Assembly (NCBI RefSeq): GCF_006475605.1
Contig: NZ_SSBC01000010.1
Location: forward strand, 558,001 to 622,000
Direction of reading: 5' to 3'
DNA from: Asticcacaulis tiandongensis
GTDB taxonomy: Bacteria; Pseudomonadota; Alphaproteobacteria; Caulobacterales; Caulobacteraceae
DNA length: 64,000 nucleotides
A program made the position numbers and the translations under genes. Positions 1 through 64,000 of this stretch are shown one piece after another. Under the pieces are notes generated by a model. That model did not search any database, was not told the DNA's origin, and saw only the letters and a program-made list of their open reading frames with translations. Positions within the stretch are counted from its first letter, which is position 1. Each line of letters begins with the position of its first letter.

Positions 1-831
1 TGGAACTATCTGGTCAATGGCCGATTCCGTTCCAAGGCCCGCGTCAGTAAGGAACAGGTTGACCTGTTCATGGCGCGTCTGACCGAAGAAAGCCAGAAAC
101 CACAGTATCTGGTGGCTGAAATCTATCTCGATCCGACATTGCTGGATGGCGGTATGGCCGAAGCCGAAGCCGGTGCCGCGCAACTGTTCGACCAAATCGT
201 TCAGGGGGCCGCGCCCTTCATGTCCGTGGCGCGTCAGTTTTCACATGCCCCTTCAGCCGCGGAAGGCGGCGATGCGGGCTGGCTTGTGTCCGGTACGATC
301 GACCCACGCATTGAAACTACCCTACAGAACATGACACCGGGCCAGTTGACCCGCCCGATCGTGACCGAAGACGGTGTTTACATCTATTATCTGCGTGAAA
401 AATCCGAAGGTAATGCCGACACCAAGGTGCGCCTGAGACAGGCCGCCATCACCCTGCCCGCTGACGCGGACGCCAGCGCGGTACAGGCGGCGCAGCGCGC
501 GCTTACGGCTTATAAGCAACGCAATACATCCTGCGACAAGCTTGAAAACTCAGGTCAGATTCGCATCAGCGATCTGGGTGAGACTCCTTTGAGTGATCTG
601 CGTGACGATTATGCCGAAACCTTGCGCCCCCTGCGTGCGGGTCAGGTGACGGAGCCGATGCGTAACGACCTGAATATGAACGTCCTTTATGTCTGCGACA
701 AGACACTGGCCGGTGACAATGCCCCGACCCGTGCGCAGATTGAAGACAAGCTGATGGCCGATAAGGTGGCCATGCTGGGCCGTCGCTATCTGCGTGATAT
801 CCGTGCCGGTGCCACCATCGAAGTGCGATAG
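1..831 (+). CDS. surA: SurA-type periplasmic peptidyl-prolyl isomerase, 5' truncated
   Basis: Open from base 1, so the N-terminus lies outside the window; about 276 residues remain. SurA is a periplasmic chaperone and PPIase that escorts outer-membrane proteins to the BAM machine. The visible part holds a parvulin-like domain (around FMSVARQFSHAPSAAEGGDAGWL, then the MTPGQLTRP and GVYIYYLREK elements) followed by a second, weaker parvulin-like stretch ending in YLRDIRAGATIEVR. Its stop codon directly abuts the pdxA start, the same surA-pdxA-rsmA order as in many proteobacteria, which supports the assignment. The family call is firm; SurA rather than another parvulin rests mainly on this synteny. 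Confidence 0.85.
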   Translation, partial: WNYLVNGRFRSKARVSKEQVDLFMARLTEESQKPQYLVAEIYLDPTLLDGGMAEAEAGAAQLFDQIVQGAAPFMSVARQFSHAPSAAEGGDAGWLVSGTIDPRIETTLQNMTPGQLTRPIVTEDGVYIYYLREKSEGNADTKVRLRQAAITLPADADASAVQAAQRALTAYKQRNTSCDKLENSGQIRISDLGETPLSDLRDDYAETLRPLRAGQVTEPMRNDLNMNVLYVCDKTLAGDNAPTRAQIEDKLMADKVAMLGRRYLRDIRAGATIEVR

Positions 832-1830
832 ATGCCTCATGCCCCTCTGGTCATCAGTCTCGGTGATCCCTGCGGTACAGGCCCGGAACTGATTGCCGAG
901 GCCCACAGGCGCTTGCGCCACAGGCCTGAACTGGCGTTTGCCGTCATTGGTGATGCACAGACGCTTGCCAATGCGGGCACGGACATTTCGTTAATCTCCA
1001 CGCCTGATCATGCAGTGGCGTGCTTTTCCAACCGTCTGCCGGTGCTGGATTATCCCTTGTCGCAACCGGCAATAACCGGCCAGCCGGATCAGATCCATGC
1101 CCCGTTTATCACCAACTGGATCAGGACAGGCGTTGATTTCTGCCTCTCTGGTGCAGCACGCGCCCTTGTGACCGCCCCCATTGCCAAATCAGTCCTATAC
1201 GGCGCAGGCTTCAACTTTCCGGGCCATACTGAATATCTAGGCGACCTGACGAAAACTGTCACCTATGCCGGCACGCGCGGGCCGGTCATGATGCTGGCGG
1301 CCAAAGATTTGCGGGTGGTACTGGCCACCATCCATATTTCCCTGTCTGAGGTGACGACGCACCTGTCGGCAGAGGGTCTCTATAGTCTGGCGCGCATCAC
1401 GCATGAAGCATTAAAGCGTGATTTTGGCATTGCCCGTCCGCGTCTGGTTATGGCCGGTTTAAATCCGCATGCAGGTGAAGATGGCAACATCGGTCGAGAA
1501 GAAATCGATCTTTTGACGCCCTTAATAACTCAGTTGCAAAACGAAAGCATTGACATCAGGGGGCCATTTCCGGCCGATACCTTATTTCACGAAGAGGCAC
1601 GTCAGACCTATGATGCCGTTCTGTGCCTCTATCATGATCAGGGACTTATTCCGCTGAAAACGCTGGATTTTTGGGGCGGCGTCAATATCACGCTGGGCTT
1701 GCCCATCGTCCGCACCTCACCCGATCATGGCACAGGGTTTAGCATCGCCGGCAAAGGCATAGCCCGCCCCGACAGCCTGATTGCGGCCATAGAAGCCGCG
1801 CACCACATAAGCCTGAACCGAGTATCATGA
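832..1830 (+). CDS. pdxA: 4-hydroxythreonine-4-phosphate dehydrogenase
   Basis: PdxA oxidises 4-phosphohydroxy-L-threonine with NAD(P)+ in the DXP-dependent route to pyridoxal phosphate, in the cytoplasm. The 332-residue product has family length and shows the N-terminal GDPCGTGPEL, the metal-site region PGHTEYLGDLT, LNPHAGEDG and the C-terminal HDQGLIPLK and SPDHGTGF motifs. The ATG begins on the base after the surA stop, and the 3' end overlaps rsmA by four bases (ATGA), so the three genes are probably one translationally coupled operon. Nothing is missing from the active site as far as can be read. Confidence 0.95.
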   Translation: MPHAPLVISLGDPCGTGPELIAEAHRRLRHRPELAFAVIGDAQTLANAGTDISLISTPDHAVACFSNRLPVLDYPLSQPAITGQPDQIHAPFITNWIRTGVDFCLSGAARALVTAPIAKSVLYGAGFNFPGHTEYLGDLTKTVTYAGTRGPVMMLAAKDLRVVLATIHISLSEVTTHLSAEGLYSLARITHEALKRDFGIARPRLVMAGLNPHAGEDGNIGREEIDLLTPLITQLQNESIDIRGPFPADTLFHEEARQTYDAVLCLYHDQGLIPLKTLDFWGGVNITLGLPIVRTSPDHGTGFSIAGKGIARPDSLIAAIEAAHHISLNRVS

Positions 1831-2648
1831 CCCTCCCCTCCCTGCGTGAAAGCCTTGAACAGCACGGCCTGATGGCCAAGAAAAGCTTTGGGCAGCACTT
1901 CCTGCTTGATCTGAACGTGACGCGTAAGATTGTGCGTCTGGGCGGGCCATTTACCGGTGATACGGTCATTGAGGTCGGCCCTGGCCCCGGCGGCCTGACG
2001 CGCGCCTTGCTGGAATCCGACGCCGCTCAGGTTGTGGCCATTGAAAAAGACCCGCGCTTTATTGAATTGCTTACGGAACTGAATGACGCCTATCCGGCAC
2101 GTTTCGATGTCGTCGAAGCCGATGCCACGAAGGTCGATGAACGCACCTTGCTTGCTGAACGCAATCTGCCATCCGAAGCGCATCTGGTGTCCAACCTGCC
2201 CTATAATGTCGGCACGCCCTTGTTGATCAAATGGCTGACCGGCCCCTGGCAGCCGAAATCCCTGACGCTGATGTTTCAACTTGAGGTCGCCCTGCGCATA
2301 GTGGCACCGGTCGGCAGCAATGATTACGGGCGCCTGAGTGTCATTTCTCAGGTCTTATGTGACTGTGAAAAGGTCATGGATTTACCTGCCCGTGCCTTCA
2401 CACCGCCGCCCAAGGTCGATAGCGCCGTCGTCAGGCTGGTGCCCAAAGCAAACCGTCCGACAGAGGCCCTCATAAAGAACCTCGAAAAAGTCACGGCGGC
2501 CGCTTTTGGACAACGCCGCAAGATGCTCAGAGCCTCTCTAAAGGGTCTGGGGGGCGAAACCCTGCTGGAAAAAGCAGACATCGACCCAACCGCACGGGCA
2601 GAAGTCATAGCGCCTGCGGATTTTCTGCGTCTGGCCAGTTTAATATAA
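1827..2648 (+). CDS. rsmA: 16S rRNA dimethyladenosine transferase
   Basis: RsmA (KsgA) uses S-adenosylmethionine to dimethylate the two adjacent adenosines in the 3' terminal helix of 16S rRNA during small-subunit maturation. The 273-residue protein shows the FGQHFLLD entry motif, the SAM-binding IEVGPGPGGLTRALL, the catalytic SNLPYNVGTPL (NLPY motif IV) and a C-terminal FGQRRKMLR. It overlaps pdxA by ATGA and its TAA stop lies directly against the stop of the convergent gmk gene with no intervening base, leaving no room for a separate terminator. Confidence 0.95.
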   Translation: MTLPSLRESLEQHGLMAKKSFGQHFLLDLNVTRKIVRLGGPFTGDTVIEVGPGPGGLTRALLESDAAQVVAIEKDPRFIELLTELNDAYPARFDVVEADATKVDERTLLAERNLPSEAHLVSNLPYNVGTPLLIKWLTGPWQPKSLTLMFQLEVALRIVAPVGSNDYGRLSVISQVLCDCEKVMDLPARAFTPPPKVDSAVVRLVPKANRPTEALIKNLEKVTAAAFGQRRKMLRASLKGLGGETLLEKADIDPTARAEVIAPADFLRLASLI

Positions 2649-3302
2649 TCAGATCGGCTCAGACATCAGGTCATCGACAAACGGTGCGATCCACAGACCG
2701 CGTGACCGCCGTGCCGATTCCGAATGATAGATATGCACCAGTTCGGCATAGGAACGGTCAAAGTCATCATTGAGGATGACATAATCATATTCCGCCCAAT
2801 GCGAGATTTCACCCTTTGCACGACTGAGGCGGCGCTCAATCACCTCATCGGAATCCTGTGCACGGGCATAGAGGCGGCGCTTCAGTTCTTCCATACTTGG
2901 GGGCAGAATAAAGACACGCACCACATCGGAAGGGGCCTTGGCGGAAATACGCTGCGCGCCTTGCCAGTCGATGTCGAACAATACATTCTGCCCCTGAGCC
3001 AGCGCGGCCTCTACCGGTTCGCGCGGAGAGCCATAGCGATTGTCATGCACCGCGGCCCACTCCAGAAGCGCGTCGTTCTCAACCAGTTCATCCATCTTCT
3101 GGTTATCGATGAAATGATATTCCCGACCGTGCTTTTCACCCGGACGCGGCTCGCGCGTCGTTACCGAAACCGACAAATCAAGGTCACCATGGTCGGCCAT
3201 CAGGCGACGGCACAAGGATGTCTTGCCTGCGCCCGAAGGCGACGACACGATCAACATAAGACCGCGACGAATTTGTGAGCGAAGGCGTTGGGTATGGGGC
3301 AT
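2649..3302 (-). CDS. gmk: Guanylate kinase
   Basis: Converts GMP and ATP to GDP and ADP in the cytoplasm. The 217-residue protein has the P-loop SSPSGAGKTSL near residue 20, the TTREPRPGE(K)HGREYHF GMP-binding stretch and the IDWQGAQ motif. A short N-terminal extension (MPHTQRLRSQIRRG) precedes the usual start; an internal ATG just before LIVSSPSG is an alternative. It lies two bases downstream of yicC and is the last gene of the run mltG-yicC-gmk. The yicC-gmk pairing is common in proteobacteria. Confidence 0.95.
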   Translation of the reverse strand: MPHTQRLRSQIRRGLMLIVSSPSGAGKTSLCRRLMADHGDLDLSVSVTTREPRPGEKHGREYHFIDNQKMDELVENDALLEWAAVHDNRYGSPREPVEAALAQGQNVLFDIDWQGAQRISAKAPSDVVRVFILPPSMEELKRRLYARAQDSDEVIERRLSRAKGEISHWAEYDYVILNDDFDRSYAELVHIYHSESARRSRGLWIAPFVDDLMSEPI

Positions 3303-3304
3303 GG

Positions 3305-4195
3305 TTACTCTACGTTTTGTATCTGTTCACGGAACTGATCGATAATCGATTTCAGTTCCAGTCCCGTTTGGGTCAGTTCGGTGAAAGCCGCCTTGGAACA
3401 CAGGGTATTGGCTTCGCGCATGAATTCCTGACTGAGGAAATCCAGCTTGCGGCCCTGAGAGGCTTTTTCGGACAATAGCTGCTGCGCTGATACAATATGG
3501 GCTTTCAGGCGGTCAAGTTCTTCACGCACATCAGCCTTCACCGCAAGCACCGCCGCTTCCTGTAGTATGCGCTCCTGCAAATCTTCGCCGGGCAACAGCT
3601 CGGACAGACGGCGCTCAAAGCGGTCACGTATCACCTGAACCTGCTGGGCCGCAAGCGCTTCAGCCTGCGTCACGCATAAGGACAACCCCGCCAGATGCTG
3701 CGTCAGTATCATAGACAGGGCCTGCCCTTCATCAAGGCGTGATTGTTTGAGCTTATCAAGCGCGACCTCAAGCCCCGCCAGCAATACGGCCTCAAGCCCC
3801 TCATCGCTACCTGCCTCATCGGTCTGGGTCTCGATAACGCCTTTGAGCGCCAAAAGGCCATCCAGACTCGGCATGGTCGCCTGCCCCTGCGCCAGCAGGC
3901 TATTACCAATCTCAAGATAATGATTGAGCACCGCCTGATTGACGGTGAAATCAGAACTGATTTCCGGACGCTTGATGTTAAGGGTAAGGGATACCTGCCC
4001 CCGCTGGAAACGAGCGCGCGCCAATTCTTTGGCGGCACGGTCGATCGCTTCGAAACCTGAGGGCAAACGCAGTTTCACATCCAGTGTGCGCCCGTTTACC
4101 GAACGCGCTTCATACATCCACTGAATGTCACCGAAACTGCCTTCATGGCGGGCAAATCCGGTCATGGATGACGGATGGAATGCCGATATACTCAT
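3305..4195 (-). CDS. yicC: YicC/YloC family endoribonuclease
   Basis: The YicC family is a group of conserved endoribonucleases implicated in small-RNA turnover. The 296-residue product has the typical N-terminus (SSMTGFARHEG), the central SVNGRTLDVKLRLP stretch and the C-terminal DUF1732 segment ending ELKSIIDQFREQIQNVE, with a QEFMREANTLCSKA motif. Length is normal. The start overlaps the mltG stop by four bases, and gmk follows after two bases, so all three are likely co-translated. Family assignment is clear; the substrate in this organism is unknown. Confidence 0.9.
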   Translation of the reverse strand: MSISAFHPSSMTGFARHEGSFGDIQWMYEARSVNGRTLDVKLRLPSGFEAIDRAAKELARARFQRGQVSLTLNIKRPEISSDFTVNQAVLNHYLEIGNSLLAQGQATMPSLDGLLALKGVIETQTDEAGSDEGLEAVLLAGLEVALDKLKQSRLDEGQALSMILTQHLAGLSLCVTQAEALAAQQVQVIRDRFERRLSELLPGEDLQERILQEAAVLAVKADVREELDRLKAHIVSAQQLLSEKASQGRKLDFLSQEFMREANTLCSKAAFTELTQTGLELKSIIDQFREQIQNVE

Positions 4196-5301
4196 GGCTC
4201 TACCGTAGTCAGTTCTCTGGAGGTCTCAGGACGCGTCACCGGAATAACCACGCCGCTGGATTCAATGGCGCGCCACCGCGCTACGTTTTCAAGATGCTGA
4301 TCATAGGTTTGGGCAAAAACATGCCCACCGGTTCCATCAGCGACAAAATAAAGATCAGAGGTTTTCGGCGGATTAAGCACAGCCTGAATTGCCGCCTTAC
4401 CCGGATTAGCGATTGGCGTCACCGGCAGGCCATCAATCTGATAGGTATTCCAGGGCGTGTGCGTATCCAGTTCGCTGCGCCTCAGGCCACGGCCCAGAGG
4501 CTCACCTTTTGACACGCCATAGACCACCGTGGGATCAGACTGCAACCGCATACCCAGCCGCAGACGATTAACAAAAACGGCGGCAACCTGTGGACGCTCG
4601 GAGGCAATGCCGGTTTCCTTTTCCACCACAGACGCCAGTATCAACGCCTGCTCCTTGGTCTTGACCGGCAGATCAGGCGCACGTTGCGCCCACAATTCAT
4701 CCATTACTTTCCGCTGCGCCGACAACATGCGCTCCAGTACAGCCTGACGGGTTTCTCCGGGTTCGTACTGATAGGTTTCAGGCAATACGGCCCCTTCGGG
4801 CGGAATATCAACATCGCCAGTAAGCTTTTCTGCCGCCATTAGAATGCGCACGGCCTGCGCCGAGGTACGTCCTTCGGGAATGGTGATAAAGTGCTGAACC
4901 ACACGCCCTTCAAGCAGGTGGTTCAAAACCCCAACCATCGAAAGGCGTGATGGAAATTCATAGGTGCCTGCCCGCAAGCCTTTGGGCTTGTTGCTCAGAC
5001 GGGCGGCAATTTTGAAAGCCGTACCAGAGCGTATCACACCCTCGGTTTCAAGCTTGCTGGCAATGGCATTAAGCCCCTGACCGCGCTCGACCGTCACCTC
5101 AGTAAGCTCGCCTGAACGGGCAGCCGGTCCGGGACCAAAGGCATAAAGCCCCGCCGCCGTAACCAGAAGCAGGATACCGCCCAATAAGCCCACAAAAGGA
5201 GCCATCAGGCGGTTGCTTTTAGCCTTCCGTCCAGAAGGCGTTTTTGTCAGACGTTTTTTCGGGGGGCGCTTCTTAGCGACACCATTTTTGTTCGCACTCA
5301 T
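4192..5301 (-). CDS. mltG: Endolytic murein transglycosylase MltG
   Basis: MltG is an inner-membrane lytic transglycosylase that cuts nascent glycan strands and is thought to set their length. The 369-residue protein starts with a very basic cytoplasmic tail (KKRPPKKRLTKT), one membrane segment (about residues 33-55, VGLLGGILLLVTAAGLYAFG), a LysM-like part and the YceG catalytic domain with the ASVVEKET motif carrying the catalytic glutamate. It follows fabF by 21 bases and overlaps yicC by four. In many bacteria mltG also neighbours fabF and acpP, tying fatty-acid supply to wall synthesis. Confidence 0.93.
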   Translation of the reverse strand: MSANKNGVAKKRPPKKRLTKTPSGRKAKSNRLMAPFVGLLGGILLLVTAAGLYAFGPGPAARSGELTEVTVERGQGLNAIASKLETEGVIRSGTAFKIAARLSNKPKGLRAGTYEFPSRLSMVGVLNHLLEGRVVQHFITIPEGRTSAQAVRILMAAEKLTGDVDIPPEGAVLPETYQYEPGETRQAVLERMLSAQRKVMDELWAQRAPDLPVKTKEQALILASVVEKETGIASERPQVAAVFVNRLRLGMRLQSDPTVVYGVSKGEPLGRGLRRSELDTHTPWNTYQIDGLPVTPIANPGKAAIQAVLNPPKTSDLYFVADGTGGHVFAQTYDQHLENVARWRAIESSGVVIPVTRPETSRELTTVEP

Positions 5302-5322
5302 GCCCCCGCAGCTCCCCGTAAC

Positions 5323-6609
5323 CTAGTCTGTGACCTTACCCAGAACGATGGCCGCATTGGTGCCACCAAACCCGAAGGAGTTTGACATCACCTTGTCGAT
5401 TTTCATCTTCTTGGCCTTATGTGGCACCAGATCAATCGGTGTTTCCACATCCGGATTATCCAGATTGATTGTCGGCGGCGCGATCTGATCGCGAATGGCC
5501 AGCGTACAGAAGATGGCCTCAACCGCTCCAGCCGCCCCAAGCAGGTGGCCTATAGCCGATTTGGTGGACGACACGGTGCCGGTTTTGGCGCGTTCGCCCC
5601 ACATACGTTCAATGGCCTTAAGCTCAATGCCGTCAGCCATGGTCGAGGTGCCATGTGAATTGATATAGTCGATTTCGGACGGATCAGTCCTGGCGTCTTT
5701 CAGAGCAGAGATCATAGCCCTATAGCCACCCTCACCGTTTTCGGAAGGGGCCGTAATATGATAGGCATCGCCTGACAGACCATAGCCCAGAACCTCGGCA
5801 TAGATCTTGGCCCCGCGCGCCTTGGCGTGTTCGTATTCCTCAAGAACCACAACGCCTGCGCCTTCACCCATGACAAAGCCGTCACGGTCCTTGTCATAGG
5901 GGCGCGAAGCCTTGGTGGGCTCGTCATTGAAGGCCGTACACAGAGCGCGGCAGGCGATAAAGCCAGCAATCCCGATCGGCACAATGGCTGATTCAGCGCC
6001 ACCGGCGACCATGACATCCGCATCGCCGTTTTTAATCAGACGCGCGGCATCACCAATGGCGTGCGCACCCGTTGCACAGGCGGTTACGACCGAATGGTTA
6101 GGCCCCTTGAGGCCATGACGTATCGACACCTGACCGGAAGCCAGATTGATCAGCGAAGACGGAATAAAGAAAGGCGAAATACGCTTGGGGCCTTTTTCCT
6201 GAAGCTCAAGCGCGGTTTCAGCAATGACGCCCAGCCCACCGATGCCCGAACCAATAAGCACACCGGAGCGAAACTGATCATCCTCGGTCTCAGGATGCCA
6301 GTTGGCGTCCTTAAGGGCTTCGTCGGACGCGGCAATAGCATAAAGAATAAAGTCATCAACCTTACGACGTTCCTTGTTGGACAGAACCGTCGAAGGATCA
6401 AAGGCACCTTCGTAATCGGGCGAACCCCCGCCACGACCGTCTACGGTCGGGATTTCACAGGCTACCTGACAGGCATAGTCCGTCGTATCAAAGGCCGTGA
6501 TCTTACCGGCGCCGGATTGTCCGTCCAGCAGACGCTTCCAGGAGATATCAACTCCGGCCCCTAAAGGCGAAATCAAACCCAAACCCGTTATGACGACGCG
6601 ACGCCCCAT
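5323..6609 (-). CDS. fabF: 3-oxoacyl-[acyl-carrier-protein] synthase II
   Basis: FabF condenses malonyl-ACP with acyl-ACP in fatty-acid elongation. The 428-residue product has family length and the full Cys-His-His triad: cysteine in TACATGAHAIGDA, histidines in NSHGTSTMADG and SAIGHLLGAAG, plus the C-terminal SNSFGFGGTNA. It is about 100 bases downstream of acpP, separated by a hairpin (6644-6692), and 21 bases upstream of mltG. Confidence 0.96.
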   Translation of the reverse strand: MGRRVVITGLGLISPLGAGVDISWKRLLDGQSGAGKITAFDTTDYACQVACEIPTVDGRGGGSPDYEGAFDPSTVLSNKERRKVDDFILYAIAASDEALKDANWHPETEDDQFRSGVLIGSGIGGLGVIAETALELQEKGPKRISPFFIPSSLINLASGQVSIRHGLKGPNHSVVTACATGAHAIGDAARLIKNGDADVMVAGGAESAIVPIGIAGFIACRALCTAFNDEPTKASRPYDKDRDGFVMGEGAGVVVLEEYEHAKARGAKIYAEVLGYGLSGDAYHITAPSENGEGGYRAMISALKDARTDPSEIDYINSHGTSTMADGIELKAIERMWGERAKTGTVSSTKSAIGHLLGAAGAVEAIFCTLAIRDQIAPPTINLDNPDVETPIDLVPHKAKKMKIDKVMSNSFGFGGTNAAIVLGKVTD

Positions 6610-6643
6610 GTAACCTTATCCTTATAAATCAATCAGAACTAAG

Positions 6644-6692
6644 AAGGCGCGGCTTCGATCCGGCCACATTAAGCCGTACGAAACCGCGCCTT
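6644..6692 (-). promoter_or_regulatory. Stem-loop between acpP and fabF
   Basis: The arms 6644-6652 and 6684-6692 are a perfect 9-bp inverted repeat (AAGGCGCGG/CCGCGCCTT), with a further TTCG/CGAA pairing inside. On the minus strand it lies after the acpP stop and before fabF. There is no clean U-tract on the downstream side, so it is probably a partial terminator or an RNA-stability element. Inference: it would let acpP transcripts outnumber fabF. Confidence 0.55.
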
Positions 6693-6708
6693 TAAATCCG
6701 TCAACGGA

Positions 6709-6948
6709 TTAAGCGGAAAGCTTTTCCTTGATGTAGTTGACCGCATCGCCAACCGTCAGGATATGCTCAGCTGAGTCATCAGGAATTTCGATATCGAACT
6801 CTTCTTCGAAAGCCATAACCAGCTCAACGATGTCGAGGCTGTCGGCTTCGAGGTCATCGATAAAGCTCGCCTTTTCGGTGACTTTTTCAGGATCAGCATC
6901 CAGATGATCGATAACAATCTTACGAACGCGTTCAAGAACTTCAGACAT
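6709..6948 (-). CDS. acpP: Acyl carrier protein
   Basis: Small acidic carrier (79 residues) that holds growing acyl chains on a 4'-phosphopantetheine arm. The attachment site is Ser37 in the [13 protein letters not shown] motif, followed by the acidic recognition helix ([13 protein letters not shown]). It sits between fabG and fabF. A 10-bp palindrome (CCTCTAGAGG, 6956-6965) covers the Shine-Dalgarno region just upstream of the start, and a 165-base gap to fabG suggests its own promoter. Confidence 0.98.
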
Positions 6949-7026
6949 ATTAGGCCCTCTAGAGGTTTAAATATACGACCCGACGATTACGCCTTTGAAG
7001 GGGCCGATAGAATCCGGGTTAACTCG

Positions 7027-7055
7027 CTTTTATTCACCTTAAGTGTGGGTTTCAA
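7027..7055 (-). promoter_or_regulatory. Candidate acpP promoter
   Basis: On the minus strand TTGAAA (7050-7055) and TAAAAG (7027-7032) are separated by 17 bases, a sigma-70-like arrangement about 80 bases before the acpP start. A GAATC (CcrM-type GANTC) lies just downstream at 7010-7014. The -10 match is only moderate, so this is a weak prediction. Confidence 0.3.
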
Positions 7056-7113
7056 GCGATTTTAAGTGGTCACCCGCCCACAACCGTTCACGGCTAAGGC
7101 ATAATGCGTGATT

Positions 7114-7854
7114 TTAGATCATCACCATGCCGCCGTTGACGTGCAGGGTCTGTCCTGTGACATAACCTGCCTCGTCACTGGCCAGATAGACGGCGGCGGA
7201 AGCGATATCACTTCCCTCCCCCAGCTTTCCGGCCGGAATTTTTGTTAAAATAGCGTCGCGCTGGGCGTCGTTCAATACGTCCGTCATTGGCGAAGCAATA
7301 AAACCGGGCGCAATGCAGTTGACCGTAATGTTACGGCTGGCCACTTCCTGCGCCAGGGCCTTGGAAAAACCGATCATACCGGCCTTGGACGCCGCATAGT
7401 TGGTCTGGCCCGGATTACCCATCACACCGACAACGGATGTGATGCCGATAATGCGGCCATGACGGCGCTTCATCATGCCCTTAACCGCAGCGCGGGACAG
7501 ACGGAAATAGGATTCCAGATTAACGCGAATAACTGCGTCCCAGTCTTCGTCTTTCATGCGCAGGATAAGACCGTCCTTGGTAATGCCCGCATTGGCCACC
7601 AGAATATCCAGCGGTGAACCCGCGGCCTCTTCAGCGCGACCGATCAGGCTATCAACTTCGGCAGCGTCAGACAGGTTGGCGGTGACAGAAAAGGCGTTTT
7701 CGCCAAGCTCAGCCAGCCGTTCCTGTAAAACCGCTTCGCGTGTGCCGGAAAGCACAACCTTCGCACCGCGCGCATGGAGCGAACGGGCAATAGACGCCCC
7801 AAGGCCACCGGTTGCACCGGTTACAAGGGCGGTTTTACCAGTCAGGTCGAACAT
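7114..7854 (-). CDS. fabG: 3-oxoacyl-[acyl-carrier-protein] reductase
   Basis: NADPH-dependent reductase of the 3-keto group in fatty-acid elongation. The 246-residue SDR protein has TGATGGLG for the cofactor, NNAG-like VANAGITKDGL, and the catalytic Ser-Tyr-Lys set in ITSVVGVMGNPGQTNYAASKAG. The C-terminus ITGQTLHVNGGM-like (VTGQTLHVNGGMVMI) is typical of FabG. A good Shine-Dalgarno (GGAG, about 6 bases before ATG) supports the start. fabD lies 85 bases upstream on the same strand. Confidence 0.96.
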   Translation of the reverse strand: MFDLTGKTALVTGATGGLGASIARSLHARGAKVVLSGTREAVLQERLAELGENAFSVTANLSDAAEVDSLIGRAEEAAGSPLDILVANAGITKDGLILRMKDEDWDAVIRVNLESYFRLSRAAVKGMMKRRHGRIIGITSVVGVMGNPGQTNYAASKAGMIGFSKALAQEVASRNITVNCIAPGFIASPMTDVLNDAQRDAILTKIPAGKLGEGSDIASAAVYLASDEAGYVTGQTLHVNGGMVMI

Positions 7855-7939
7855 ATTTGGCTCCTGCGATAAAAATCGTAAGGGGCAGCCCCGTATAGCA
7901 AAGCCCCGTAACGATCAAGTCTATTTCCGGTGACAAAGC

Positions 7940-8884
7940 CTAGAGGCTCTTGGCAAAAGCTTCGAAATCGGCGGCGTTATTGAGGGCTATGGCCTGTGCG
8001 TCCGGGGCGATGCGCTTGATCATACCGGTCAGTACCTTGCCTGTCCCCAGTTCGGCAAAGTGCGTCACAGCCCCTTCACCGGCCAGCCATTGCACTGATT
8101 CGCGCCAGCGCACGCGACCCGTCACCTGCTCAACCAGCAGGCCGGAAATGGCAGCGTGATCCGCAACCGGACGCGCCGTGACATTGGCCACCAGTGTCGC
8201 TTTCGGTGTCTGGATAGCGACCTGAGCCAGGGCTTCGGCCATTTCATCTGCCGCCGGTTGCATAAGAGGACAGTGGAAAGGGGCCGATACGTTCAGGAGC
8301 ATAGCCTTGGCCCCCAGCTCCTTGGCCTTTTCAATCGCAGCCTCGACCGCCTCTTTCTGGCCTGAAATAACGATCTGACCGGCATTATTGTCATTGGCAA
8401 TCGACACCGTACCCACCAACTGGCCTGCGGCCACAGCGGTTTCGGCCAGATCAAGATCGGCTTTGGCTCCGATCAGGGCTGCCATAGCGCCGACGCCCAC
8501 CGGTACGGCACGTTGCATGGCCTGACCACGACGCTTCAGTAATCTGGCTGTGTCCGAAAGCGAAAAAGCCTCAGCAGCGGCCAGCGCCGAATATTCCCCC
8601 AGTGAGTGCCCGGCCACAAAGGCGGCTTTTGACACATCAACGCCGAAATCGGTTTTCAGAACACGTACAACAGCCAGAGACGCCGCCATAAGCGCCGGTT
8701 GCGCATTTTCTGTCAGGGTCAAGTCCGTTTCAGGCCCTTCGCGCATAAGGCGGAACAAATCCTGCCCCAGCGCTTCGTTGACCTCATCAAACACCGCACG
8801 TGCGGCAGCGAAATTATCATAAAGCTCGGCGCCCATACCGACGCTTTGTGAGCCCTGTCCCGGAAAAACAAATGCCAGTGTCAT
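7940..8884 (-). CDS. fabD: Malonyl-CoA:ACP transacylase
   Basis: Transfers malonyl from CoA to ACP, feeding the condensing enzymes. The 314-residue protein has the N-terminal FPGQGSQ motif, the nucleophile serine in GHSLGEYSALAAA, and the histidine in SAPFHCPLM. It is the first gene of the minus-strand cluster fabD-fabG-acpP-fabF. Its upstream region is shared with the divergent S9 peptidase gene and carries two 10-bp palindromes. Confidence 0.96.
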   Translation of the reverse strand: MTLAFVFPGQGSQSVGMGAELYDNFAAARAVFDEVNEALGQDLFRLMREGPETDLTLTENAQPALMAASLAVVRVLKTDFGVDVSKAAFVAGHSLGEYSALAAAEAFSLSDTARLLKRRGQAMQRAVPVGVGAMAALIGAKADLDLAETAVAAGQLVGTVSIANDNNAGQIVISGQKEAVEAAIEKAKELGAKAMLLNVSAPFHCPLMQPAADEMAEALAQVAIQTPKATLVANVTARPVADHAAISGLLVEQVTGRVRWRESVQWLAGEGAVTHFAELGTGKVLTGMIKRIAPDAQAIALNNAADFEAFAKSL

Positions 8885-8956
8885 CTTGGTATCCCTCTAA
8901 AGCCGCTGAGTCTCAAATATTCACTTGGGTTAGGGGAAACTCAGGGCCAAGACAAG

Positions 8957-8981
8957 CCTGTATATACAACCCTGTATACAG
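8957..8981. promoter_or_regulatory. Tandem palindromic operator candidate between fabD and the S9 peptidase
   Basis: Two perfect 10-bp palindromes sit 13 bp apart centre to centre: TGTATATACA (8959-8968) and CTGTATACAG (8972-8981); CCTGTATA is also a direct repeat (8957 and 8971). The first contains GTATATAC, which fits the GTMTAKAC core described for HutC-type GntR regulators. It lies about 75 bp upstream of fabD and 80 bp upstream of the peptidase. The regulator is not identified. Confidence 0.45.
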
Positions 8982-9062
8982 ATTAAAAAATCACCTTGCC
9001 TAAGGCGTGATTTTGCCGTTTACAATTCAGGGTAAGTAAGCGTCTTGAACGGGGGGAAGATA

Positions 9063-11039
9063 ATGAAAAAGAAAATATCTGCGCTGATGTCAGCTTGTGG
9101 CATAAGTGCCTTATTTGCCTGCATGCTGGTACCTATAACGGGCATTGCGCAGACACCACCCAAATCGGCACCTGCCCCTGAAACGCGTCCGCCGCTTTCT
9201 GCCTATGGTAAATTGCCAGACATCGAGGATGTCGCTCTGTCGCCCTCAGGTACACGCGTGGCGCTGGTGAAGGATGTTGATAACCAGCGCATTATCATTG
9301 ATCATGACCTCGCCACCGGTGACAATAAATTTGCCAGCGTCTCCAAGTCTAAAATCCGAACCCTGTTCTGGGGTGACGATGACCATATTATTCTGGTGGC
9401 CTCGCAAACGGCCAACCTCAGAGAGTTCGTCGGCGGCAGCAGCGAATGGTACACCGGTCAGATCATCAATCTCCGTAAGGGGAAAACTCATGGCATGTTT
9501 CGCGGGATGGAGAAATTCTATCCCGTGGTTATGGGTGATTTTAATCGCATCAAGGTGAAGGACAAATATCAGGTCACTGCGTCAAATGTAAAAATCGAAT
9601 GGGATGGCTTCCGCAGCCTGTATGGCTTCAGCCTCGACACAGGGCGTGGTTTTCTGCTTGATGAAGATCCACATCACATACATGACTGGGTCATTAAACC
9701 TGATGGTGAGCTTTTGGCACGCGCCGAGCACGACCGCGACACCAAGGTTTGGAACCTGCGATACAGGCAGGGAAAATCATGGAAATCCATCTATAGTGTC
9801 AAGGAGGCCATTGATTACCCCTCACTGGTCGGGCGCGGCAGAGACGAACAGTCTGTGCTTGTCTATAAGAAGACAGGTGATGATGGCGGCTATTATTACG
9901 AAGTCTCGCCTGACGGTACATTTTCTGAAGCTTTTGATTTCGAAAGCTATCAGCTGGCACCTATTTTTCATCCTGCGACACGCAAACTGGCCGGTTTCGC
10001 CGAATATAACCCTGATGGTGTCAGGTACACCTTCTATGACAAGGTTTTACAGAAGCTCCAGGGGCCGATTGATGAAGCTATGGAAGGCTATAAGATCAAG
10101 CGCATCGTCTCCATGGCCGATGACCCGCGCAAGGTCATTCTATATGGTGAAAGTGATGACGATGCCGGCACCTATTATTTCGTCGATTTTATCTCCGGAG
10201 ACTTTGCATTGGTGGGCTCACGCCGCCCACACATTCCGGCTGAATGGATCGCTGAGCAGAGGGCGATTACCTACAAGGCCGCCGACGGTTTGGAAATCCA
10301 TGCCTATCTGACGCTGCCTCCCGGACGCGACGCCAAAGATTTGCCGCTGATTGTCTTGCCACACGGTGGCCCTCAGGCGAACGATGAGTGGGGCTTTGAC
10401 TGGCAGGCGCAGGCACTGGCCTCACGCGGATATGCCGTACTGCAACCCAATTTCAGAGGCTCAACCGGTTACGGTCAAAGTTTTATCGATGCGGGACACG
10501 GCGAGTGGGGCCGAAAGATGCAGACTGACCTGTCTGACGGCGTAAGACATCTGGCCTCCGAAGGTCTTATTGATCCGCAAAAGGTTTGTATCGCCGGTGC
10601 CTCATACGGGGGCTATGCCGCTCTGGCAGGCGTAACACTTGATAAGGGCGTTTATCGCTGCGCGGTGTCTATCGCTGGTGTATCCAACATCAAGGCTATG
10701 ATTAACTGGGAAATCAGCGAACAGGGCGGAAAGAAAAACGCCTCCACCATCCTGTACTGGAAACGCTTTCTGGGTGACGAATCCCGCTGGAATGACATTT
10801 CTCCGGATCGTTTTGCCGCTAATGTTACGGTTCCCATCCTGCTTATTCACGGTAAGGACGATACGGTTGTGCCTATCGAGCAATCCTACCGCATGCGCGA
10901 TGCCTTAAAAAAGGAAGCTAAACCGTTTGAATTTGTCATGCTGAAAGAAGAAGATCACTGGTTATCCCTTGAGCCAACCCGCCTTCAGACGCTTGAAACC
11001 ATGGTACAGTTTCTGGAGACACATAATCCGCCTTATTAA
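9063..11039 (+). CDS. Secreted S9 family (prolyl oligopeptidase-type) serine peptidase
   Basis: A 658-residue exported peptidase. After a signal peptide (MKKKISALMSACGISALFACMLVPITGIAQ) comes a beta-propeller-like half (about residues 40-390) and an alpha/beta-hydrolase half with the nucleophile in GASYGGYAAL (about Ser514), aspartate in HGKDDTVVP and histidine in EEDHWLS, a complete triad. The ATG at 9063 follows a strong GGGGGGAAGA ribosome site; an in-frame TTG at 9045 is less likely. Such enzymes act on oligopeptides in the periplasm or outside. It stands divergent from fabD and is followed by a periplasmic peroxiredoxin gene. Confidence 0.88.
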   Translation: MKKKISALMSACGISALFACMLVPITGIAQTPPKSAPAPETRPPLSAYGKLPDIEDVALSPSGTRVALVKDVDNQRIIIDHDLATGDNKFASVSKSKIRTLFWGDDDHIILVASQTANLREFVGGSSEWYTGQIINLRKGKTHGMFRGMEKFYPVVMGDFNRIKVKDKYQVTASNVKIEWDGFRSLYGFSLDTGRGFLLDEDPHHIHDWVIKPDGELLARAEHDRDTKVWNLRYRQGKSWKSIYSVKEAIDYPSLVGRGRDEQSVLVYKKTGDDGGYYYEVSPDGTFSEAFDFESYQLAPIFHPATRKLAGFAEYNPDGVRYTFYDKVLQKLQGPIDEAMEGYKIKRIVSMADDPRKVILYGESDDDAGTYYFVDFISGDFALVGSRRPHIPAEWIAEQRAITYKAADGLEIHAYLTLPPGRDAKDLPLIVLPHGGPQANDEWGFDWQAQALASRGYAVLQPNFRGSTGYGQSFIDAGHGEWGRKMQTDLSDGVRHLASEGLIDPQKVCIAGASYGGYAALAGVTLDKGVYRCAVSIAGVSNIKAMINWEISEQGGKKNASTILYWKRFLGDESRWNDISPDRFAANVTVPILLIHGKDDTVVPIEQSYRMRDALKKEAKPFEFVMLKEEDHWLSLEPTRLQTLETMVQFLETHNPPY

Positions 11040-11085
11040 CTGCCTGATTTGGGTGTAAGCTGTTCCAAAATCGGGAGAGATCATC

Positions 11086-11613
11086 ATGAAATCTGTGCTT
11101 TTATCCGCTATGCTAACCAGCGCCCTGCTCTTGGCGACACCCTCGCTGGCGGCCTTGAAGCCCGGCGATAAGGCCCCTGACTTTAAGGTCAAGGCCGCCA
11201 CCAATGGCAAGGTCGGTGATTTCTCCCTGTCTCAGGCCCTTAAAAACGGGCCCGTGGTGGTCTATTTCTACCCCAAGGCCTTCACCAAGGGCTGCTCGCT
11301 ACAGGCTCAGCAGTTTTCGGAAAACATAGATCAGTTCAAAGCCAAAAACGTGTCCGTTATCGGCCTTTCAGCGGATGGCATTGATACCCTTACCGATTTT
11401 TCGACAAAAGACTGCGCCGGTAAATTCCCCGTAGGCTCAGACCTCAAGGCCCGCATCGCCAAACAATATGACGCCAAACTTCCGGCGGTCGATATGTCGG
11501 GACGCGTCTCCTTTCTCATTGGTCAGGACGGGCGCATCCTTTACGCCCATGATTCCATGAACGAGGCGACGCATGTGCCGGGCCTGCTTGAGGCGACGAA
11601 AAAGCTGAAATAG
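11086..11613 (+). CDS. Exported peroxiredoxin of the AhpC/TSA (PrxQ/Bcp-like) family
   Basis: A 175-residue thiol peroxidase with an N-terminal signal peptide (MKSVLLSAMLTSALLLATPSLA). The peroxidatic cysteine sits in PKAFTKGCSLQAQ, matching the PxxxTxxC signature; a second cysteine in STKDCAGKF could serve as resolving residue, at a larger spacing than the CxxxxC of classical Bcp. It probably reduces hydroperoxides in the periplasm. A second, cytoplasmic Bcp-type gene is at 62590. A GGGAGA ribosome site precedes ATG. The reductant partner is not visible here. Confidence 0.85.
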   Translation: MKSVLLSAMLTSALLLATPSLAALKPGDKAPDFKVKAATNGKVGDFSLSQALKNGPVVVYFYPKAFTKGCSLQAQQFSENIDQFKAKNVSVIGLSADGIDTLTDFSTKDCAGKFPVGSDLKARIAKQYDAKLPAVDMSGRVSFLIGQDGRILYAHDSMNEATHVPGLLEATKKLK

Positions 11614-11666
11614 CCATATACGGCTTGCCTTACAGGGTTTTATCCCCTATAGGCCGCGCTTCACCT

Positions 11667-11744
11667 GCGAGGCGGTCATTCCTGATTGTCGGGACTGATC
11701 CATCGTGATTTTCGGGACTTCCGCCCGAAATTACGCCGCCTCGC
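11667..11744 (+). promoter_or_regulatory. Structured 5' leader of rpsF, candidate S6:S18 autoregulatory element
   Basis: A perfect 9-bp long-range pairing (GCGAGGCGG 11667-11675 with CCGCCTCGC 11736-11744) closes the domain just upstream of the rpsF ribosome site. Inside is a perfect 7-bp hairpin (TTTCGGG 11710-11716, CCCGAAA 11724-11730) whose loop ends in CCG. S6:S18 leaders in other bacteria present a CCG to the protein complex. The octamer TCGGGACT occurs at 11689 and again at 11712, allowing an alternative pairing. Structure is read directly; the identity is inference. Confidence 0.55.
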
Positions 11745-11762
11745 TCATCGGAAGAGGATCAT

Positions 11763-12137
11763 ATGGCCTTATACGAACATGTCGTGATTGCACGGCAGGA
11801 TATTTCGCCGCAACAGGCGGAAGCTCTGAACGATACCATCAAAGCCCTTATCGAAGAACAAGGCGGCTCGGTCGCCAAGATCGAATACTGGGGTCTGCGT
11901 AATCTCACCTATCGCGTCAAGAAAAACCGCAAGGGCCACTACTCCCTGCTGGCTATCGACGCCCCCGGCGCTGCCGTAAAGGAACTGGAACGTCAGTTGT
12001 CGATCAACGAAGACGTCATCCGTTACCTGACCGTTCGCGTTGAGGAACTCGACCTTGAACTGTCTCCCGTCCTGTCGCGCCGTGACCGCCCTGAGCGTTC
12101 AGAACGTAGCGACCGCTCAGCTGACACCGCCGAATAA
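11763..12137 (+). CDS. rpsF: 30S ribosomal protein S6
   Basis: Component of the 30S platform that binds 16S rRNA together with S18. The 124-residue product has the typical start [20 protein letters not shown] and the [18 protein letters not shown] stretch, plus a charged C-terminal tail rich in Arg, Ser and Asp/Glu ([19 protein letters not shown]), longer than in enteric S6. A GGAAGAGGA ribosome site precedes ATG. First gene of rpsF-rpsR-rplI. Confidence 0.98.
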
Positions 12138-12151
12138 GAGAGGGGATACGC

Positions 12152-12430
12152 ATGTCTGAAGAAAATATCGCCGCAACACCGGGCGCGCCCGTTGGTAACG
12201 CCCCTGCCCGTCGTCCGTTTTTCCGTCGTCGTAAGGTATGCCCGTTCTCCGGTGCCAATGCCCCGAAGATCGACTACAAGGACGTGAAGCTGCTGCAACG
12301 CTACATCTCCGAGCGCGGCAAGATCGTGCCTTCGCGCATCACCGCTGTGTCGCAAAAGAAGCAACGTGAACTGGCCAAGGCCATCAAGCGCGCCCGCTTC
12401 CTGGCACTCCTGCCCTACGTCGTGAAGTAA
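12152..12430 (+). CDS. rpsR: 30S ribosomal protein S18
   Basis: Binds the 30S subunit as a heterodimer with S6. The 92-residue protein has an N-terminal extension ([18 protein letters not shown]), then the conserved [15 protein letters not shown] and [26 protein letters not shown] core and the C-terminal [10 protein letters not shown]. It lies 14 bases after rpsF and 12 bases before rplI, the usual operon. Confidence 0.98.
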
Positions 12431-12442
12431 GGAGACGCCCCT

Positions 12443-13030
12443 ATGAAAGTTGTTCTGTTAGAGCGCGTCGATAATCTCGGCACCATTGGCGAAGTCGTCA
12501 CCGTAAAAGACGGTTTTGCCCGTAACTTCCTCCTGCCCCGTCACAAGGCACTGCGCGCGACCTCGGCCAATCTGGCTGTGTTCGAAGCGCAGAAGGAACA
12601 GATCATTGCCCGCAACGCAGCGGCAAAGGCAGCGGCTGAAAAGCAAGCGGCTGATCTGGACGGTACGCAATACGTCATCATCCGTCAGGCGGGTGAAACC
12701 GGTCACCTTTACGGTTCGGTTTCCGGTCGTGACGTTGCTGAAGTGATTGTTGCCGAAGGCGGTAAGGTTGAGCGTAACCAGATCGTTCTGGACACCCCGA
12801 TCAAGGCCCTGGGCGTTCACCCGCTTAAGGTTCGCCTGCACGCCGAAGTCTTTGTCACCATTACGGTCAATATTGCCCGTTCGGAAGACGAAGCTGAGCG
12901 TCAGGCCGCTGGTGAAAACGTGATCGCTGCCCAATTTGAAGAAGATCGTCTGGCTGATGAAGCCGCTACGGCTGATCTGCTTGAAGGTGGCGCCGGTCAG
13001 GCCGTTGCTGAGTCGTACGAAGAGCTCTAA
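12443..13030 (+). CDS. rplI: 50S ribosomal protein L9
   Basis: L9 binds 23S rRNA near the L1 stalk. The 195-residue product begins with the canonical [33 protein letters not shown]-domain, followed by the long connecting helix and C-domain. It carries an additional acidic, alanine-rich tail of about 45 residues beyond the E. coli length (about 149). Last gene of the operon, followed by a strong terminator. Confidence 0.98.
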
Positions 13031-13055
13031 TCGCTCTTTGAAGACACGATTTAAG

Positions 13056-13085
13056 AGCCCTCCGGTTTTTCCGGGGGGCTTTTTT
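13056..13085 (+). terminator. Rho-independent terminator after rplI
   Basis: A 10-bp stem (13056-13065 with 13071-13080, one T-G pair), TTTTT loop and a T run at 13081-13085. It ends the ribosomal-protein operon. Confidence 0.9.
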
Positions 13086-13433
13086 ATGGCTCAAATGTGA
13101 CATTCGTTCGCAAAAAGTGTCACATACAAGCCACTTATTCCTATCAATTTAATACTGATAAATCCCAGCCCTTTGTATGGATTTGATAAGCGGCTACCAA
13201 AAATTAGGCGCCGCAACCAAACCACATAGATACAAAAAGTTATAACACACTGAACTTATTTGATAACTTTACCACATTCCATTTTCAGATTTACAAAACT
13301 TTTTCACCAATACGTGCAGAATTAGTTTTTCTAATTAGTGATCACATAACAACTCCTGTTTGTGATACTTTAAATTTGGCCAAAAAAGCACAAAATTACG
13401 GTCAACCTCTCCTCCCCTTTGACAGGTGCTTTT
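13086..13433. promoter_or_regulatory. AT-rich intergenic region upstream of the TonB receptor gene
   Basis: No gene is seen in this stretch. It contains a perfect 7-bp inverted repeat TGTGACA (13096-13102) / TGTCACA (13118-13124), a hairpin ATTAG-TTTTT-CTAAT at 13321-13335, and the palindrome GTGATCAC at 13338-13345. The GTGA/TCAC halves resemble CRP/FNR-type half sites, but the first pair is spaced far wider than a classical site. Likely carries the receptor promoter. Confidence 0.4.
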
Positions 13434-15854
13434 ATGAAAACGACTAATTTTACCCTTAAGGCCTTAAGCCTTACGACCGCTTTGAGCCTTTCGCTGGCTC
13501 TGGCCGTGCCCGCCTCTGCCCAATCCTCAACCGATACAGAAGTCACAGAAATCGTCGTCACCGGCGCACGTGGCGTTCAGCGTTCTAAGCTTGATACGCT
13601 CGCTCCCGTCGATGTCGTTCGCAAAGACGCTCTGGACGCGCAAGGATCAACCGAACTGGCTCAGGCCCTGTCACGTATCGCTCCGGCCCTGACCTTCCCG
13701 CGTATTTCCGCGGTTGATGGCACCGACAGCATCCGTCCCGCCTCGCTGCGTGGCCTGTCGCCGGATCAGACGCTGGTTCTGGTCAACGGCAAGCGTCGCC
13801 ATACCTCGGCTCTGGTTAATGTCGGTGGCTCAGCCGGTCGCGGTTCGGTCGCGGTTGATCTGAACGCCATCCCGACCGCTGGTCTCAATACGATCGAAGT
13901 TCTGCGTGACGGCGCTTCGGCACAATATGGTTCTGATGCCATTGCTGGTGTCCTGAACCTGCGCCTGCGCGAAGCCCGTGAAGGCGGCGGCATCTCCGCA
14001 ACGGTTGGTCAGTACATCACCAAGGTCGAGCCAGCCAATTCCTCACGTGATGTCAAGGACGGAGAAACCTACAATCTGAGCGGCTGGATTGGCCTGCCAC
14101 TCGGTCAGGACGGCTTTCTGACCGTTTCCGGTGAAGCCCGCAAGCGTAACCCAACGAGCCGCGGCGACATCAACAACACCGTTACGCCCGCACGCGTCAC
14201 GTCGCGTTACGGTGATCCTGAAACCGAATCCTATGGCCTGTTTGCCAATGCCGGTCTGCCTCTGCAAAATGGTTGGTCACTCTATGGCTTCGCCAGCTAT
14301 CAGGATCTCGATTCGACCTCGGCCGCTTTCTCGCGTCCGGCCGCCAGCACCGGTAACGTGCCCTCCATCCACCCGAACGGCTTCCTGCCGCTCATCAATG
14401 CCAAATCCAAGGATTATTCGGCTACCGGTGGCGTTAAAGGCCAATGGGGTGACTGGGATTCCGATTACAGCATCGGCTGGGGTCGCAATGAACTGGATTA
14501 CACTGTTCTGAACAGCGTCAGCCCGTCCTACGGCACCAACTCGAAAACCGAATTCTATGCCGGTAACATTCAGTATGATCAGGTGGTTTTCAACGCCGAC
14601 ATCAGCCGCCCGTTCGATATCGGCCTGTACGGCCCACTGACACTGGCATTGGGCGTTGAAGCGCGTCATGAAACCTATCAGATCGGTCGCGGTGAAGAGC
14701 AGTCCTATGCCTTCGGCGGCATAGCGGGTGCTTCGCCCGGTTCGCAAGGCTTCACAGGCTTCCAGCCGTCAAACGAAGTTGACGTCAACCGCGATAACGT
14801 CGGTGCCTATGCCAACGTCTCAGTCGAAGCGACTGAAAAGCTCCAGTTTGAAGTCGCGGCCCGCGCCGAACATTATTCGGACTTCGGCGGAAACTTCTCA
14901 GGCAAGCTGTCGTCACGTTATGACTTCAACGACGCCTTTGCCGTTCGCGGTTCGGTTTCGACCGGCTTCCGCGCACCGTCTCTGGCTCAGCAATACTTCA
15001 CTTCAACCGCATCAGTCGTGAACACCAATGTCACGCCTTCGGTTGTGATTGAAACCGGCCTGTTCCCGGCGACGCATCCGGCTTCCGTAGCGCTCGGAGC
15101 CACGCCGCTTGAGGCGGAAAAGTCCCTGAACTACGCATTGGGCTTTGTCTTCCGCAAAGGCCCGTTCCAGCTGACGGTCGATGGCTATGACATCCGCATC
15201 AATGACCGCATTGTACTCTCGGACAACACGCCTACGGGTGATGCGGAGATTCTGGCCCTGCTTGAGCCATATGGCGTGCGCTCAGCCCGCTTCTTTACCA
15301 ATGGCGTCACCACCCAGACGACAGGTGTGGATATCGTCGCCAACTACCGTCACCTGACGGACAGCCTTGGTCGTTTTGACGTCTCGCTGGCGCTCAACAG
15401 CTCTAACACCGTCATCAAGAAGTACCCACAGTACAACCTGAGCGCCATTGTGACTAATCCGCCCGCCCTGTTCCCGCGTAACCGTCAGTTCATCCTGACC
15501 AATGCCGCCCCAGAGAACAAGGCGACCTTGAGTGTTGACTGGACGGGTGGACCTTTGACGGTCAATACACGTACCACCTATTATGGTGACGTCATTGATC
15601 CGTCGAACAACATCCTCAATGATGTGCATTCCGGTGAAAAGACGATTTTCGATGCCTCGGCAACCTACAGCTTCGGCAATGGTACGTCTGTTGTACTGGG
15701 GGCCGACAACCTGTTTGACGTCTATCCCGATGCCACACCGGCAAACATCAACATTGGCTCGGGTAACGGTATTGGCGCACTGGCCTTCACGCGCTTCTCG
15801 CCGTTTGGGTTTAACGGCCGTTACGTCTATCTGCGCCTGAACCATAACTGGTAA
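13434..15854 (+). CDS. TonB-dependent outer-membrane receptor
   Basis: An 806-residue outer-membrane transporter driven by TonB-ExbBD. After a signal peptide (MKTTNFTLKALSLTTALSLSLALAVPASA) and a TonB-box-like TEIVVTGAR segment comes the plug domain (DTLAPVDVVRKDAL ... GLSPDQTLVLVNGKRRHTSALV ... EVLRDGASAQYGSDAIAGVLNL) and a 22-strand barrel ending in the aromatic FNGRYVYLRLNHNW. The ATG at 13434 begins the signal peptide; an in-frame TTG lies at 13419. Substrate cannot be told from sequence. Similar receptors in Caulobacterales take up saccharides or other complex ligands as well as iron chelates. The next gene is a lipoprotein protease. Confidence 0.93.
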   Translation: MKTTNFTLKALSLTTALSLSLALAVPASAQSSTDTEVTEIVVTGARGVQRSKLDTLAPVDVVRKDALDAQGSTELAQALSRIAPALTFPRISAVDGTDSIRPASLRGLSPDQTLVLVNGKRRHTSALVNVGGSAGRGSVAVDLNAIPTAGLNTIEVLRDGASAQYGSDAIAGVLNLRLREAREGGGISATVGQYITKVEPANSSRDVKDGETYNLSGWIGLPLGQDGFLTVSGEARKRNPTSRGDINNTVTPARVTSRYGDPETESYGLFANAGLPLQNGWSLYGFASYQDLDSTSAAFSRPAASTGNVPSIHPNGFLPLINAKSKDYSATGGVKGQWGDWDSDYSIGWGRNELDYTVLNSVSPSYGTNSKTEFYAGNIQYDQVVFNADISRPFDIGLYGPLTLALGVEARHETYQIGRGEEQSYAFGGIAGASPGSQGFTGFQPSNEVDVNRDNVGAYANVSVEATEKLQFEVAARAEHYSDFGGNFSGKLSSRYDFNDAFAVRGSVSTGFRAPSLAQQYFTSTASVVNTNVTPSVVIETGLFPATHPASVALGATPLEAEKSLNYALGFVFRKGPFQLTVDGYDIRINDRIVLSDNTPTGDAEILALLEPYGVRSARFFTNGVTTQTTGVDIVANYRHLTDSLGRFDVSLALNSSNTVIKKYPQYNLSAIVTNPPALFPRNRQFILTNAAPENKATLSVDWTGGPLTVNTRTTYYGDVIDPSNNILNDVHSGEKTIFDASATYSFGNGTSVVLGADNLFDVYPDATPANINIGSGNGIGALAFTRFSPFGFNGRYVYLRLNHNW

Positions 15855-15877
15855 AATTGCACAGGCTGAAATGACGA

Positions 15878-15908
15878 AACCCCGTCGGTTGCACCGGCGG
15901 GGTTTTTT
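15878..15908 (+). terminator. Rho-independent terminator after the TonB receptor gene
   Basis: An 11-bp stem (15878-15888 with 15894-15904, one T-G pair), loop TTGCA, then a run of T. Strong intrinsic terminator, so the S41 gene that follows is transcribed separately. Confidence 0.9.
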
Positions 15909-15957
15909 CGCATGAAGGGTATTGCCTGAATCTGAATAACATGGTCATTTCTCAGCC

Positions 15958-17640
15958 ATGAAAAAAACACATACCATGACACCGCACTTTCCGGCGCTTA
16001 TTTGCCTTCTGGCCCCCCTGCTTTTAGCCAGTTGTGGCGGAGGCGGCGGCGGTGGCGGGGGTTCCTCAGGCGGCGGCAGCACGCCCACACCGCCGGCTCC
16101 CACGCCAGGTGGTACTGTGACGGCCTGGAAAACAGGTGTTTACGAACCCGCCAGCACCTTCAAAAACAAATGTGCTGCGCCGCGCACCGGTGCCGATATA
16201 GAAGGTACCCCTTTTCAGGACACACCGGGCACGCTTCTGCATGAAAAAAACTGGCTGCGCAGCTGGACGCAGGAAACCTATCTCTGGAACACAGAGGTGG
16301 CTGACCTTAATCCTGCTCTCTACCCCAAACCGACCGACTATTTCGCCATGCTGCGCACGGTACGGATGACGGCCTCGGGTCGCTTCAAAGACGAACATCA
16401 CTTCAGCCAGCCGACATCGGAATTTCTGGCTGCGCGTAATTCAGCGGCACCGGCCTCCTATGGCATGACCCTGCTACCAATCTCACTGTACGCGCCCCGG
16501 GATATCCGTGTGGCCTATGTCGAGCCGAACTCACCTGCGTCTCAGGCCGACGGTTCAGGACACCCTAAAATTCAGCGTGGTGCGCGTATACTGACGGTAA
16601 ACGGCATGGATCTGGTCTATGGCGGTGCCACAACCGCCGAGATTGATCTTATAAATAATGCTTTGTTTCCGTCCGCAGTGAACACGACAACAACCTTCAC
16701 CTTACGCGAAGTCGACGGCACGTTGCGCACGGTCACGCTAACATCTGCAAATGTACAGGAAAAGCCGGTCAACCAGACACAGGTCTTTGATACCCCCACC
16801 GGTAAGGTGGGCTATATCCTGTTCAATACCTTCAGCCCCTTTTCCAGTGAGCGGGAAATTGTTGACGCCATGCAGAGCCTGAGCGATCAGTCGGTCAGCG
16901 ATCTGGTACTTGACCTGCGCTACAACAGCGGCGGGCTTCTGGCGATTGCCTCACAACTGAGCTACATGATCGCCGGTCCGTCGCGGACGGACGGAAAAAT
17001 CTTTGAAAAACAAAAGTTCAACGCATCGGCGGGGAATCTGAACCCTGTAACGGGTAAGGTAAATACACCTGTCCCGTTTCTGAATACCGGTCTTGGTTTC
17101 AGTGTCCCACAGGGCACGGCCTTGCCTAATCTGAACCTGTCGCGTGTGTTTGTTCTGGCAACCGATATGACCTGTAGCGCCAGCGAGGCCGTAATCAACA
17201 GCCTGCGCGGCATTGATGTTGAGGTTATCCTCATCGGCAATACGACCTGTGGCAAACCCTATGGCTTCTATGCCGTTGATAACTGCGGCGAAACCTATTT
17301 CACCATCCAGTTCGAAGGTGTCAATAACAAGGACTTTGGCGACTATGCCGACGGTTTCGTACCCCAGAACTCTTCCGCCCCATACGGGGTACGTCTGCCG
17401 GGGTGCGAAATGAGCGATGACCTTGCGCACGATCTCGGCAACATAAACGAAGGCCTGCTGGCCACGGCCCTGGCTTATCGGCAAACCAACAGCTGTCCGG
17501 CACCGCTTAGTCTGGCGACACGGGCCATCAGATCGTCAAACGCACGGCTCGGCAATGCTTACAGCAACTATCCGGCCTTAAAGCCGCCTTCACGATCGAT
17601 TATGGATACGAACCGCGATATGACCATGCCCGGCCGATAG
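15958..17640 (+). CDS. S41 family peptidase, lipoprotein with poly-glycine linker
   Basis: A 560-residue predicted lipoprotein: signal peptide ending in the lipobox LLASC, then an almost pure glycine run and a Ser/Thr/Pro linker before the folded part. A PDZ-like segment (about residues 170-250, VAYVEPNSPASQADGSG...ILTVNGMDL) is followed by the S41 protease core with LVLDLRYNSGGLL and the nucleophile serine in DMTCSASEAVIN. The family covers C-terminal processing and tricorn-like proteases. Likely anchored to the outer membrane and acting in the periplasm. A second in-frame ATG at 15976 is an alternative start; neither has a clear ribosome site. Confidence 0.85.
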   Translation: MKKTHTMTPHFPALICLLAPLLLASCGGGGGGGGGSSGGGSTPTPPAPTPGGTVTAWKTGVYEPASTFKNKCAAPRTGADIEGTPFQDTPGTLLHEKNWLRSWTQETYLWNTEVADLNPALYPKPTDYFAMLRTVRMTASGRFKDEHHFSQPTSEFLAARNSAAPASYGMTLLPISLYAPRDIRVAYVEPNSPASQADGSGHPKIQRGARILTVNGMDLVYGGATTAEIDLINNALFPSAVNTTTTFTLREVDGTLRTVTLTSANVQEKPVNQTQVFDTPTGKVGYILFNTFSPFSSEREIVDAMQSLSDQSVSDLVLDLRYNSGGLLAIASQLSYMIAGPSRTDGKIFEKQKFNASAGNLNPVTGKVNTPVPFLNTGLGFSVPQGTALPNLNLSRVFVLATDMTCSASEAVINSLRGIDVEVILIGNTTCGKPYGFYAVDNCGETYFTIQFEGVNNKDFGDYADGFVPQNSSAPYGVRLPGCEMSDDLAHDLGNINEGLLATALAYRQTNSCPAPLSLATRAIRSSNARLGNAYSNYPALKPPSRSIMDTNRDMTMPGR

Positions 17641-17648
17641 AGGTGACC

Positions 17649-17999
17649 ATGCGATTGATCCTTACCCTGACAGGCCTGTTAGGCTTCACAGCCTGTCAGT
17701 CTGTGGCCGCGGATCAGGCCGCATGGCTCACCCCGAAGGCTGACAGCCTGAATGATCTTAAGACGGCTCTCAGTCAAATGATGCAGACAAGGCACATCGA
17801 TCTGGGGCCTTCGGACCCGACCCAAAGCACTTCCCTAACGGTTTTACCGCCGCCGGTCAGTCAGCACGAAACCCGCAGCGCCGCCCTGCCCGTGCGCTTT
17901 GATCTCATTTTACGCGACGGGAAATGCTATGTCGTGCGACACGATACCGGCGACAGTCGGGAACTCCCTCAGGGGGCCTGTGTGCCTGCCGCCGACTGA
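17649..17999 (+). CDS. Small exported protein, probable lipoprotein, unknown function
   Basis: About 116 residues, starting MRLILTLTGLLGFTACQSVAA, which reads as a short signal peptide with a plausible but imperfect lipobox (GFTAC). The rest has no family I recognise; it ends with a small basic/acidic domain containing FDLILRDGKCYVVRHDTGDSRELPQGAC with two cysteines that could pair. I take ATG at 17649, placed after AGAGG, over a GTG at 17643. It begins eight bases after the S41 protease stop and is probably co-transcribed with it. Confidence 0.6.
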   Translation: MRLILTLTGLLGFTACQSVAADQAAWLTPKADSLNDLKTALSQMMQTRHIDLGPSDPTQSTSLTVLPPPVSQHETRSAALPVRFDLILRDGKCYVVRHDTGDSRELPQGACVPAAD

Positions 18000-18000
18000 C

Positions 18001-18045
18001 TTATCCCCGTTACCCACAGACCGTGGACAGGATTGCTGTAGATAA
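18001..18045. promoter_or_regulatory. Cluster of DnaA-box-like 9-mers upstream of dnaB
   Basis: Within 45 bases are TTATCCCCG (18001-18009), TTACCCACA (18010-18018) and, on the other strand, TTATCTACA (18037-18045). The latter two each differ from the DnaA box TTATCCACA by one base. They lie 50 to 95 bases before the dnaB start. A GATTC (CcrM-type) site is at 18101-18105. DnaA control of dnaB is inferred. Confidence 0.45.
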
Positions 18046-18094
18046 GCCACCACATGCCGAAGACACACACAGGCGCACCTGCTTAATTGCGGCC

Positions 18095-19567
18095 ATGTTA
18101 GATTCTCCCATGCCCACCGCATCCGACACCCCCCAAAGCCTCCCCCACAACCTTGAGGCAGAGCAGGCCCTGCTTGGCTGCCTTCTGTTTGATAACGGAG
18201 CCTATGAGCGCCTGTATGACGGGCTAGCGGCAAGGCATTTCTACGAACCTTTCCATCAGAAACTGTTTGCCACCATCGAAGAACAGATACGGGTCGGCCA
18301 TCTGGCAGAACCCATTGTCCTGATGGATAAGTTCAAAAACGATCAGGCGTTCAACGATCTGGGGGGCATACGCTATCTGGCCGATCTCGTGGACCGCGCC
18401 CCTCCGGCGGCCAATGCCTCTGACTATGCCCGCGTCATCTATGATCTGGCGCTCCGGCGCGATCTGATCCGTCTGGGCGGCGACATTGCCCGTGCTGCGT
18501 CCACCGAACAGAATGGCCGTGACCAGATCGAGAAAGCCGAAGCCCAGCTTTATGACATGGCCGAAAAAGGCACCTCATCGACCGGCTTCAAAACCTTTTC
18601 CGAAGCCGTCACCGGCGCTATCTCCAATGCCGAAGAAGCCTTTCACCGTGACGGCGGCCTGTCCGGTCTGGCCACACGTCTGGATGACCTTGACCGTCAG
18701 ATTGGCGGTTTGCACAAATCTGATCTGATCATCCTTGCGGGTCGCCCGTCGATGGGTAAGACGGCGCTGGCGACTAATATCGCCATGAATGTCGCCAAAC
18801 GCTATCGCTTTGAAATGCAACCCGACGGGACACGCAAGAATGTAGATGGCGGTGTTGTGGCTTTTTACTCGCTCGAAATGTCCGCCGATCAGTTGGCTAC
18901 GCGTCTGTTGGCCGATGCGTCCGGCGTGTCGTCTGATCGCCTGCGTAAGGGGGAAATAGACGCCGTTGAGTTCTCCCGCCTCAAGGATGCGGCCATGGAG
19001 ATCGCGTCCTATCCCCTCTATATCGACGATACCGGTGGCCTGAGTCTGGCCAAGCTGACGGCGCGCGCCCGTCGCCTGAAACGCACCGCCGGGCTTGACT
19101 GTATCGTGGTCGACTACCTTCAGTTGGTGACGCTCGGTGACACAGGCAGCCAGCAAAACCGCGTGCAGGAAGTGTCCACCATCACCATGGGCCTGAAATC
19201 ACTCGCCAAAGAGCTTCAGGTGCCGGTAATCGCCCTGTCGCAGCTTTCGCGTCAGGTCGAAAGCCGCGACGACAAGCGTCCGCAACTGTCCGATCTGCGT
19301 GAATCAGGCTCGATCGAGCAGGACGCCGATATTGTGATGTTCGTCTATCGCGAAAGCTATTATTTAGGCCGTGCCGAACCCAAGGAAGGCACGCCCGAAC
19401 ACCTGACCTGGCAGGACGAGATGGACAAGGTACGCGGCACCGCCGAAGTCATTATCGGTAAGCAGCGTCACGGCCCTATCGGCACCGTCCGGCTGGCCTT
19501 CGACGAAAATGTCACGCGATTTGGCAACCTTGCCCGTCAGGATCGCTACGATAGCTATCACGAATAG
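18095..19567 (+). CDS. dnaB: Replicative DNA helicase DnaB
   Basis: Hexameric 5'-3' helicase that unwinds DNA at the replication fork. From ATG 18095 the product is 490 residues: N-terminal primase-interacting domain (LPHNLEAEQALLGCLLFDN ... ), linker, and RecA-like C-domain with Walker A AGRPSMGKTALA, Walker B VVDYLQLV and the ALSQLSRQVESRDDKRPQLSDLRESGSIEQDADIV motif. An ATG at 18110 is an alternative start; the frame is open further upstream to 17924 but those codons overlap the preceding gene and are not family-like. The last 48 bases, including the stop, recur twice downstream (see repeat). DnaA-box-like sites precede it. Confidence 0.95.
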   Translation: MLDSPMPTASDTPQSLPHNLEAEQALLGCLLFDNGAYERLYDGLAARHFYEPFHQKLFATIEEQIRVGHLAEPIVLMDKFKNDQAFNDLGGIRYLADLVDRAPPAANASDYARVIYDLALRRDLIRLGGDIARAASTEQNGRDQIEKAEAQLYDMAEKGTSSTGFKTFSEAVTGAISNAEEAFHRDGGLSGLATRLDDLDRQIGGLHKSDLIILAGRPSMGKTALATNIAMNVAKRYRFEMQPDGTRKNVDGGVVAFYSLEMSADQLATRLLADASGVSSDRLRKGEIDAVEFSRLKDAAMEIASYPLYIDDTGGLSLAKLTARARRLKRTAGLDCIVVDYLQLVTLGDTGSQQNRVQEVSTITMGLKSLAKELQVPVIALSQLSRQVESRDDKRPQLSDLRESGSIEQDADIVMFVYRESYYLGRAEPKEGTPEHLTWQDEMDKVRGTAEVIIGKQRHGPIGTVRLAFDENVTRFGNLARQDRYDSYHE

Positions 19568-19781
19568 TCGCAACCCGTTCGGCCAAATCGCTTTTATTGG
19601 CCCTAACGCTTCGCTGTTTGAGGGCGTTTGGCAACCTCGCGCGTCAGGATCGCTACGATAGCTATCACGAATAGTCGCAACCCGTTCGGCTAAATCGCTT
19701 TTATTGGCCCTACCGCTTCGCTGTTTGAGGGCGTTTGGCAACCTTGTCCGTCAGGATCGTTACGAGAGTTATCACGAATAG
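19520..19781 (+). repeat. 107-bp tandem array containing three copies of the dnaB 3' tail
   Basis: The last 48 bases of dnaB (19520-19567, coding FGNLARQDRYDSYHE and stop) recur at 19627-19674 and 19734-19781, each exactly 107 bases apart. Between them is a 59-base spacer present twice (19568-19626, 19675-19733) with two differences. Differences among the tails are mostly at codon third positions: copy 2 has two silent changes, copy 3 has two silent changes plus Ala to Val and Asp to Glu. The spacer holds an inverted repeat GGCCAA/TTGGCC that in the second copy keeps pairing through a G-U (GGCTAA). Confidence 0.95.
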
Positions 19782-19788
19782 CCAAAAA

Positions 19789-19803
19789 GTTCATATTTTG
19801 TTC
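19789..19803 (+). promoter_or_regulatory. LexA (SOS) box upstream of radA
   Basis: GTTC-N7-GTTC is present exactly (GTTC at 19789-19792 and 19800-19803). This is the established LexA recognition motif in Alphaproteobacteria, including Caulobacter. It is 58 bases before the radA start and directly follows the last dnaB-tail copy. Confidence 0.7.
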
Positions 19804-19860
19804 TTTAAATTTTCTGTGCCTTCACCTATGTTGTGCGCGATTCCGGTTTAAGGGGCGAAC

Positions 19861-21237
19861 ATGGCGAAGGTACAGGCCGTTTATATCTGCCAATCCTGTG
19901 GCACAGTGCACAATAAATGGGCGGGCCAATGCACTGGATGTATGGCCTGGAACACGCTGGTTCAGGAAAACGCCTCTGCGCCACCGGGGGCCCTGAAGGT
20001 GGAAACATCGCCCTCGCGCATTTCGCGTATGGGTAAACTCAGTTTTGAAACGCTTGATACGGTGGACGTAGCGCCTCAGCGTATGGCCACCGGTATCGAA
20101 GAATTTGACCGCGTCTGTGGCGGTGGCATTGTGCCGGGCTCTGCCATTTTGCTGGCTGGTGACCCGGGCGTCGGGAAATCCACTCTTCTTCTACAAGTGA
20201 CTGCCCGCGCAGCCCTGAATGGCCTCAAGGTTGCCTATATTTCCGGCGAGGAAGCCGTTGAACAGGTGCGTGGCCGCGCCGCCCGCATGAGCCTTTCCAA
20301 AGCGCCCGTTGATCTGGCGGCAGAAACCTCACTGCGTACTATTCTTGATGCGCTTAAGCGTGAAACCTTTGATCTGGTGATCATCGACTCCATTCAGACA
20401 CTATGGAGTGATGCTGTGGAAGCGGCTCAGGGGTCCGTGTCTCAGGTACGCGCCTGTGCCAGTGAACTTGTAAGGCTGGCAAAGAAAAGCCGCACCGCCA
20501 TGATCCTTGTTGGACATGTCACCAAGGACGGACAAATTGCCGGCCCGCGCGTGGTCGAACACATGGTCGATGCGGTTCTGTCTTTTGAAGGCGAGCGCGG
20601 CTATCCGTTCCGAATCTTACGCGGCTCCAAGAACCGTTTTGGCGCGACCGATGAAATCGGCGTCTTTGAAATGGGGGATATCGGCCTACGTGAGGTACCC
20701 AACCCGTCGGCTTTGTTTTTAGGCGAAAACGATGAACGCGCCTCTGGCTCTGCTGTATTTGCCGGTATCGAAGGTTCACGCCCTGTGCTGGTGGAGATTC
20801 AGGCGCTGGTGGCCCCGAGCGCCTATGGCACCCCAAGGCGCGCGGTGGTCGGCTGGGATTCGGGCCGGCTGGCGATGATTCTCGCCGTCCTTGAGGCGCG
20901 CTGCGGCATGGGTTTCGGTCAGAAAGACGTCTACCTCAATGTTGCCGGTGGTTTGAAAATTAACGAACCCGCCGCCGATCTGGCGGCTGCCATGGCGCTT
21001 ATTTCGGCACTTCTTGATCAACCTCTGCCCAAAGCCTCTGTAATATTTGGCGAAATCAGCCTGTCTGGCGAAATCCGCGGCGTGTCCCGCATGGAAACCC
21101 GCATGAAAGAAGCCCTCAAGCTCGGCTTCTCAACCGCTATCGCCCCCGGTCAGGCTTTGGAAAATGCGCCACTTGAGGTAAAAGCCTATGCACACATGGT
21201 TAATGCGCTGGGTGCGTTTGACCTGACTGAAACATAG
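19861..21237 (+). CDS. radA: DNA repair protein RadA
   Basis: RadA is a RecA-like ATPase/helicase that promotes branch migration and strand exchange during recombinational repair. The 458-residue protein shows the N-terminal C4 zinc finger (CQSCGTVHNKWAGQCTGC), Walker A GDPGVGKSTLL, the RadA signature KNRFGATDEIG, and a C-terminal Lon-protease-like domain (about residues 310-450). Length is normal. A perfect LexA-type box upstream suggests SOS induction. The gene is followed closely by cvpA (9-base gap). Confidence 0.96.
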   Translation: MAKVQAVYICQSCGTVHNKWAGQCTGCMAWNTLVQENASAPPGALKVETSPSRISRMGKLSFETLDTVDVAPQRMATGIEEFDRVCGGGIVPGSAILLAGDPGVGKSTLLLQVTARAALNGLKVAYISGEEAVEQVRGRAARMSLSKAPVDLAAETSLRTILDALKRETFDLVIIDSIQTLWSDAVEAAQGSVSQVRACASELVRLAKKSRTAMILVGHVTKDGQIAGPRVVEHMVDAVLSFEGERGYPFRILRGSKNRFGATDEIGVFEMGDIGLREVPNPSALFLGENDERASGSAVFAGIEGSRPVLVEIQALVAPSAYGTPRRAVVGWDSGRLAMILAVLEARCGMGFGQKDVYLNVAGGLKINEPAADLAAAMALISALLDQPLPKASVIFGEISLSGEIRGVSRMETRMKEALKLGFSTAIAPGQALENAPLEVKAYAHMVNALGAFDLTET

Positions 21238-21246
21238 GGGGGTAAA

Positions 21247-21744
21247 ATGACGGTCTACGATCTGGTTTTTCTCGGTATATTACTGTTTTCGGTCCTGTCG
21301 GGCCTCTTGAGGGGCGGTACGCGTGAGATTGTCGGGACGGCGTCCTTCATACTGGCGGTACTGATTGCCATCTGGCTAAGCCCCTGGCTCAGAGAAACCT
21401 TTAATCTCGATGAGATGGTGTCGCTGATTGCGCTGGTGATCGTCTTTATACTGACCTATTTCGGCATACGCCTTATGGGCAATGCCGTTGCCGAGAAGGT
21501 AAACAAACAATCCGTCCTCAGCTATGCCGACCGAATTTTAGGGGTGGGCTTCGGCGTAGCACGGGCTTTGGTTTTTCTTGGGTTTATCCATTTGCTTTTT
21601 TCGGTCGTCTTGCCTAAAGACAAGCCCGAGTGGTTCACGGACGCCAAGACCTACCCCTTGAGTGTTCAGTGTGCAAAGACCATATTATCGGTGGCCCCCT
21701 CCTGGGCGCACTATGCCGATCAGGTCGCCAGCGGTAAAAAATAG
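21247..21744 (+). CDS. cvpA: CvpA family membrane protein
   Basis: A 165-residue inner-membrane protein with four hydrophobic segments (about residues 5-20, 30-48, 58-78 and 95-118) and the family pattern SGLLRGGTREI near the start. CvpA was named for colicin V production in E. coli; its molecular function is still unsettled, with links to envelope homeostasis. Here, as in E. coli, it lies immediately upstream of purF, which supports the call. It starts nine bases after radA. Confidence 0.88.
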   Translation: MTVYDLVFLGILLFSVLSGLLRGGTREIVGTASFILAVLIAIWLSPWLRETFNLDEMVSLIALVIVFILTYFGIRLMGNAVAEKVNKQSVLSYADRILGVGFGVARALVFLGFIHLLFSVVLPKDKPEWFTDAKTYPLSVQCAKTILSVAPSWAHYADQVASGKK

Positions 21745-21791
21745 TTTTCGCGTCTCACTCACGGGCGCGGCTAAGGTCAAAGAGACACATC

Positions 21792-23294
21792 ATGCGTAAC
21801 GCCTCATCGCCTTCGGAACTGTCTGAAAGTTTTATTTCACGCGACCCCGACGACGATAGTCTGCGCCTCGAATGCGGCGTATTCGGTATCTATGCCATGG
21901 AAGATGCTGCGGCCGTAACGGTGCTGGGGCTTCACGCCCTGCAACATCGCGGTCAGGAAGCCTGCGGCATCGCCACCAGCGATGGCCGACGCTTCTATAC
22001 CGAACGCGCCCACGGTCTGGTCGGGGATGTGTTCACCGGTGCTGACCTCATTGAGCGCCTGCCCGGCCGTTCAGCCATCGGCCACACCCGTTATTCGACC
22101 GCTGGCGGCTCACACCTGCGCAATGTACAGCCAATGTTTGCCGATCTCGACTCAGGCGGTATTGCCATTGCGCATAACGGTAACCTGACCAACTTCATGA
22201 CCTTGCGGACAAAGCTGGTTGCCGAAGGCGCGATCTTCCAGTCCACGTCTGACTCCGAAGTCATTTTGCACCTCATCGCCCGTTCACGCGGCCTGAAGAT
22301 CATGGACCGCTTTGTCGATGCCCTGCGTGTCATCGAAGGCGGCTTTGCGCTTCTGGCCCTGACGCGTAACGGCCTGATCGGTGCGCGCGACCCTCTCGGT
22401 ATCCGCCCTCTGGTTATCGGTCGTCTGGGGGACGCCTTTGTTCTGGCGTCGGAAACCTGTGCGCTGGATATGATTGGCGCGACGTTTGTACGCGACGTTG
22501 AACATGGCGAAGTCGTCCAGATTGACGACGAAGGTCTGAAATCCTTTAAGCCTTTTGAGCGTAAATCCGCCCGTCCCTGTCTGTTCGAATATGTTTACTT
22601 CGCCCGCCCCGACTCGGTTGTGAATGGCAAGTCAATCTACGAAGTGCGCAAGCGCATGGGGCGCCAACTGGCCATAGAGCATCCGGCGGATGCCGATATC
22701 GTTGTGCCCGTGCCTGATTCCGGCGTACCCGCCTCACTGGGCTTCTCCGAACAATCGGGCCTGCCGTTTGAGCTGGGCATTATCCGCAATCACTATGTCG
22801 GTCGTACCTTTATTCAGCCGACCCAGCATATCCGCGATCTTGGGGTGCGTAAGAAGCACTCGCCGAACCGGGTCGTGCTTGAAGGCAAGAAGGTCATCCT
22901 GATTGACGACTCAATTGTGCGCGGCACCACCTCGGTAAAGATTGTGCGCATGGTACGCGCCGCCGGTGCCAAAGAGGTTCACCTGCGCTCGGCGTCTCCG
23001 CCGATCCTGTGGCCTGATTATTACGGTATCGACATGCCCGATCGCCATAAATTGCTGGCTGCCCAGCATACGATCGAAGAAATGAAGGCCATGCTTGAGG
23101 TCGACAGCCTGGGTTTTCTGTCGGTCGATGGCCTCTATAAGGCCATGGGCCATGAAGGCCGTGATAATAAGGCGCCGCAATATACCGACCACTATTTTAC
23201 CGGCGATTACCCGACACGCCTCACCGATAAGGAAATCGCCGACAGCGAATCCGAATCCGATGGCCTGCAACTCTCGCTTCTGGCCAACTCATGA
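21792..23294 (+). CDS. purF: Amidophosphoribosyltransferase
   Basis: First committed enzyme of purine synthesis: PRPP plus glutamine gives phosphoribosylamine. The 500-residue protein has a 27-residue propeptide before the catalytic nucleophile Cys28 (LRLECGVFGIY), an Ntn-glutaminase domain with GHTRYSTAGGS, and the PRPP loop VILIDDSIVRGTT. It has the propeptide type of B. subtilis PurF, but the region that carries Fe-S ligand cysteines there reads KAPQYTDHYFTGDYPT and PPILWPDYYGID here, so three of the four ligands appear to be absent. Overlaps the SDR gene by four bases. Confidence 0.95.
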   Translation: MRNASSPSELSESFISRDPDDDSLRLECGVFGIYAMEDAAAVTVLGLHALQHRGQEACGIATSDGRRFYTERAHGLVGDVFTGADLIERLPGRSAIGHTRYSTAGGSHLRNVQPMFADLDSGGIAIAHNGNLTNFMTLRTKLVAEGAIFQSTSDSEVILHLIARSRGLKIMDRFVDALRVIEGGFALLALTRNGLIGARDPLGIRPLVIGRLGDAFVLASETCALDMIGATFVRDVEHGEVVQIDDEGLKSFKPFERKSARPCLFEYVYFARPDSVVNGKSIYEVRKRMGRQLAIEHPADADIVVPVPDSGVPASLGFSEQSGLPFELGIIRNHYVGRTFIQPTQHIRDLGVRKKHSPNRVVLEGKKVILIDDSIVRGTTSVKIVRMVRAAGAKEVHLRSASPPILWPDYYGIDMPDRHKLLAAQHTIEEMKAMLEVDSLGFLSVDGLYKAMGHEGRDNKAPQYTDHYFTGDYPTRLTDKEIADSESESDGLQLSLLANS

Positions 23295-24022
23295 CCGGTA
23301 TTCTCGAAGGTCGCATTGCGCTGGTGACCGGCGCATCCCGTGGTATTGGCCGTGCCTCGGCCTTAGGCATGGCCAAAGCGGGGGCTCACATCATCGCCTG
23401 CGCCCGCACCCAAGGCGCGCTCGAAGAACTTGATGACGAAATCTTCGCCGCCACGGGCAAGCATGCCACCCTGATGCCATTTGATCTGGCTGACGGCGGG
23501 GCGCTGGAACGTATCGGGCCAGCGGTCTATGACCGTTTCAAAAAACTGGATATCTTTGTCCATGCAGCGGCAACCCTCGGATCGCTAACGCCGGTCTCGC
23601 ACTTTGAGCCTAAAGATTTCAATCGCGTCATCACGCTTAATCTCAACGCCTCCTATCGCCTGATCCGTTCACTGGAGCCGGTCATGCGGTTTTCGGACGC
23701 CGGACGCGCGATTTTCATCTCCACCACGCTGGCCTCTAAGCCACGCGCCTTCTGGGGAGCCTATGCCGCCTCGAAAGCGGGCATGGAGGCGCTGGTGCGC
23801 ACTTGGGCCGATGAAGTGGATGTGACACCGATCCGCGCGGCCATCGTCAATCCGGGGCCTATGCGCACCCAGATGCGGGCCTCCGCCTATCCCGGCGAAG
23901 ACGCCAGCGCCCTTCCCCCGCCCGAAGAGATCATTCCACTGATCATTGATCTGGCCCGCGCCGACAAGGTGCCGCCACTTGAGACCATAGACCGCCGCGA
24001 ATGGGCAGAGCCTACAGCTTAA
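23291..24022 (+). CDS. Short-chain dehydrogenase/reductase
   Basis: A 243-residue NAD(P)-dependent oxidoreductase of the classical SDR type: cofactor motif TGASRGIGRA, NAG-equivalent HAAATLGSL, and active-site Tyr and Lys in YAASKAG preceded by a Ser/Thr-rich ISTTLAS. The sequence resembles the YciK-like group, whose substrate is unknown. It overlaps the purF stop by ATGA, so it is co-translated with purF. Its 3' end overlaps the convergent ABC-F gene by 11 bases. Confidence 0.85.
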   Translation: MTGILEGRIALVTGASRGIGRASALGMAKAGAHIIACARTQGALEELDDEIFAATGKHATLMPFDLADGGALERIGPAVYDRFKKLDIFVHAAATLGSLTPVSHFEPKDFNRVITLNLNASYRLIRSLEPVMRFSDAGRAIFISTTLASKPRAFWGAYAASKAGMEALVRTWADEVDVTPIRAAIVNPGPMRTQMRASAYPGEDASALPPPEEIIPLIIDLARADKVPPLETIDRREWAEPTA

Positions 24023-25586
24023 ATCGCCTGTCGATATTGATCGCCTCAAGAAAAGCCTCGTCGTGACTAACGACGATCAGCGCCCCGTCATAGGCCCTCA
24101 GCCCGGCCTCGACGGCGGCGATGGCCTCAAGATCAAGATGATTGGTCGGCTCATCCAGCATCAGTAGTTCAGGGGGCGTCCCCCCCAGAACACAGGCCAA
24201 TGCGGCCCGCAGTTTTTCGCCGCCGCTCAGATTTCCCACCACCTTAAGCGCGGCATCGGCGCGAAAGCGAAACCGCGCCAGTGCCTGACGACACTGATTT
24301 TCGTCTGCTGCCGGATTAAGCCGCCTGAAATTGTCGCGAATGGTCTCCGATGCCGTCAACAGGGCGACATCCTGATCGAGAAACACATGGCTTCGACTGA
24401 CCTTCACCTGACCCGAAACAGGCTCAAGCGCACCAGTCATCAGGGATAAAAGAGTCGATTTTCCTGAACCATTCGCCCCCTCTATGGCGATACGCTCCGG
24501 CCCGTTCACCACCAAAGATATATTACTGAACACCGGTATATGGGGATCATAGCCACCGCTCACCTGTGTCAGGCGCACCACTTCGCGGCCCAGAGGTAAA
24601 CCCGTCGAAGCCATATCAACCCGCATAGGCTCAAGGATTTCAATATATTCCCGCGCCTGCTCTACCGTTGTTCTGGCCGCTTCAATACGCTTTTGCGCCA
24701 GACGCGCATTATTACCGCTGGTATTTTCACTGGTGTTACGACGGGCATCCATAAGAATGCGCGGCATATCATTGCGTGCGCGTTTTTGTGCGCCTGCGCC
24801 ATCTTTCCGCGCTTTACGTTCACGGATTTGCTGCGTTTTCTGCGTAATCAGATCAATCTGCTTCTGCGCTGCACTAAGGTCGTGCTGGTGTGCTGATAAC
24901 TCAAGCGCCTTACGGTGCTGATAATGGCTCCAGTTACCGCCAAATACCTGTGCGCCTGTACCGGACAATTCTATGATAGTGTCCATTGCCTCCAGAAGTT
25001 CACGGTCATGGCTGGCGACAATGATAGCCCCCTTGTAACCCCTGATCCAATCCGTAAGGGCCTCGCGCCCCTGACGATCCAGATGATTGGTCGGCTCATC
25101 GAGTATGATAATATCAGGCTGTGAAAACATAAGGGCAGCAATCAGCGTGCGGGTACGCTGACCACCGGACATGTCCGACAGCAGTGAATCTGCCGTGAAT
25201 GAAAGCCCCATATGTCGTAACGCCACCTCAAGCCTTGCTTCAAGCGTCCAGTCAGCTTCGGCATAATCCGCGTCGCTGGCCTCAGAGGTTTCTACACGCT
25301 TCAGGCACGCGATGCTTTCAGCCACGCCAAAGACATCACCGATAGTCAGGCCGGAACCGACTTCCGTAAGCTGAGGCAGCAAACCAATCTTGCCATTGAC
25401 GCTAATATGCCCGCCCTGTGGCGTCAGCCTACCGGTAATCAGACGTAAAAGCGTAGATTTCCCCACGCCATTTCGCCCGATCAGGCCGGTTTTCTCAGGT
25501 CCAAATGAGAGATCAAGCTCGGAAAAAAGGCGAAAACCGTCAGGCGTCGACCAGGACAGGCGGGACAGAACAACAGATGCAGGCAT
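24012..25586 (-). CDS. ABC-F family ATPase
   Basis: A 524-residue soluble protein with two ABC domains and no membrane segments. Domain 1 has GRNGVGKSTLL and LSDMSGGQRTRTLIAALMFSQPDIIILDEPTNHLD; domain 2 has GANGSGKSTLL and LSGGEKLRAALACVLGGTPPELLMLDEPTNHLD. They are joined by a charged linker (about residues 230-310). ABC-F proteins act on ribosomes, either in translation control or antibiotic protection; which applies here cannot be told. I start at ATG 25586, which follows CGGAG at good spacing, rather than an upstream TTG at 25607. Confidence 0.88.
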   Translation of the reverse strand: MPASVVLSRLSWSTPDGFRLFSELDLSFGPEKTGLIGRNGVGKSTLLRLITGRLTPQGGHISVNGKIGLLPQLTEVGSGLTIGDVFGVAESIACLKRVETSEASDADYAEADWTLEARLEVALRHMGLSFTADSLLSDMSGGQRTRTLIAALMFSQPDIIILDEPTNHLDRQGREALTDWIRGYKGAIIVASHDRELLEAMDTIIELSGTGAQVFGGNWSHYQHRKALELSAHQHDLSAAQKQIDLITQKTQQIRERKARKDGAGAQKRARNDMPRILMDARRNTSENTSGNNARLAQKRIEAARTTVEQAREYIEILEPMRVDMASTGLPLGREVVRLTQVSGGYDPHIPVFSNISLVVNGPERIAIEGANGSGKSTLLSLMTGALEPVSGQVKVSRSHVFLDQDVALLTASETIRDNFRRLNPAADENQCRQALARFRFRADAALKVVGNLSGGEKLRAALACVLGGTPPELLMLDEPTNHLDLEAIAAVEAGLRAYDGALIVVSHDEAFLEAINIDRRFKL

Positions 25587-25711
25587 GGAAAAAATCTCCG
25601 AAAACAAGGGGCAAGGTCTTTGTTTTCAAAGAAAAATCCATAATTACACACAGTCTCCGTCTGATGATCTATCACTAAACCTAAGGTCTGCCCCTCAGGT
25701 TTTCAAGCCCC

Positions 25712-27289
25712 TTACTTCCCCTTTGGACGCGTCCGCCCGCCCGGCGCTGCGGCCCCCGGCTTGGTTGATGGCCCCGTTTTACGCTCTGAACGCGCCTTAA
25801 CGACGACCTTCGGCGCTGCCGGTGCTGATTTTGGCTTTTGCCGCACACGATTAGGATGTGCGGGCTTTACGTTGGGCTTAGGCTTGATCTTGCGCACACG
25901 TGGCGGGCCGGACGTCGTCTTGGACGCCGAATTATCATCATACGGGTTTTCGCCCGTATTGGCCTTCACCGTCAGACGGATAGGCACACCCGGCATATCA
26001 AAAGATTCGCGCAAGTTATTGATAAGATAGCGCCGGTAATGATCCGGCATGGCATAGGCACGGCTGGCAAACAGCACAAAGGTCGGTGGCCGCCCCTTGG
26101 TTTGCGCCATATATTTTGGCTTGATACGCTTGCCATCCACGGCGGGCGGCGGGTGACGCTGAATAGCCAGAGCCAGCCAGTCATTGAGGTCGCGCGTCTT
26201 CACCTTGGCCGACCAGTTACGGTAAACCTTGAGGATCGCAGGCATCAGGCGATCAAGACCGCGTCCGTTAAGCGCCGAAAGCGCCACCAGAGGCGCACCG
26301 CGCAACTGCGGCAACATGCGGTCGGCCACTTCCTGAATTTCGTGCAGACGGGCCTGAGGTTCCTCGGTCGTGTCCCATTTGGAGATGACATAGATAAGCG
26401 CCCGACCTTCACGCTCCACCAGATCGGCAATTTGCAGATCCTGAGTCTCGAAGGCGTTTTCCTGATCCATAACCAGAACCACGACCTCGGCAAAGGTAAT
26501 GGCGCGGATGGTGTCGGCGGTGGACATCTTTTCCAGACGTTCCTGAACGCGTGCCTTGCGGCGCAATCCGGCCGTGTCGACAAGGCGAATATTACGGCCT
26601 TCATATTCCCAGTTCACCGAAATCGAATCGCGCGTAATACCGGCCTCGGGGCCGGTCAGCAGGCGGTCTTCGCCCAGCAAACGGTTGATCAGCGTCGATT
26701 TACCGGCATTGGGACGGCCAATAATGGCAATACGAATAGGTTTGCTATCGTCATCTTCGTCCTCATCTTCCGAAGGCATATAATCGCCTTCGATCAGCTG
26801 ACGATATTTCTCAAGCCCTTCATAAAGCTCGGAAATGCCCTCACCATGTTCGGCCGACAGATGGATCGGTGCGCCAAACCCAAGTACGTGAGCTTCTTCG
26901 GCACCGGCAAAACCGGCGTGACCTTCGGCCTTGTTGGCAATCAGCAGAACCGGCTTGTCGCGCAGACGGAGGATATCGGCAAAGATGCGATCAAGTGGCG
27001 TAACCCCTTCGCGGGCATCAACGACGAACAAAGCGACATCGGCTTCTTCGATCGCCTTTTCCGTCTGAATACGCATACGCGATTCAAGGCTTTGGTCGGA
27101 TACATCCTCAAAGCCCGCCGTATCGATCAGATCCAGATCGATGTCACCGATATTACCTGTCGCATAACGCCGGTCACGGGTAACGCCCGGCTGATCATCG
27201 ACGATCGCCAGTTTTTTACCCGCAAGGCGGTTGAACAGGGTGGATTTGCCGACATTCGGTCTGCCGACAATAGCAATTTTCAGAGTCAT
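25712..27289 (-). CDS. der: Ribosome biogenesis GTPase Der (EngA)
   Basis: Essential GTPase with two tandem G-domains that acts in 50S subunit maturation. The 525-residue protein has GRPNVGKSTLFNRLAG plus DTAGFED and NKAEG in the first, GRPNAGKSTLINRLLG, DTAGLRRKARV and SKWDTTE in the second, then the KH-like domain. The C-terminal 70 or so residues form a basic, proline- and lysine-rich tail (KPNVKPAHPNRVRQKPKSAPAA...), typical of alphaproteobacterial Der. It follows the bamB-like gene, the order known from E. coli. Confidence 0.95.
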   Translation of the reverse strand: MTLKIAIVGRPNVGKSTLFNRLAGKKLAIVDDQPGVTRDRRYATGNIGDIDLDLIDTAGFEDVSDQSLESRMRIQTEKAIEEADVALFVVDAREGVTPLDRIFADILRLRDKPVLLIANKAEGHAGFAGAEEAHVLGFGAPIHLSAEHGEGISELYEGLEKYRQLIEGDYMPSEDEDEDDDSKPIRIAIIGRPNAGKSTLINRLLGEDRLLTGPEAGITRDSISVNWEYEGRNIRLVDTAGLRRKARVQERLEKMSTADTIRAITFAEVVVLVMDQENAFETQDLQIADLVEREGRALIYVISKWDTTEEPQARLHEIQEVADRMLPQLRGAPLVALSALNGRGLDRLMPAILKVYRNWSAKVKTRDLNDWLALAIQRHPPPAVDGKRIKPKYMAQTKGRPPTFVLFASRAYAMPDHYRRYLINNLRESFDMPGVPIRLTVKANTGENPYDDNSASKTTSGPPRVRKIKPKPNVKPAHPNRVRQKPKSAPAAPKVVVKARSERKTGPSTKPGAAAPGGRTRPKGK

Positions 27290-27363
27290 GCCCCGTCTTT
27301 ACAGACGAAAACCTTCCGTGGCTATGGCGAACTTCATTTTGCTGACGCAGTTATCGGCGTGAC

Positions 27364-28785
27364 TTAGCGGATAGCCACCAGTTTACCTGCATTGGTTACA
27401 ATATAAAGTTTGTTACCCACCGCAATCGGGGCCAGATAGGTCGGATCACCCAGTTTGAGGGTTTTCTGACGCTCACCGGTCTTGGCGTCAAAGGTCACCG
27501 CCTCCCCCACCGAATTGACCATTACCAGACGGTTGGAAGCCAGCACCGGTCCCGTCCATACCGGCAGATTTGCCGCCTTCTTGCCTGAGCCCATGGAGAA
27601 GAAGGATTTTTTCGTTTTGGCCAGCCCTTCATTCAGGTCTTTGATCCAGTAGACCTGACCCGAATTGGCATTAGCCGACAGAAGTTCCCCCTGAACCGTG
27701 GTCAGGAATACGGCATCACCTGCGCCCCACGGCGCATTGATCGAATCGGTCGGAATGGTCCAGCGGGGCTGACCTGACTTCAGGTCAAGCGCGGCAAACA
27801 TACCCGAATGGCTGGCGGCGTAGACCAGATTATTCTGTACCAACGGACGACCGGAAATATCGCGGATTTCAGACAGGGCATTGGTACGGGTGGTACGCGC
27901 CAGAACCTGTGTCCACACCGGTGTGCCGCTGGTGATATCGAGCGCGATCAGTTCACCGGATGAAAATGGCGCAATCACCAGATTATCTTTCACGACCGGT
28001 GCCGAGGCGCGCAGAATACGCGCAGGCTCAACAATGGCCTGATAGTTCCAGACCATTTCGCCGGTGGCCTGATCGAGCGCCATCAGCTGATTGTCAATAT
28101 CGGTGAACAGAACAAGCTTTGGCGTCACGGTCGGCGCGGCACGCACCGGTGTTTCCAGCGTTTTCGTCCACAGCGTTGCGCCGGTTTTGGCGTTAATCGC
28201 GCTGATGAACCTGAAGCCGGACGTGACAAACAGGGTTTCCCCCGACAGCGCCAGCCCGCCGCCAAAAGCATTTTTATCCCGACGAATATCCGGATTGAGA
28301 TTCTCGCTCCACACCTGCCGACCGGTTTCAGCGTCAAAGGCCGATACACGCGCCTCACCGTCCATAGTGTAGATCAGCTGGCCGTCAGATACCGGCTGAG
28401 CCAGAACCTGAGACTCGCCCTTAGAGCCGACGCCTACGGATTTCGACCAGGCGATCTCAAAATCAGCCGCGGCAGCGATGTTTTCAATTTCCGCTCCCTG
28501 AGGGCCGGTGCTAAGCGTCCAGGCCGCCACAGCCCGCGGTGCAGGGATGTAATAGTCCTGCCCCGCCAGACGCTCGGAAGCTGTGACGCCTTCTTCAAAG
28601 GCAACAATGGAGATGCGCTCGCCCTGTGTCGCTACATCGTTCGGCTCTTCGCTTCCGGTAAACGGATTGAAGCGATTGACCGTCGAACAGCCCGACAGAA
28701 ACACCGCTGACGCCAGCGCCGTGACGGCGCAGGACTTAACCAGAGACGTTTTCGCATAAGAAGACAATTTCATCAGGGCAGACAT
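27364..28785 (-). CDS. bamB: BamB-like PQQ-repeat beta-propeller lipoprotein
   Basis: A 473-residue lipoprotein with lipobox FLSGC after MSALMKLSSYAKTSLVKSCAVTALASAV. The rest is an eight-blade propeller of PQQ-like repeats (recurring patterns such as ALDLKSGQPRW, AFDAETGRQVW, ALDQATGEMVW). BamB is a lipoprotein of the outer-membrane protein assembly complex. The order yfgM-like, bamB-like, der matches E. coli yfgM-bamB-der, which strengthens the call. Start taken at ATG 28785; an ATG at 28773 is possible. The much longer upstream open frame overlaps the preceding gene and is not used. Confidence 0.82.
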   Translation of the reverse strand: MSALMKLSSYAKTSLVKSCAVTALASAVFLSGCSTVNRFNPFTGSEEPNDVATQGERISIVAFEEGVTASERLAGQDYYIPAPRAVAAWTLSTGPQGAEIENIAAAADFEIAWSKSVGVGSKGESQVLAQPVSDGQLIYTMDGEARVSAFDAETGRQVWSENLNPDIRRDKNAFGGGLALSGETLFVTSGFRFISAINAKTGATLWTKTLETPVRAAPTVTPKLVLFTDIDNQLMALDQATGEMVWNYQAIVEPARILRASAPVVKDNLVIAPFSSGELIALDITSGTPVWTQVLARTTRTNALSEIRDISGRPLVQNNLVYAASHSGMFAALDLKSGQPRWTIPTDSINAPWGAGDAVFLTTVQGELLSANANSGQVYWIKDLNEGLAKTKKSFFSMGSGKKAANLPVWTGPVLASNRLVMVNSVGEAVTFDAKTGERQKTLKLGDPTYLAPIAVGNKLYIVTNAGKLVAIR

Positions 28786-28822
28786 GCGTGTGCGATCTTT
28801 CGTCAGGGGCTTTATTATCGTG

Positions 28823-29581
28823 TTACTGGGCCGGTGCTGGCACGGGTGCCGGTGCCGGAACTGGCGCGGATTGGGCAGGGGGTTGTTGCGGAAGCTGGGC
28901 TTCAGGTAACTTAAGCGCTTCACGTGCCGCTTCAGCAGCACCGGAATCAATCGCCGCCAGCGTTGCTTCGGCGCGCTGCTTTACCCCTTCAGGGGCATCA
29001 AGGCTTACCGAAAGAAGCTGAAGGTCGGTCTTGGCCCCCGCCATATCACCGTGCTGCACCTTGGCCATGGCCAGAGCCTCACGCGCCAGAGGGGCATAGG
29101 GCCGCCCGTCCTTCATCAACGGCTCAAGACGCTTTTTGACGTCATCAAGTGAACCAGTATCAATAGCGATAAAGGCCGCTTTCAGAGCCGCCTGATCGGA
29201 AACCAGCGGCGCTGAGCTGGCCTTGGCCGCGTCATCAAAATATTTCAGTGCCTCAGCGGGTTTATCGTCCTCAAGCGCAATACCGGCAAGCTGCATCAGC
29301 GCCAGCGCCTTATAACCATCCGAGCCGGTCTCAACCACCTTGAGATACTCAGCCTTCGCCTTCTCAAGATCACCGGTTTCCGCGATTTCCAGAGCCGCAT
29401 TATAGGCCTCGGAGCTTTTGTTCATCTGCTGGTCCTGCCAGGCCGTATAGCCCCAGTAGCCCAGAGACAGAATCAAGGCCCCGCCAAGGATTCCACCGAC
29501 CCAGGGCGCGCTTTTCTTGGCAATGGCGACCCAACGGTCGCGGCGCAGGCCCTCTTCGGCTTCTTCAAAAATATCGCTCAC
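28823..29581 (-). CDS. yfgM: YfgM-like membrane-anchored TPR protein
   Basis: A 252-residue protein with a short cytoplasmic N-terminus (MSDIFEEAEEGLRRDRW), one membrane segment (about residues 27-50, PWVGGILGGALILSLGYWGYTAW) and a periplasmic TPR-like helical domain (YNAALEIAETGDLEKAKAEYLKV ... ALEDDKPAEALKYFDDAAK). It ends in a Pro/Ala/Gln-rich tail. E. coli YfgM associates with the SecYEG translocon and periplasmic chaperones. Position directly upstream of bamB and der supports the assignment; function in this species is inferred. Confidence 0.75.
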   Translation of the reverse strand: MSDIFEEAEEGLRRDRWVAIAKKSAPWVGGILGGALILSLGYWGYTAWQDQQMNKSSEAYNAALEIAETGDLEKAKAEYLKVVETGSDGYKALALMQLAGIALEDDKPAEALKYFDDAAKASSAPLVSDQAALKAAFIAIDTGSLDDVKKRLEPLMKDGRPYAPLAREALAMAKVQHGDMAGAKTDLQLLSVSLDAPEGVKQRAEATLAAIDSGAAEAAREALKLPEAQLPQQPPAQSAPVPAPAPVPAPAQ

Positions 29582-29740
29582 TTAGAATCCTCTGTCTTAG
29601 CATAGTGACGGTGATCCGCCGGACACCGTCTCATCTGGGGCTTATCTGGGCGCGAACCTACCCTCAGAGGCGATGTTACGCAATCTCGTTTAGGCACGTT
29701 TAGGGCACGATTAAGGATAAACGTCTCCCCCGCCTGCATA

Positions 29741-30559
29741 TTACTTGGTAAAATATGTCTCTTGTTGGGCGGGAAAGTCGCGACTGGCGACATCGCGGGC
29801 ATAGGAAAGGGCGGCTTCGCGAATCTGCTCCCTGAGGCTGGCATAGCGCCGGACAAATTTGGGCGACCAGTCAAACAGGCCCAGCATGTCATCTGTCACC
29901 AGAATCTGGCCGTCACACTGACTGGATGCCCCGATCCCAATTGTCGGTACATCGACCTCGGCGGTGATGATTCCGGCAAGATCGGCAGCCACCCCCTCGA
30001 CAACAATGGCAAAGGCACCGGCCTGCGCGCTGTCTCGCGCCTCCTGCAAGGCAATGTCACGTTCTTTGGCCGTACGCCCCTTGGCCTTGAAGCCACCATC
30101 GACATTAACCGCCTGCGGCCTTAAGCCCACATGGCCCATGACCGGTATCCCGCGTTGCGTCAGATAGGCAATGGTTTCATGCACCGTAGGCCCGCTCTCA
30201 ACCTTTACCGCCTGCGCGCCGGTTTCCTTCAGTAAGCGCACCGCGTTCTGAAAAGCCTGTTCGGGGCTGCTTTCATAGGAACCGAAGGGCATATCGATGA
30301 CAACAAACGCTTTTTTCGCCCCCCGCATCACCGCCTGACCATGCAGAATCATCATCTCCATCGTCACGCCGATGGTCGATGGCAAACCGTGCACGACCAT
30401 CCCCAGACTGTCCCCGACCAGCAAAATATCGCAAGCCTCATCCAGTATCTCGGCCACGGGCGTCGTGTAAGCCGTCAGGCAAACCAGAGGCGTCTTCCCC
30501 TTACGGGCACGAATTTCGGGCGCGGTCAGGCGCTTAACGGATAGGGTGTGGCTACTCAC
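29741..30559 (-). CDS. panB: 3-methyl-2-oxobutanoate hydroxymethyltransferase
   Basis: Transfers a hydroxymethyl group from methylene-tetrahydrofolate to alpha-ketoisovalerate, giving ketopantoate for coenzyme A synthesis. The 272-residue protein shows [48 protein letters not shown] and MGHVGLRPQ; catalytic Glu and metal-binding Asp residues are present. Length matches the family. There is a 159-base gap to the yfgM-like gene and a divergent antiporter gene upstream. Confidence 0.95.
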
Positions 30560-30713
30560 GATTGGCGGTCCCGGTTATTAAAGCGGCCCTATACATAGCG
30601 GAATTTGCACCATTAAAAAGGTGCGTTTTCGCTTCGTCTGTCGCGCACACATACTGGACAAGTCATGGTCGATAAGTGAAAACATCCCTAACACCCTTCA
30701 AAGGCGCATTATC

Positions 30714-32507
30714 ATGTCATCCGAAGCCCATGCCATAGACCTGTTGCCTGTGGTAACGCTTCTGGGGGCAGCCGTTATCGCCGTTCCGCTTTTCAGGCGT
30801 CTCGGGCTCGGGTCGGTGCTCGGTTATCTGGCGGCAGGGGTCATCATAGGCCCGTTCGGCCTCAAGGCCATTGCCCACCCCGAATCGGCCCTGCATATCG
30901 CCGAACTTGGGGTGGTGATGTTTCTGTTCATCATCGGTCTTGAGATGCGCCCCTCAAAACTCTGGGGCATGAGGCATCAGATTTTCGGTCTTGGTCTGTT
31001 GCAGGTCAGCCTCTGTGCGCTTTTGCTGACCGCCGTCGGGCTTCTGACGGGTTTCCCGCTGACACAGGCCTTTGTTGCCGGTGCCGGTTTCGTCATGACC
31101 TCAACGGCCATCGTCATGCAGATTCTTACCGAACGCAAGCAGATGCACACCCCGAATGGTCAGCGCATGGTGTCCATCCTCCTGTTCGAGGATCTGGCCA
31201 TTGTTCCCTTACTGATCGCCGTCGCCTTTCTGGCACCGGTCGCCGCCAGTCAGGCGGGAAACGCCGGCATAGACTGGGCCGCTATAGGCATTGCGCTTGC
31301 CTGTCTGGGTGGCATGGTGCTGGCCGGACGCTATCTGCTCAACCCCCTGTTCAGAGTGCTGGCAAATACGCAGGCGCGTGAGGTCATGACCGCCGCCGCG
31401 CTTCTGGTGGTGCTCGGCTCGGCCTGGTTGATGCAGGTGGGCGGCCTGAGCATGGCCATGGGGGCGTTCCTCGCCGGCGTTCTCCTGTCCGAATCGCATT
31501 TCCGCCACCAGCTTGAGGCCGACATCGAGCCGTTCAGGGGCATATTGCTTGGTCTGTTCTTCCTGGCGGTGGGCATGTCGCTCAATATCGGCGTTGTCGC
31601 CGCCAACTGGCAGATGGTCGCCTTCTATGTCGTGGCCTATATGGTCGTTAAGGCTCTGGCGATCTATATCATTGCCCGTCTGCTCAAAGCCTCACATGCT
31701 GTCGCCATCGAACGTGCTGTGCTGATGGCACAGGGAGGCGAATTTGCCTTCGTTCTGTTCACGACGGCTTTCTCCGAAGGGATCATCTCGGCCGAACAGA
31801 ATGCGCTTCTGACGGCGATTATCATTCTGTCGATGGTGCTGACACCAATTGCCATTATCGCCATGAAATATCTGACGCCTAAGCCCGTCATTTCCGATGA
31901 GGGCCTCGAAGGCCCTAACGGACTGAACGCCAATGTACTGATTATCGGCTTCGGGCGTGTCGGTCAGATCGCCAGCCAGCTTCTGATGGCGCGCGGCTTC
32001 AAGGTGTCGATACTGGATAATGATGTTGAAATGATCAAAACCGCCGGTGAGTACAATTTCAAAGTCTATTACGGCGACGGCACCCGTCTGGATATTCTGC
32101 ACGCCGCCGGTGCGCATGAGGCTCAGGCGGTGCTGGTCTGCGTCGATAAGCCCGATGATGCCCTGAAGATCGTCGAACTGATGAAATCCGAATTTCCGCT
32201 TATTCCGGTACTGGCCCGTGCCTTTGACCGCCACCACATGGCCAGACTCATTCAGGCGGGTGTCGATTATCAGATCCGTGAAACCTTCGAATCGGCGCTG
32301 ATTCTGGGGCAAAAGGCGCTTGAGGTCCTGGGTGTAGAACCCGATGACATCGAAGAAATCACCGAAAACACCCGCGAACGCGACCAGTCACGCCTTGAGC
32401 TTGAACTGGCCGCTGGCCCTGAGGCGGGCAAGGCCTATTTCAACGGCAAGGCCCCGCGCTTTTACCTGAGACGCGAGGCCGAAGCGCAAACCACTAATCC
32501 TGATTGA
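30714..32507 (+). CDS. CPA2-family K+/H+ antiporter with RCK domain (KefB/KefC type)
   Basis: A 597-residue protein. The first 390 residues form about 12 membrane segments of the Na+/H+ exchanger fold, with GLEMRPSKLW and the MSMNIGV-like MSLNIGV element. A cytosolic RCK/TrkA-N domain follows (NVLIIGFGRVGQIASQLL, the NAD-binding glycine motif) and a C-terminal tail. Such proteins exchange cytoplasmic K+ for H+ and often respond to electrophiles or glutathione adducts. ATG 30714 starts the typical N-terminus after AAGGCG; an upstream GTG would add an implausible tail. The 3' end overlaps the GIN-domain gene by 14 bases. Confidence 0.88.
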   Translation: MSSEAHAIDLLPVVTLLGAAVIAVPLFRRLGLGSVLGYLAAGVIIGPFGLKAIAHPESALHIAELGVVMFLFIIGLEMRPSKLWGMRHQIFGLGLLQVSLCALLLTAVGLLTGFPLTQAFVAGAGFVMTSTAIVMQILTERKQMHTPNGQRMVSILLFEDLAIVPLLIAVAFLAPVAASQAGNAGIDWAAIGIALACLGGMVLAGRYLLNPLFRVLANTQAREVMTAAALLVVLGSAWLMQVGGLSMAMGAFLAGVLLSESHFRHQLEADIEPFRGILLGLFFLAVGMSLNIGVVAANWQMVAFYVVAYMVVKALAIYIIARLLKASHAVAIERAVLMAQGGEFAFVLFTTAFSEGIISAEQNALLTAIIILSMVLTPIAIIAMKYLTPKPVISDEGLEGPNGLNANVLIIGFGRVGQIASQLLMARGFKVSILDNDVEMIKTAGEYNFKVYYGDGTRLDILHAAGAHEAQAVLVCVDKPDDALKIVELMKSEFPLIPVLARAFDRHHMARLIQAGVDYQIRETFESALILGQKALEVLGVEPDDIEEITENTRERDQSRLELELAAGPEAGKAYFNGKAPRFYLRREAEAQTTNPD

Positions 32508-33213
32508 TGCGCCCTGCCCCCGAAATATTGGATTGCAGCGAAGCCGGTGGCGTCTCAAGATTAACGAAACCGGCTCCTGAAATGCCCGCCTGAACCTTAC
32601 CTGTGGCAAAGACATCGGCCTTTCCGGCGCCACTGATGCTCAGATTGGCATCCACCGCCTTAAGCTGCCCCAAATCAGCGTCTCCGGCGCCGGAAATATC
32701 AAGCTTAAGGCTCTGAACCGTACCATTGGCCTCAACCTTTCCGGCACCGCTGATACGCACATCAATGTCGGGGTGGTTATAGGCATGGATTTCAAGCTTG
32801 CCCGCACCATTTGAGTCAAACCGTCTGACATCAGGCGCAACAATCTCGACGCGGGCATCATGCAGATCAGCCTGCTGCCCCTCAAGCCGGATATGGCCAT
32901 TATCGAGCCTGACCTTATCCGTAAAGGACTGACGGCCATATACGGTAACCGAAGGCACCGTTCCCTGCGTATAGACTACCTTTACCGGCAACCCGACGAT
33001 CAGTTGTTCACCGCCACCCCATTCAAGGGTACGCGTCAACACCTGTGCATCAGGATCGTGATGCCCTCTGATTGTGTATTTTTCAAAATTACGCCAATCC
33101 CAGCCCTGGGCCACGCCATCGCGCCCGACCAGAACCACAGCCGCACTCAGGCAGCCCAGCGCCAGAACAAAACTCGCACCGGCAATTATAAAAAGCTTGC
33201 GGATCATGATCAT
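32494..33213 (-). CDS. GIN-domain (DUF2807) envelope protein
   Basis: A 239-residue protein with an uncleaved or signal-type hydrophobic N-terminus (MIMIRKLFIIAGASFVLALGCLSAAVVLVG) and a GIN/DUF2807 beta-helix domain. The domain is made of short repeats around SGAG (ISGAGKVEANG, ISGAGDADLG, ISGAGKADV, ISGAGFVNL, ISGAGRIN). These proteins are predicted to sit in the periplasm or at the surface; function is poorly known. It begins four bases after the DUF1700 gene, forming one unit with padR. An ATG at 33207 is an equally good start. Confidence 0.8.
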   Translation of the reverse strand: MIMIRKLFIIAGASFVLALGCLSAAVVLVGRDGVAQGWDWRNFEKYTIRGHHDPDAQVLTRTLEWGGGEQLIVGLPVKVVYTQGTVPSVTVYGRQSFTDKVRLDNGHIRLEGQQADLHDARVEIVAPDVRRFDSNGAGKLEIHAYNHPDIDVRISGAGKVEANGTVQSLKLDISGAGDADLGQLKAVDANLSISGAGKADVFATGKVQAGISGAGFVNLETPPASLQSNISGAGRINQD

Positions 33214-33217
33214 GCCC

Positions 33218-33787
33218 TCAGTTGGATTGTGGCTCTAAGGCGGGTTTCAAAACGCGGTAATGCAGGCGGGCAAACCAGACCAGCGCATTGACCATCCAGA
33301 TAGTGACTATGGCCGTCAGGGCGATGACCATAACCGCAGCGGCCATAAGCCCGACCCCACCCAACAAGGCCCCCGCCACCCCACCGGGCAGGCTCAGGAA
33401 AGGCCCTGCGGCAAACAGGATGCCACCGGCAAAGAAGGTTCCGAAGGCCCCGATAAATATCCCAACCAGCGATCCGGCAATCCCCATAAGGATCGGCAGC
33501 AAAATAAGAATATCGATGGCCCCAAGCCCCAGAAAGGCGAAGATGGCGGCTATGGCCGAAGACGGCGTCTTCGCCTTTTCCCAGCGCTTAAGCCCGCTTT
33601 CGGCGTGCAGTTCACGCGCCAGCCGCTCAGGATCGCCAAGTGCGCTGGCCACTTCCGCTTCACTGCGGCCTGCGGCGGCGGCATCCGCGAAATGCGCTTC
33701 ATAATCAGCGACGATCTCATTGACGCTGACTTCGGGCAGATCGCTCAGGCCCTTACGTAATTTGTCTATAAATTCATTTCGGGTCAT
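33218..33787 (-). CDS. DUF1700 family membrane protein
   Basis: A 189-residue protein with a helical cytoplasmic N-terminus (MTRNEFIDKLRKGLSDLPEVSVNEIVADYEAHFADAAAAGRSEAEVASALGDP, the DUF1700/HAAS motif) and about three to four membrane segments after residue 80. DUF1700 proteins typically follow a PadR regulator and are thought to transmit a membrane signal to it or be its targets. The ATG at 33787 lies inside padR (14-base overlap), so translation is coupled. A longer reading would include padR sequence and is rejected. Confidence 0.82.
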   Translation of the reverse strand: MTRNEFIDKLRKGLSDLPEVSVNEIVADYEAHFADAAAAGRSEAEVASALGDPERLARELHAESGLKRWEKAKTPSSAIAAIFAFLGLGAIDILILLPILMGIAGSLVGIFIGAFGTFFAGGILFAAGPFLSLPGGVAGALLGGVGLMAAAVMVIALTAIVTIWMVNALVWFARLHYRVLKPALEPQSN

Positions 33788-34124
33788 TTTGATCTCCCTG
33801 AGATACAGGCTCCAGCAAGGCATCGACGGCGACCACAAAGGTGCGCCATTCACTCCGCTGGGCTTTCAAGGCGGCATGCCCCGCCTCGGTCAGACGATAA
33901 TATTTACGTGACGGGCCAGACGAGGATTCAACCAGATAGGTTTCAACCCAACCATCCGATTGCATCCGCCGCATCAGGGGGTAGATCGTCCCTTCCCCCA
34001 TGCCGATAGCATCTGACAGATTACTGGCAATCTCATAGGCATAGCTTTCCTTGCGCGCCAGCACCGCCAGCACACAGAGGACAAGCACCCCCTTCTTCAA
34101 CTGCACATCAATGATTTCAGGCAT
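33774..34124 (-). CDS. PadR family transcriptional regulator
   Basis: A 116-residue winged-helix repressor-type protein. The PadR core is clear: VLAVLARKESYAYEIASNL, GEGTIYPLMRRMQSDGWV, SGPSRKYYRLTEAGHAAL. The ATG at 34124 follows AAGGAG at five bases, so an adjacent GTG at 34127 is less likely. It leads a three-gene unit with DUF1700 and a GIN-domain protein, the common PadR module. A weak promoter (minus strand ATGCAA/TATACT-like, 34159-34185) lies upstream. PadR proteins usually control their own operon. Confidence 0.9.
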   Translation of the reverse strand: MPEIIDVQLKKGVLVLCVLAVLARKESYAYEIASNLSDAIGMGEGTIYPLMRRMQSDGWVETYLVESSSGPSRKYYRLTEAGHAALKAQRSEWRTFVVAVDALLEPVSQGDQNDPK

Positions 34125-34216
34125 CACAACTCCTTCAGATCAGCCCTCTTACCCATTGAGTATAACAAGCTACCATTTAATGCAAGATACCTTTTTATAA
34201 ATAATGACCAGGTATG

Positions 34217-34245
34217 AAAAAACCCGCCGGAAACACCGACGGGTT
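34217..34245 (-). terminator. Rho-independent terminator after the ArsC/Spx-like gene
   Basis: On the minus strand a 10-bp stem (34236-34245 with 34221-34230, one T-G pair) with a five-base loop is followed by six T. It lies eight bases after the ArsC/Spx-like stop codon. Confidence 0.85.
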
Positions 34246-34252
34246 GCCCATT

Positions 34253-34600
34253 TTATTTAAAAACCGCCTGATATATCTCAGGCTTAAAGCCCACAATCAG
34301 CCGATCCTCCACCTCCAGCACCGGACGCTTGACCATCGATGGCTGCACCACCATCAGATCAATGGCCCCCGCCTCATCCAGAGCGTTCCGGATATCCTCA
34401 GGCAATTTACGGAACGTCGTGCCCGCCTTGTTGAGCACAACCGCCAGCCCTGCCTGCTTTACCCAGTCCACGACCTTATCACGGGAAATGCCTGAGACCT
34501 TATAGTCATGGAACTGATAGCCCACGCCTTGCGCCTCAAGCCAGACCCGCGCCTTTTTCATGGTATCGCAGTTTTTGATGCCATATATCGTGATGGTCAC
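34253..34600 (-). CDS. ArsC/Spx (YffB-like) family reductase
   Basis: A 115-residue thioredoxin-fold protein: ITIYGIKNCDTMKKARVWLEAQGV near the start and MVKRPVLEVEDRLIVGFKPEIY near the end. A single N-terminal cysteine (Cys11, in KNCDTMKK) replaces the Spx CxxC, as in E. coli YffB. YffB-type proteins bind glutathione and may reduce thiols; arsenate reduction is not established. It is monocistronic, with its own terminator, next to tRNA-Leu. Confidence 0.85.
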   Translation of the reverse strand: MTITIYGIKNCDTMKKARVWLEAQGVGYQFHDYKVSGISRDKVVDWVKQAGLAVVLNKAGTTFRKLPEDIRNALDEAGAIDLMVVQPSMVKRPVLEVEDRLIVGFKPEIYQAVFK

Positions 34601-34746
34601 AGATCAAATCTCCCAAATGAAATCAGCCAACAGCTCCAACAGGCCGCGACCGCGGCCCGGCAAGCGTTTGCCGCCCCAGTGGAGCGGTGAGCGAACAGCG
34701 CACCTCACTTGAGGCGTGCCGCGAACATAAGCGTGAACGGAGATAA

Positions 34747-34831
34747 TGGTGCGGATGAGAGGACTCGAACCTCCACGCCTCTCAGCGCTGGAACCTAAAC
34801 CCAGTGCGTCTACCAGTTCCGCCACATCCGC
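34747..34831 (-). tRNA. tRNA-Leu (anticodon UAG)
   Basis: On the minus strand an 85-base gene folds as a class II tRNA. The acceptor stem is GCGGATG/CATCCGC, the anticodon stem CTGGG/TCCAG with loop TTTAGGT (anticodon TAG), and the T stem GGAGG/CCTCT around TTCGAGT. There is a long variable arm (CGC...GCG) and the CCA end is encoded (34747-34749). The GCGGAACTGGTAGAC D-region matches leucine tRNAs. Confidence 0.96.
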
Positions 34832-35540
<709 letters not shown>

Positions 35541-35581
35541 GACACTCCCCTCACTTACTTAAGGCACCCAAGGCGTCAAAA

Positions 35582-36988
35582 ATGACAGCAAACGACATTT
35601 TAAAGCTCATCAAGGAAAAAGACGTCAAGTACGTCGATGTTCGCTTCACCGACGTGCGTGGCAAGATGCAGCACGTGACTTTCGACATCGCCCTTGTAGA
35701 TGAAGAATTCCTCGAAGACGGCACCATGTTCGATGGTTCCTCGATTGCCGGCTGGAAGGCCATCAACGAGTCCGACATGAAGCTGCGTCCTGACCTGTCG
35801 ACCGCCTATATCGATCCTTTCTACCAGCAAACGACCCTGTTCGTGTTCTGTGATGTCATCAATCCGGACACCAACGAACCTTACAACCGCGATCCGCGCT
35901 CCATCGCCAAAAAGGCGCTGGCCTATGTGCAATCCGCCGGTGTGGGTGACACGGTCTATTTCGGCCCCGAAGCTGAATTCTTCATCTTTGATGACGTTAA
36001 GTGGTCGATCGATCCTTACAACACAGGCTTCTCGTTTGACTCGGTCGAATTGCCGACCAATTCGTCGAAAACCTATGCCGAAGGCAATATGGGCCACCGC
36101 CCTGGACCTAAGGGTGGTTACTTCCCGGTCAACCCGATTGACTCCGAACAGGATCTGCGTGGCGAAATGCTGGCGATCATGGGCGAACTCGGCATGGAAC
36201 CTGAGAAGCACCACCACGAAGTGGCTCCAGCCCAGCACGAGCTTGGCCTGAAGTTCTCGGACATGCTTACCATGGCCGACCGTACACAGCTCTATAAGTA
36301 CGTCGTACAAAACGTTGCTCACGCCTATGGCAAGACGGCAACCTTCATGCCGAAGCCCATGTATGGTGACAACGGTTCGGGCATGCACGTTCACCAGTCG
36401 ATCTGGAAGAATGGCAAGCCTTTGTTTGCCGGTGATAAATATGCTGGCCTGTCCGACCTGTGCCTGTGGTACATCGGTGGTATCATCAAGCACGCCAAGG
36501 CTATCAACGCCTTCGCCAACCCCTCGACCAACTCCTATAAACGTCTGGTTCCGGGTTACGAAGCCCCTGTTAAGCTGGCTTACTCGGCCCGTAACCGTTC
36601 GGCCTCGATCCGTATTCCTTGGGTATCTTCACCTAAGGGCAAGCGTATCGAAGCCCGCTTCCCCGATCCGCTCGGCAACCCATACCTGACCTTTACCGCG
36701 CTTCTGATGGCCGGTCTTGACGGTATCGAAAACCGTATCGATCCGGGCCCCGCAGCCGATAAGAACCTGTACGATCTGCCGCCCCAGGAGCAAAAGTCTG
36801 TACCCGAAGTTGCCGGCAGCCTGGCTGAAGCTCTGGACGCCCTCGACAAGGACCGCGCCTTCCTCAAGAAGGGTGGCGTATTCGATGACGACTTCATCGA
36901 TTCCTACATCGAACTGAAGACCGAAGAAGTGATGGCGCTGCAACTGCGTCCGCACCCAATCGAATTCGAGCTTTACTACAAGGGCTAA
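35582..36988 (+). CDS. glnA: Glutamine synthetase type I
   Basis: Dodecameric ammonium-assimilating enzyme: glutamate, ammonia and ATP to glutamine. The 468-residue product is full length with [10 protein letters not shown], the metal-site [19 protein letters not shown], and PNTNSYKRL-like [17 protein letters not shown]. Tyr397 in [10 protein letters not shown] is the adenylylation site known for GSI-beta, so GlnE control is expected. It follows glnB and ends in a strong terminator. Confidence 0.98.
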
Positions 36989-37018
36989 ACACAGCCCCTC
37001 AAAGCATTGAATTATAAG

Positions 37019-37050
37019 AACAAGCCGTCCATTTGGGCGGCTTGTTTTTT
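37019..37050 (+). terminator. Rho-independent terminator after glnA
   Basis: A 12-bp stem (37019-37030 with 37035-37046, one T-G pair), loop ATTT, then T-rich sequence. It separates glnBA from amtB. Confidence 0.92.
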
Positions 37051-37319
37051 GTTGTTTTTCACCCTCTTCACAGCCCAAAACCAGGGGTCAAAATTATAGT
37101 TTCAATTGATACCAATATAATATCAAATGAAACCAAATCAAATTAAGGCTATTTCGTGCCAATATAGTTGAATTTGAAACATAAAAGACGCACCCGCGTT
37201 TCAAGACTGTCTATAGCCTTGAAATGACCGTGAAATCCCTTTGCGAAGGGGCATTCCAGACGCACTGTTAGCACGTGCAATATCTGCCACCCCACTTTCG
37301 CTTACCCAAGGGGGATACC
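37051..37319. promoter_or_regulatory. amtB upstream region with a 13-bp dyad
   Basis: A large AT-rich inverted repeat (GTTTCAATTGATA 37099-37111, TATCAAATGAAAC 37121-37133, one mismatch) lies about 190 bases before amtB. Further GAAAC/GTTTC copies follow (TTGAAAC and GTTTCAA around 37174-37204). GTTTCAATT also occurs upstream of the first porin gene at 38899-38907. No gene is seen here. Confidence 0.45.
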
Positions 37320-38765
37320 TTGAAAACCTGGTTAAAACTATCTCGAGCCACAGCGGTCGCCGCTGCATTGCTCATGGCGGCACCCGCCGCAAACGCGGCC
37401 ATTGACGCCACGGTCGCTTCGGCTGAAGCGGTAGTGGAATCGGCCATCGCCCCTGAAGCTGCGCCCGTCGAGGCGCCCGCAGCTGAGGAAGCCCCTGCTC
37501 CCGCCCTTCTGGGCCATCAGGTGCCACTTGAACTAAATGAAGCCAGCACCGGCTGGATTCTGATTTCCACCGCACTTGTTCTTATGATGACCCTTCCCGG
37601 TCTTGCGCTCTTCTACGGGGGTATGGTGCGCAAGAAGAACGTTATCGCCACAGTTACCCAATCCGTTGCCGTTACCTGCGTGGTTACCGTTCTGTGGTTT
37701 GTCGTTGGCTACAGTCTGGCCTTCGGTACGCCAACCGGCCCCGTTCTCGGCCTGCCCGCCTCAACCGTAAATATGTTTATAGGCGGTTTTGATGCGGCTT
37801 TCCTGAACGGTGTCACGCCTGAAACCGCTTTCAACGTCGTGCCTGCACTGCCTGAAATGCTATGGATCTCCTTCCAGCTGACATTTGCGATCATCACCCC
37901 AGCCCTGATCACCGGCGCCTTTGCCGAGCGTATCAAGCTGTCGGGCCTGATTCTGTTCATGTCGCTGTGGACCGTGTTTGTCTATGCACCGATCTGTCAC
38001 CAGGTCTGGGGTGGCGGCTTCATGGGGGAAGAAGGCGTGCTCGACTTTGCCGGTGGTACGGTTGTTCACGTTAACTCCGGTGTAGCCGGTCTGGTAGCCG
38101 CTCTGTTCCTGGGTCGCCGTAAAGGCTACGGCACCGAAGAAATGCCACCGAACAACCTGATCTTCGTTCTGATCGGTGCCTCACTTCTGTTCGTTGGCTG
38201 GATCGGCTTCAACGCAGGCTCCGCAGGCGCCGCCGACTCACTGGCCGCTACCGCCCTGCTCAACACCATGATCGCCGCCTGTGCCGCAGGCCTGACATGG
38301 AAAATCGTTGAGTGGAGCATCCGTCGCAAGCCTTCGCTGCTGGGTATCCTTTCGGGCATGGTTGCCGGTCTTGTGGCCATCACCCCGGCCGCTGGTTTCG
38401 TAAACCCGACCGGCGCTCTGATCATCGGTCTGATTGCGGGCCCCGTCTGCTACATCTTCTCCTCATGGATCAAGAAGCTGCTTGGCTACGACGACTCACT
38501 CGACGCTTTCGGCATCCACGGTGCCGGTGGTTTCCTCGGTGCGATCCTGACCGGCGTCTTTGCCGATCCGCTGATCAATGCCGCGGCTGAAGGTGCAAGC
38601 GTGTGGACCCAGTTCACCAGCCTGATCTTCACCATCATCTGGTCGGGTGTAGGTACCTTCATCATCCTGCTGATCTGTAAATACACCACAGGTCTGCGCG
38701 TCTCCGAAGAGGATGAAGAAGCCGGTCTTGACCGCGCCCTGCACGGCGAAGCCATGGATCACTAA
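37320..38765 (+). CDS. amtB: Ammonium transporter (Amt family)
   Basis: Trimeric inner-membrane channel for ammonium. From a TTG start at 37320, preceded by AAGGGGGA, the 481-residue protein has a signal peptide (MKTWLKLSRATAVAAALLMAAPAANA), an Ala/Pro/Glu-rich periplasmic stretch of about 45 residues, then 11 membrane segments. Family motifs FYGGMVRKKN, DFAGGTVVHVNSGVAGLVAAL and FGIHGAGGFLGAILTGVFA carry the twin pore histidines. A GTG at 37275 would add a non-family N-terminus. PII from the neighbouring glnB is the expected gate. Confidence 0.93.
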   Translation: MKTWLKLSRATAVAAALLMAAPAANAAIDATVASAEAVVESAIAPEAAPVEAPAAEEAPAPALLGHQVPLELNEASTGWILISTALVLMMTLPGLALFYGGMVRKKNVIATVTQSVAVTCVVTVLWFVVGYSLAFGTPTGPVLGLPASTVNMFIGGFDAAFLNGVTPETAFNVVPALPEMLWISFQLTFAIITPALITGAFAERIKLSGLILFMSLWTVFVYAPICHQVWGGGFMGEEGVLDFAGGTVVHVNSGVAGLVAALFLGRRKGYGTEEMPPNNLIFVLIGASLLFVGWIGFNAGSAGAADSLAATALLNTMIAACAAGLTWKIVEWSIRRKPSLLGILSGMVAGLVAITPAAGFVNPTGALIIGLIAGPVCYIFSSWIKKLLGYDDSLDAFGIHGAGGFLGAILTGVFADPLINAAAEGASVWTQFTSLIFTIIWSGVGTFIILLICKYTTGLRVSEEDEEAGLDRALHGEAMDH

Positions 38766-38788
38766 TCTAAAGACTGTTGCACAAATGA

Positions 38789-38821
38789 ATGGGGCGCTCA
38801 GAAATGAGCGCTCCATTTTTT
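38789..38821 (+). terminator. Rho-independent terminator after amtB
   Basis: A 12-bp stem (38789-38800 with 38805-38816, one G-T pair), loop GAAA, then six T. Ends the amtB transcript. Confidence 0.93.
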
Positions 38822-39040
38822 GTTAATATTTCAAAATATTAACGTTATTTGTAATGGGCGCTATTTTAGCGCTAGTGTAAAATTGCCACACAAAATGTGT
38901 TTCAATTACACCCATCTTGGCAAGGCCTGCGGAACCTGTATGGTGAATACACAAGGTCACAAAAGCTTCACATAAGATGAAGTCATGACTTTGGGAGAAA
39001 CGTCTCGGAGCGGTTTAAAAACCCTTCTGAGGAATTAAAA
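38822..39040. promoter_or_regulatory. Upstream region of the first TorF porin with nested dyads
   Basis: Contains a perfect 10-bp AT-rich inverted repeat (GTTAATATTT 38822-38831, AAATATTAAC 38834-38843) and a GCGCTA/TAGCGC hairpin (38858-38872). GTTTCAATT at 38899-38907 is shared with the amtB upstream region. The ribosome site is GAGGA before ATG 39041. Confidence 0.4.
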
Positions 39041-39721
39041 ATGAAAAAACTTCTTTTGGCTGCTACGGCCGTTACCGCCCTGTTCGCTGCTGGTGCAGCT
39101 TCTGCCGAAGTAAGCTACAATGTTGCCCTGACCAGCGACTACGTATTCCGCGGCATCAGCCAGAGCGATGAAAACGTTGCCCTGCAAGGCGGCATCGACT
39201 GGAACAAGGATCTGTTCTACGCAGGTGCATGGGCTTCGACCGTTGATTTCGGTACCGACGCTGACTACGAAGTTGACCTGTACGCAGGCATCAAGCCTAC
39301 CGCTGGTAACTTCAGCTTCGACTTCGGCGTTATCTACTATGCTTACCCGCAAGAAGATGACCTGAATGCAACTGAGCTTAAGGCTGCTGTGTCTTATCCG
39401 ATGGGCGCTGGTTCGGTTGGTGCAGCTTACTACACCAACACTGACGACACCTTCGACACCTACTACGCTGAAATCAACGGCGCTTACCCAATCAACGACA
39501 AGTTCGCTGTTTCGGGCGCTTTCGGCACCTATGAAGTTGCAGACGCCGGTTCTTACGGCACCTGGAACCTGGGTGGCAGCTACAACATCACCGACGTGTT
39601 CTCGGTTGACGTGCGTTATCACGACACAGACTTCAAGCGTTCGGACTTTGGCCTGGGCGGATCTCAAGCCTACAACCTGACCAAGGAACGCGTAGCCGTT
39701 ACCCTCAAGGCTGCCTTCTAA
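39041..39721 (+). CDS. TorF family putative outer-membrane porin (first copy)
   Basis: A 226-residue protein with signal peptide MKKLLLAATAVTALFAAGAASA and the TorF/Gcw_chp family pattern: VALTSDYVFRGISQSDENVALQGGIDW, GAWASTVDFG, YEVDLYAGIKPT, and a C-terminal beta-rich part ending in an aromatic AF, as for outer-membrane barrels. The family is a predicted porin of unknown substrate. Its place after amtB suggests passage of nitrogen compounds, which is inference. A strong terminator follows, and a paralogue is the next gene. Confidence 0.85.
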   Translation: MKKLLLAATAVTALFAAGAASAEVSYNVALTSDYVFRGISQSDENVALQGGIDWNKDLFYAGAWASTVDFGTDADYEVDLYAGIKPTAGNFSFDFGVIYYAYPQEDDLNATELKAAVSYPMGAGSVGAAYYTNTDDTFDTYYAEINGAYPINDKFAVSGAFGTYEVADAGSYGTWNLGGSYNITDVFSVDVRYHDTDFKRSDFGLGGSQAYNLTKERVAVTLKAAF

Positions 39722-39746
39722 GGCCTGCACATCTGTGCAAAAACGG

Positions 39747-39775
39747 AAAAGCCGCCCTGTTTCAGGGCGGCTTTT
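39747..39775 (+). terminator. Rho-independent terminator after the first porin
   Basis: A perfect 13-bp stem (39747-39759 with 39763-39775) with a three-base loop and T run. Confidence 0.93.
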
Positions 39776-40084
39776 TCATGTGACATAGTTACCTCTAAGC
39801 CCAGAAATGCTCACAGCCGTTCAAGGTATCAATTCGAAACACGATTCGTATAAAAATCTCATAAAACCAATAACTCCAGATATTTATAAGACAAAATCAT
39901 CCCCCATTAACCTTTCGTGACATTTTTACATCAAACCATCTCTAAACGTGTGTCGGGGGGTGTTATGCGACAAAAAAAAGTCTAGATTAACGCTAGGTTT
40001 AAACACACCACATATAAAGCTTGCCTTATACATTTACCGCGTATTGGGCCTTGCCCGAATGAATCATAATTAGGGATACAGATC
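39776..40084. promoter_or_regulatory. Upstream region of the second TorF porin
   Basis: No gene is seen in about 310 AT-rich bases. TTAA-N8-TTAA at roughly 39988-40003 misses the CtrA spacing by one base. The GGGATA before the ATG at 40085 is a weak ribosome site. The promoter was not located. Confidence 0.3.
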
Positions 40085-40756
40085 ATGAAAAACCTCCTCC
40101 TTGCCGCCGTAGCTCTCAGCGCACTGGTCGCTGCTCCTGCCATGGCCGAAGGCGCCTTCAGCTACAACATCGGCGCGACGAACAACTACGTATGGCGCGG
40201 CATTTCGCAGTCCAATAAAGACGCCGCCGTTCAGGGCGGTATCGACTACACCAACGGCAACTTCTACGCCGGCGCCTGGGCTTCGACCGTTGATTTCGAC
40301 GACGACGCCAGCGTTGAGCTGGACTTCTATGCCGGTGTAACGCCGACCGTTGGTAACTGGAACTTCGATTTCGGCGTTGTTTACTACACCTATCCGGATT
40401 CAGACGACATCGACAACACCGGTGAACTGAAGGCCGCCTTCAACCACCCGCTCGGCCGTGGCACCATCGGTTCGGCTCTGTACGTAAACTGGGAAACACT
40501 TGAAAACCCATACTACGAACTGAACGCCGCCTATCCGGTCGCCGACAAGCTGTCTCTGTCGGGCGCTATCGGCAAGCAAGAGTTTGATGGTGGTGACTAC
40601 ACCACCTGGAACGTTGGTCTGGGTTACGACCTGACCGAAGTTATCTCACTTGACCTGCGTTACCATGACACGGGCGACCACGACATGGCATGGAATGCCG
40701 CTGGCCGTGGCCTCGCGAAGGAACAAGTCACTCTCGGCATCAAGGCAGCTTTCTAA
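40085..40756 (+). CDS. TorF family putative outer-membrane porin (second copy)
   Basis: A 223-residue paralogue of the preceding porin: signal peptide MKNLLLAAVALSALVAAPAMA, then YNIGATNNYVWRGISQSNKDAAVQGGIDY, GAWASTVDFDDD, LDFYAGVTPTVG and terminal GIKAAF. The two genes share the WRGISQS/FRGISQS and GAWASTVDF blocks but differ in loops, consistent with an old tandem duplication and possible change in substrate preference. Each copy has its own terminator and leader, so they are probably regulated separately. Confidence 0.85.
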   Translation: MKNLLLAAVALSALVAAPAMAEGAFSYNIGATNNYVWRGISQSNKDAAVQGGIDYTNGNFYAGAWASTVDFDDDASVELDFYAGVTPTVGNWNFDFGVVYYTYPDSDDIDNTGELKAAFNHPLGRGTIGSALYVNWETLENPYYELNAAYPVADKLSLSGAIGKQEFDGGDYTTWNVGLGYDLTEVISLDLRYHDTGDHDMAWNAAGRGLAKEQVTLGIKAAF

Positions 40757-40783
40757 GACCTGTCTTTAAGCTGTTAAAAAATT

Positions 40784-40819
40784 GGCCGCAGACCCTTTCG
40801 GGTTTGCGGCCTTTTCTTT
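40784..40819 (+). terminator. Rho-independent terminator after the second porin
   Basis: A 12-bp stem (40784-40795 with 40800-40811, one G-T pair), loop TTTC, followed by a T-rich tract. Confidence 0.9.
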
Positions 40820-40848
40820 ATGTCTAAAGCATTGGTAACTGCCCCCAA

Positions 40849-40886
40849 TGAATCCCACCTGCCGGATTCATCAAGGCAACCGAATC
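40849..40886. promoter_or_regulatory. Three GANTC sites in a dyad upstream of parE
   Basis: A perfect 7-bp inverted repeat, TGAATCC (40849-40855) and GGATTCA (40864-40870), carries one GANTC in each arm. A third, GAATC, is at 40882-40886, 17 bases before the parE ATG. In Caulobacterales GANTC is the CcrM methylation site and co-occurs with GcrA-dependent promoters. Confidence 0.5.
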
Positions 40887-40902
40887 ACCTCAGTATGGTT
40901 TC

Positions 40903-42957
40903 ATGTCGAATTCACCTCCTACGCCGCTATCTTCCCTGTTTGGTTCTGATGACGTCGCCTCTAATGACGTCAGCGCCCCGGCGCCCAAACCGGCCCCGTC
41001 TGCTGCCACGCCCGCGCCTGCGCAACCCGGTGGCTATGGGGCCGCCTCAATTGAGGTGCTCGAAGGGCTTGAGCCGGTACGCAAGCGTCCGGGCATGTAT
41101 ATCGGCGGTACAGACGAAAAGGCGATGCACCACCTGTTCGCCGAAGTCCTCGACAACGCCATGGACGAAGCCGTAGCCGGTCACGCCAAGGCGATCTGGG
41201 TTGAACTCGATGCTGACGGTTTCCTGAGTGTGCGCGATGATGGTCGCGGCATTCCCGTTGATCCACACCCCAAATATCCCGGCAAGTCTGCCCTCGAAGT
41301 GGTTCTGACGGTTCTGCACTCGGGCGGCAAGTTTTCCGGCAAGGCCTATGAAACCTCAGGCGGCCTGCATGGCGTCGGCGTCTCCGTGGTCAATGCCCTG
41401 TCTGACCATCTGGATGTGACCATCTGGCGCGACGGTTTTGAATGGCACCAGAGTTTTTCCCGCGGCCACGCCCAGAAATCAATTGAGCAGATTTCTCCGT
41501 CTAAAAAACGCGGTTCGCGCCTGCGCTTCCATCCGGATGCCGAAATTTTCGGCGTCGGTGCCCATTTCCGCCCGGCCCGTTTGTATCGCATGGCCAAGGC
41601 CAAGGCCTATCTGTTCCGCGGCGTTCAGATCCACTGGAAATGTGCAGCCTCGCAAATTACCGATCAGACCCCGACCGAAGACAAGTTCTATTTCCCCAAT
41701 GGTCTGGCGGATTATCTGGCTGAACGGGTACAGGACACCGAAACCCTGTCAGACATTTTCTCCGGTCGCGTCGAACGTAAAGGCGAAGCCGGAGCCGTGG
41801 AATGGGCCGTCGTCTGGTCAGGGGCCGGTTTCGGCGAAAATGATGGCTTTACGCAGTCCTACTGTAACACCATCCCGACCCCTGACGGCGGCACCCACGA
41901 AGCGGGTCTGCGCGCCGCCCTGACGCGTTCGCTCAAGTCCTATGCGGAAATGACCGGCGACAAGCGCGGCGGCATCATCACCGCCGAAGACGTGGTGGCC
42001 CATGCTGGTGTGGTTATTTCCGTCTTTATCCGTAATCCTGAATTTCAGGGTCAGACCAAGGATCGCCTGTCTTCCAGCGAAGCGCAAAAGCTGGTTGAAA
42101 ACGCCCTGCGTGACCCGTTTGATCACTGGCTGACCTCATCGCCCAAACAGGCTGACCGCCTGCTGCAATTCATTGCCGAGCGCGCCGAAGACCGCCTGAA
42201 GCGCCGTAAGGACAAGGAAGTGCAACGCGCCTCCGCGACGCGCAAACTGCGCCTGCCCGGCAAGTTGGCCGACTGCTCTCGCCAGGACGCCAAGGGCACC
42301 GAACTGTTCATCGTCGAGGGTGATTCGGCGGGTGGCTCCGCCAAGCAGGCGCGAAACCGCACGACACAGGCTATTCTGCCCTTGCGTGGTAAAATCCTCA
42401 ACGTGGCCTCGGCTACCGGCGACAAGGCTCGGTCGAATCAGGAGCTGTCCGATCTGGGTCTGGCGCTTGGGGTTCAGCCGGGAGCGAAGTTCAAGGATGA
42501 CGATCTGCGCTATGAACGCATCGTCATCATGACCGATGCTGACGTGGACGGGGCACACATTGCGTCCCTGCTCATCACCTATTTTTACCGCACCATGCCA
42601 AGCCTGATCCGTCAGGGCAGCCTGTATCTGGCCATGCCGCCGCTTTACCGCATCAGTCAGGCCACAAAGATTTTCTATGCCCGCGACGATGCGCACCGCC
42701 TTGAAATTCTCGAAAAGGAATTCAAAGGCAAGAAACCAGAAATCAGCCGCTTTAAAGGCCTTGGTGAAATGATGCCGGCGCAACTCAAAGAAACCACAAT
42801 GGACCCTAAAACCCGTACGCTGGCGCGGGTAACCCTGCCTGAGAACGAGACAGAAATCGAGGATCTGGTGGAAACCCTGATGGGCCGCAAACCGGAACTG
42901 CGTTTCCGCTTCATTCAGGAAAATGCCGAATTTGCCGCCGAAGACCTGGATGTGTAA
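40903..42957 (+). CDS. parE: DNA topoisomerase IV subunit B
   Basis: ATPase subunit of topoisomerase IV, which decatenates sister chromosomes. The 684-residue protein has a Pro/Ala-rich extension of about 45 residues, then IEVLEGLEPVRKRPGMYIGGTDEKAMHHL, the GHKL ATP site VRDDGRGIPV and HGVGVSVVNALS, and the TOPRIM ELFIVEGDSAGGSAKQ and VIMTDADVDGAHI. Length and the AQLKETTMDP and short C-terminal region favour ParE over GyrB, as GyrB is normally longer. Three GANTC sites precede it. Confidence 0.92.
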   Translation: MSNSPPTPLSSLFGSDDVASNDVSAPAPKPAPSAATPAPAQPGGYGAASIEVLEGLEPVRKRPGMYIGGTDEKAMHHLFAEVLDNAMDEAVAGHAKAIWVELDADGFLSVRDDGRGIPVDPHPKYPGKSALEVVLTVLHSGGKFSGKAYETSGGLHGVGVSVVNALSDHLDVTIWRDGFEWHQSFSRGHAQKSIEQISPSKKRGSRLRFHPDAEIFGVGAHFRPARLYRMAKAKAYLFRGVQIHWKCAASQITDQTPTEDKFYFPNGLADYLAERVQDTETLSDIFSGRVERKGEAGAVEWAVVWSGAGFGENDGFTQSYCNTIPTPDGGTHEAGLRAALTRSLKSYAEMTGDKRGGIITAEDVVAHAGVVISVFIRNPEFQGQTKDRLSSSEAQKLVENALRDPFDHWLTSSPKQADRLLQFIAERAEDRLKRRKDKEVQRASATRKLRLPGKLADCSRQDAKGTELFIVEGDSAGGSAKQARNRTTQAILPLRGKILNVASATGDKARSNQELSDLGLALGVQPGAKFKDDDLRYERIVIMTDADVDGAHIASLLITYFYRTMPSLIRQGSLYLAMPPLYRISQATKIFYARDDAHRLEILEKEFKGKKPEISRFKGLGEMMPAQLKETTMDPKTRTLARVTLPENETEIEDLVETLMGRKPELRFRFIQENAEFAAEDLDV

Positions 42958-43128
42958 CTGCCCTTCAGGTTCTTTGACGGTAATTATATCCAAACAAATC
43001 TCTGTCATTTTTCATAAATTCTGTTAGTAGAGAGCCCGAACTCGCGTGTGAAATACGTGGATTTGCGCCCCCTCGCGGTGCCCTGACGATTTTCCGTCCT
43101 TTTTCCGGTTCTTATCCCTTACGTATAT

Positions 43129-44613
43129 ATGACCAAATTTACCGAACTCGGCCTTAGTCCAGATGTTTTAAAAGCCGTTACCGATACAGGCTATGACACA
43201 CCTACCGCCATTCAGGAGCAGGCGATTCCTGTGGCGCTGACCGGCCTTGACGTGCTGGGCATCGCCCAGACCGGAACGGGTAAGACCGCCGCCTTTACCT
43301 TGCCGATGATCGAACGTCTGGCGGCTGGCCGCTCCCGCGCCCGTATGCCGCGCGCCATTGTTCTGGCCCCGACCCGTGAACTGGCCGATCAGGTTGCCGA
43401 GGCGTTTGAGAAATACGCCAAATACTGCAAGCTGAACTGGGCGCTGCTGATTGGTGGCGTGTCGATGAACGATCAGATCGCCAAGCTCGATAAGGGCGTG
43501 GACGTGCTGATCGCGACACCGGGACGCCTGCTTGACCTCTTTGAACGCTCAAAGGTAATGCTCAATGGCGTTCAGATCATGGTTGTCGACGAAGCCGACC
43601 GTATGCTGGACATGGGCTTTATCCCTGACATTGAGCGCATCTTCAAGCTGACACCGCCATCGCGTCAGACCCTGTTTTTCTCGGCCACCATGCCGCCGGA
43701 AATCACACGTCTGACTCAGGCCTTCCTGAAAAATCCCGTGCGTATCGAGGTGTCACGTCCCGCGACAACAGGTGAAAACATCACCCAGTATGTCTATCGC
43801 GTGCCGCACAACAGCACAAAAGTTGTCGCCAAGGCCAAGCGCATGGCTTTGCGCACCCTGATCAGTACGCTCGACATTAAGAACGGTATTGTCTTCTGCA
43901 ACCGTAAAACCGATGTCGATATTGTCGCCAAGTCCCTGAGCGTTCACGGCTTTAATGCCGCCCCTATTCATGGCGATCTCGATCAGGGCCTGCGTATGAA
44001 AACGCTGGATGCCTTCCGCAAGGGCGAACTGACCTTGCTGGTGGCCTCAGACGTAGCGGCGCGCGGCCTTGATATACCGGCTGTTGGTCATGTGTTTAAC
44101 TTTGACGTGCCTCATCATGCCGATGACTATGTGCACCGCATTGGCCGCACCGGTCGCGCCGGGCGTACCGGCGAAGCCTATCTGTTGCTGGCCGCAAATG
44201 ACGAAAAAAACTACGACAAGGTTCTGAAGCTCATTAAGCAGGAACCTCAGGCGCTTGAGCTTGAGGTTGACTGGACCGGGCTTGAAGAAGCCGCCGAACG
44301 TCAGAACCGCGCCTTTGCCGATAAAAAACCTTCACGTCGCAAGGACACGCCACGGGATCGGCCGCGCAAAAGTGAACAACCGGCTGAACAAAAACTTCCA
44401 GAAACGCCGCCTGAAACGCCTCTTGAAGTGAAACCGGAACGCAAACCGCGTGGAAACAAGAAAACATCTGCAAAACCTGACCGTGATCTTGAACCAATTA
44501 AAGTCGATAAAAAGCCAGTAAAATCAACAGATAATGATATTGAGGGCAACGGATTTGGTGCTCATGTCCCGGCATTTCTCCTCAGAAGCGCCTATGCCGG
44601 TCAGGAAAAATAA
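43129..44613 (+). CDS. DEAD-box RNA helicase, RhlE-like
   Basis: A 494-residue ATP-dependent RNA helicase with all core motifs: AQTGTGKT (residues 46-53), PTRELADQ, ATPGRLLDLFE, VDEADRMLDMGF, FSATMPPEI, and in domain 2 ARGLDIPAVG and HRIGRTGRAGRTG. After about residue 385 there is a basic, low-complexity tail (KPSRRKDTPRDRPRKSEQPAEQKLPE...) that likely binds RNA. RhlE-type proteins act in ribosome assembly and RNA decay, often during cold. A 171-base leader precedes the gene, as is common for such helicases. Confidence 0.92.
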   Translation: MTKFTELGLSPDVLKAVTDTGYDTPTAIQEQAIPVALTGLDVLGIAQTGTGKTAAFTLPMIERLAAGRSRARMPRAIVLAPTRELADQVAEAFEKYAKYCKLNWALLIGGVSMNDQIAKLDKGVDVLIATPGRLLDLFERSKVMLNGVQIMVVDEADRMLDMGFIPDIERIFKLTPPSRQTLFFSATMPPEITRLTQAFLKNPVRIEVSRPATTGENITQYVYRVPHNSTKVVAKAKRMALRTLISTLDIKNGIVFCNRKTDVDIVAKSLSVHGFNAAPIHGDLDQGLRMKTLDAFRKGELTLLVASDVAARGLDIPAVGHVFNFDVPHHADDYVHRIGRTGRAGRTGEAYLLLAANDEKNYDKVLKLIKQEPQALELEVDWTGLEEAAERQNRAFADKKPSRRKDTPRDRPRKSEQPAEQKLPETPPETPLEVKPERKPRGNKKTSAKPDRDLEPIKVDKKPVKSTDNDIEGNGFGAHVPAFLLRSAYAGQEK

Positions 44614-44705
44614 AAAAGACATTCCTGTTAACCGCCTGTCAGAGAAGTTTGAGTAAGATCAAGGCGTCGTAAAATCGCGACCCAAGGTAAGCCCTGAGAG
44701 CCCCT

Positions 44706-45767
44706 ATGACAAACGACATAGAAGTAAGCGTAAGAAGTCCGCAAGCCTATGCACTCGCTCAGGAAGCGCTCCGATTAATGGAGGCCCATGGGGTATGGCC
44801 GACGCCACTGAATTATGAGCTGTGGCTTCATGTCGCCGGCGACCCCAGTTCGTCCCTGTCACAGGAAATCCTGCGCCTCGTAAATGCAGGCGAGACGATT
44901 ACCGAGGAAATTTCCGAAAGTCTGGCGTCGAAATTCATTCTGCGCATGAAGCTGAATGATGAGGTGCGTGACGCCGGTCTTAAGCTGACGCGTGAACTCG
45001 CCTCGATTACCGAAGTTATCGGCGAAGCGCAAAAGGCCCAGAGACATTACAGCCAGACCCTTCAGGCCGCCCACACAGATATGGCTGTGGATGTGGATAC
45101 CGGACGCCTGAAAACGCTTGTTAATGAACTGTCCACAGCAACCCAGCGCGTCCTTCAGCAGCATAACTCGCTTGAAACACGCCTAAGCGAATCCTCACGC
45201 GAAGTGTCCCGCCTGCGCAAGCACCTCGATCAGGTTCGCATGGAAGCCATGACGGACGCCCTGACCAATCTGGCCAACCGCAAATCATTTGACGAAGCGC
45301 TGGATAAGTTCTGTGAATCCGAATCGGAAGCCGTCCTGACGCTGGCGGTCATCGATATCGATCATTTCAAACGCTTTAACGACACCTGGGGTCATCAGAC
45401 CGGTGATCAGGTTCTGCGTTATGTCGCTTCGGTGCTGGCGCGCATGGGTCGCCCGCCGCGTCTGGCAGCGCGTTACGGTGGAGAAGAATTTGGCATGATC
45501 TTCCCGGGTGAAACCGTTGATACGGTTGAGCGTCTTCTGAACGAAGCGCGTCAGGAAATATCCTCGCGCGTGCTTAAACGCCGCTCTACTAACGAAGATC
45601 TGGGGACCGTGACGATTTCTGCAGGTCTGGCCCAACGTGATGCCGGTGAAGACGCGTTTGATCTGCTGGATCGGGCAGACAAGGCGCTTTACCGTTCAAA
45701 GAATGCCGGACGCAATCGCGTTACCTGCGCGCCCGCCACAAATCAGAAAGACGTCACGGCCGCCTGA
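44706..45767 (+). CDS. Diguanylate cyclase (GGDEF domain), soluble
   Basis: Makes cyclic di-GMP from two GTP. The 353-residue protein has no membrane segment: an N-terminal helical region (about residues 1-165, with coiled-coil character around LSTATQRVLQQHNSLETRLSESSREVSRLRKHLDQ) and a GGDEF domain (about 176-345) with the active GGEEF at residues 258-262. The inhibitory I-site, normally RxxD, reads RPPR (249-252), so product inhibition is probably lost. The layout recalls DgcB-like cyclases of Caulobacter. Confidence 0.9.
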   Translation: MTNDIEVSVRSPQAYALAQEALRLMEAHGVWPTPLNYELWLHVAGDPSSSLSQEILRLVNAGETITEEISESLASKFILRMKLNDEVRDAGLKLTRELASITEVIGEAQKAQRHYSQTLQAAHTDMAVDVDTGRLKTLVNELSTATQRVLQQHNSLETRLSESSREVSRLRKHLDQVRMEAMTDALTNLANRKSFDEALDKFCESESEAVLTLAVIDIDHFKRFNDTWGHQTGDQVLRYVASVLARMGRPPRLAARYGGEEFGMIFPGETVDTVERLLNEARQEISSRVLKRRSTNEDLGTVTISAGLAQRDAGEDAFDLLDRADKALYRSKNAGRNRVTCAPATNQKDVTAA

Positions 45768-45782
45768 GGCCCGCAATTTGAA

Positions 45783-45842
45783 AATACATATTGAACATTG
45801 TTCAAATTGTATTTACACAGAGGTGATCCTGTCCCCTCTGTG
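45783..45842. promoter_or_regulatory. Two nested dyads upstream of the acyltransferase gene
   Basis: First, a 14-base dyad around TTGAAC-ATT-GTTCAA (45783-45796 with 45800-45813, 12 of 14 pairs). Second, a perfect 8-bp hairpin CACAGAGG (45816-45823) / CCTCTGTG (45835-45842) just before the start codon at 45851. No canonical ribosome site lies next to that ATG; the only AGAGG is in the hairpin. Could be an operator plus a translational hairpin. Confidence 0.45.
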
Positions 45843-45850
45843 ATAATCAT

Positions 45851-46594
45851 ATGCGCTCTTTCCTGTTCTCTGCCTTCTACTGGCTTACCTCCATCCTCTA
45901 TAGCCTGCTCGCTTTAGGGCTGTCGTTTATGCCCGGACGCAAGCCTGTTTTATGGGTTATTCAGCGCTACACACGCCGGATGGTTTGGGGCATGCGCCAT
46001 ATTGCCGGCATTCACCTTGAGGTACGCGGGAAGGCAAACATCCCTGATACACCCGTCATTTTTGCCGCCAAACACCAGTCATGGGGTGACGGCTTCTGCA
46101 TCTATTCGCAGTTTGCAGATCTGGCCTTTGTCACCGGCGACCATCTGGAAAAATATCCGTTCATGGCCACACTTCTGCGCAAGCTGGGCGCCATCGTCGT
46201 CAATAACTGCGGCGGGCATGAAGCACGCAGAGCCTTGAGTGACCGTTCCGCTCAGGCCGCCAAAGACGGACGCCATATACTGATCTACCCTGAGGGCCAT
46301 CTCAATGCGCCGGGCACCTATCGCCGCTATCGTTCCGGCGTGTGGCATATGTATAAAAACTTTGACCGTCCGGTCGTGCCGGTAGCCACTAATCTCGGCC
46401 TGTTCTGGCAGGAAGAAAAATTTGAAAAGAAATCAGGCACGGCGGTTCTTGAATTTCTGCCACCAATTATGCCCGGCCTGGAGAAGGCCGAATTTATGGC
46501 CCTCCTTCAGGATCAGATAGAAACCGCAACCCAAAATCTGATTGCCGAAGCCACAGGTGAACCCGCAAAAGCGTCGATAATGATCAACGATTAA
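45851..46594 (+). CDS. plsC: 1-acyl-sn-glycerol-3-phosphate acyltransferase family protein
   Basis: A 247-residue membrane-associated acyltransferase that probably converts lysophosphatidate to phosphatidate. Hydrophobic N-terminus (residues 1-30), then the catalytic HX4D motif in AAKHQSWGDG, the KLGAIVVNN block and the acceptor motif YPEGHLNAPGTY (normally FPEGTR). The variant motif is seen in many alphaproteobacterial copies. Two dyads occupy the short upstream region. Confidence 0.85.
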   Translation: MRSFLFSAFYWLTSILYSLLALGLSFMPGRKPVLWVIQRYTRRMVWGMRHIAGIHLEVRGKANIPDTPVIFAAKHQSWGDGFCIYSQFADLAFVTGDHLEKYPFMATLLRKLGAIVVNNCGGHEARRALSDRSAQAAKDGRHILIYPEGHLNAPGTYRRYRSGVWHMYKNFDRPVVPVATNLGLFWQEEKFEKKSGTAVLEFLPPIMPGLEKAEFMALLQDQIETATQNLIAEATGEPAKASIMIND

Positions 46595-46646
46595 ATCATA
46601 TTATGATTTTGTTAAATGCGTAAAATCAGGCTTTTTTAATATCCCG

Positions 46647-46674
46647 CCCCTTACTGTCTATCAAAAATAAGGGG
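46647..46674 (+). promoter_or_regulatory. Hairpin that could mask the ribosome site of the next gene
   Basis: A perfect 7-bp inverted repeat, CCCCTTA (46647-46653) and TAAGGGG (46668-46674), with a 14-base loop. The 3' arm is the Shine-Dalgarno (AGGGG) six bases before ATG 46681. Confidence 0.4.
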
Positions 46675-46680
46675 TGACCA

Positions 46681-47082
46681 ATGCAAGAGGGATTTCGCGT
46701 TCGGACCGAGGTGGATGAAACACTTAAGCTCATTTCATTTTCGGTGCGTGGGACTATCGTTAGCGCCACACTGACAGATCAGCTTATTGCGGCACATAGT
46801 ATTGTTAAAGAGGTGTGGATCTATAACCGGTTATTTGATTACCGTCACGCCATCGGCCATTACGAATATGAGGATGTTAAGCGCCTGAAAGCCTGGTGGG
46901 TTGATCAGAAACCACCCACGGCCCCACACCGCAAAACGGCCATCCTTTCACCCGACGCGCTTACACGCGCACGTATAAATACATTTGACCCGGCCTTGCT
47001 TCACAAAGACGAAAATCGTGCCTTTGAGACCATGGACGAGGCCCTTGACTGGCTAAAAGCAACTACGCCGATACCGGTTTGA
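46681..47082 (+). CDS. Uncharacterised 133-residue protein
   Basis: Starts after AAGGGGTGACC. I do not recognise a named family. The pattern (an N-terminal RVRTEVDETLKLISFSVRGTIVSA beta-hairpin, then YNRLFDYRHAIGHYEYEDVKRLKAWW, and a C-terminal ETMDEALDWL helix) looks like the SpoIIAA/STAS-like fold group, a guess from secondary structure. No signal peptide or membrane segment. It overlaps the convergent A-type carrier gene by 20 bases at the 3' ends. Confidence 0.65.
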   Translation: MQEGFRVRTEVDETLKLISFSVRGTIVSATLTDQLIAAHSIVKEVWIYNRLFDYRHAIGHYEYEDVKRLKAWWVDQKPPTAPHRKTAILSPDALTRARINTFDPALLHKDENRAFETMDEALDWLKATTPIPV

Positions 47083-47458
47083 TGGTAACGCTTTCACCAC
47101 AACCACAGGCATCGGTCTCGTTCGGATTGTTGAACACAAATTTCGATGCCAGTTTTGTAGTTTCATAGTCGATAACCGTACCGACCAGATAAAGCACGGC
47201 CTTAGGCTCGATGAGTATGGTCACGCCCTTGTCGGTAATGACCTCATCCAGCGGTTCAGCGGCTTCCGCATAGGACAGGACATATTCCTGCCCCGCACAG
47301 CCGCCCTGCTTCACGCCGATACGCAGGCCAATGCACGTCTTGTCGGTGCGGGCCATAATGGCCTTAACCTGATCCGCTGCCTTGTCAGTCAGGGATACTA
47401 CCGCCGGTCTAGGGCGACGTATCCGCGGCGTAATCACGGGTTGACCGGACGCTTCCAT
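47063..47458 (-). CDS. sufA: A-type iron-sulfur carrier (SufA/IscA family)
   Basis: A 131-residue carrier that passes Fe-S clusters to target proteins. After a variable N-terminus the family core begins at SLTDKAADQVKAIM; the cluster-binding cysteines are in GVKQGGCAGQEY and the C-terminal ACGCGES pair. It is the last gene of the minus-strand suf cluster, 66 bases after the DUF59 gene, with a long inverted repeat between. Confidence 0.9.
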   Translation of the reverse strand: MEASGQPVITPRIRRPRPAVVSLTDKAADQVKAIMARTDKTCIGLRIGVKQGGCAGQEYVLSYAEAAEPLDEVITDKGVTILIEPKAVLYLVGTVIDYETTKLASKFVFNNPNETDACGCGESVTIKPVSA

Positions 47459-47476
47459 CTCATCACTCCATTAACC

Positions 47477-47520
47477 CACCCCAAAAGGACACTAAGCCTT
47501 AGCGAATCGCTTTTGGGGTG
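47477..47520 (-). promoter_or_regulatory. Stem-loop between the DUF59 gene and sufA
   Basis: A perfect 11-bp inverted repeat (CACCCCAAAAG 47477-47487, CTTTTGGGGTG 47510-47520) encloses a smaller CTAAG/CTTAG stem (47492-47502). No T-tract follows on the minus strand, so it is not a clear terminator. It may adjust sufA expression or protect the mRNA. Confidence 0.5.
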
Positions 47521-47524
47521 ATGT

Positions 47525-47923
47525 TTAAAACATGTTCAGTTGCAGCTTGGCTTCGTCACTCATCTTCGACGACTCCCACGGCGGATCAAACACCAGATTG
47601 ACCTGACAGTCGGCCACGCCACGAACCCCCTTTACGGCATTCTGCACCCAGCCGGGCATTTCGCCAGCCACCGGACAACCGGGCGCGGTCAGTGTCATAT
47701 CGACCACCACTTCGCGGCTGTCATTAATATCGACGCGATAGATCAGACCCAGTTCATAGATATCGACGGGGATTTCCGGATCAAACACGGTTTTAAACGC
47801 CGCGATGATTTCTTCGGTCAGGCGCGAGATCTCATCTTCACTCAGCGGTTCTACGGCTGGCGGAGCTTCGGCTTGGGTGAACAGCTCAGACTGTTCTCTG
47901 TGATCAGCGGCGGCATCAGTCAT
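47525..47923 (-). CDS. sufT: SUF-system DUF59 (MIP18-type) assembly factor
   Basis: A 132-residue protein with a disordered acidic start and the DUF59 core: FDPEIPVDIYELGLIYRVDI, the conserved cysteine in MTLTAPGCPVAGEM, and VNLVFDPPWESSKMSDEAKLQLNMF. SufT-like proteins help mature Fe-S proteins, mainly when demand is high. It follows sufS by eight bases. The symbol is by family and position. Confidence 0.85.
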   Translation of the reverse strand: MTDAAADHREQSELFTQAEAPPAVEPLSEDEISRLTEEIIAAFKTVFDPEIPVDIYELGLIYRVDINDSREVVVDMTLTAPGCPVAGEMPGWVQNAVKGVRGVADCQVNLVFDPPWESSKMSDEAKLQLNMF

Positions 47924-47931
47924 GTTACACC

Positions 47932-49149
47932 TTACTCAAAGAAACCCTGCGCCTTTTCGACACCGGCAATAAGCGCGTCGATTTCAGCTTCGGTATTATA
48001 AAGGGCGATGGACGCACGAACCGTTGAGGTTACCCCCAAACGGGTCATCAAAGGTTCCGCACAATGTGTCCCTGCCCTTACAGCTATATTGTATCGGTCA
48101 AGGATTTGCGCAACATCATGGGCATGGGCAGAGGCCAGAGAAAAGGTCAGAATCGACCCCTTTTCCGCCGCTTCACCATAGATTCGCACCGAATTAATGG
48201 TTTTCAGGCCCGCATGGGCGCGCTGATACAGGGCCTGTTCATGGGCGACACCCGCCTCACGATCCCATTGGTTCAACCAGTCAATGGCCGCTTTCAGGCC
48301 GATGACCTCAAGGATGGCCGGTGTGCCCGCCTCAAAGCGGTGCGGAACATCCGCATAGGTAATACGCTCTTTCGAGACGCTGCCTATCATCTCACCGCCA
48401 CCCTGCCAGGGTGGTAAAGTTTCAAGCAGGTCATAACGCCCCCACAGAACCCCCAGACCTGTTGGCCCATAGAGCTTATGCGCGGAAAAGGCGTAGAAAT
48501 CAGCGCCGATATCCTGAACATCCACCGGCAGGTGCACGACCCCCTGACACCCATCGATCAGTACTTTTGCACCGACGGCGTGAGCCTTGGCCACAATGGC
48601 CTTCACAGGATTGATCGTTCCCAGCACGTTGGACATGTGGGCAATGGCGACAATCCTAACCTTATCGGTCAAAAGCGTATCAAAAGCTTCAATATCCAGT
48701 GAGCCGTCATCTAGGATCGGTGCCCATTTCAATACCACGCCGCTGCGTTGCGCCAGCATGTGCCAGGGCACGATATTGGCGTGATGCTCCATCTCCGTGA
48801 TCAGGATTTCATCACCGGCCTGAAGCGTTTGCCCGAAGGTCTGGGCCACCAGATTTATCGATTCCGTTGCCGACTTGGTGAAGATGACTTCCTCAACACG
48901 GGCAGCATTGATGAACTTAGCCACAGTCTCGCGACCGGCCTCAAAGGCATCCGTGACCTCATTGGCCAGACGATGCAGCCCCCGATGCACATTGGCATAG
49001 GAATGGGCCATGGCCCCGCTCATGGCGTCAATGACGGCCTGAGGCTTTTGTGCCGACGCACCGGAATCGAGATAGATCAGCGGCTTGTCATTGATTTCCC
49101 GCGACAGGATCGGAAAATCCTGCCGCACAGACTGTACATCAAAGGCCAT
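47932..49149 (-). CDS. sufS: Cysteine desulfurase SufS
   Basis: PLP-dependent group II desulfurase that supplies sulfur to the SufBCD scaffold. The 405-residue protein shows the PLP lysine in FYAFSAHKLYGPTG and the catalytic cysteine in AVRAGTHCAEPLM. The start is ATG 49149, which follows GGAGG at five bases; a TTG at 49173 is less likely. The start overlaps sufD by 11 bases. Confidence 0.94.
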   Translation of the reverse strand: MAFDVQSVRQDFPILSREINDKPLIYLDSGASAQKPQAVIDAMSGAMAHSYANVHRGLHRLANEVTDAFEAGRETVAKFINAARVEEVIFTKSATESINLVAQTFGQTLQAGDEILITEMEHHANIVPWHMLAQRSGVVLKWAPILDDGSLDIEAFDTLLTDKVRIVAIAHMSNVLGTINPVKAIVAKAHAVGAKVLIDGCQGVVHLPVDVQDIGADFYAFSAHKLYGPTGLGVLWGRYDLLETLPPWQGGGEMIGSVSKERITYADVPHRFEAGTPAILEVIGLKAAIDWLNQWDREAGVAHEQALYQRAHAGLKTINSVRIYGEAAEKGSILTFSLASAHAHDVAQILDRYNIAVRAGTHCAEPLMTRLGVTSTVRASIALYNTEAEIDALIAGVEKAQGFFE

Positions 49150-50185
49150 AGAATCCTCCGGCCTTGTGTTCAATCCAGTTCAGCACCATGTCGCGCACGG
49201 TTTCGTCTTCGATCTGTTCAGCCACCGGCAAGACAAAAGCCTGCATCAGTAATGCCCGCGCCGTGGCCTCATCCATGCCGCGTGACTGACAGAAAAACAA
49301 AGCCGCCTCGTCCATCGCGCCAATGGTATTGCCGTGCGCGCATTGCACGTCATCGGCATAGATTTCCAGCTCAGGCTTAGCCCGCACCCGCGCCCCGTCA
49401 TTGAGCATCAGGGACTGATGGTGCATGCGGGCGTCGGTGCCGTCCGCGCCACGCTCGACCAGTATGCGTCCCTGAAACACAGCCGTGGCGCGATCCTTGA
49501 CCAAGCCCTTGATGAGCTGATTTGTAACGCCGTCAATCTCAGCGTGACGCACGCGCGTCGTGTAGTCAAAATGCGCCTTGTCCTTGAGCAGGTAAGCCCC
49601 GTTCATCTCGACAACCGCCCCATGACCGGCGTGATCGACATGGGTTTCAAAACGCTGAAACGCCGCACCGGTGGCAAAGACATATTGCTTATAAACGCTG
49701 TCCGGCGCAGTTTTAACGGTTGACCGGCGCACCGACGTCGCCGTTTCCGGCTCATCGAGAATGACCACGCGGATCAGGCTGGCACCCTCGGCCAGTTCAA
49801 AATGGATCGTCGTATGGGCGGCATAATCAAAAGCGCCGGTATAGTCCTCCAGCAGGATCAGGCTTTCACCGGCCCCAAGCCGGATATGCCCCTCACCCTG
49901 ATAACCGGACACTTCACCTTCGGTGCCAAAATCGCCCATATCGAGATACAGGCGGCCCTTGGCCTGATTTACGGCTTCCTGAAGCCCGCCCAACTGACCA
50001 TCACCGGCACAGTGCCAGTAAAAGCCGTTGAAATCGGCGACTTCGGCCTGAATATGCGACAGGCCAACGGCCTTTGGCGCTTCACGCAAGGCACGCGACA
50101 GGTCGGAATATTTCCATTCCTCATCACGACGCGTTGGATAGGTCGCGGGATCAAAAATATCCAGCTTACGGGCAGGCGCGTTCAT
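49139..50185 (-). CDS. sufD: Fe-S cluster assembly protein SufD
   Basis: Partner of SufB in the SufBC2D scaffold. The 348-residue product has a short N-terminus and the SufD-type parallel beta-helix; recognisable are ERGADGTDARMHHQSLMLNDGARVRAKPELEIYADDVQCAHGNTIG and the C-terminal EATARALLMQAFV. Its ATG shares one base with the sufC stop. Somewhat shorter than E. coli SufD (423), as is usual in alphaproteobacteria. Confidence 0.93.
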   Translation of the reverse strand: MNAPARKLDIFDPATYPTRRDEEWKYSDLSRALREAPKAVGLSHIQAEVADFNGFYWHCAGDGQLGGLQEAVNQAKGRLYLDMGDFGTEGEVSGYQGEGHIRLGAGESLILLEDYTGAFDYAAHTTIHFELAEGASLIRVVILDEPETATSVRRSTVKTAPDSVYKQYVFATGAAFQRFETHVDHAGHGAVVEMNGAYLLKDKAHFDYTTRVRHAEIDGVTNQLIKGLVKDRATAVFQGRILVERGADGTDARMHHQSLMLNDGARVRAKPELEIYADDVQCAHGNTIGAMDEAALFFCQSRGMDEATARALLMQAFVLPVAEQIEDETVRDMVLNWIEHKAGGFYGL

Positions 50186-50940
50186 CAGGCGGCCTCATTG
50201 ACATAGCGATCATAGCCATGCGCCTCAAGCTCCAGCGCCAGTTCAGGCCCACCGGAATGAACGATTTTACCGTCCACCAGAATGTGAATGCGGTCGGGTT
50301 TGATATGATCCAGCAAACGCTGATAGTGGGTGATCACCAGCATCCCGCGATCAGGCGCACGTAAGGCGTTGACCCCGTCGGACACCACCTTGAGCGCATC
50401 GATATCCAGACCGGAATCCGTTTCATCAAGGATGAGGAATTTCGGCTTCAGAAGCGCCATTTGCAGCACTTCCATGCGCTTCTTCTCACCGCCCGAAAAA
50501 CCGACATTCAGCGGACGCTTGAGCATATCCGCATCGATCTTAAGTGTCTTGGCTATGGCCCTGATTTCTTTAAGAAACTCAGGTGCAGACATTTCATCTT
50601 CGCCACGCAGCTTACGCTGTGAATTGAGCGCGGTGCGGATAAAGGTCATGGCCGGAACGCCGGGAATTTCCAGCGGATACTGAAACGACAGATAAAGACC
50701 GGCGGCGGCACGTTCATGCACCTCCATCTCCAGCAGGTCTTCGCCGTTCAGTGTCGCCGAACCGGCGCTGACCTCATAGTTTGGGCGACCGGCCAGCGTA
50801 TAGCCGAGCGTCGATTTACCCGCCCCGTTCGGGCCCATAATGGCATGCACCTCACCGGCGGGCACATTCAGCGTCAGGCCCTTGAGGATGGTTTTGTCTT
50901 CGACCGCTACAGTCAGATTCTCGATGTTCAGCATTGTCAT
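50185..50940 (-). CDS. sufC: Fe-S assembly ATPase SufC
   Basis: ABC-type ATPase of the SufBCD complex. The 251-residue protein carries GPNGAGKSTLGYTLAG (Walker A), NVGFSGGEKKRMEVLQMALL (signature) and LILDETDSGLDIDAL (Walker B). ATP use drives a rearrangement of SufB-SufD on which cluster assembly depends. It starts 12 bases after sufB and overlaps sufD by one base. Confidence 0.96.
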   Translation of the reverse strand: MTMLNIENLTVAVEDKTILKGLTLNVPAGEVHAIMGPNGAGKSTLGYTLAGRPNYEVSAGSATLNGEDLLEMEVHERAAAGLYLSFQYPLEIPGVPAMTFIRTALNSQRKLRGEDEMSAPEFLKEIRAIAKTLKIDADMLKRPLNVGFSGGEKKRMEVLQMALLKPKFLILDETDSGLDIDALKVVSDGVNALRAPDRGMLVITHYQRLLDHIKPDRIHILVDGKIVHSGGPELALELEAHGYDRYVNEAA

Positions 50941-50952
50941 TTTTTTCTCTTT

Positions 50953-52419
50953 TTAGCCTACCGAGCCTTCAAGGCTGATGGCCACCAGTTTCTGTGCCTC
51001 AACGGCGAATTCCATCGGCAGTTCCTGCAACACATCGCGCACGAAACCATTGACCAGAAGCGCCACGGCTTCTTCCTGCGTCAGGCCGCGTTGCTGTGCG
51101 TAGAACAATTGATCCTCAGACAGGCGCGTGGTCGTCGCTTCATGTTCAAACTGCGCCGAAGCCGTATCGGACTCCACATAGGGCACCGTATGCGATGCGC
51201 AGGTCTTACCAATCAGCAGACTGTCGCACTGCGTAAAATTCCGCGAACCCGAAGCCTTGGCATGGGCCGACACCAGCCCGCGATAGGTCGAAGACGACCG
51301 CCCTGCCGAAATCCCCTTGGCGATAATGCGTGAGCGGGTATTTTTACCCAGATGGATCATCTTTGTGCCGGTATCGGCCTGCTGCATCCCGTTGGTGACG
51401 GCGATGGAATAAAACTCACCCACACTGTCGTCACCGCGCAAGATACAGGACGGATATTTCCAGGTGACCGCCGAACCGGTTTCCACCTGCGTCCAGGACA
51501 CTTTTGACCGCGCCCCGCGGCAATCGGCGCGCTTGGTCACAAAGTTATAGATACCGCCCTTGCCCTCGGCATCGCCCGGATACCAGTTCTGAACGGTTGA
51601 ATATTTGATCTCGGCATCCTCAAGCGCCACCAGTTCAACCACCGCCGCATGCAGCTGGTTTTCATCACGCATCGGCGCGGTGCAACCCTCAAGATAGGAC
51701 ACATAGGCCCCCTTGTCGGCGATGATCAGGGTACGCTCGAACTGACCGGTATTTTCCGCATTGATACGGAAATAGGTCGATAACTCCATAGGGCAACGCA
51801 CGCCCTCAGGCACATAGACAAACGATCCGTCCGAAAACACAGCGGCATTGAGGGCAGCAAAGTAGTTGTCCGACACAGGCACCACGGTCCCCAGATACTG
51901 CTTCACCAGTTCGGGATATTCACGGATCGCTTCACTGATGGCGCAAAAGATCACGCCATGCTTTTTCAGCTCGTCCTTGAAGGTCGTCACAACTGACACG
52001 CTGTCGAACACGGCATCCACCGCATATTTCGGCGAGCCGACAACACCGGCCAGAACTTCCTGTTCTTTCAGCGGTATCCCCAGCTTGGCATAGACCGCCA
52101 GCAACTCAGGATCGACCTCATCAAGGCTGTTCAGTTTCGGCTTGGCCTTAGGCGCGGCATAATAATAGAGGTCCTGATAATCAACCTTCTGGTAATTGAC
52201 CTTGGCCCAGTCAGGCTCATCCATCGACTGCCAGCGCTCAAAGGCCGCCAGACGGTATTCAAGCATCCACTCAGGTTCGTTCTTGCGCGCCGAAATAAAG
52301 CGCACGATATCCGCATTAAGCCCCTTGGGCGCATATTCCATCTCGATGTCCGAGACGAAACCATGCTCATAGGTCTCAAGTTTTTGAACCGTATCAATGG
52401 TTTCCTTGACCGCTGCCAT
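50953..52419 (-). CDS. sufB: Fe-S cluster assembly protein SufB
   Basis: Core scaffold subunit on which the cluster is built. The 488-residue protein has the family start ([38 protein letters not shown]), the conserved [17 protein letters not shown] block, and the beta-helix with [39 protein letters not shown]. Length is normal. The start shares a base with the upstream desulfurase stop. Confidence 0.96.
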
Positions 52420-53543
52420 CAGGCGCTTTCCTTTACTTTACTCAGTTGGCGCGATCTATGCGCCGCATAGCCTTTCGACCATACCGCCACGAACCGCTGC
52501 CAGTCATCGGGGCTGGTATTCCAGCCCGAAGATACACGCAAGGCCTTATCTGCCACACCCTGAAGCCCCATGGCCTCAAGTATACGACTGGATTTAACCT
52601 TGCCCGAAGAACAGGCCGAACCGGAGGACACGCAAATGCCGTTCATGTCCATATGGATAAGCTGCAACTGCGCCGACCAATCCGGTACTGTGAAACAAGA
52701 TATGCCACCGGCGCGCGGCGCATCGACCCCGATAATAGTCACGCCAGCGGCAACGAGAGCCGCTTCGGCATCAGCTTGCCCGTCATTGCCCTTAAAACCC
52801 ATCTGACGCACGGCTTCGGCAAAACCGGCAATGCCTGCGATATTTTCCGTTCCTGCCCGCAGACCGAATTCCTGACCGCCACCGGTGACCGCTGCCGCAA
52901 TATCGCGGTCGGCATCATAAACGAATGCGCCAACCCCTTGCGGGCCACCGATCTTATGCGCCGCAAAGGCCAGACTGTCGGCCCCAAGCGCTTCAAAATC
53001 GACCTCGATCTTACCCAGCGCCTGCACGGCATCGACATGCAGCCACCCACCCACAGCCTTGACCAATGGCGCAATGGCCTCAATCGGCTGGATAATGCCG
53101 GTTTCATTATTAACCCGCATGACGCAGACGAACGAACGCTCCTCCTGAGCAAGCAGCACCTCCAGTGCGGCAATATCAATCAAACCGTTCCCAAGCACCG
53201 GCGCAACCGTCACCGGCACGCCCGTCGCACTGGCGGATTTGAATATACTGTCGTGTTCGGTGGCCGATACAATCACGCGGTCAAAGCCCCTCGCCTGACG
53301 CAGCGCCAGTTGATTGGCCTCTGTGCCGCCCGACGTGAACACCAGACGCGCAGGCCCCGTACCGTTAATGGCGCGTAAAACCGCATCACGCGCCTCCTCA
53401 AGCAACAGCTTGGCTTTACGTCCCAAGGCATGCACTGAAGACGCATTAGCCCCGATGTCCCACGCCGCGAACATGGCTTCGCGCACTTCGGGCCTGACGG
53501 GCGAAGTGGCAGCATGATCAAGATAGAGCGGCTTAGGGGCCAT
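52419..53543 (-). CDS. Cysteine desulfurase, NifS/IscS type
   Basis: A 374-residue class V aminotransferase fold enzyme distinct from Suf[15 protein letters not shown] at the start, PLP lysine in [15 protein letters not shown], and catalytic cysteine in [17 protein letters not shown], the group I (IscS/NifS) active-site loop. It directly follows the Rrf2 regulator and overlaps sufB by one base. Having both group I and group II desulfurases in one suf operon is seen in several alphaproteobacteria; the division of labour is unknown. Confidence 0.9.
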
Positions 53544-53546
53544 AGG

Positions 53547-54059
53547 TCAGGCGGTTTCCAATAATGAGGGCGAAAAGGGTTCGATACGTACGGTTTTACG
53601 GGTGCGCTTGTGCACCACGTCACTTAGCGAAACAGTCGAAAGATAGTCATGAATGGCAAAGCCCAGATCTTCCCACAGATTATGCGTCAGGCAGCGCTGC
53701 CCGCCGGGCATACAGCCAATCTCACGGGCGGCATTTTCCGGCGACAGACGCTTGTTGGCCCCCAGCTTGTTTGAGGTGTGGGCACACCGCGTCGCCTTAA
53801 TGGGTTCATCGACCGCCAGCACGATCTCGGACACAAACAGGCTTTCCGAAGAGCGCGCCAGACTGTAGCCGCCCCCCGGCCCGCGCGCGCTCCGCACCAG
53901 TCCGGCACGGCGCAGACGGGCAAAAAGCTGCTCAAGATAGGACAGCGATATCTGCTGACGTTCTGATATCTCAGATAAGGAAATCGGACGCCCCTGTGCA
54001 TTCATCGCCAGATCCGTCATGGCCATGACCGCGTATCGTCCTTTAGTCGATAGTTTCAT
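53547..54059 (-). CDS. iscR: Rrf2 family Fe-S regulator, IscR-like
   Basis: A 170-residue winged-helix protein that probably senses Fe-S status and controls the suf operon. N-terminal HTH (MKLSTKGRYAVMAMTDLA, SLSYLEQLFARLRRAGLVRSARGPGGGYSLAR). Cluster-ligand candidates are Cys92, Cys116, Cys123 and His126. Cys92 and the RCLTHNLW tail match E. coli IscR, but the spacing is longer (C-x23-C-x6-C against C-x5-C-x5-C). It leads the operon and an IscR-type box lies upstream, so autoregulation is likely. Confidence 0.88.
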   Translation of the reverse strand: MKLSTKGRYAVMAMTDLAMNAQGRPISLSEISERQQISLSYLEQLFARLRRAGLVRSARGPGGGYSLARSSESLFVSEIVLAVDEPIKATRCAHTSNKLGANKRLSPENAAREIGCMPGGQRCLTHNLWEDLGFAIHDYLSTVSLSDVVHKRTRKTVRIEPFSPSLLETA

Positions 54060-54156
54060 ATCCGATCCTTATGACGAAAAACCTGCGCAAAGCGAAAAGA
54101 GTGTGCTACACCGCACGAACTTGCAGGGCTTTCAGCCTTAGCGCAGAGGACTTAAT

Positions 54157-54181
54157 AATTCCGACTACTGTAGTCAAGTAT
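54157..54181. promoter_or_regulatory. IscR type 1 operator candidate
   Basis: GACTACTGTAGTC (54163-54175) is a perfect palindrome, and the right half continues AAGTAT. Against the 25-base E. coli type 1 consensus (GACTR-WWW-YAGTCRRSTAT core) most positions match on the right side; the left flank is poorer. It lies about 100 bases before iscR and 45 before the divergent hydrolase start. Confidence 0.65.
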
Positions 54182-54225
54182 TGCGCACTGCACAACGACA
54201 CATTTTGTTACAGCTAGGTGAATAT

Positions 54226-54879
54226 ATGCCTGAAGTGATCCTTGCCGGCGCCGCCGGACGCATCGAAGCCCGATACACGGCCGGTAAGACTGAAAACGCT
54301 CCCATCGCCCTGATTCTACATCCGCACCCCAAGGCGGGTGGCCATATGAACAATCCGGTGACCGTACAACTGTTCCACCTGTTCATGACACGCGGCTTTT
54401 CGGTGCTGCGTTTCAATTTCCGTGGCGTAGGTAAATCGCAGGGCGAATTTGACTCAGGCATAGGTGAACTGGCTGATGCCGCCACCGCGCTTGACTGGCT
54501 TCAGGCCAAAAACCCGACCGCCTCGCAATTCTGGGTCGCCGGTTATTCCTTCGGGGCCTATATCGGCATGCAGCTTCTGATGCGCCGCCCTGAAACCGAT
54601 GGTTTTATTTCGGTGTCACCGCCAACCAATGCCTATGATTTCAGCTTTCTGGCACCTTGTCCGGCGTCCGGCCTGTTCCTGCACGGTGCCAATGACACCA
54701 TTGTCCCGCCCCCCGAAGTCGACCGTGTGGTTGCCAAGCTGCGTTCGCAAAAAGGCATCATCATCGATCACGAACTGGTCGATAATGCCAACCACTTCTG
54801 GAACGACCAGCTTTCCGAAGTCGAATATCATGTCGGTTCTTATCTCGATCGCCGTCTGGCTGAAAAAGCCGAAGACTGA
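54226..54879 (+). CDS. Alpha/beta hydrolase, dienelactone hydrolase-like (YqaB/AXE-type)
   Basis: A 217-residue cytoplasmic protein with the small alpha/beta-hydrolase fold: ALILHPHPKAGGHMNNPV, RFNFRGVGKSQGEFD, nucleophile in VAGYSFGAYIGM, aspartate in LHGANDTIVPP and histidine in DNANHFW. Family members act as short-chain esterases; substrate unknown. ATG 54226 follows AGGTG; the TTG at 54181 would start inside the IscR box. It overlaps the next hydrolase gene by one base, and shares the IscR-box region with the suf operon. Confidence 0.85.
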   Translation: MPEVILAGAAGRIEARYTAGKTENAPIALILHPHPKAGGHMNNPVTVQLFHLFMTRGFSVLRFNFRGVGKSQGEFDSGIGELADAATALDWLQAKNPTASQFWVAGYSFGAYIGMQLLMRRPETDGFISVSPPTNAYDFSFLAPCPASGLFLHGANDTIVPPPEVDRVVAKLRSQKGIIIDHELVDNANHFWNDQLSEVEYHVGSYLDRRLAEKAED

Positions 54880-55481
54880 TGACCGTGCGGCGGCTGTACT
54901 TACCCGGTGCCTCAGGCGATGCCCGGATATGGCAGCCGCTGTCCGACCTTTTGCCTGAGGCCGACAGCCGTTTCATCAGCTGGCCGGGCCTCGGCAACCA
55001 GCCACATGATCCCGCTATTACCGGTTTTGACGCCCTCACTCCCTTAGCCGAAAGTCATATGGGGGATGGGCCGGTAGATATATTCGCCCAATCCATGGGC
55101 GGGGTTATCGCGCTGCATCTGGCGCGCAAATACCCGAAACGGGTACGCAAACTGATTCTGGCGGTGACCTCGGGCGGCTTTGACATGAGCGGCATAGACC
55201 GTTTCAACTGGCGACCAGACTATCGCCGCAATTTCCCCAATGCTGCAAACTGGATAACGGACTATGCGCCACCTGCGGCAACCGACTTGCCTGATGTCAC
55301 CCAGCCCTGCCTTTTGCTGTTCGGTGACAATGACCCGATAAGCCCCGTGGAAACCGGATACCGCCTCAAATCCATGCTGCCGGATGCACGGCTATATATT
55401 GTCTCCGGCGGCGCACATGACCTGATCCATAGCCACGCCAACCATCTGGCGCCGGTGGTTAGTGATTTCCTGAAGGCTTAG
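54879..55481 (+). CDS. Alpha/beta hydrolase
   Basis: A 200-residue hydrolase, a second alpha/beta type: YLPGASGDARIWQPLSD, nucleophile in DIFAQSMGGVIALHLARKYP, aspartate in FGDNDPISPVE and histidine in SGGAHDLIHSH. It starts on the last base of the upstream hydrolase stop and overlaps the convergent anmK by 23 bases. Members include esterases and lactonases; the substrate is not inferable. Confidence 0.8.
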   Translation: MTVRRLYLPGASGDARIWQPLSDLLPEADSRFISWPGLGNQPHDPAITGFDALTPLAESHMGDGPVDIFAQSMGGVIALHLARKYPKRVRKLILAVTSGGFDMSGIDRFNWRPDYRRNFPNAANWITDYAPPAATDLPDVTQPCLLLFGDNDPISPVETGYRLKSMLPDARLYIVSGGAHDLIHSHANHLAPVVSDFLKA

Positions 55482-56580
55482 CCAAAATACCGCCCGTCAG
55501 AGACGCTTTGACCCCCGTTGTTTTCGGATACGAAATCGGCAAGCCCCTCACCGACCGCGCTGCCATATAGGCGAAGGCTTCAGCTTCAATCGCTCCACCG
55601 CGCCAGCCCATATCTTCGGCAATTTTCACTGGCCCCAGATCGCTCAGGCGTTGACGCAACACCTTGACCAGATGCGTATTATTTCGCCCCCCACCACACA
55701 AAAAAATAGCTTGCAATTTAAAACCAAACTTCTCGATTTCATATCGCAAGCTTTCCACCGTAAAGCTCATAAGCGTGGCCATACCCTCTTCCAGACTTAA
55801 GCTCTCAACCGCCTTAAGCGTGAAATCATACCGATCCAGAGACTTAGGCGCAGACGCCTGAAAATAAGGATGCGCAAGATACTGTGCGACAATATCTTCT
55901 CGCGCCACGCCACGCGCCGCCACGGTACCGTTTTCATCAAACAGCTTGCCCGTATGCTGCCGCATCCACTGATCCATCAGACCACTGGCCGGACCGGTAT
56001 CAAGCGCATAGAGGTCATCTTCGGTAATGACCGTGATATTGGCCACGCCCCCCAGATTGACAACCACGACCGGCAGGGCAACACCCGCCGCCTCAACCAG
56101 CGCACGATGATACACAGGGGCCAGAGGCGCCCCCTCACCGCCTGCGGCCACGTCTGCGCTACGGAAATCGGACACCACGGGCACACCTGTCAAATCTGCA
56201 AAGCGCTGCCCGTCAAAAAGCTGAACCGTGCGCCCATTAACACCGGCTATAGGGCGCTCATGCAAAACCGTCTGGCCATGCACGCCCAAAAGGTCGAAAT
56301 CCGCCAGATTCAAACCGTTCTCAGTCACAAAGGCCAATAGCGACTGATGGTGAAAATCAACAATCACCCGCCGCGCCTCATTGAAAATCTCAGGCTCAGG
56401 CGTTTCGCGCGGCCAGTTCAACGCCGCCTGAGTCGCCGCCTCGATCACGCTGCGTATCTCCGACGGCATAGGCTTTTCGGCGAACGGCCCGAACGTCACT
56501 TGCGCTTCACCATCGGTTTCCAGAACCGCCATGTCGATCCCGTCAAGCGAGGTGCCGGTCATAAAGCCGATAATTTTCAT
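55459..56580 (-). CDS. anmK: Anhydro-N-acetylmuramic acid kinase
   Basis: Phosphorylates and opens 1,6-anhydro-MurNAc during peptidoglycan recycling. The 373-residue protein begins MKIIGFMTGTSLDGIDMAVLETDG, has VGVHGQTV-like LLGVHGQTVLHERP, DFRSADVAAGGEGAPL and the LNLGGVANIT-like VVNLGGVANITVI motif. Length fits. It lies divergent to tyrS, 77 bases apart. Confidence 0.93.
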   Translation of the reverse strand: MKIIGFMTGTSLDGIDMAVLETDGEAQVTFGPFAEKPMPSEIRSVIEAATQAALNWPRETPEPEIFNEARRVIVDFHHQSLLAFVTENGLNLADFDLLGVHGQTVLHERPIAGVNGRTVQLFDGQRFADLTGVPVVSDFRSADVAAGGEGAPLAPVYHRALVEAAGVALPVVVVNLGGVANITVITEDDLYALDTGPASGLMDQWMRQHTGKLFDENGTVAARGVAREDIVAQYLAHPYFQASAPKSLDRYDFTLKAVESLSLEEGMATLMSFTVESLRYEIEKFGFKLQAIFLCGGGRNNTHLVKVLRQRLSDLGPVKIAEDMGWRGGAIEAEAFAYMAARSVRGLPISYPKTTGVKASLTGGILAKPSGNH

Positions 56581-56657
56581 CTGAAATACCTATGGAAAAG
56601 CAAGGTGCGCATGGTAAAGGCACAGTCGTATTCCATAACGCTTTCAAGTAAAAGATC

Positions 56658-57911
56658 ATGACCACCTTCAAATCCGATTTCCTCAACATCCTTCAATCGC
56701 GCGGGTTCATCCACCAGTGCACGGATGCGGAAGCCTTAGATGCTCAGGCTTGCGCCGGAACCATCACGGCTTATAGCGGATATGACGCCACAGCCTCGTC
56801 GCTGCATGCGGGCCATCTGGTGCAGATCATGATGCTTTACTGGCTGCAGAAGACCGGTCACCGTCCGATCGTCCTGATGGGTGGCGGCACCACTAAGGTC
56901 GGCGACCCTACCTTTAAGGACACGCAGCGCCCGCTTCTGACCGACGAACAGATTCAGTCCAATATGGACGGCATCAAGTCAGTGTTCACCAACTTCCTTA
57001 CCTTTGGTAACGGCCCGACCGACGCCATCATGGTCAATAATAACGACTGGCTGTCCGAATTCGGCTACATCGAATTCTTGCGCAACTTCGGCACGCATTT
57101 CACCATCAACCGCATGCTGACCTTTGATTCCGTCAAGCTGCGCCTTGAGCGCGAACAGCCAATGACCTTCCTTGAATTCAACTACATGCTCATGCAGGCC
57201 GTTGATTTCCGCGAACTGAATTCCAAATATGGTTGTGTCCTGCAAATGGGCGGCTCGGATCAATGGGGTAACATCGTCAACGGCGTTGAACTGACGCGCC
57301 GCCTCAATCAGAAGCCAGCCTTCGGCCTGACAACCCCGCTTCTGACGACCGCTTCGGGAGCCAAGATGGGTAAAACCCTGGGCGGGGCTGTATGGCTCAA
57401 TGCCGATGCCTTGTCGCCCTATGACTACTGGCAATACTGGCGCAATGCCGAAGACGCCGATGTCGGTAAGTTCCTCAAACTGTTTACTGATATTCCGCTC
57501 GATGAAATTGCTCGTCTCGAAAAGCTTCAGGGCGCGGAAATCAACGAGGCCAAAAAGATACTGGCCGATGCCGCGACCCGCATGGTGCATGGCGAAGCCG
57601 CTGCCCAGACGGCACGCGACACCGCCCAAAAGGCGTTTGAACAGGGCGTGTTGTCGGCGGACCTGCCGACGGTTGAAATTGCCCGCAGCGATCTTGAAGC
57701 CAGCATCATGCTTGCGGCTCTGGCGACCCAGATTGGCCTGACCCAGTCAAACGGCGAAGCCCGTCGTCTGGCACAGGGCGGCGGTCTGCGGGTCAATGAC
57801 GCGGCCATCACCGATGGCAATCAGAACATTACCCTGAACGACCTCAATAGCGATGGCGTCATCAAGGTCTCACAGGGCAAGAAAAAGATCGTCCTCGTAA
57901 GGCCAGTCTGA
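56658..57911 (+). CDS. tyrS: Tyrosyl-tRNA synthetase
   Basis: Charges tRNA-Tyr. The 417-residue class I enzyme shows the HIGH-like HAGH in [10 protein letters not shown], the tyrosine-site GGSDQWGN, and the KMSKS-like KMGKT ([12 protein letters not shown]). The C-terminus has an S4 domain ([17 protein letters not shown]). Standard length. The next gene, a DenV-like glycosylase, starts three bases after the stop and is probably co-transcribed. Confidence 0.96.
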
Positions 57912-57913
57912 TC

Positions 57914-58297
57914 GTGACGCGGATCAACTGTGTCCCCGTGACAGAACTGAGCGGCCCGCATCTGGTGGCCGAATATCGCGAATTGCCGCGTATATTCGCA
58001 CTGGTGCGGGCGGCCTCAGGCCGTGGCGAAACGCCGGATGATCCGCGCAACCCCCGCACCTATGTGCTGGGCAAGGGGCATGTGCGTTTTTTCTATCCGC
58101 GTCTGGGCTATCTGGCGACCCGTCAGGCGCAACTGATCGCGGAAATGCAGGCCAGAGGTTATCAGCCCAGCTTTACCAATCCTTCGGAACTTCTGAGCGG
58201 CATAGATGCCTGCTGGTGCGGAGACTGGCAGCCGGACGATCGCGCCTTAAGCCTCAATCGCGCCCGTATCGCCGAGCGCACGCCAGCCAAAACCTGA
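57914..58297 (+). CDS. Pyrimidine-dimer DNA glycosylase, T4 DenV family
   Basis: A 127-residue homologue of phage T4 endonuclease V, which excises UV cyclobutane dimers by a glycosylase/AP-lyase step. The alignment is ungapped over the start: Thr2 (nucleophile after Met removal), Arg22 and catalytic Glu23 in AEYRELPRIF, and later GKGHVRFFYPRLGYLATRQAQLIAEMQARGYQPSF against the T4 GAGHVTFFY region. The start is GTG 57914. It follows tyrS after two bases and ends against the convergent AsmA-like gene. Repair context with radA and parE is notable but not adjacent. Confidence 0.88.
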   Translation: MTRINCVPVTELSGPHLVAEYRELPRIFALVRAASGRGETPDDPRNPRTYVLGKGHVRFFYPRLGYLATRQAQLIAEMQARGYQPSFTNPSELLSGIDACWCGDWQPDDRALSLNRARIAERTPAKT

Positions 58298-61200
58298 TTA
58301 TTTCCCGTCTTCGACAGGCGCGAGCAAGTCCGGCTGATCCTTATCCAGCAGACGCCGGAAGAAACCGGGCAAGACCAGTGAGAACGGATCGATTTCCGCC
58401 TGAGGCGCATCAGCATGACCTCTCAGACGATACTTGATCCCCAATACGCCTTCACCACGGCTTGAGGTCAGAAGCTCCCCCACAAGCGGCACCTGCGAAA
58501 AGGCGGCGTTGACGCCATAGGCCGGAATAAGCGTCCCGTTATAGTCAACCACATTGGCCCTGGTATCCATTCCGCCCCGGATATTGATGCGCAGGGCCTC
58601 GCCCTTGGCCCAGCCGTCACGAACAAACAGGAAATTATCGCGGTAACGCACAGGAAATTCATAGTCGGAGAAACCGATCCCTTCACCGGTCAGCGTATCC
58701 GAAAGCCCCTGCAATGACGCCAGTGACAACAGCTGCCCCAGAAAAGGTATCTGGCTGACCCGAATATCCTCGCCTTTCAGGGTCGCATCCACCTGACCAT
58801 TGCGATAGACGCCATTCATCATCAGCGTCCCGCTGCGTAAGCGCCGGTCACCGGTGGCTGTATAGAACAGATCCCCGACATCATCCGCCATAAAGGTAAA
58901 ACGGCTCAGATCAGCCTCAGGCCGGAGTGTCAGTGAAATCTGATTGTTATTATCCGTCAGGGCCTTACCCTCACCGCGCAAGCTATTAAGGCCGTCCCAT
59001 TCACCCTCAAAACGTACATCCCTGAAGGTGCCGTCACCGGCCAGTTTCAACCGGTCAAGACTGAGTATGACCCGTGTCGGCAGTTGCGGAACCACGGGCA
59101 CAGGTTCCGGCACAGTCAGCGGTTTTGCCGCCCCTCGCGCATTCACCACGGTCTTGGTCTTTGCGGGTTTTTGCCAGGGCCGCATATCCATCAATGCGCC
59201 CTTTACGGATATTATCCGTGTTTGCGGCTCACCGACCTGATAGACCTGCACGCTGCCCTGCATCACATCCTTGAGATAAAGGGTCGAAAAATCAGCAAAA
59301 TCCAGATCACTATCGGCCCCGAGTGCCGCACGACCTTCGACGGCAAACCGCTCACCTGCTCCCTGAATACGGGTCATATTGACCCCGCCTTCCGGCCCAC
59401 CCTCGTCAAAGCTGAAATTCAGGCTTGCGGCCTCTCCAACCGGCTTTACCCAGTCCGCCCCCCCCAGCCTCAGTTCCGCATTCCGGGCATCCAGATTGAG
59501 TACCGCCGCTGACACCTCACCGGTTGATATCGCTCCTTCGGTCGTGTTTTCGGTCTGATAAAGGCTAAGCTGCTGAGCGACGCGCCCGTTGACCTCAAGC
59601 ATATGGCCGCGATAGCCGATCTGCCTCAGGAAGGCTCCGTCAATATCGGCACTGATGGTCGCCCAGGGCTGAGGCCGGTTCGTCAGAACCATTTCATCCA
59701 TATCCGGCAGGTCAAAAAACACGTCCTGTGCATTCCCCAGACGTGCCCGTCCCTTTATGCCGCGACGGTCCTGCTCCCACAGGGCATCGACCTCAAGATC
59801 AGCCAGAGGCGTGAACCAGTCTTCGGGCAGCCCCAAAAGATGCAGATCATGCGGCGTCAGTTTCGCCTTAAGCGTCCGCGTCGGCTCGTCATCCATATCC
59901 ATGTCCGACCAGCCGAGCACCGCATTGATGGTATCGAGGCGGATAAGGGCCTCTCGCGAGTCGGCATCCAGCCCGATATTGACGCTCAGGCGGCGGGGTT
60001 TGTTAAATATGGGCAAGGCCCCTATGCCCAGCAAACGCGCCCGATCCGGCGTGATCAGCGCATTATAGACCAGACGCGGATTACGCCCTTCGACATAGGC
60101 CAGTTCACCGGTAAACCCTTCGGCCTGCAACTGCCCGCTCCAGACATCGCCTGAGCGCATCAGATATATTTCGGTCGGAATTTCCGGTTTGAAGCGGGCA
60201 AATATCGGCAGCCCCTGCCCCTTCATGCCCGCCGAAAGCGTGGCCCCGTTCAGCGTCACCCGGTTCGGGCGGGCGTCAGTGCCGCTCCAGTCCACGCGTC
60301 CGTTGAAAATATCCGAGGCGATAGTACCGGTGCCGATATTATTGGCCAGTTCCAGATTACCTTTAAGCGCCACCCGCCGCGTCGGCGAGCCCCCAAACTG
60401 ACGGGCATTAAAACTGCCGGTGAAATCGATAAAGGACTTCGGGCTTTCAAAACCGGTACGGAACCCGATTTCGCCACGATAAGGCCCGACATCCGCAGGG
60501 CCGCGCACCTCAATCACATCATCGCGCAAATCCCCCCTCAGCTTAAGCTCACCGTTGGTGAGATCCCACCCAAGCGCCGCCTGCCTCAGAGCCCCATTAC
60601 GGATATCGGCCTTAAAGCTGATGTCCATGACGTCATAATTCAGCGGGCTGGCAAAGCTGACAAAGCCAATATCAACCCGAAAGTCCGTCTCACCGGATAA
60701 ACGGTCTCGCGTCAGCCCCTGACGCGCCAGCTGACCGCCAGTGAGCGGGTCGACAATCTCAACCGCCCGCACCACATCGCCGCCACTGGTCAGCCATATA
60801 TGGGTACGCCCCTTATCGGCCTTGTCAAAGCTTTCGACCGAAACCCGACCGTCCTTAACCGGAAGCCCCCCCAGTTCTCCACCGGCAATACTCAGATCAA
60901 AACTGTTGCCCCGCAAATGCCCCTGACCCCGCACCCCTTGCGCCTTGGGCAGGTCATCATGCACCAGCAAGGCCATGTCGGCATAATCAAAGGTCAGATC
61001 GAGGTGCTCATCCTTAAGGCCGTTTGACCGTAAGCTGCCCGGCGGGGCCTTCAGGGTGAAACGGGCATTGGAATAAACTCCGCCTTCGATGCGCCGGATA
61101 AGATCGGCCCTGAGCACAGAGGTCAGGGTTTCCGGCCAGAAGGCAAACACCTGTTCCTTGGCAAATTGCCCCGAAACCCGCGCCTTGAGTTCCGCGCCCA

Positions 61201-62470
61201 CCTGCCCCTTGTCGTCCGTATAGACAAAGCCTTCGGTATGTAACGGGGCATTATTCAAAAGGCCCCGCCCTGACTTGATTTCCAGACGCTGACGTTCGGG
61301 GATATAGGCCCCGATAAAATGCACGTCCCTCAGTGTCTGAGCCGGAAAATCCTCTGCCAGATGCCCTGATATTCTGGGCCCATGAAAGTCAAAGGCAATG
61401 CTGTAGGGCGCATCCGCCGCCTTGTTCTCCGGCACCAGCAAGACCGTACCTTTTAAGTCGGTGTCCAAATGATGCGTCTGCAAACGGAAGGTCGAAAAAT
61501 TAATCGCCTTTTTTTCAGGCAGGTAATCCGCCCTGGCCTCAATCGCCTCAAACGGTTGCCGGTTGGTGCCAAAATCATAGCTGCCTTGACCGGCGCTTAT
61601 ATTCAGTGATGCTTTTTCGATACCTTTGGCCGTGCTGTAACTTAAGTGGCCCGTACCATTTACCGTGGCCTCAAGCCTAGACAGGGGCCGCGTTACCCCA
61701 ACGCTCGGGAAAATATCCGAAGGCACCAGATCCTTGATATCGACATCAAGCTGCGCGGTTTTAAGCTCCGTCTTGGAAACAGCCCTGGCGCTCAGGTAAG
61801 ACCAATGCCCGCCCGTATCGACAGCCAGACCAATTTCCGCCCGCACATCATCGCGCTTTTTGGAGAAATCAATCCGCGCCACCTCGGCACGCCAGTTCAG
61901 ATCAGTGCCCACCTGACCAAGGCGGATAGAACCGTCCTTAAGGCTGAAGGCGCGTGTAAACGACACCGGACGGCCCAGTTTCTCATCCCCCGTCAGATCA
62001 CGGAAAATCTCGTCAATGGCAAAGGCTTCGGGGTCACCACTGGCGTCATAGCCCAGTTCATAACGCCCTTCAGGCGATACGGACAGGACGATCTCAAAAC
62101 CTTCGGCGGATATATGCGCCGGCGCGAGATGCAAAAGTAAAAGACTATCGAGGGCCAGCGCCGCCTCAAGCTGATCAGACGCCGCAATAGTGCGCTGCTT
62201 ATCGTCCTTAAGGACCAGCCCCTCAAAGCGTAGCCCCAGCGCATTGGTGTCGTGAAACCATACCAGATCAAGATGTTTCAGACTGGCGTCACTGCCCGGC
62301 ACCGTGCGCTCAAGGCGCGTAATAATGATATTTTTCAGGCCATCAATACGCACAGGCCCCTGCGCCAGACGTACACCGCCCGCAAACACACTCAGGATCA
62401 ATCCGCCTGCAAGACAAAGCTTCCACCGCCGTTTGATCGTACCGATTATTTTTATTACCAATGGAGGCAT
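58298..62470 (-). CDS. Large AsmA/YhdP-like (DUF3971) envelope protein
   Basis: A 1390-residue protein with one N-terminal membrane segment (about residues 18-34, LCLAGGLILSVFAGGV) and a very long periplasmic beta-rich region with repeated beta patterns, ending in the AsmA-like SRGEGVLGIKYRLRGHADAPQAEIDPFSLVLPG. YhdP and its relatives are bridge-like proteins proposed to carry phospholipid between inner and outer membrane. The Pro-rich end (LPGFFRRLLDKDQP...) is typical. Its stop abuts the DenV-like stop. The assignment to YhdP rather than another AsmA-like protein rests on length and the C-terminal motif. Confidence 0.8.
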   Translation of the reverse strand: MPPLVIKIIGTIKRRWKLCLAGGLILSVFAGGVRLAQGPVRIDGLKNIIITRLERTVPGSDASLKHLDLVWFHDTNALGLRFEGLVLKDDKQRTIAASDQLEAALALDSLLLLHLAPAHISAEGFEIVLSVSPEGRYELGYDASGDPEAFAIDEIFRDLTGDEKLGRPVSFTRAFSLKDGSIRLGQVGTDLNWRAEVARIDFSKKRDDVRAEIGLAVDTGGHWSYLSARAVSKTELKTAQLDVDIKDLVPSDIFPSVGVTRPLSRLEATVNGTGHLSYSTAKGIEKASLNISAGQGSYDFGTNRQPFEAIEARADYLPEKKAINFSTFRLQTHHLDTDLKGTVLLVPENKAADAPYSIAFDFHGPRISGHLAEDFPAQTLRDVHFIGAYIPERQRLEIKSGRGLLNNAPLHTEGFVYTDDKGQVGAELKARVSGQFAKEQVFAFWPETLTSVLRADLIRRIEGGVYSNARFTLKAPPGSLRSNGLKDEHLDLTFDYADMALLVHDDLPKAQGVRGQGHLRGNSFDLSIAGGELGGLPVKDGRVSVESFDKADKGRTHIWLTSGGDVVRAVEIVDPLTGGQLARQGLTRDRLSGETDFRVDIGFVSFASPLNYDVMDISFKADIRNGALRQAALGWDLTNGELKLRGDLRDDVIEVRGPADVGPYRGEIGFRTGFESPKSFIDFTGSFNARQFGGSPTRRVALKGNLELANNIGTGTIASDIFNGRVDWSGTDARPNRVTLNGATLSAGMKGQGLPIFARFKPEIPTEIYLMRSGDVWSGQLQAEGFTGELAYVEGRNPRLVYNALITPDRARLLGIGALPIFNKPRRLSVNIGLDADSREALIRLDTINAVLGWSDMDMDDEPTRTLKAKLTPHDLHLLGLPEDWFTPLADLEVDALWEQDRRGIKGRARLGNAQDVFFDLPDMDEMVLTNRPQPWATISADIDGAFLRQIGYRGHMLEVNGRVAQQLSLYQTENTTEGAISTGEVSAAVLNLDARNAELRLGGADWVKPVGEAASLNFSFDEGGPEGGVNMTRIQGAGERFAVEGRAALGADSDLDFADFSTLYLKDVMQGSVQVYQVGEPQTRIISVKGALMDMRPWQKPAKTKTVVNARGAAKPLTVPEPVPVVPQLPTRVILSLDRLKLAGDGTFRDVRFEGEWDGLNSLRGEGKALTDNNNQISLTLRPEADLSRFTFMADDVGDLFYTATGDRRLRSGTLMMNGVYRNGQVDATLKGEDIRVSQIPFLGQLLSLASLQGLSDTLTGEGIGFSDYEFPVRYRDNFLFVRDGWAKGEALRINIRGGMDTRANVVDYNGTLIPAYGVNAAFSQVPLVGELLTSSRGEGVLGIKYRLRGHADAPQAEIDPFSLVLPGFFRRLLDKDQPDLLAPVEDGK

Positions 62471-62508
62471 TCAGGCGGTTTATTATTCTATTATAGTATC
62501 AGGCGAAT

Positions 62509-62541
62509 CCACTTTGTCCCGTGCGGTCGCAATCAAAGTGG
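62509..62541. promoter_or_regulatory. Inverted repeat between the AsmA-like gene and bcp
   Basis: A perfect 8-bp inverted repeat, CCACTTTG (62509-62516) and CAAAGTGG (62534-62541), with a 17-base spacer, in the divergent region. GAATC (GANTC) is at 62505-62509. The regulator is unknown. Confidence 0.4.
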
Positions 62542-62589
62542 CTAATCCGAACGCACCCTAAAGTCATAAGCGTAACAGAAGGCGATGTC

Positions 62590-63105
62590 ATGGCAAAAAA
62601 ATTACAGTCCGTACAGGAATTCCCCCCTTATAAGGTGCCCGATTTCAGCCTGCCCGTCGCCGTGGCTGAAAAAGACGGTGTGCAGCACGATATGCGTTCG
62701 CTCAAAGACTTCCGTGGCCAATGGCAGCTTCTGTTTGTTTATCCGGCAGACAATACCCCGACCTGCACACAGGAAGCCGTGGCGTTTGATGCGGCTCAGG
62801 CCGACTTCAGCGCCCTTGATTGTGCCATAACAGGATTATCCAAAGACGATCTCAAAAGCCACGAGCGTTTCATAACCAAACATAATCTGACCATTCCGCT
62901 CTTGTCCGATACCGAAACCACCCTGATTTCCGCATTGGGGTCGTGGGGTGAAAAAAGTCTCTATGGCCGGAAATATATGGGCACTGACCGCTCAACCTTC
63001 CTGATTGATCCCGAAGGCCTTATCCGCGCCGAATGGCGAAAGGTGCGCTTTAAAGGCCATGTCGAGGCGGTCCTCGAAGCCCTTAAAACCCTGCGGCGCG
63101 CCTGA
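62590..63105 (+). CDS. bcp: Peroxiredoxin, Bcp type
   Basis: A 171-residue thiol peroxidase without signal peptide, so cytoplasmic. The peroxidatic cysteine is in YPADNTPTCTQEAVAF (variant of the Bcp FTPxCTxE motif); the usual Bcp resolving cysteine five residues later is absent (CTQEAV), so it may work as a 1-Cys enzyme or use Cys in LDCAITGLSKDDL. ATG 62590 follows AAGGCG; an upstream GTG would overlap the promoter dyad. Confidence 0.87.
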   Translation: MAKKLQSVQEFPPYKVPDFSLPVAVAEKDGVQHDMRSLKDFRGQWQLLFVYPADNTPTCTQEAVAFDAAQADFSALDCAITGLSKDDLKSHERFITKHNLTIPLLSDTETTLISALGSWGEKSLYGRKYMGTDRSTFLIDPEGLIRAEWRKVRFKGHVEAVLEALKTLRRA

Positions 63106-63225
63106 GTTACCCCAAAACCATCCCCGAATTACCCCCAAAACCGCCCACAGCTGTACATCACCTGACAAGGTCAGGGCTGGCATTATTCTTGAAACCCCGC
63201 CCCCTGTATCGTCGTCAATTCCGGT

Positions 63226-63272
63226 GATTCGATTAAGGCTTGCCAAGACAGGTTTGGTTAAGCCATAATTAA
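63226..63272 (+). promoter_or_regulatory. CtrA box and GANTC site upstream of the M23-type peptidase gene
   Basis: TTAA-N7-TTAA is present exactly (63258-63261 and 63269-63272), the full CtrA recognition pattern of Caulobacterales, 26 bases before the ATG. GATTC (CcrM-type GANTC) is at 63226-63230. Confidence 0.6.
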
Positions 63273-63297
63273 TTTGCGGATGGGGAGTGGGGAACTT

Positions 63298-64000
63298 ATG
63301 CACAGAAGCCGTTTTCAGCGCCTGAAAGACGCGCTTGAACACACCTTTCCTGAGCGGCACCTCTATATCCGCTCAGGCGATGAGACGCGTGGCTATCGTT
63401 TTGGCACCGGAAAGCAGTTCACCCTCGCCATTCTGGCCAGTTTTCTGATCACCTGGCTGGCCATGAGCACCGGTGCCGTTATATTCATGGCGGCCTCTGC
63501 CGGTTCTGGTTCTGAAAAACAGATCATTATGTTAAAAGCCCAGTCCGAACGCTGGGTCGCCGACCGTCAGGCGCGCCTTGATGTGCTGATGCGCCAGAAC
63601 GAAGTCTCCTCCGGCTCGCTGGAACAACTGGCAAAGACCGTTGAAAACAGACACATAGCGCTTGGCCAGATGCTGCCGGGCTTCAAGGGGGTTCCGGGGG
63701 CCGCCGCTGTCCTTGCCCCCGCCGCCATTGACGATACACTGCCGCCAGTTGAGCGCATCTATGCGGTCAGGGCAGATCAGGAACGGGTCGTGGCCCGCGC
63801 CGAAGAACTGGCCAAGACACGGGCCGAACGCCTCAGGCTGGCCTTCCGCACCGCCGGTCTCAATCCAGCAGGCTATAGCCGACGCACCTCCAATGGCCCT
63901 CTGCTTGAACACCGTAATGCGCAGGAACTGGCGGCCTATCTAAATGTTGATCAGGGCTTTGCCGAACGTATTCGTAACGCCGCGCTTAACCTCTCGGACA
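63298..64000 (+). CDS. M23-type envelope peptidase, N-terminal part (DUF5930-like), 3' truncated
   Basis: Starts at ATG 63298 after GGGGAAC and stays open to the window end (234 complete codons). Residues 1-40 are basic and polar (RHLYIRSGDETRGYRFGTGKQ), followed by one membrane segment (about residues 42-65, LAILASFLITWLAMSTGAVIFMAA) and a long coiled-coil-rich region. This arrangement is that of the DUF5930 N-terminal part of alphaproteobacterial M23 metallopeptidases, but the peptidase domain would lie beyond the window, so the call is by the N-terminus alone. Confidence 0.6.
   Translation, partial: MHRSRFQRLKDALEHTFPERHLYIRSGDETRGYRFGTGKQFTLAILASFLITWLAMSTGAVIFMAASAGSGSEKQIIMLKAQSERWVADRQARLDVLMRQNEVSSGSLEQLAKTVENRHIALGQMLPGFKGVPGAAAVLAPAAIDDTLPPVERIYAVRADQERVVARAEELAKTRAERLRLAFRTAGLNPAGYSRRTSNGPLLEHRNAQELAAYLNVDQGFAERIRNAALNLSD

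Follow-up and report, generated by a model that had tools for sequence, protein, structure and literature searches.

A phage-type denV gene in the tyrS/yhdP gap of Asticcacaulis tiandongensis suggests replacement of one UV-repair route by another

Endonuclease V of phage T4 (DenV, T4-PDG) acts through the amine of its Thr2, with help from Glu23, by way of an imine and a final beta-elimination. Older mutagenesis work made its C-terminal aromatic tail important in dimer recognition. Homologues of T4 DenV also occur outside phages: CV-PDG, encoded by the Chlorella virus PBCV-1, is reported to be active in repair (PMC7019647). Here we describe a denV-like gene in a 64,000-nucleotide stretch of the alphaproteobacterium Asticcacaulis tiandongensis (contig NZ_SSBC01000010.1; hereafter the window). 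The gene sits between two neighbours that are adjacent in most of the rest of the genus (Table 1), and the genome that carries it has lost a photolyase that most of its relatives keep.

Table 1. Features of the denV locus, in window coordinates
Feature	Position	Strand	Description
anmK, divergent left neighbour	55459..56580	-	NF007141 E 7.5e-131
tyrS	56658..57911	+	417 aa; TIGR00234 E 8.7e-112; position conserved in genus
Two-base gap (TC), tyrS TGA to denV GTG	57912..57913	+	
denV-like pyrimidine-dimer glycosylase gene	57914..58297	+	127 aa; GTG start; without C-terminal aromatic tail
YhdP/AsmA-like gene, convergent	58298..62470	-	1390 aa; PF13116 E 1.6e-18; conserved convergent tyrS neighbour in genus

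The original prediction, made from the sequence alone, was that this gene encodes a homologue of T4 endonuclease V, and domain matches, alignment, phylogeny and predicted fold agree on this point. The protein matches the Pfam family Pyr_excise (PF03013) with an E-value of 3.7e-13 and 50.1 bits, against a cut-off of 23 bits, and this is the only PF03013 gene in the genome. PHROG 1183, 'endonuclease V N-glycosylase UV repair enzyme', covers residues 1-126 (E 1.9e-41) and the T4 EndoV chain 2end covers residues 1-123 (E 2.7e-24). Thr2, Arg22 and Glu23, the residues named at the outset, align without gaps to those of T4 EndoV, as do Arg3, His16 and Arg26, and Thr2, Arg3, His16 and Glu23 are invariant in 33 relatives. 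The AlphaFold model (pLDDT 93.3, confident up to about residue 120) shows the all-alpha, single-domain EndoV fold; Foldseek matches it to 2end with an E-value of 2.2e-8, and the superposition gives a VIA Z of 18.9 and an rmsd of 1.8 over 125 residues, 41% of them identical. Thus, the denV product is a further member of an already known gene family. Its homologues open with (M/V/L)TRIN at the position of the GTG, from an ATG, GTG or TTG-type codon, which supports the GTG start; the ORF tool found no ATG, GTG or TTG upstream of it in the open frame. The GTG start two bases behind tyrS is as first described.

The gene is scattered, as had been expected. PF03013 is found in this genome only among the 25 sampled from the genus, in 1 of 249 genomes of the order and in 3 of 385 of the class, the two other matches there being weak. 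In a search of the phylum, most of the readable PF03013 matches (L166-L195) belong to another group that starts with MR(I/L)W, lacks the TRIN start and hence lacks Thr2; for that group 'pyrimidine dimer DNA glycosylase', as Pfam calls the family, may be a misnomer. The closest chromosomal kin of our protein come from Pseudogemmobacter, Pseudochrobactrum, Sinorhizobium/Ensifer, Brucella gallinifaecis and Shinella (67-74% identity in the best segment), followed by Alcaligenaceae and their kin (54-62%), and phages RDJL Phi 1 and 2 (64-68%) and IMG/VR contigs are also among the closest sequences. Two oddities turned up among these records. A Roseobacter MAG (contig PCCY01000018.1) has denV twice on this contig, at sites about 67 kb from each other (L021, L022); the copies are identical to each other and to those of an Ahrensia MAG (L020) and of viral contig L088, possibly through a repeated phage or a mis-assembly. 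In a record titled Bacillus subtilis strain SK6B4 (L009), denV and its flanks match Pseudochrobactrum, probably through a mistaken title or contamination of the assembly.

We placed the protein in an unrooted DenV tree of 92 rows and 134 columns, in which, with so few columns, many forks are unsupported. It belongs to a supported set of 30 rows (98/99), made up of alphaproteobacterial and phage sequences, and so falls within the DenV family, on a short terminal branch (0.17). A viral contig is the partner of the B. gallinifaecis copy, and another lies within the Alcaligenaceae clade; parsimony counts 8 host/virus changes over the whole tree. That phages passed the gene to alphaproteobacterial chromosomes more than once is not upheld, since monophyly of the chromosomal copies is not rejected (AU p 0.256) and a single clade is left possible. 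The suspected part of phages in the history of the gene does find support in its nearest relatives, which are interleaved with alphaproteobacterial phages. A single-gene transfer involving phages is likely, and the distribution, rather than a rooted tree, points to a phage as the donor.

Where did the gene land? With tyrS as an anchor to read the loci of the 25 genus genomes, we found that anmK, tyrS and the yhdP-like gene form a conserved block and that denV sits inside it here. The order of anmK and tyrS is the same in nearly all relatives, most of which also show the convergent yhdP-like gene in the fetched flank, and none of the 24 other genomes has denV at its tyrS locus. A short stretch separates tyrS from the yhdP-like gene in the 11 relatives whose intergenic sequence was read, and in several of these it holds GC-rich inverted repeats followed by T (e.g. 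AAAGGCCGG...CTGGCCTTTTT in L049), which by eye look like terminators. In this genome denV exactly fills that gap, so that its stop codon is directly followed, at 58298, by that of the convergent gene. (The tyrS of one relative, G023, is split into two adjoining frames at C1:1828856-1830101 (L072, L075), probably by a frameshift or an assembly error.)

The linkage of denV to tyrS is thus real here, but it does not extend to relatives. In fact, neither tyrS nor anmK nor a yhdP-like gene lies near any other denV locus that we fetched. The sampled neighbours differ between genera and are of chromosomal type (serine dehydratase, penicillin-binding protein, PLP enzyme, porin), and several copies follow an upstream gene closely or have a convergent gene just beyond their end. 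A conserved tyrS-denV pair is thereby rejected: on the genomes compared, the linkage is not ancestral and the site is a private landing place. We found no integrase or phage gene next to denV, and a prophage remnant is excluded by the lack of any adjoining phage gene and by neighbours that are conserved in the genus. Nor does composition mark the gene as foreign: its G+C content is 61.7% against 55.7% for the window and its GC3 is 66% against 59-70% for the neighbours, which is only mildly unusual. A scan of positions 56300-58700, of a kind that would miss non-sigma-70 promoters, gave no promoter-like match and no terminator-like match on the plus strand. Given this, the simplest reading would be that denV shares the transcript of tyrS, which probably starts at the tyrS promoter, and that its translation is coupled to the end of tyrS translation.

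The second half of the story lies outside the window. We counted photolyases through two domains only, PF00875 and PF03441, and each of them is present in 23 of the 25 genus genomes. The two without such a photolyase are this genome, which is 99.98% complete, and one that is 87% complete; with the sample limited to genomes of 90% completeness or more, ours is alone in lacking it. In relatives (ten loci read, some from the same genome) the photolyase gene is flanked by genes for a family-2 glycosyltransferase and a mercaptopyruvate-type sulfurtransferase. Our genome keeps both flanking genes at C10:402435-404096 (L231), with no photolyase between them: about 90 bases separate the two matches, and no photolyase remnant was detected at this syntenic locus. 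The best PDB match of the nearest relative's photolyase is 4u63_A, 'DNA photolyase' (2.4e-140), the Agrobacterium class-III CPD photolyase PhrA; the lost enzyme and DenV thus probably share their target lesion. A photolyase lost and a denV gained suggest that one UV-repair route may have replaced the other in this genome.

From these comparisons of sequence we consider it probable that a phage-type denV, acquired as a lone gene, came to lie in the tyrS/yhdP gap and took over dimer repair from the deleted photolyase. The gene would have taken the place of the intergenic stretch precisely, with tyrS on one side and the convergent gene on the other. By homology with the T4 enzyme, the Thr2 amine, exposed by Met removal, would attack C1' of the 5' pyrimidine of a cyclobutane dimer; Glu23 would assist in forming the imine, the base would be released, the abasic site would undergo beta-elimination, and ordinary base-excision repair would then finish the work. 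Since the ancestral photolyase was cleanly deleted, DenV would probably be this genome's dedicated dimer-repair enzyme, one for which light is not needed. Several points count against this reading: the missing C-terminal aromatic segment, a single swap seen in a single genus and, as set out below, a lineage-level association across the Rhizobiaceae that is weak and six denV hosts that do match photolyase. If gain and loss were independent events, their coincidence in one genus would be expected about 1 time in 24.

Independence is in fact what the most serious alternative, an unlikely one in our view, assumes. DenV would be active, but its arrival would have nothing to do with the loss of photolyase, which would reflect genome reduction; nucleotide excision repair would carry the load and denV would be an accessory passenger. 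At 3.2 Mb this genome is indeed smaller than any other in the genus sample (3.3-5.4 Mb). On the other hand, the gene block has been retained apart from the photolyase, and among the well-completed genus genomes the sole photolyase loss coincides with the sole denV gain. Evidence from beyond the genus cuts both ways. PF03441 is absent from 36 of 42 other denV-bearing genomes (six have a photolyase match), a figure that speaks against unrelated events. In the family of Sinorhizobium medicae the baseline is 243 PF03441 carriers in 395 genomes, and a photolyase is found in 2 of the 13 denV hosts assigned to this family by record name or, for Ahrensia, by presence in the family sample. The difference is significant by genome (Fisher p 0.001); counted as five lineages it gives p 0.08, a value that favours the unrelated-events explanation. 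So do the genomes of the genus Sinorhizobium, all 33 of which lack PF03441 and only some of which are known denV carriers, so that photolyase can be lost without denV. Thus, denV occurs mostly in genomes without photolyase, and across the Rhizobiaceae the association is weak by lineage. In the literature that we searched, where old T4 papers are thinly covered, we found no relevant paper on a trade-off between denV and photolyase.

A second alternative concerns the enzyme itself. The denV product ends in RIAERTPAKT, and the WYKYYG segment that closes T4 EndoV is missing; the protein of a close T4 relative ends in KPHWYKYYGKNIYI. DenV might then have shifted its specificity, for example mainly to abasic-site lyase activity or to other lesions, and dimer repair would not be its chief task. 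In line with this idea, a range of substrates broader than that of T4-PDG has been reported for the chlorovirus homologue (PMC7019647). We nevertheless find the shift improbable, since the six active-site residues are present and 125 residues of the model can be superposed on T4 EndoV, and since the tail-less form is widespread in phages and is annotated there as UV repair. In fact, the tail is absent from 83 of the 92 tree proteins, so that its absence is the common form and not damage. The WY-type tail of the other 9 marks subgroups, not the DenV family; it is confined to two groups, the T4-like phages with their relatives and a Prochlorococcus/Elusimicrobia/ACP17/Aeromonas-phage group. The confident part of the model and its fit to T4 EndoV also show that the predicted core fold needs no tail. 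In a further phage group (viral contigs L090, L091, L101-L103, L139; 152-157 aa in total) a longer C-terminal extension rich in Lys and Glu replaces the aromatic tail. A frameshift or misassembly at the C-terminus of our protein is rejected on two grounds: the sequence beyond the stop is that of the convergent yhdP-like gene, and all members of the clade terminate at nearly the same point. The literature searched, with the same thin coverage of old T4 papers, yielded no paper on the T4 tail's part in dimer recognition, no relevant paper on tail-less DenV and no characterised member of the large tail-less branch, a branch that would make this role of the tail directly testable. Finally, that denV is a decaying phage relic without function, as its single copy, sporadic occurrence in the genus and shorter length than T4 EndoV might hint, is very improbable given its intact frame, kept active-site residues, confident fold, short terminal branch, clade-wide short C-terminus and lack of adjoining phage genes.

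The preferred reading, replacement of photolyase by DenV, would make this genome a clear example from nature of one dimer-repair enzyme possibly supplanting another of unrelated mechanism; the insertion site and the deletion scar can both be read, and intact relatives are at hand for comparison. The possible swap is the interesting part; the private tyrS site, the missing tail and the matched photolyase loss go beyond the first observation. We envision, tentatively and with more doubt than belief, that tail-less, phage-derived DenV repeatedly replaced light-dependent CPD photolyase in proteobacteria. The gene would each time land alone in an intergenic gap, with photolyase lost or already absent, and photoreactivation would give way to light-independent base excision of dimers. 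If this were true, the present genome would show both halves of such a swap at base resolution.

How, then, does the gene compare with those already described? T4 EndoV shares its fold and its active-site set, but the T4 gene belongs to a phage genome, whereas ours is chromosomal, lies behind tyrS and encodes a protein without the WYKYYG segment. The endonuclease V proteins of the Roseobacter phages RDJL Phi 1 and 2 are closer, with 67.5% and 64.3% identity over 98% of the length, and are tail-less too; their genes, however, lie among hypothetical genes in phage genomes of about 63 kb. CV-PDG of PBCV-1, likened to the denV product by its description, differs in belonging to an algal virus. Further parallels are the denV-like genes of Pseudogemmobacter, Pseudochrobactrum, Sinorhizobium/Ensifer and Brucella gallinifaecis (65-74% identity), which are likewise tail-less, single and chromosomal, mostly in genomes without PF03441 photolyase, but these occupy other neighbourhoods and none of them stands beside tyrS.
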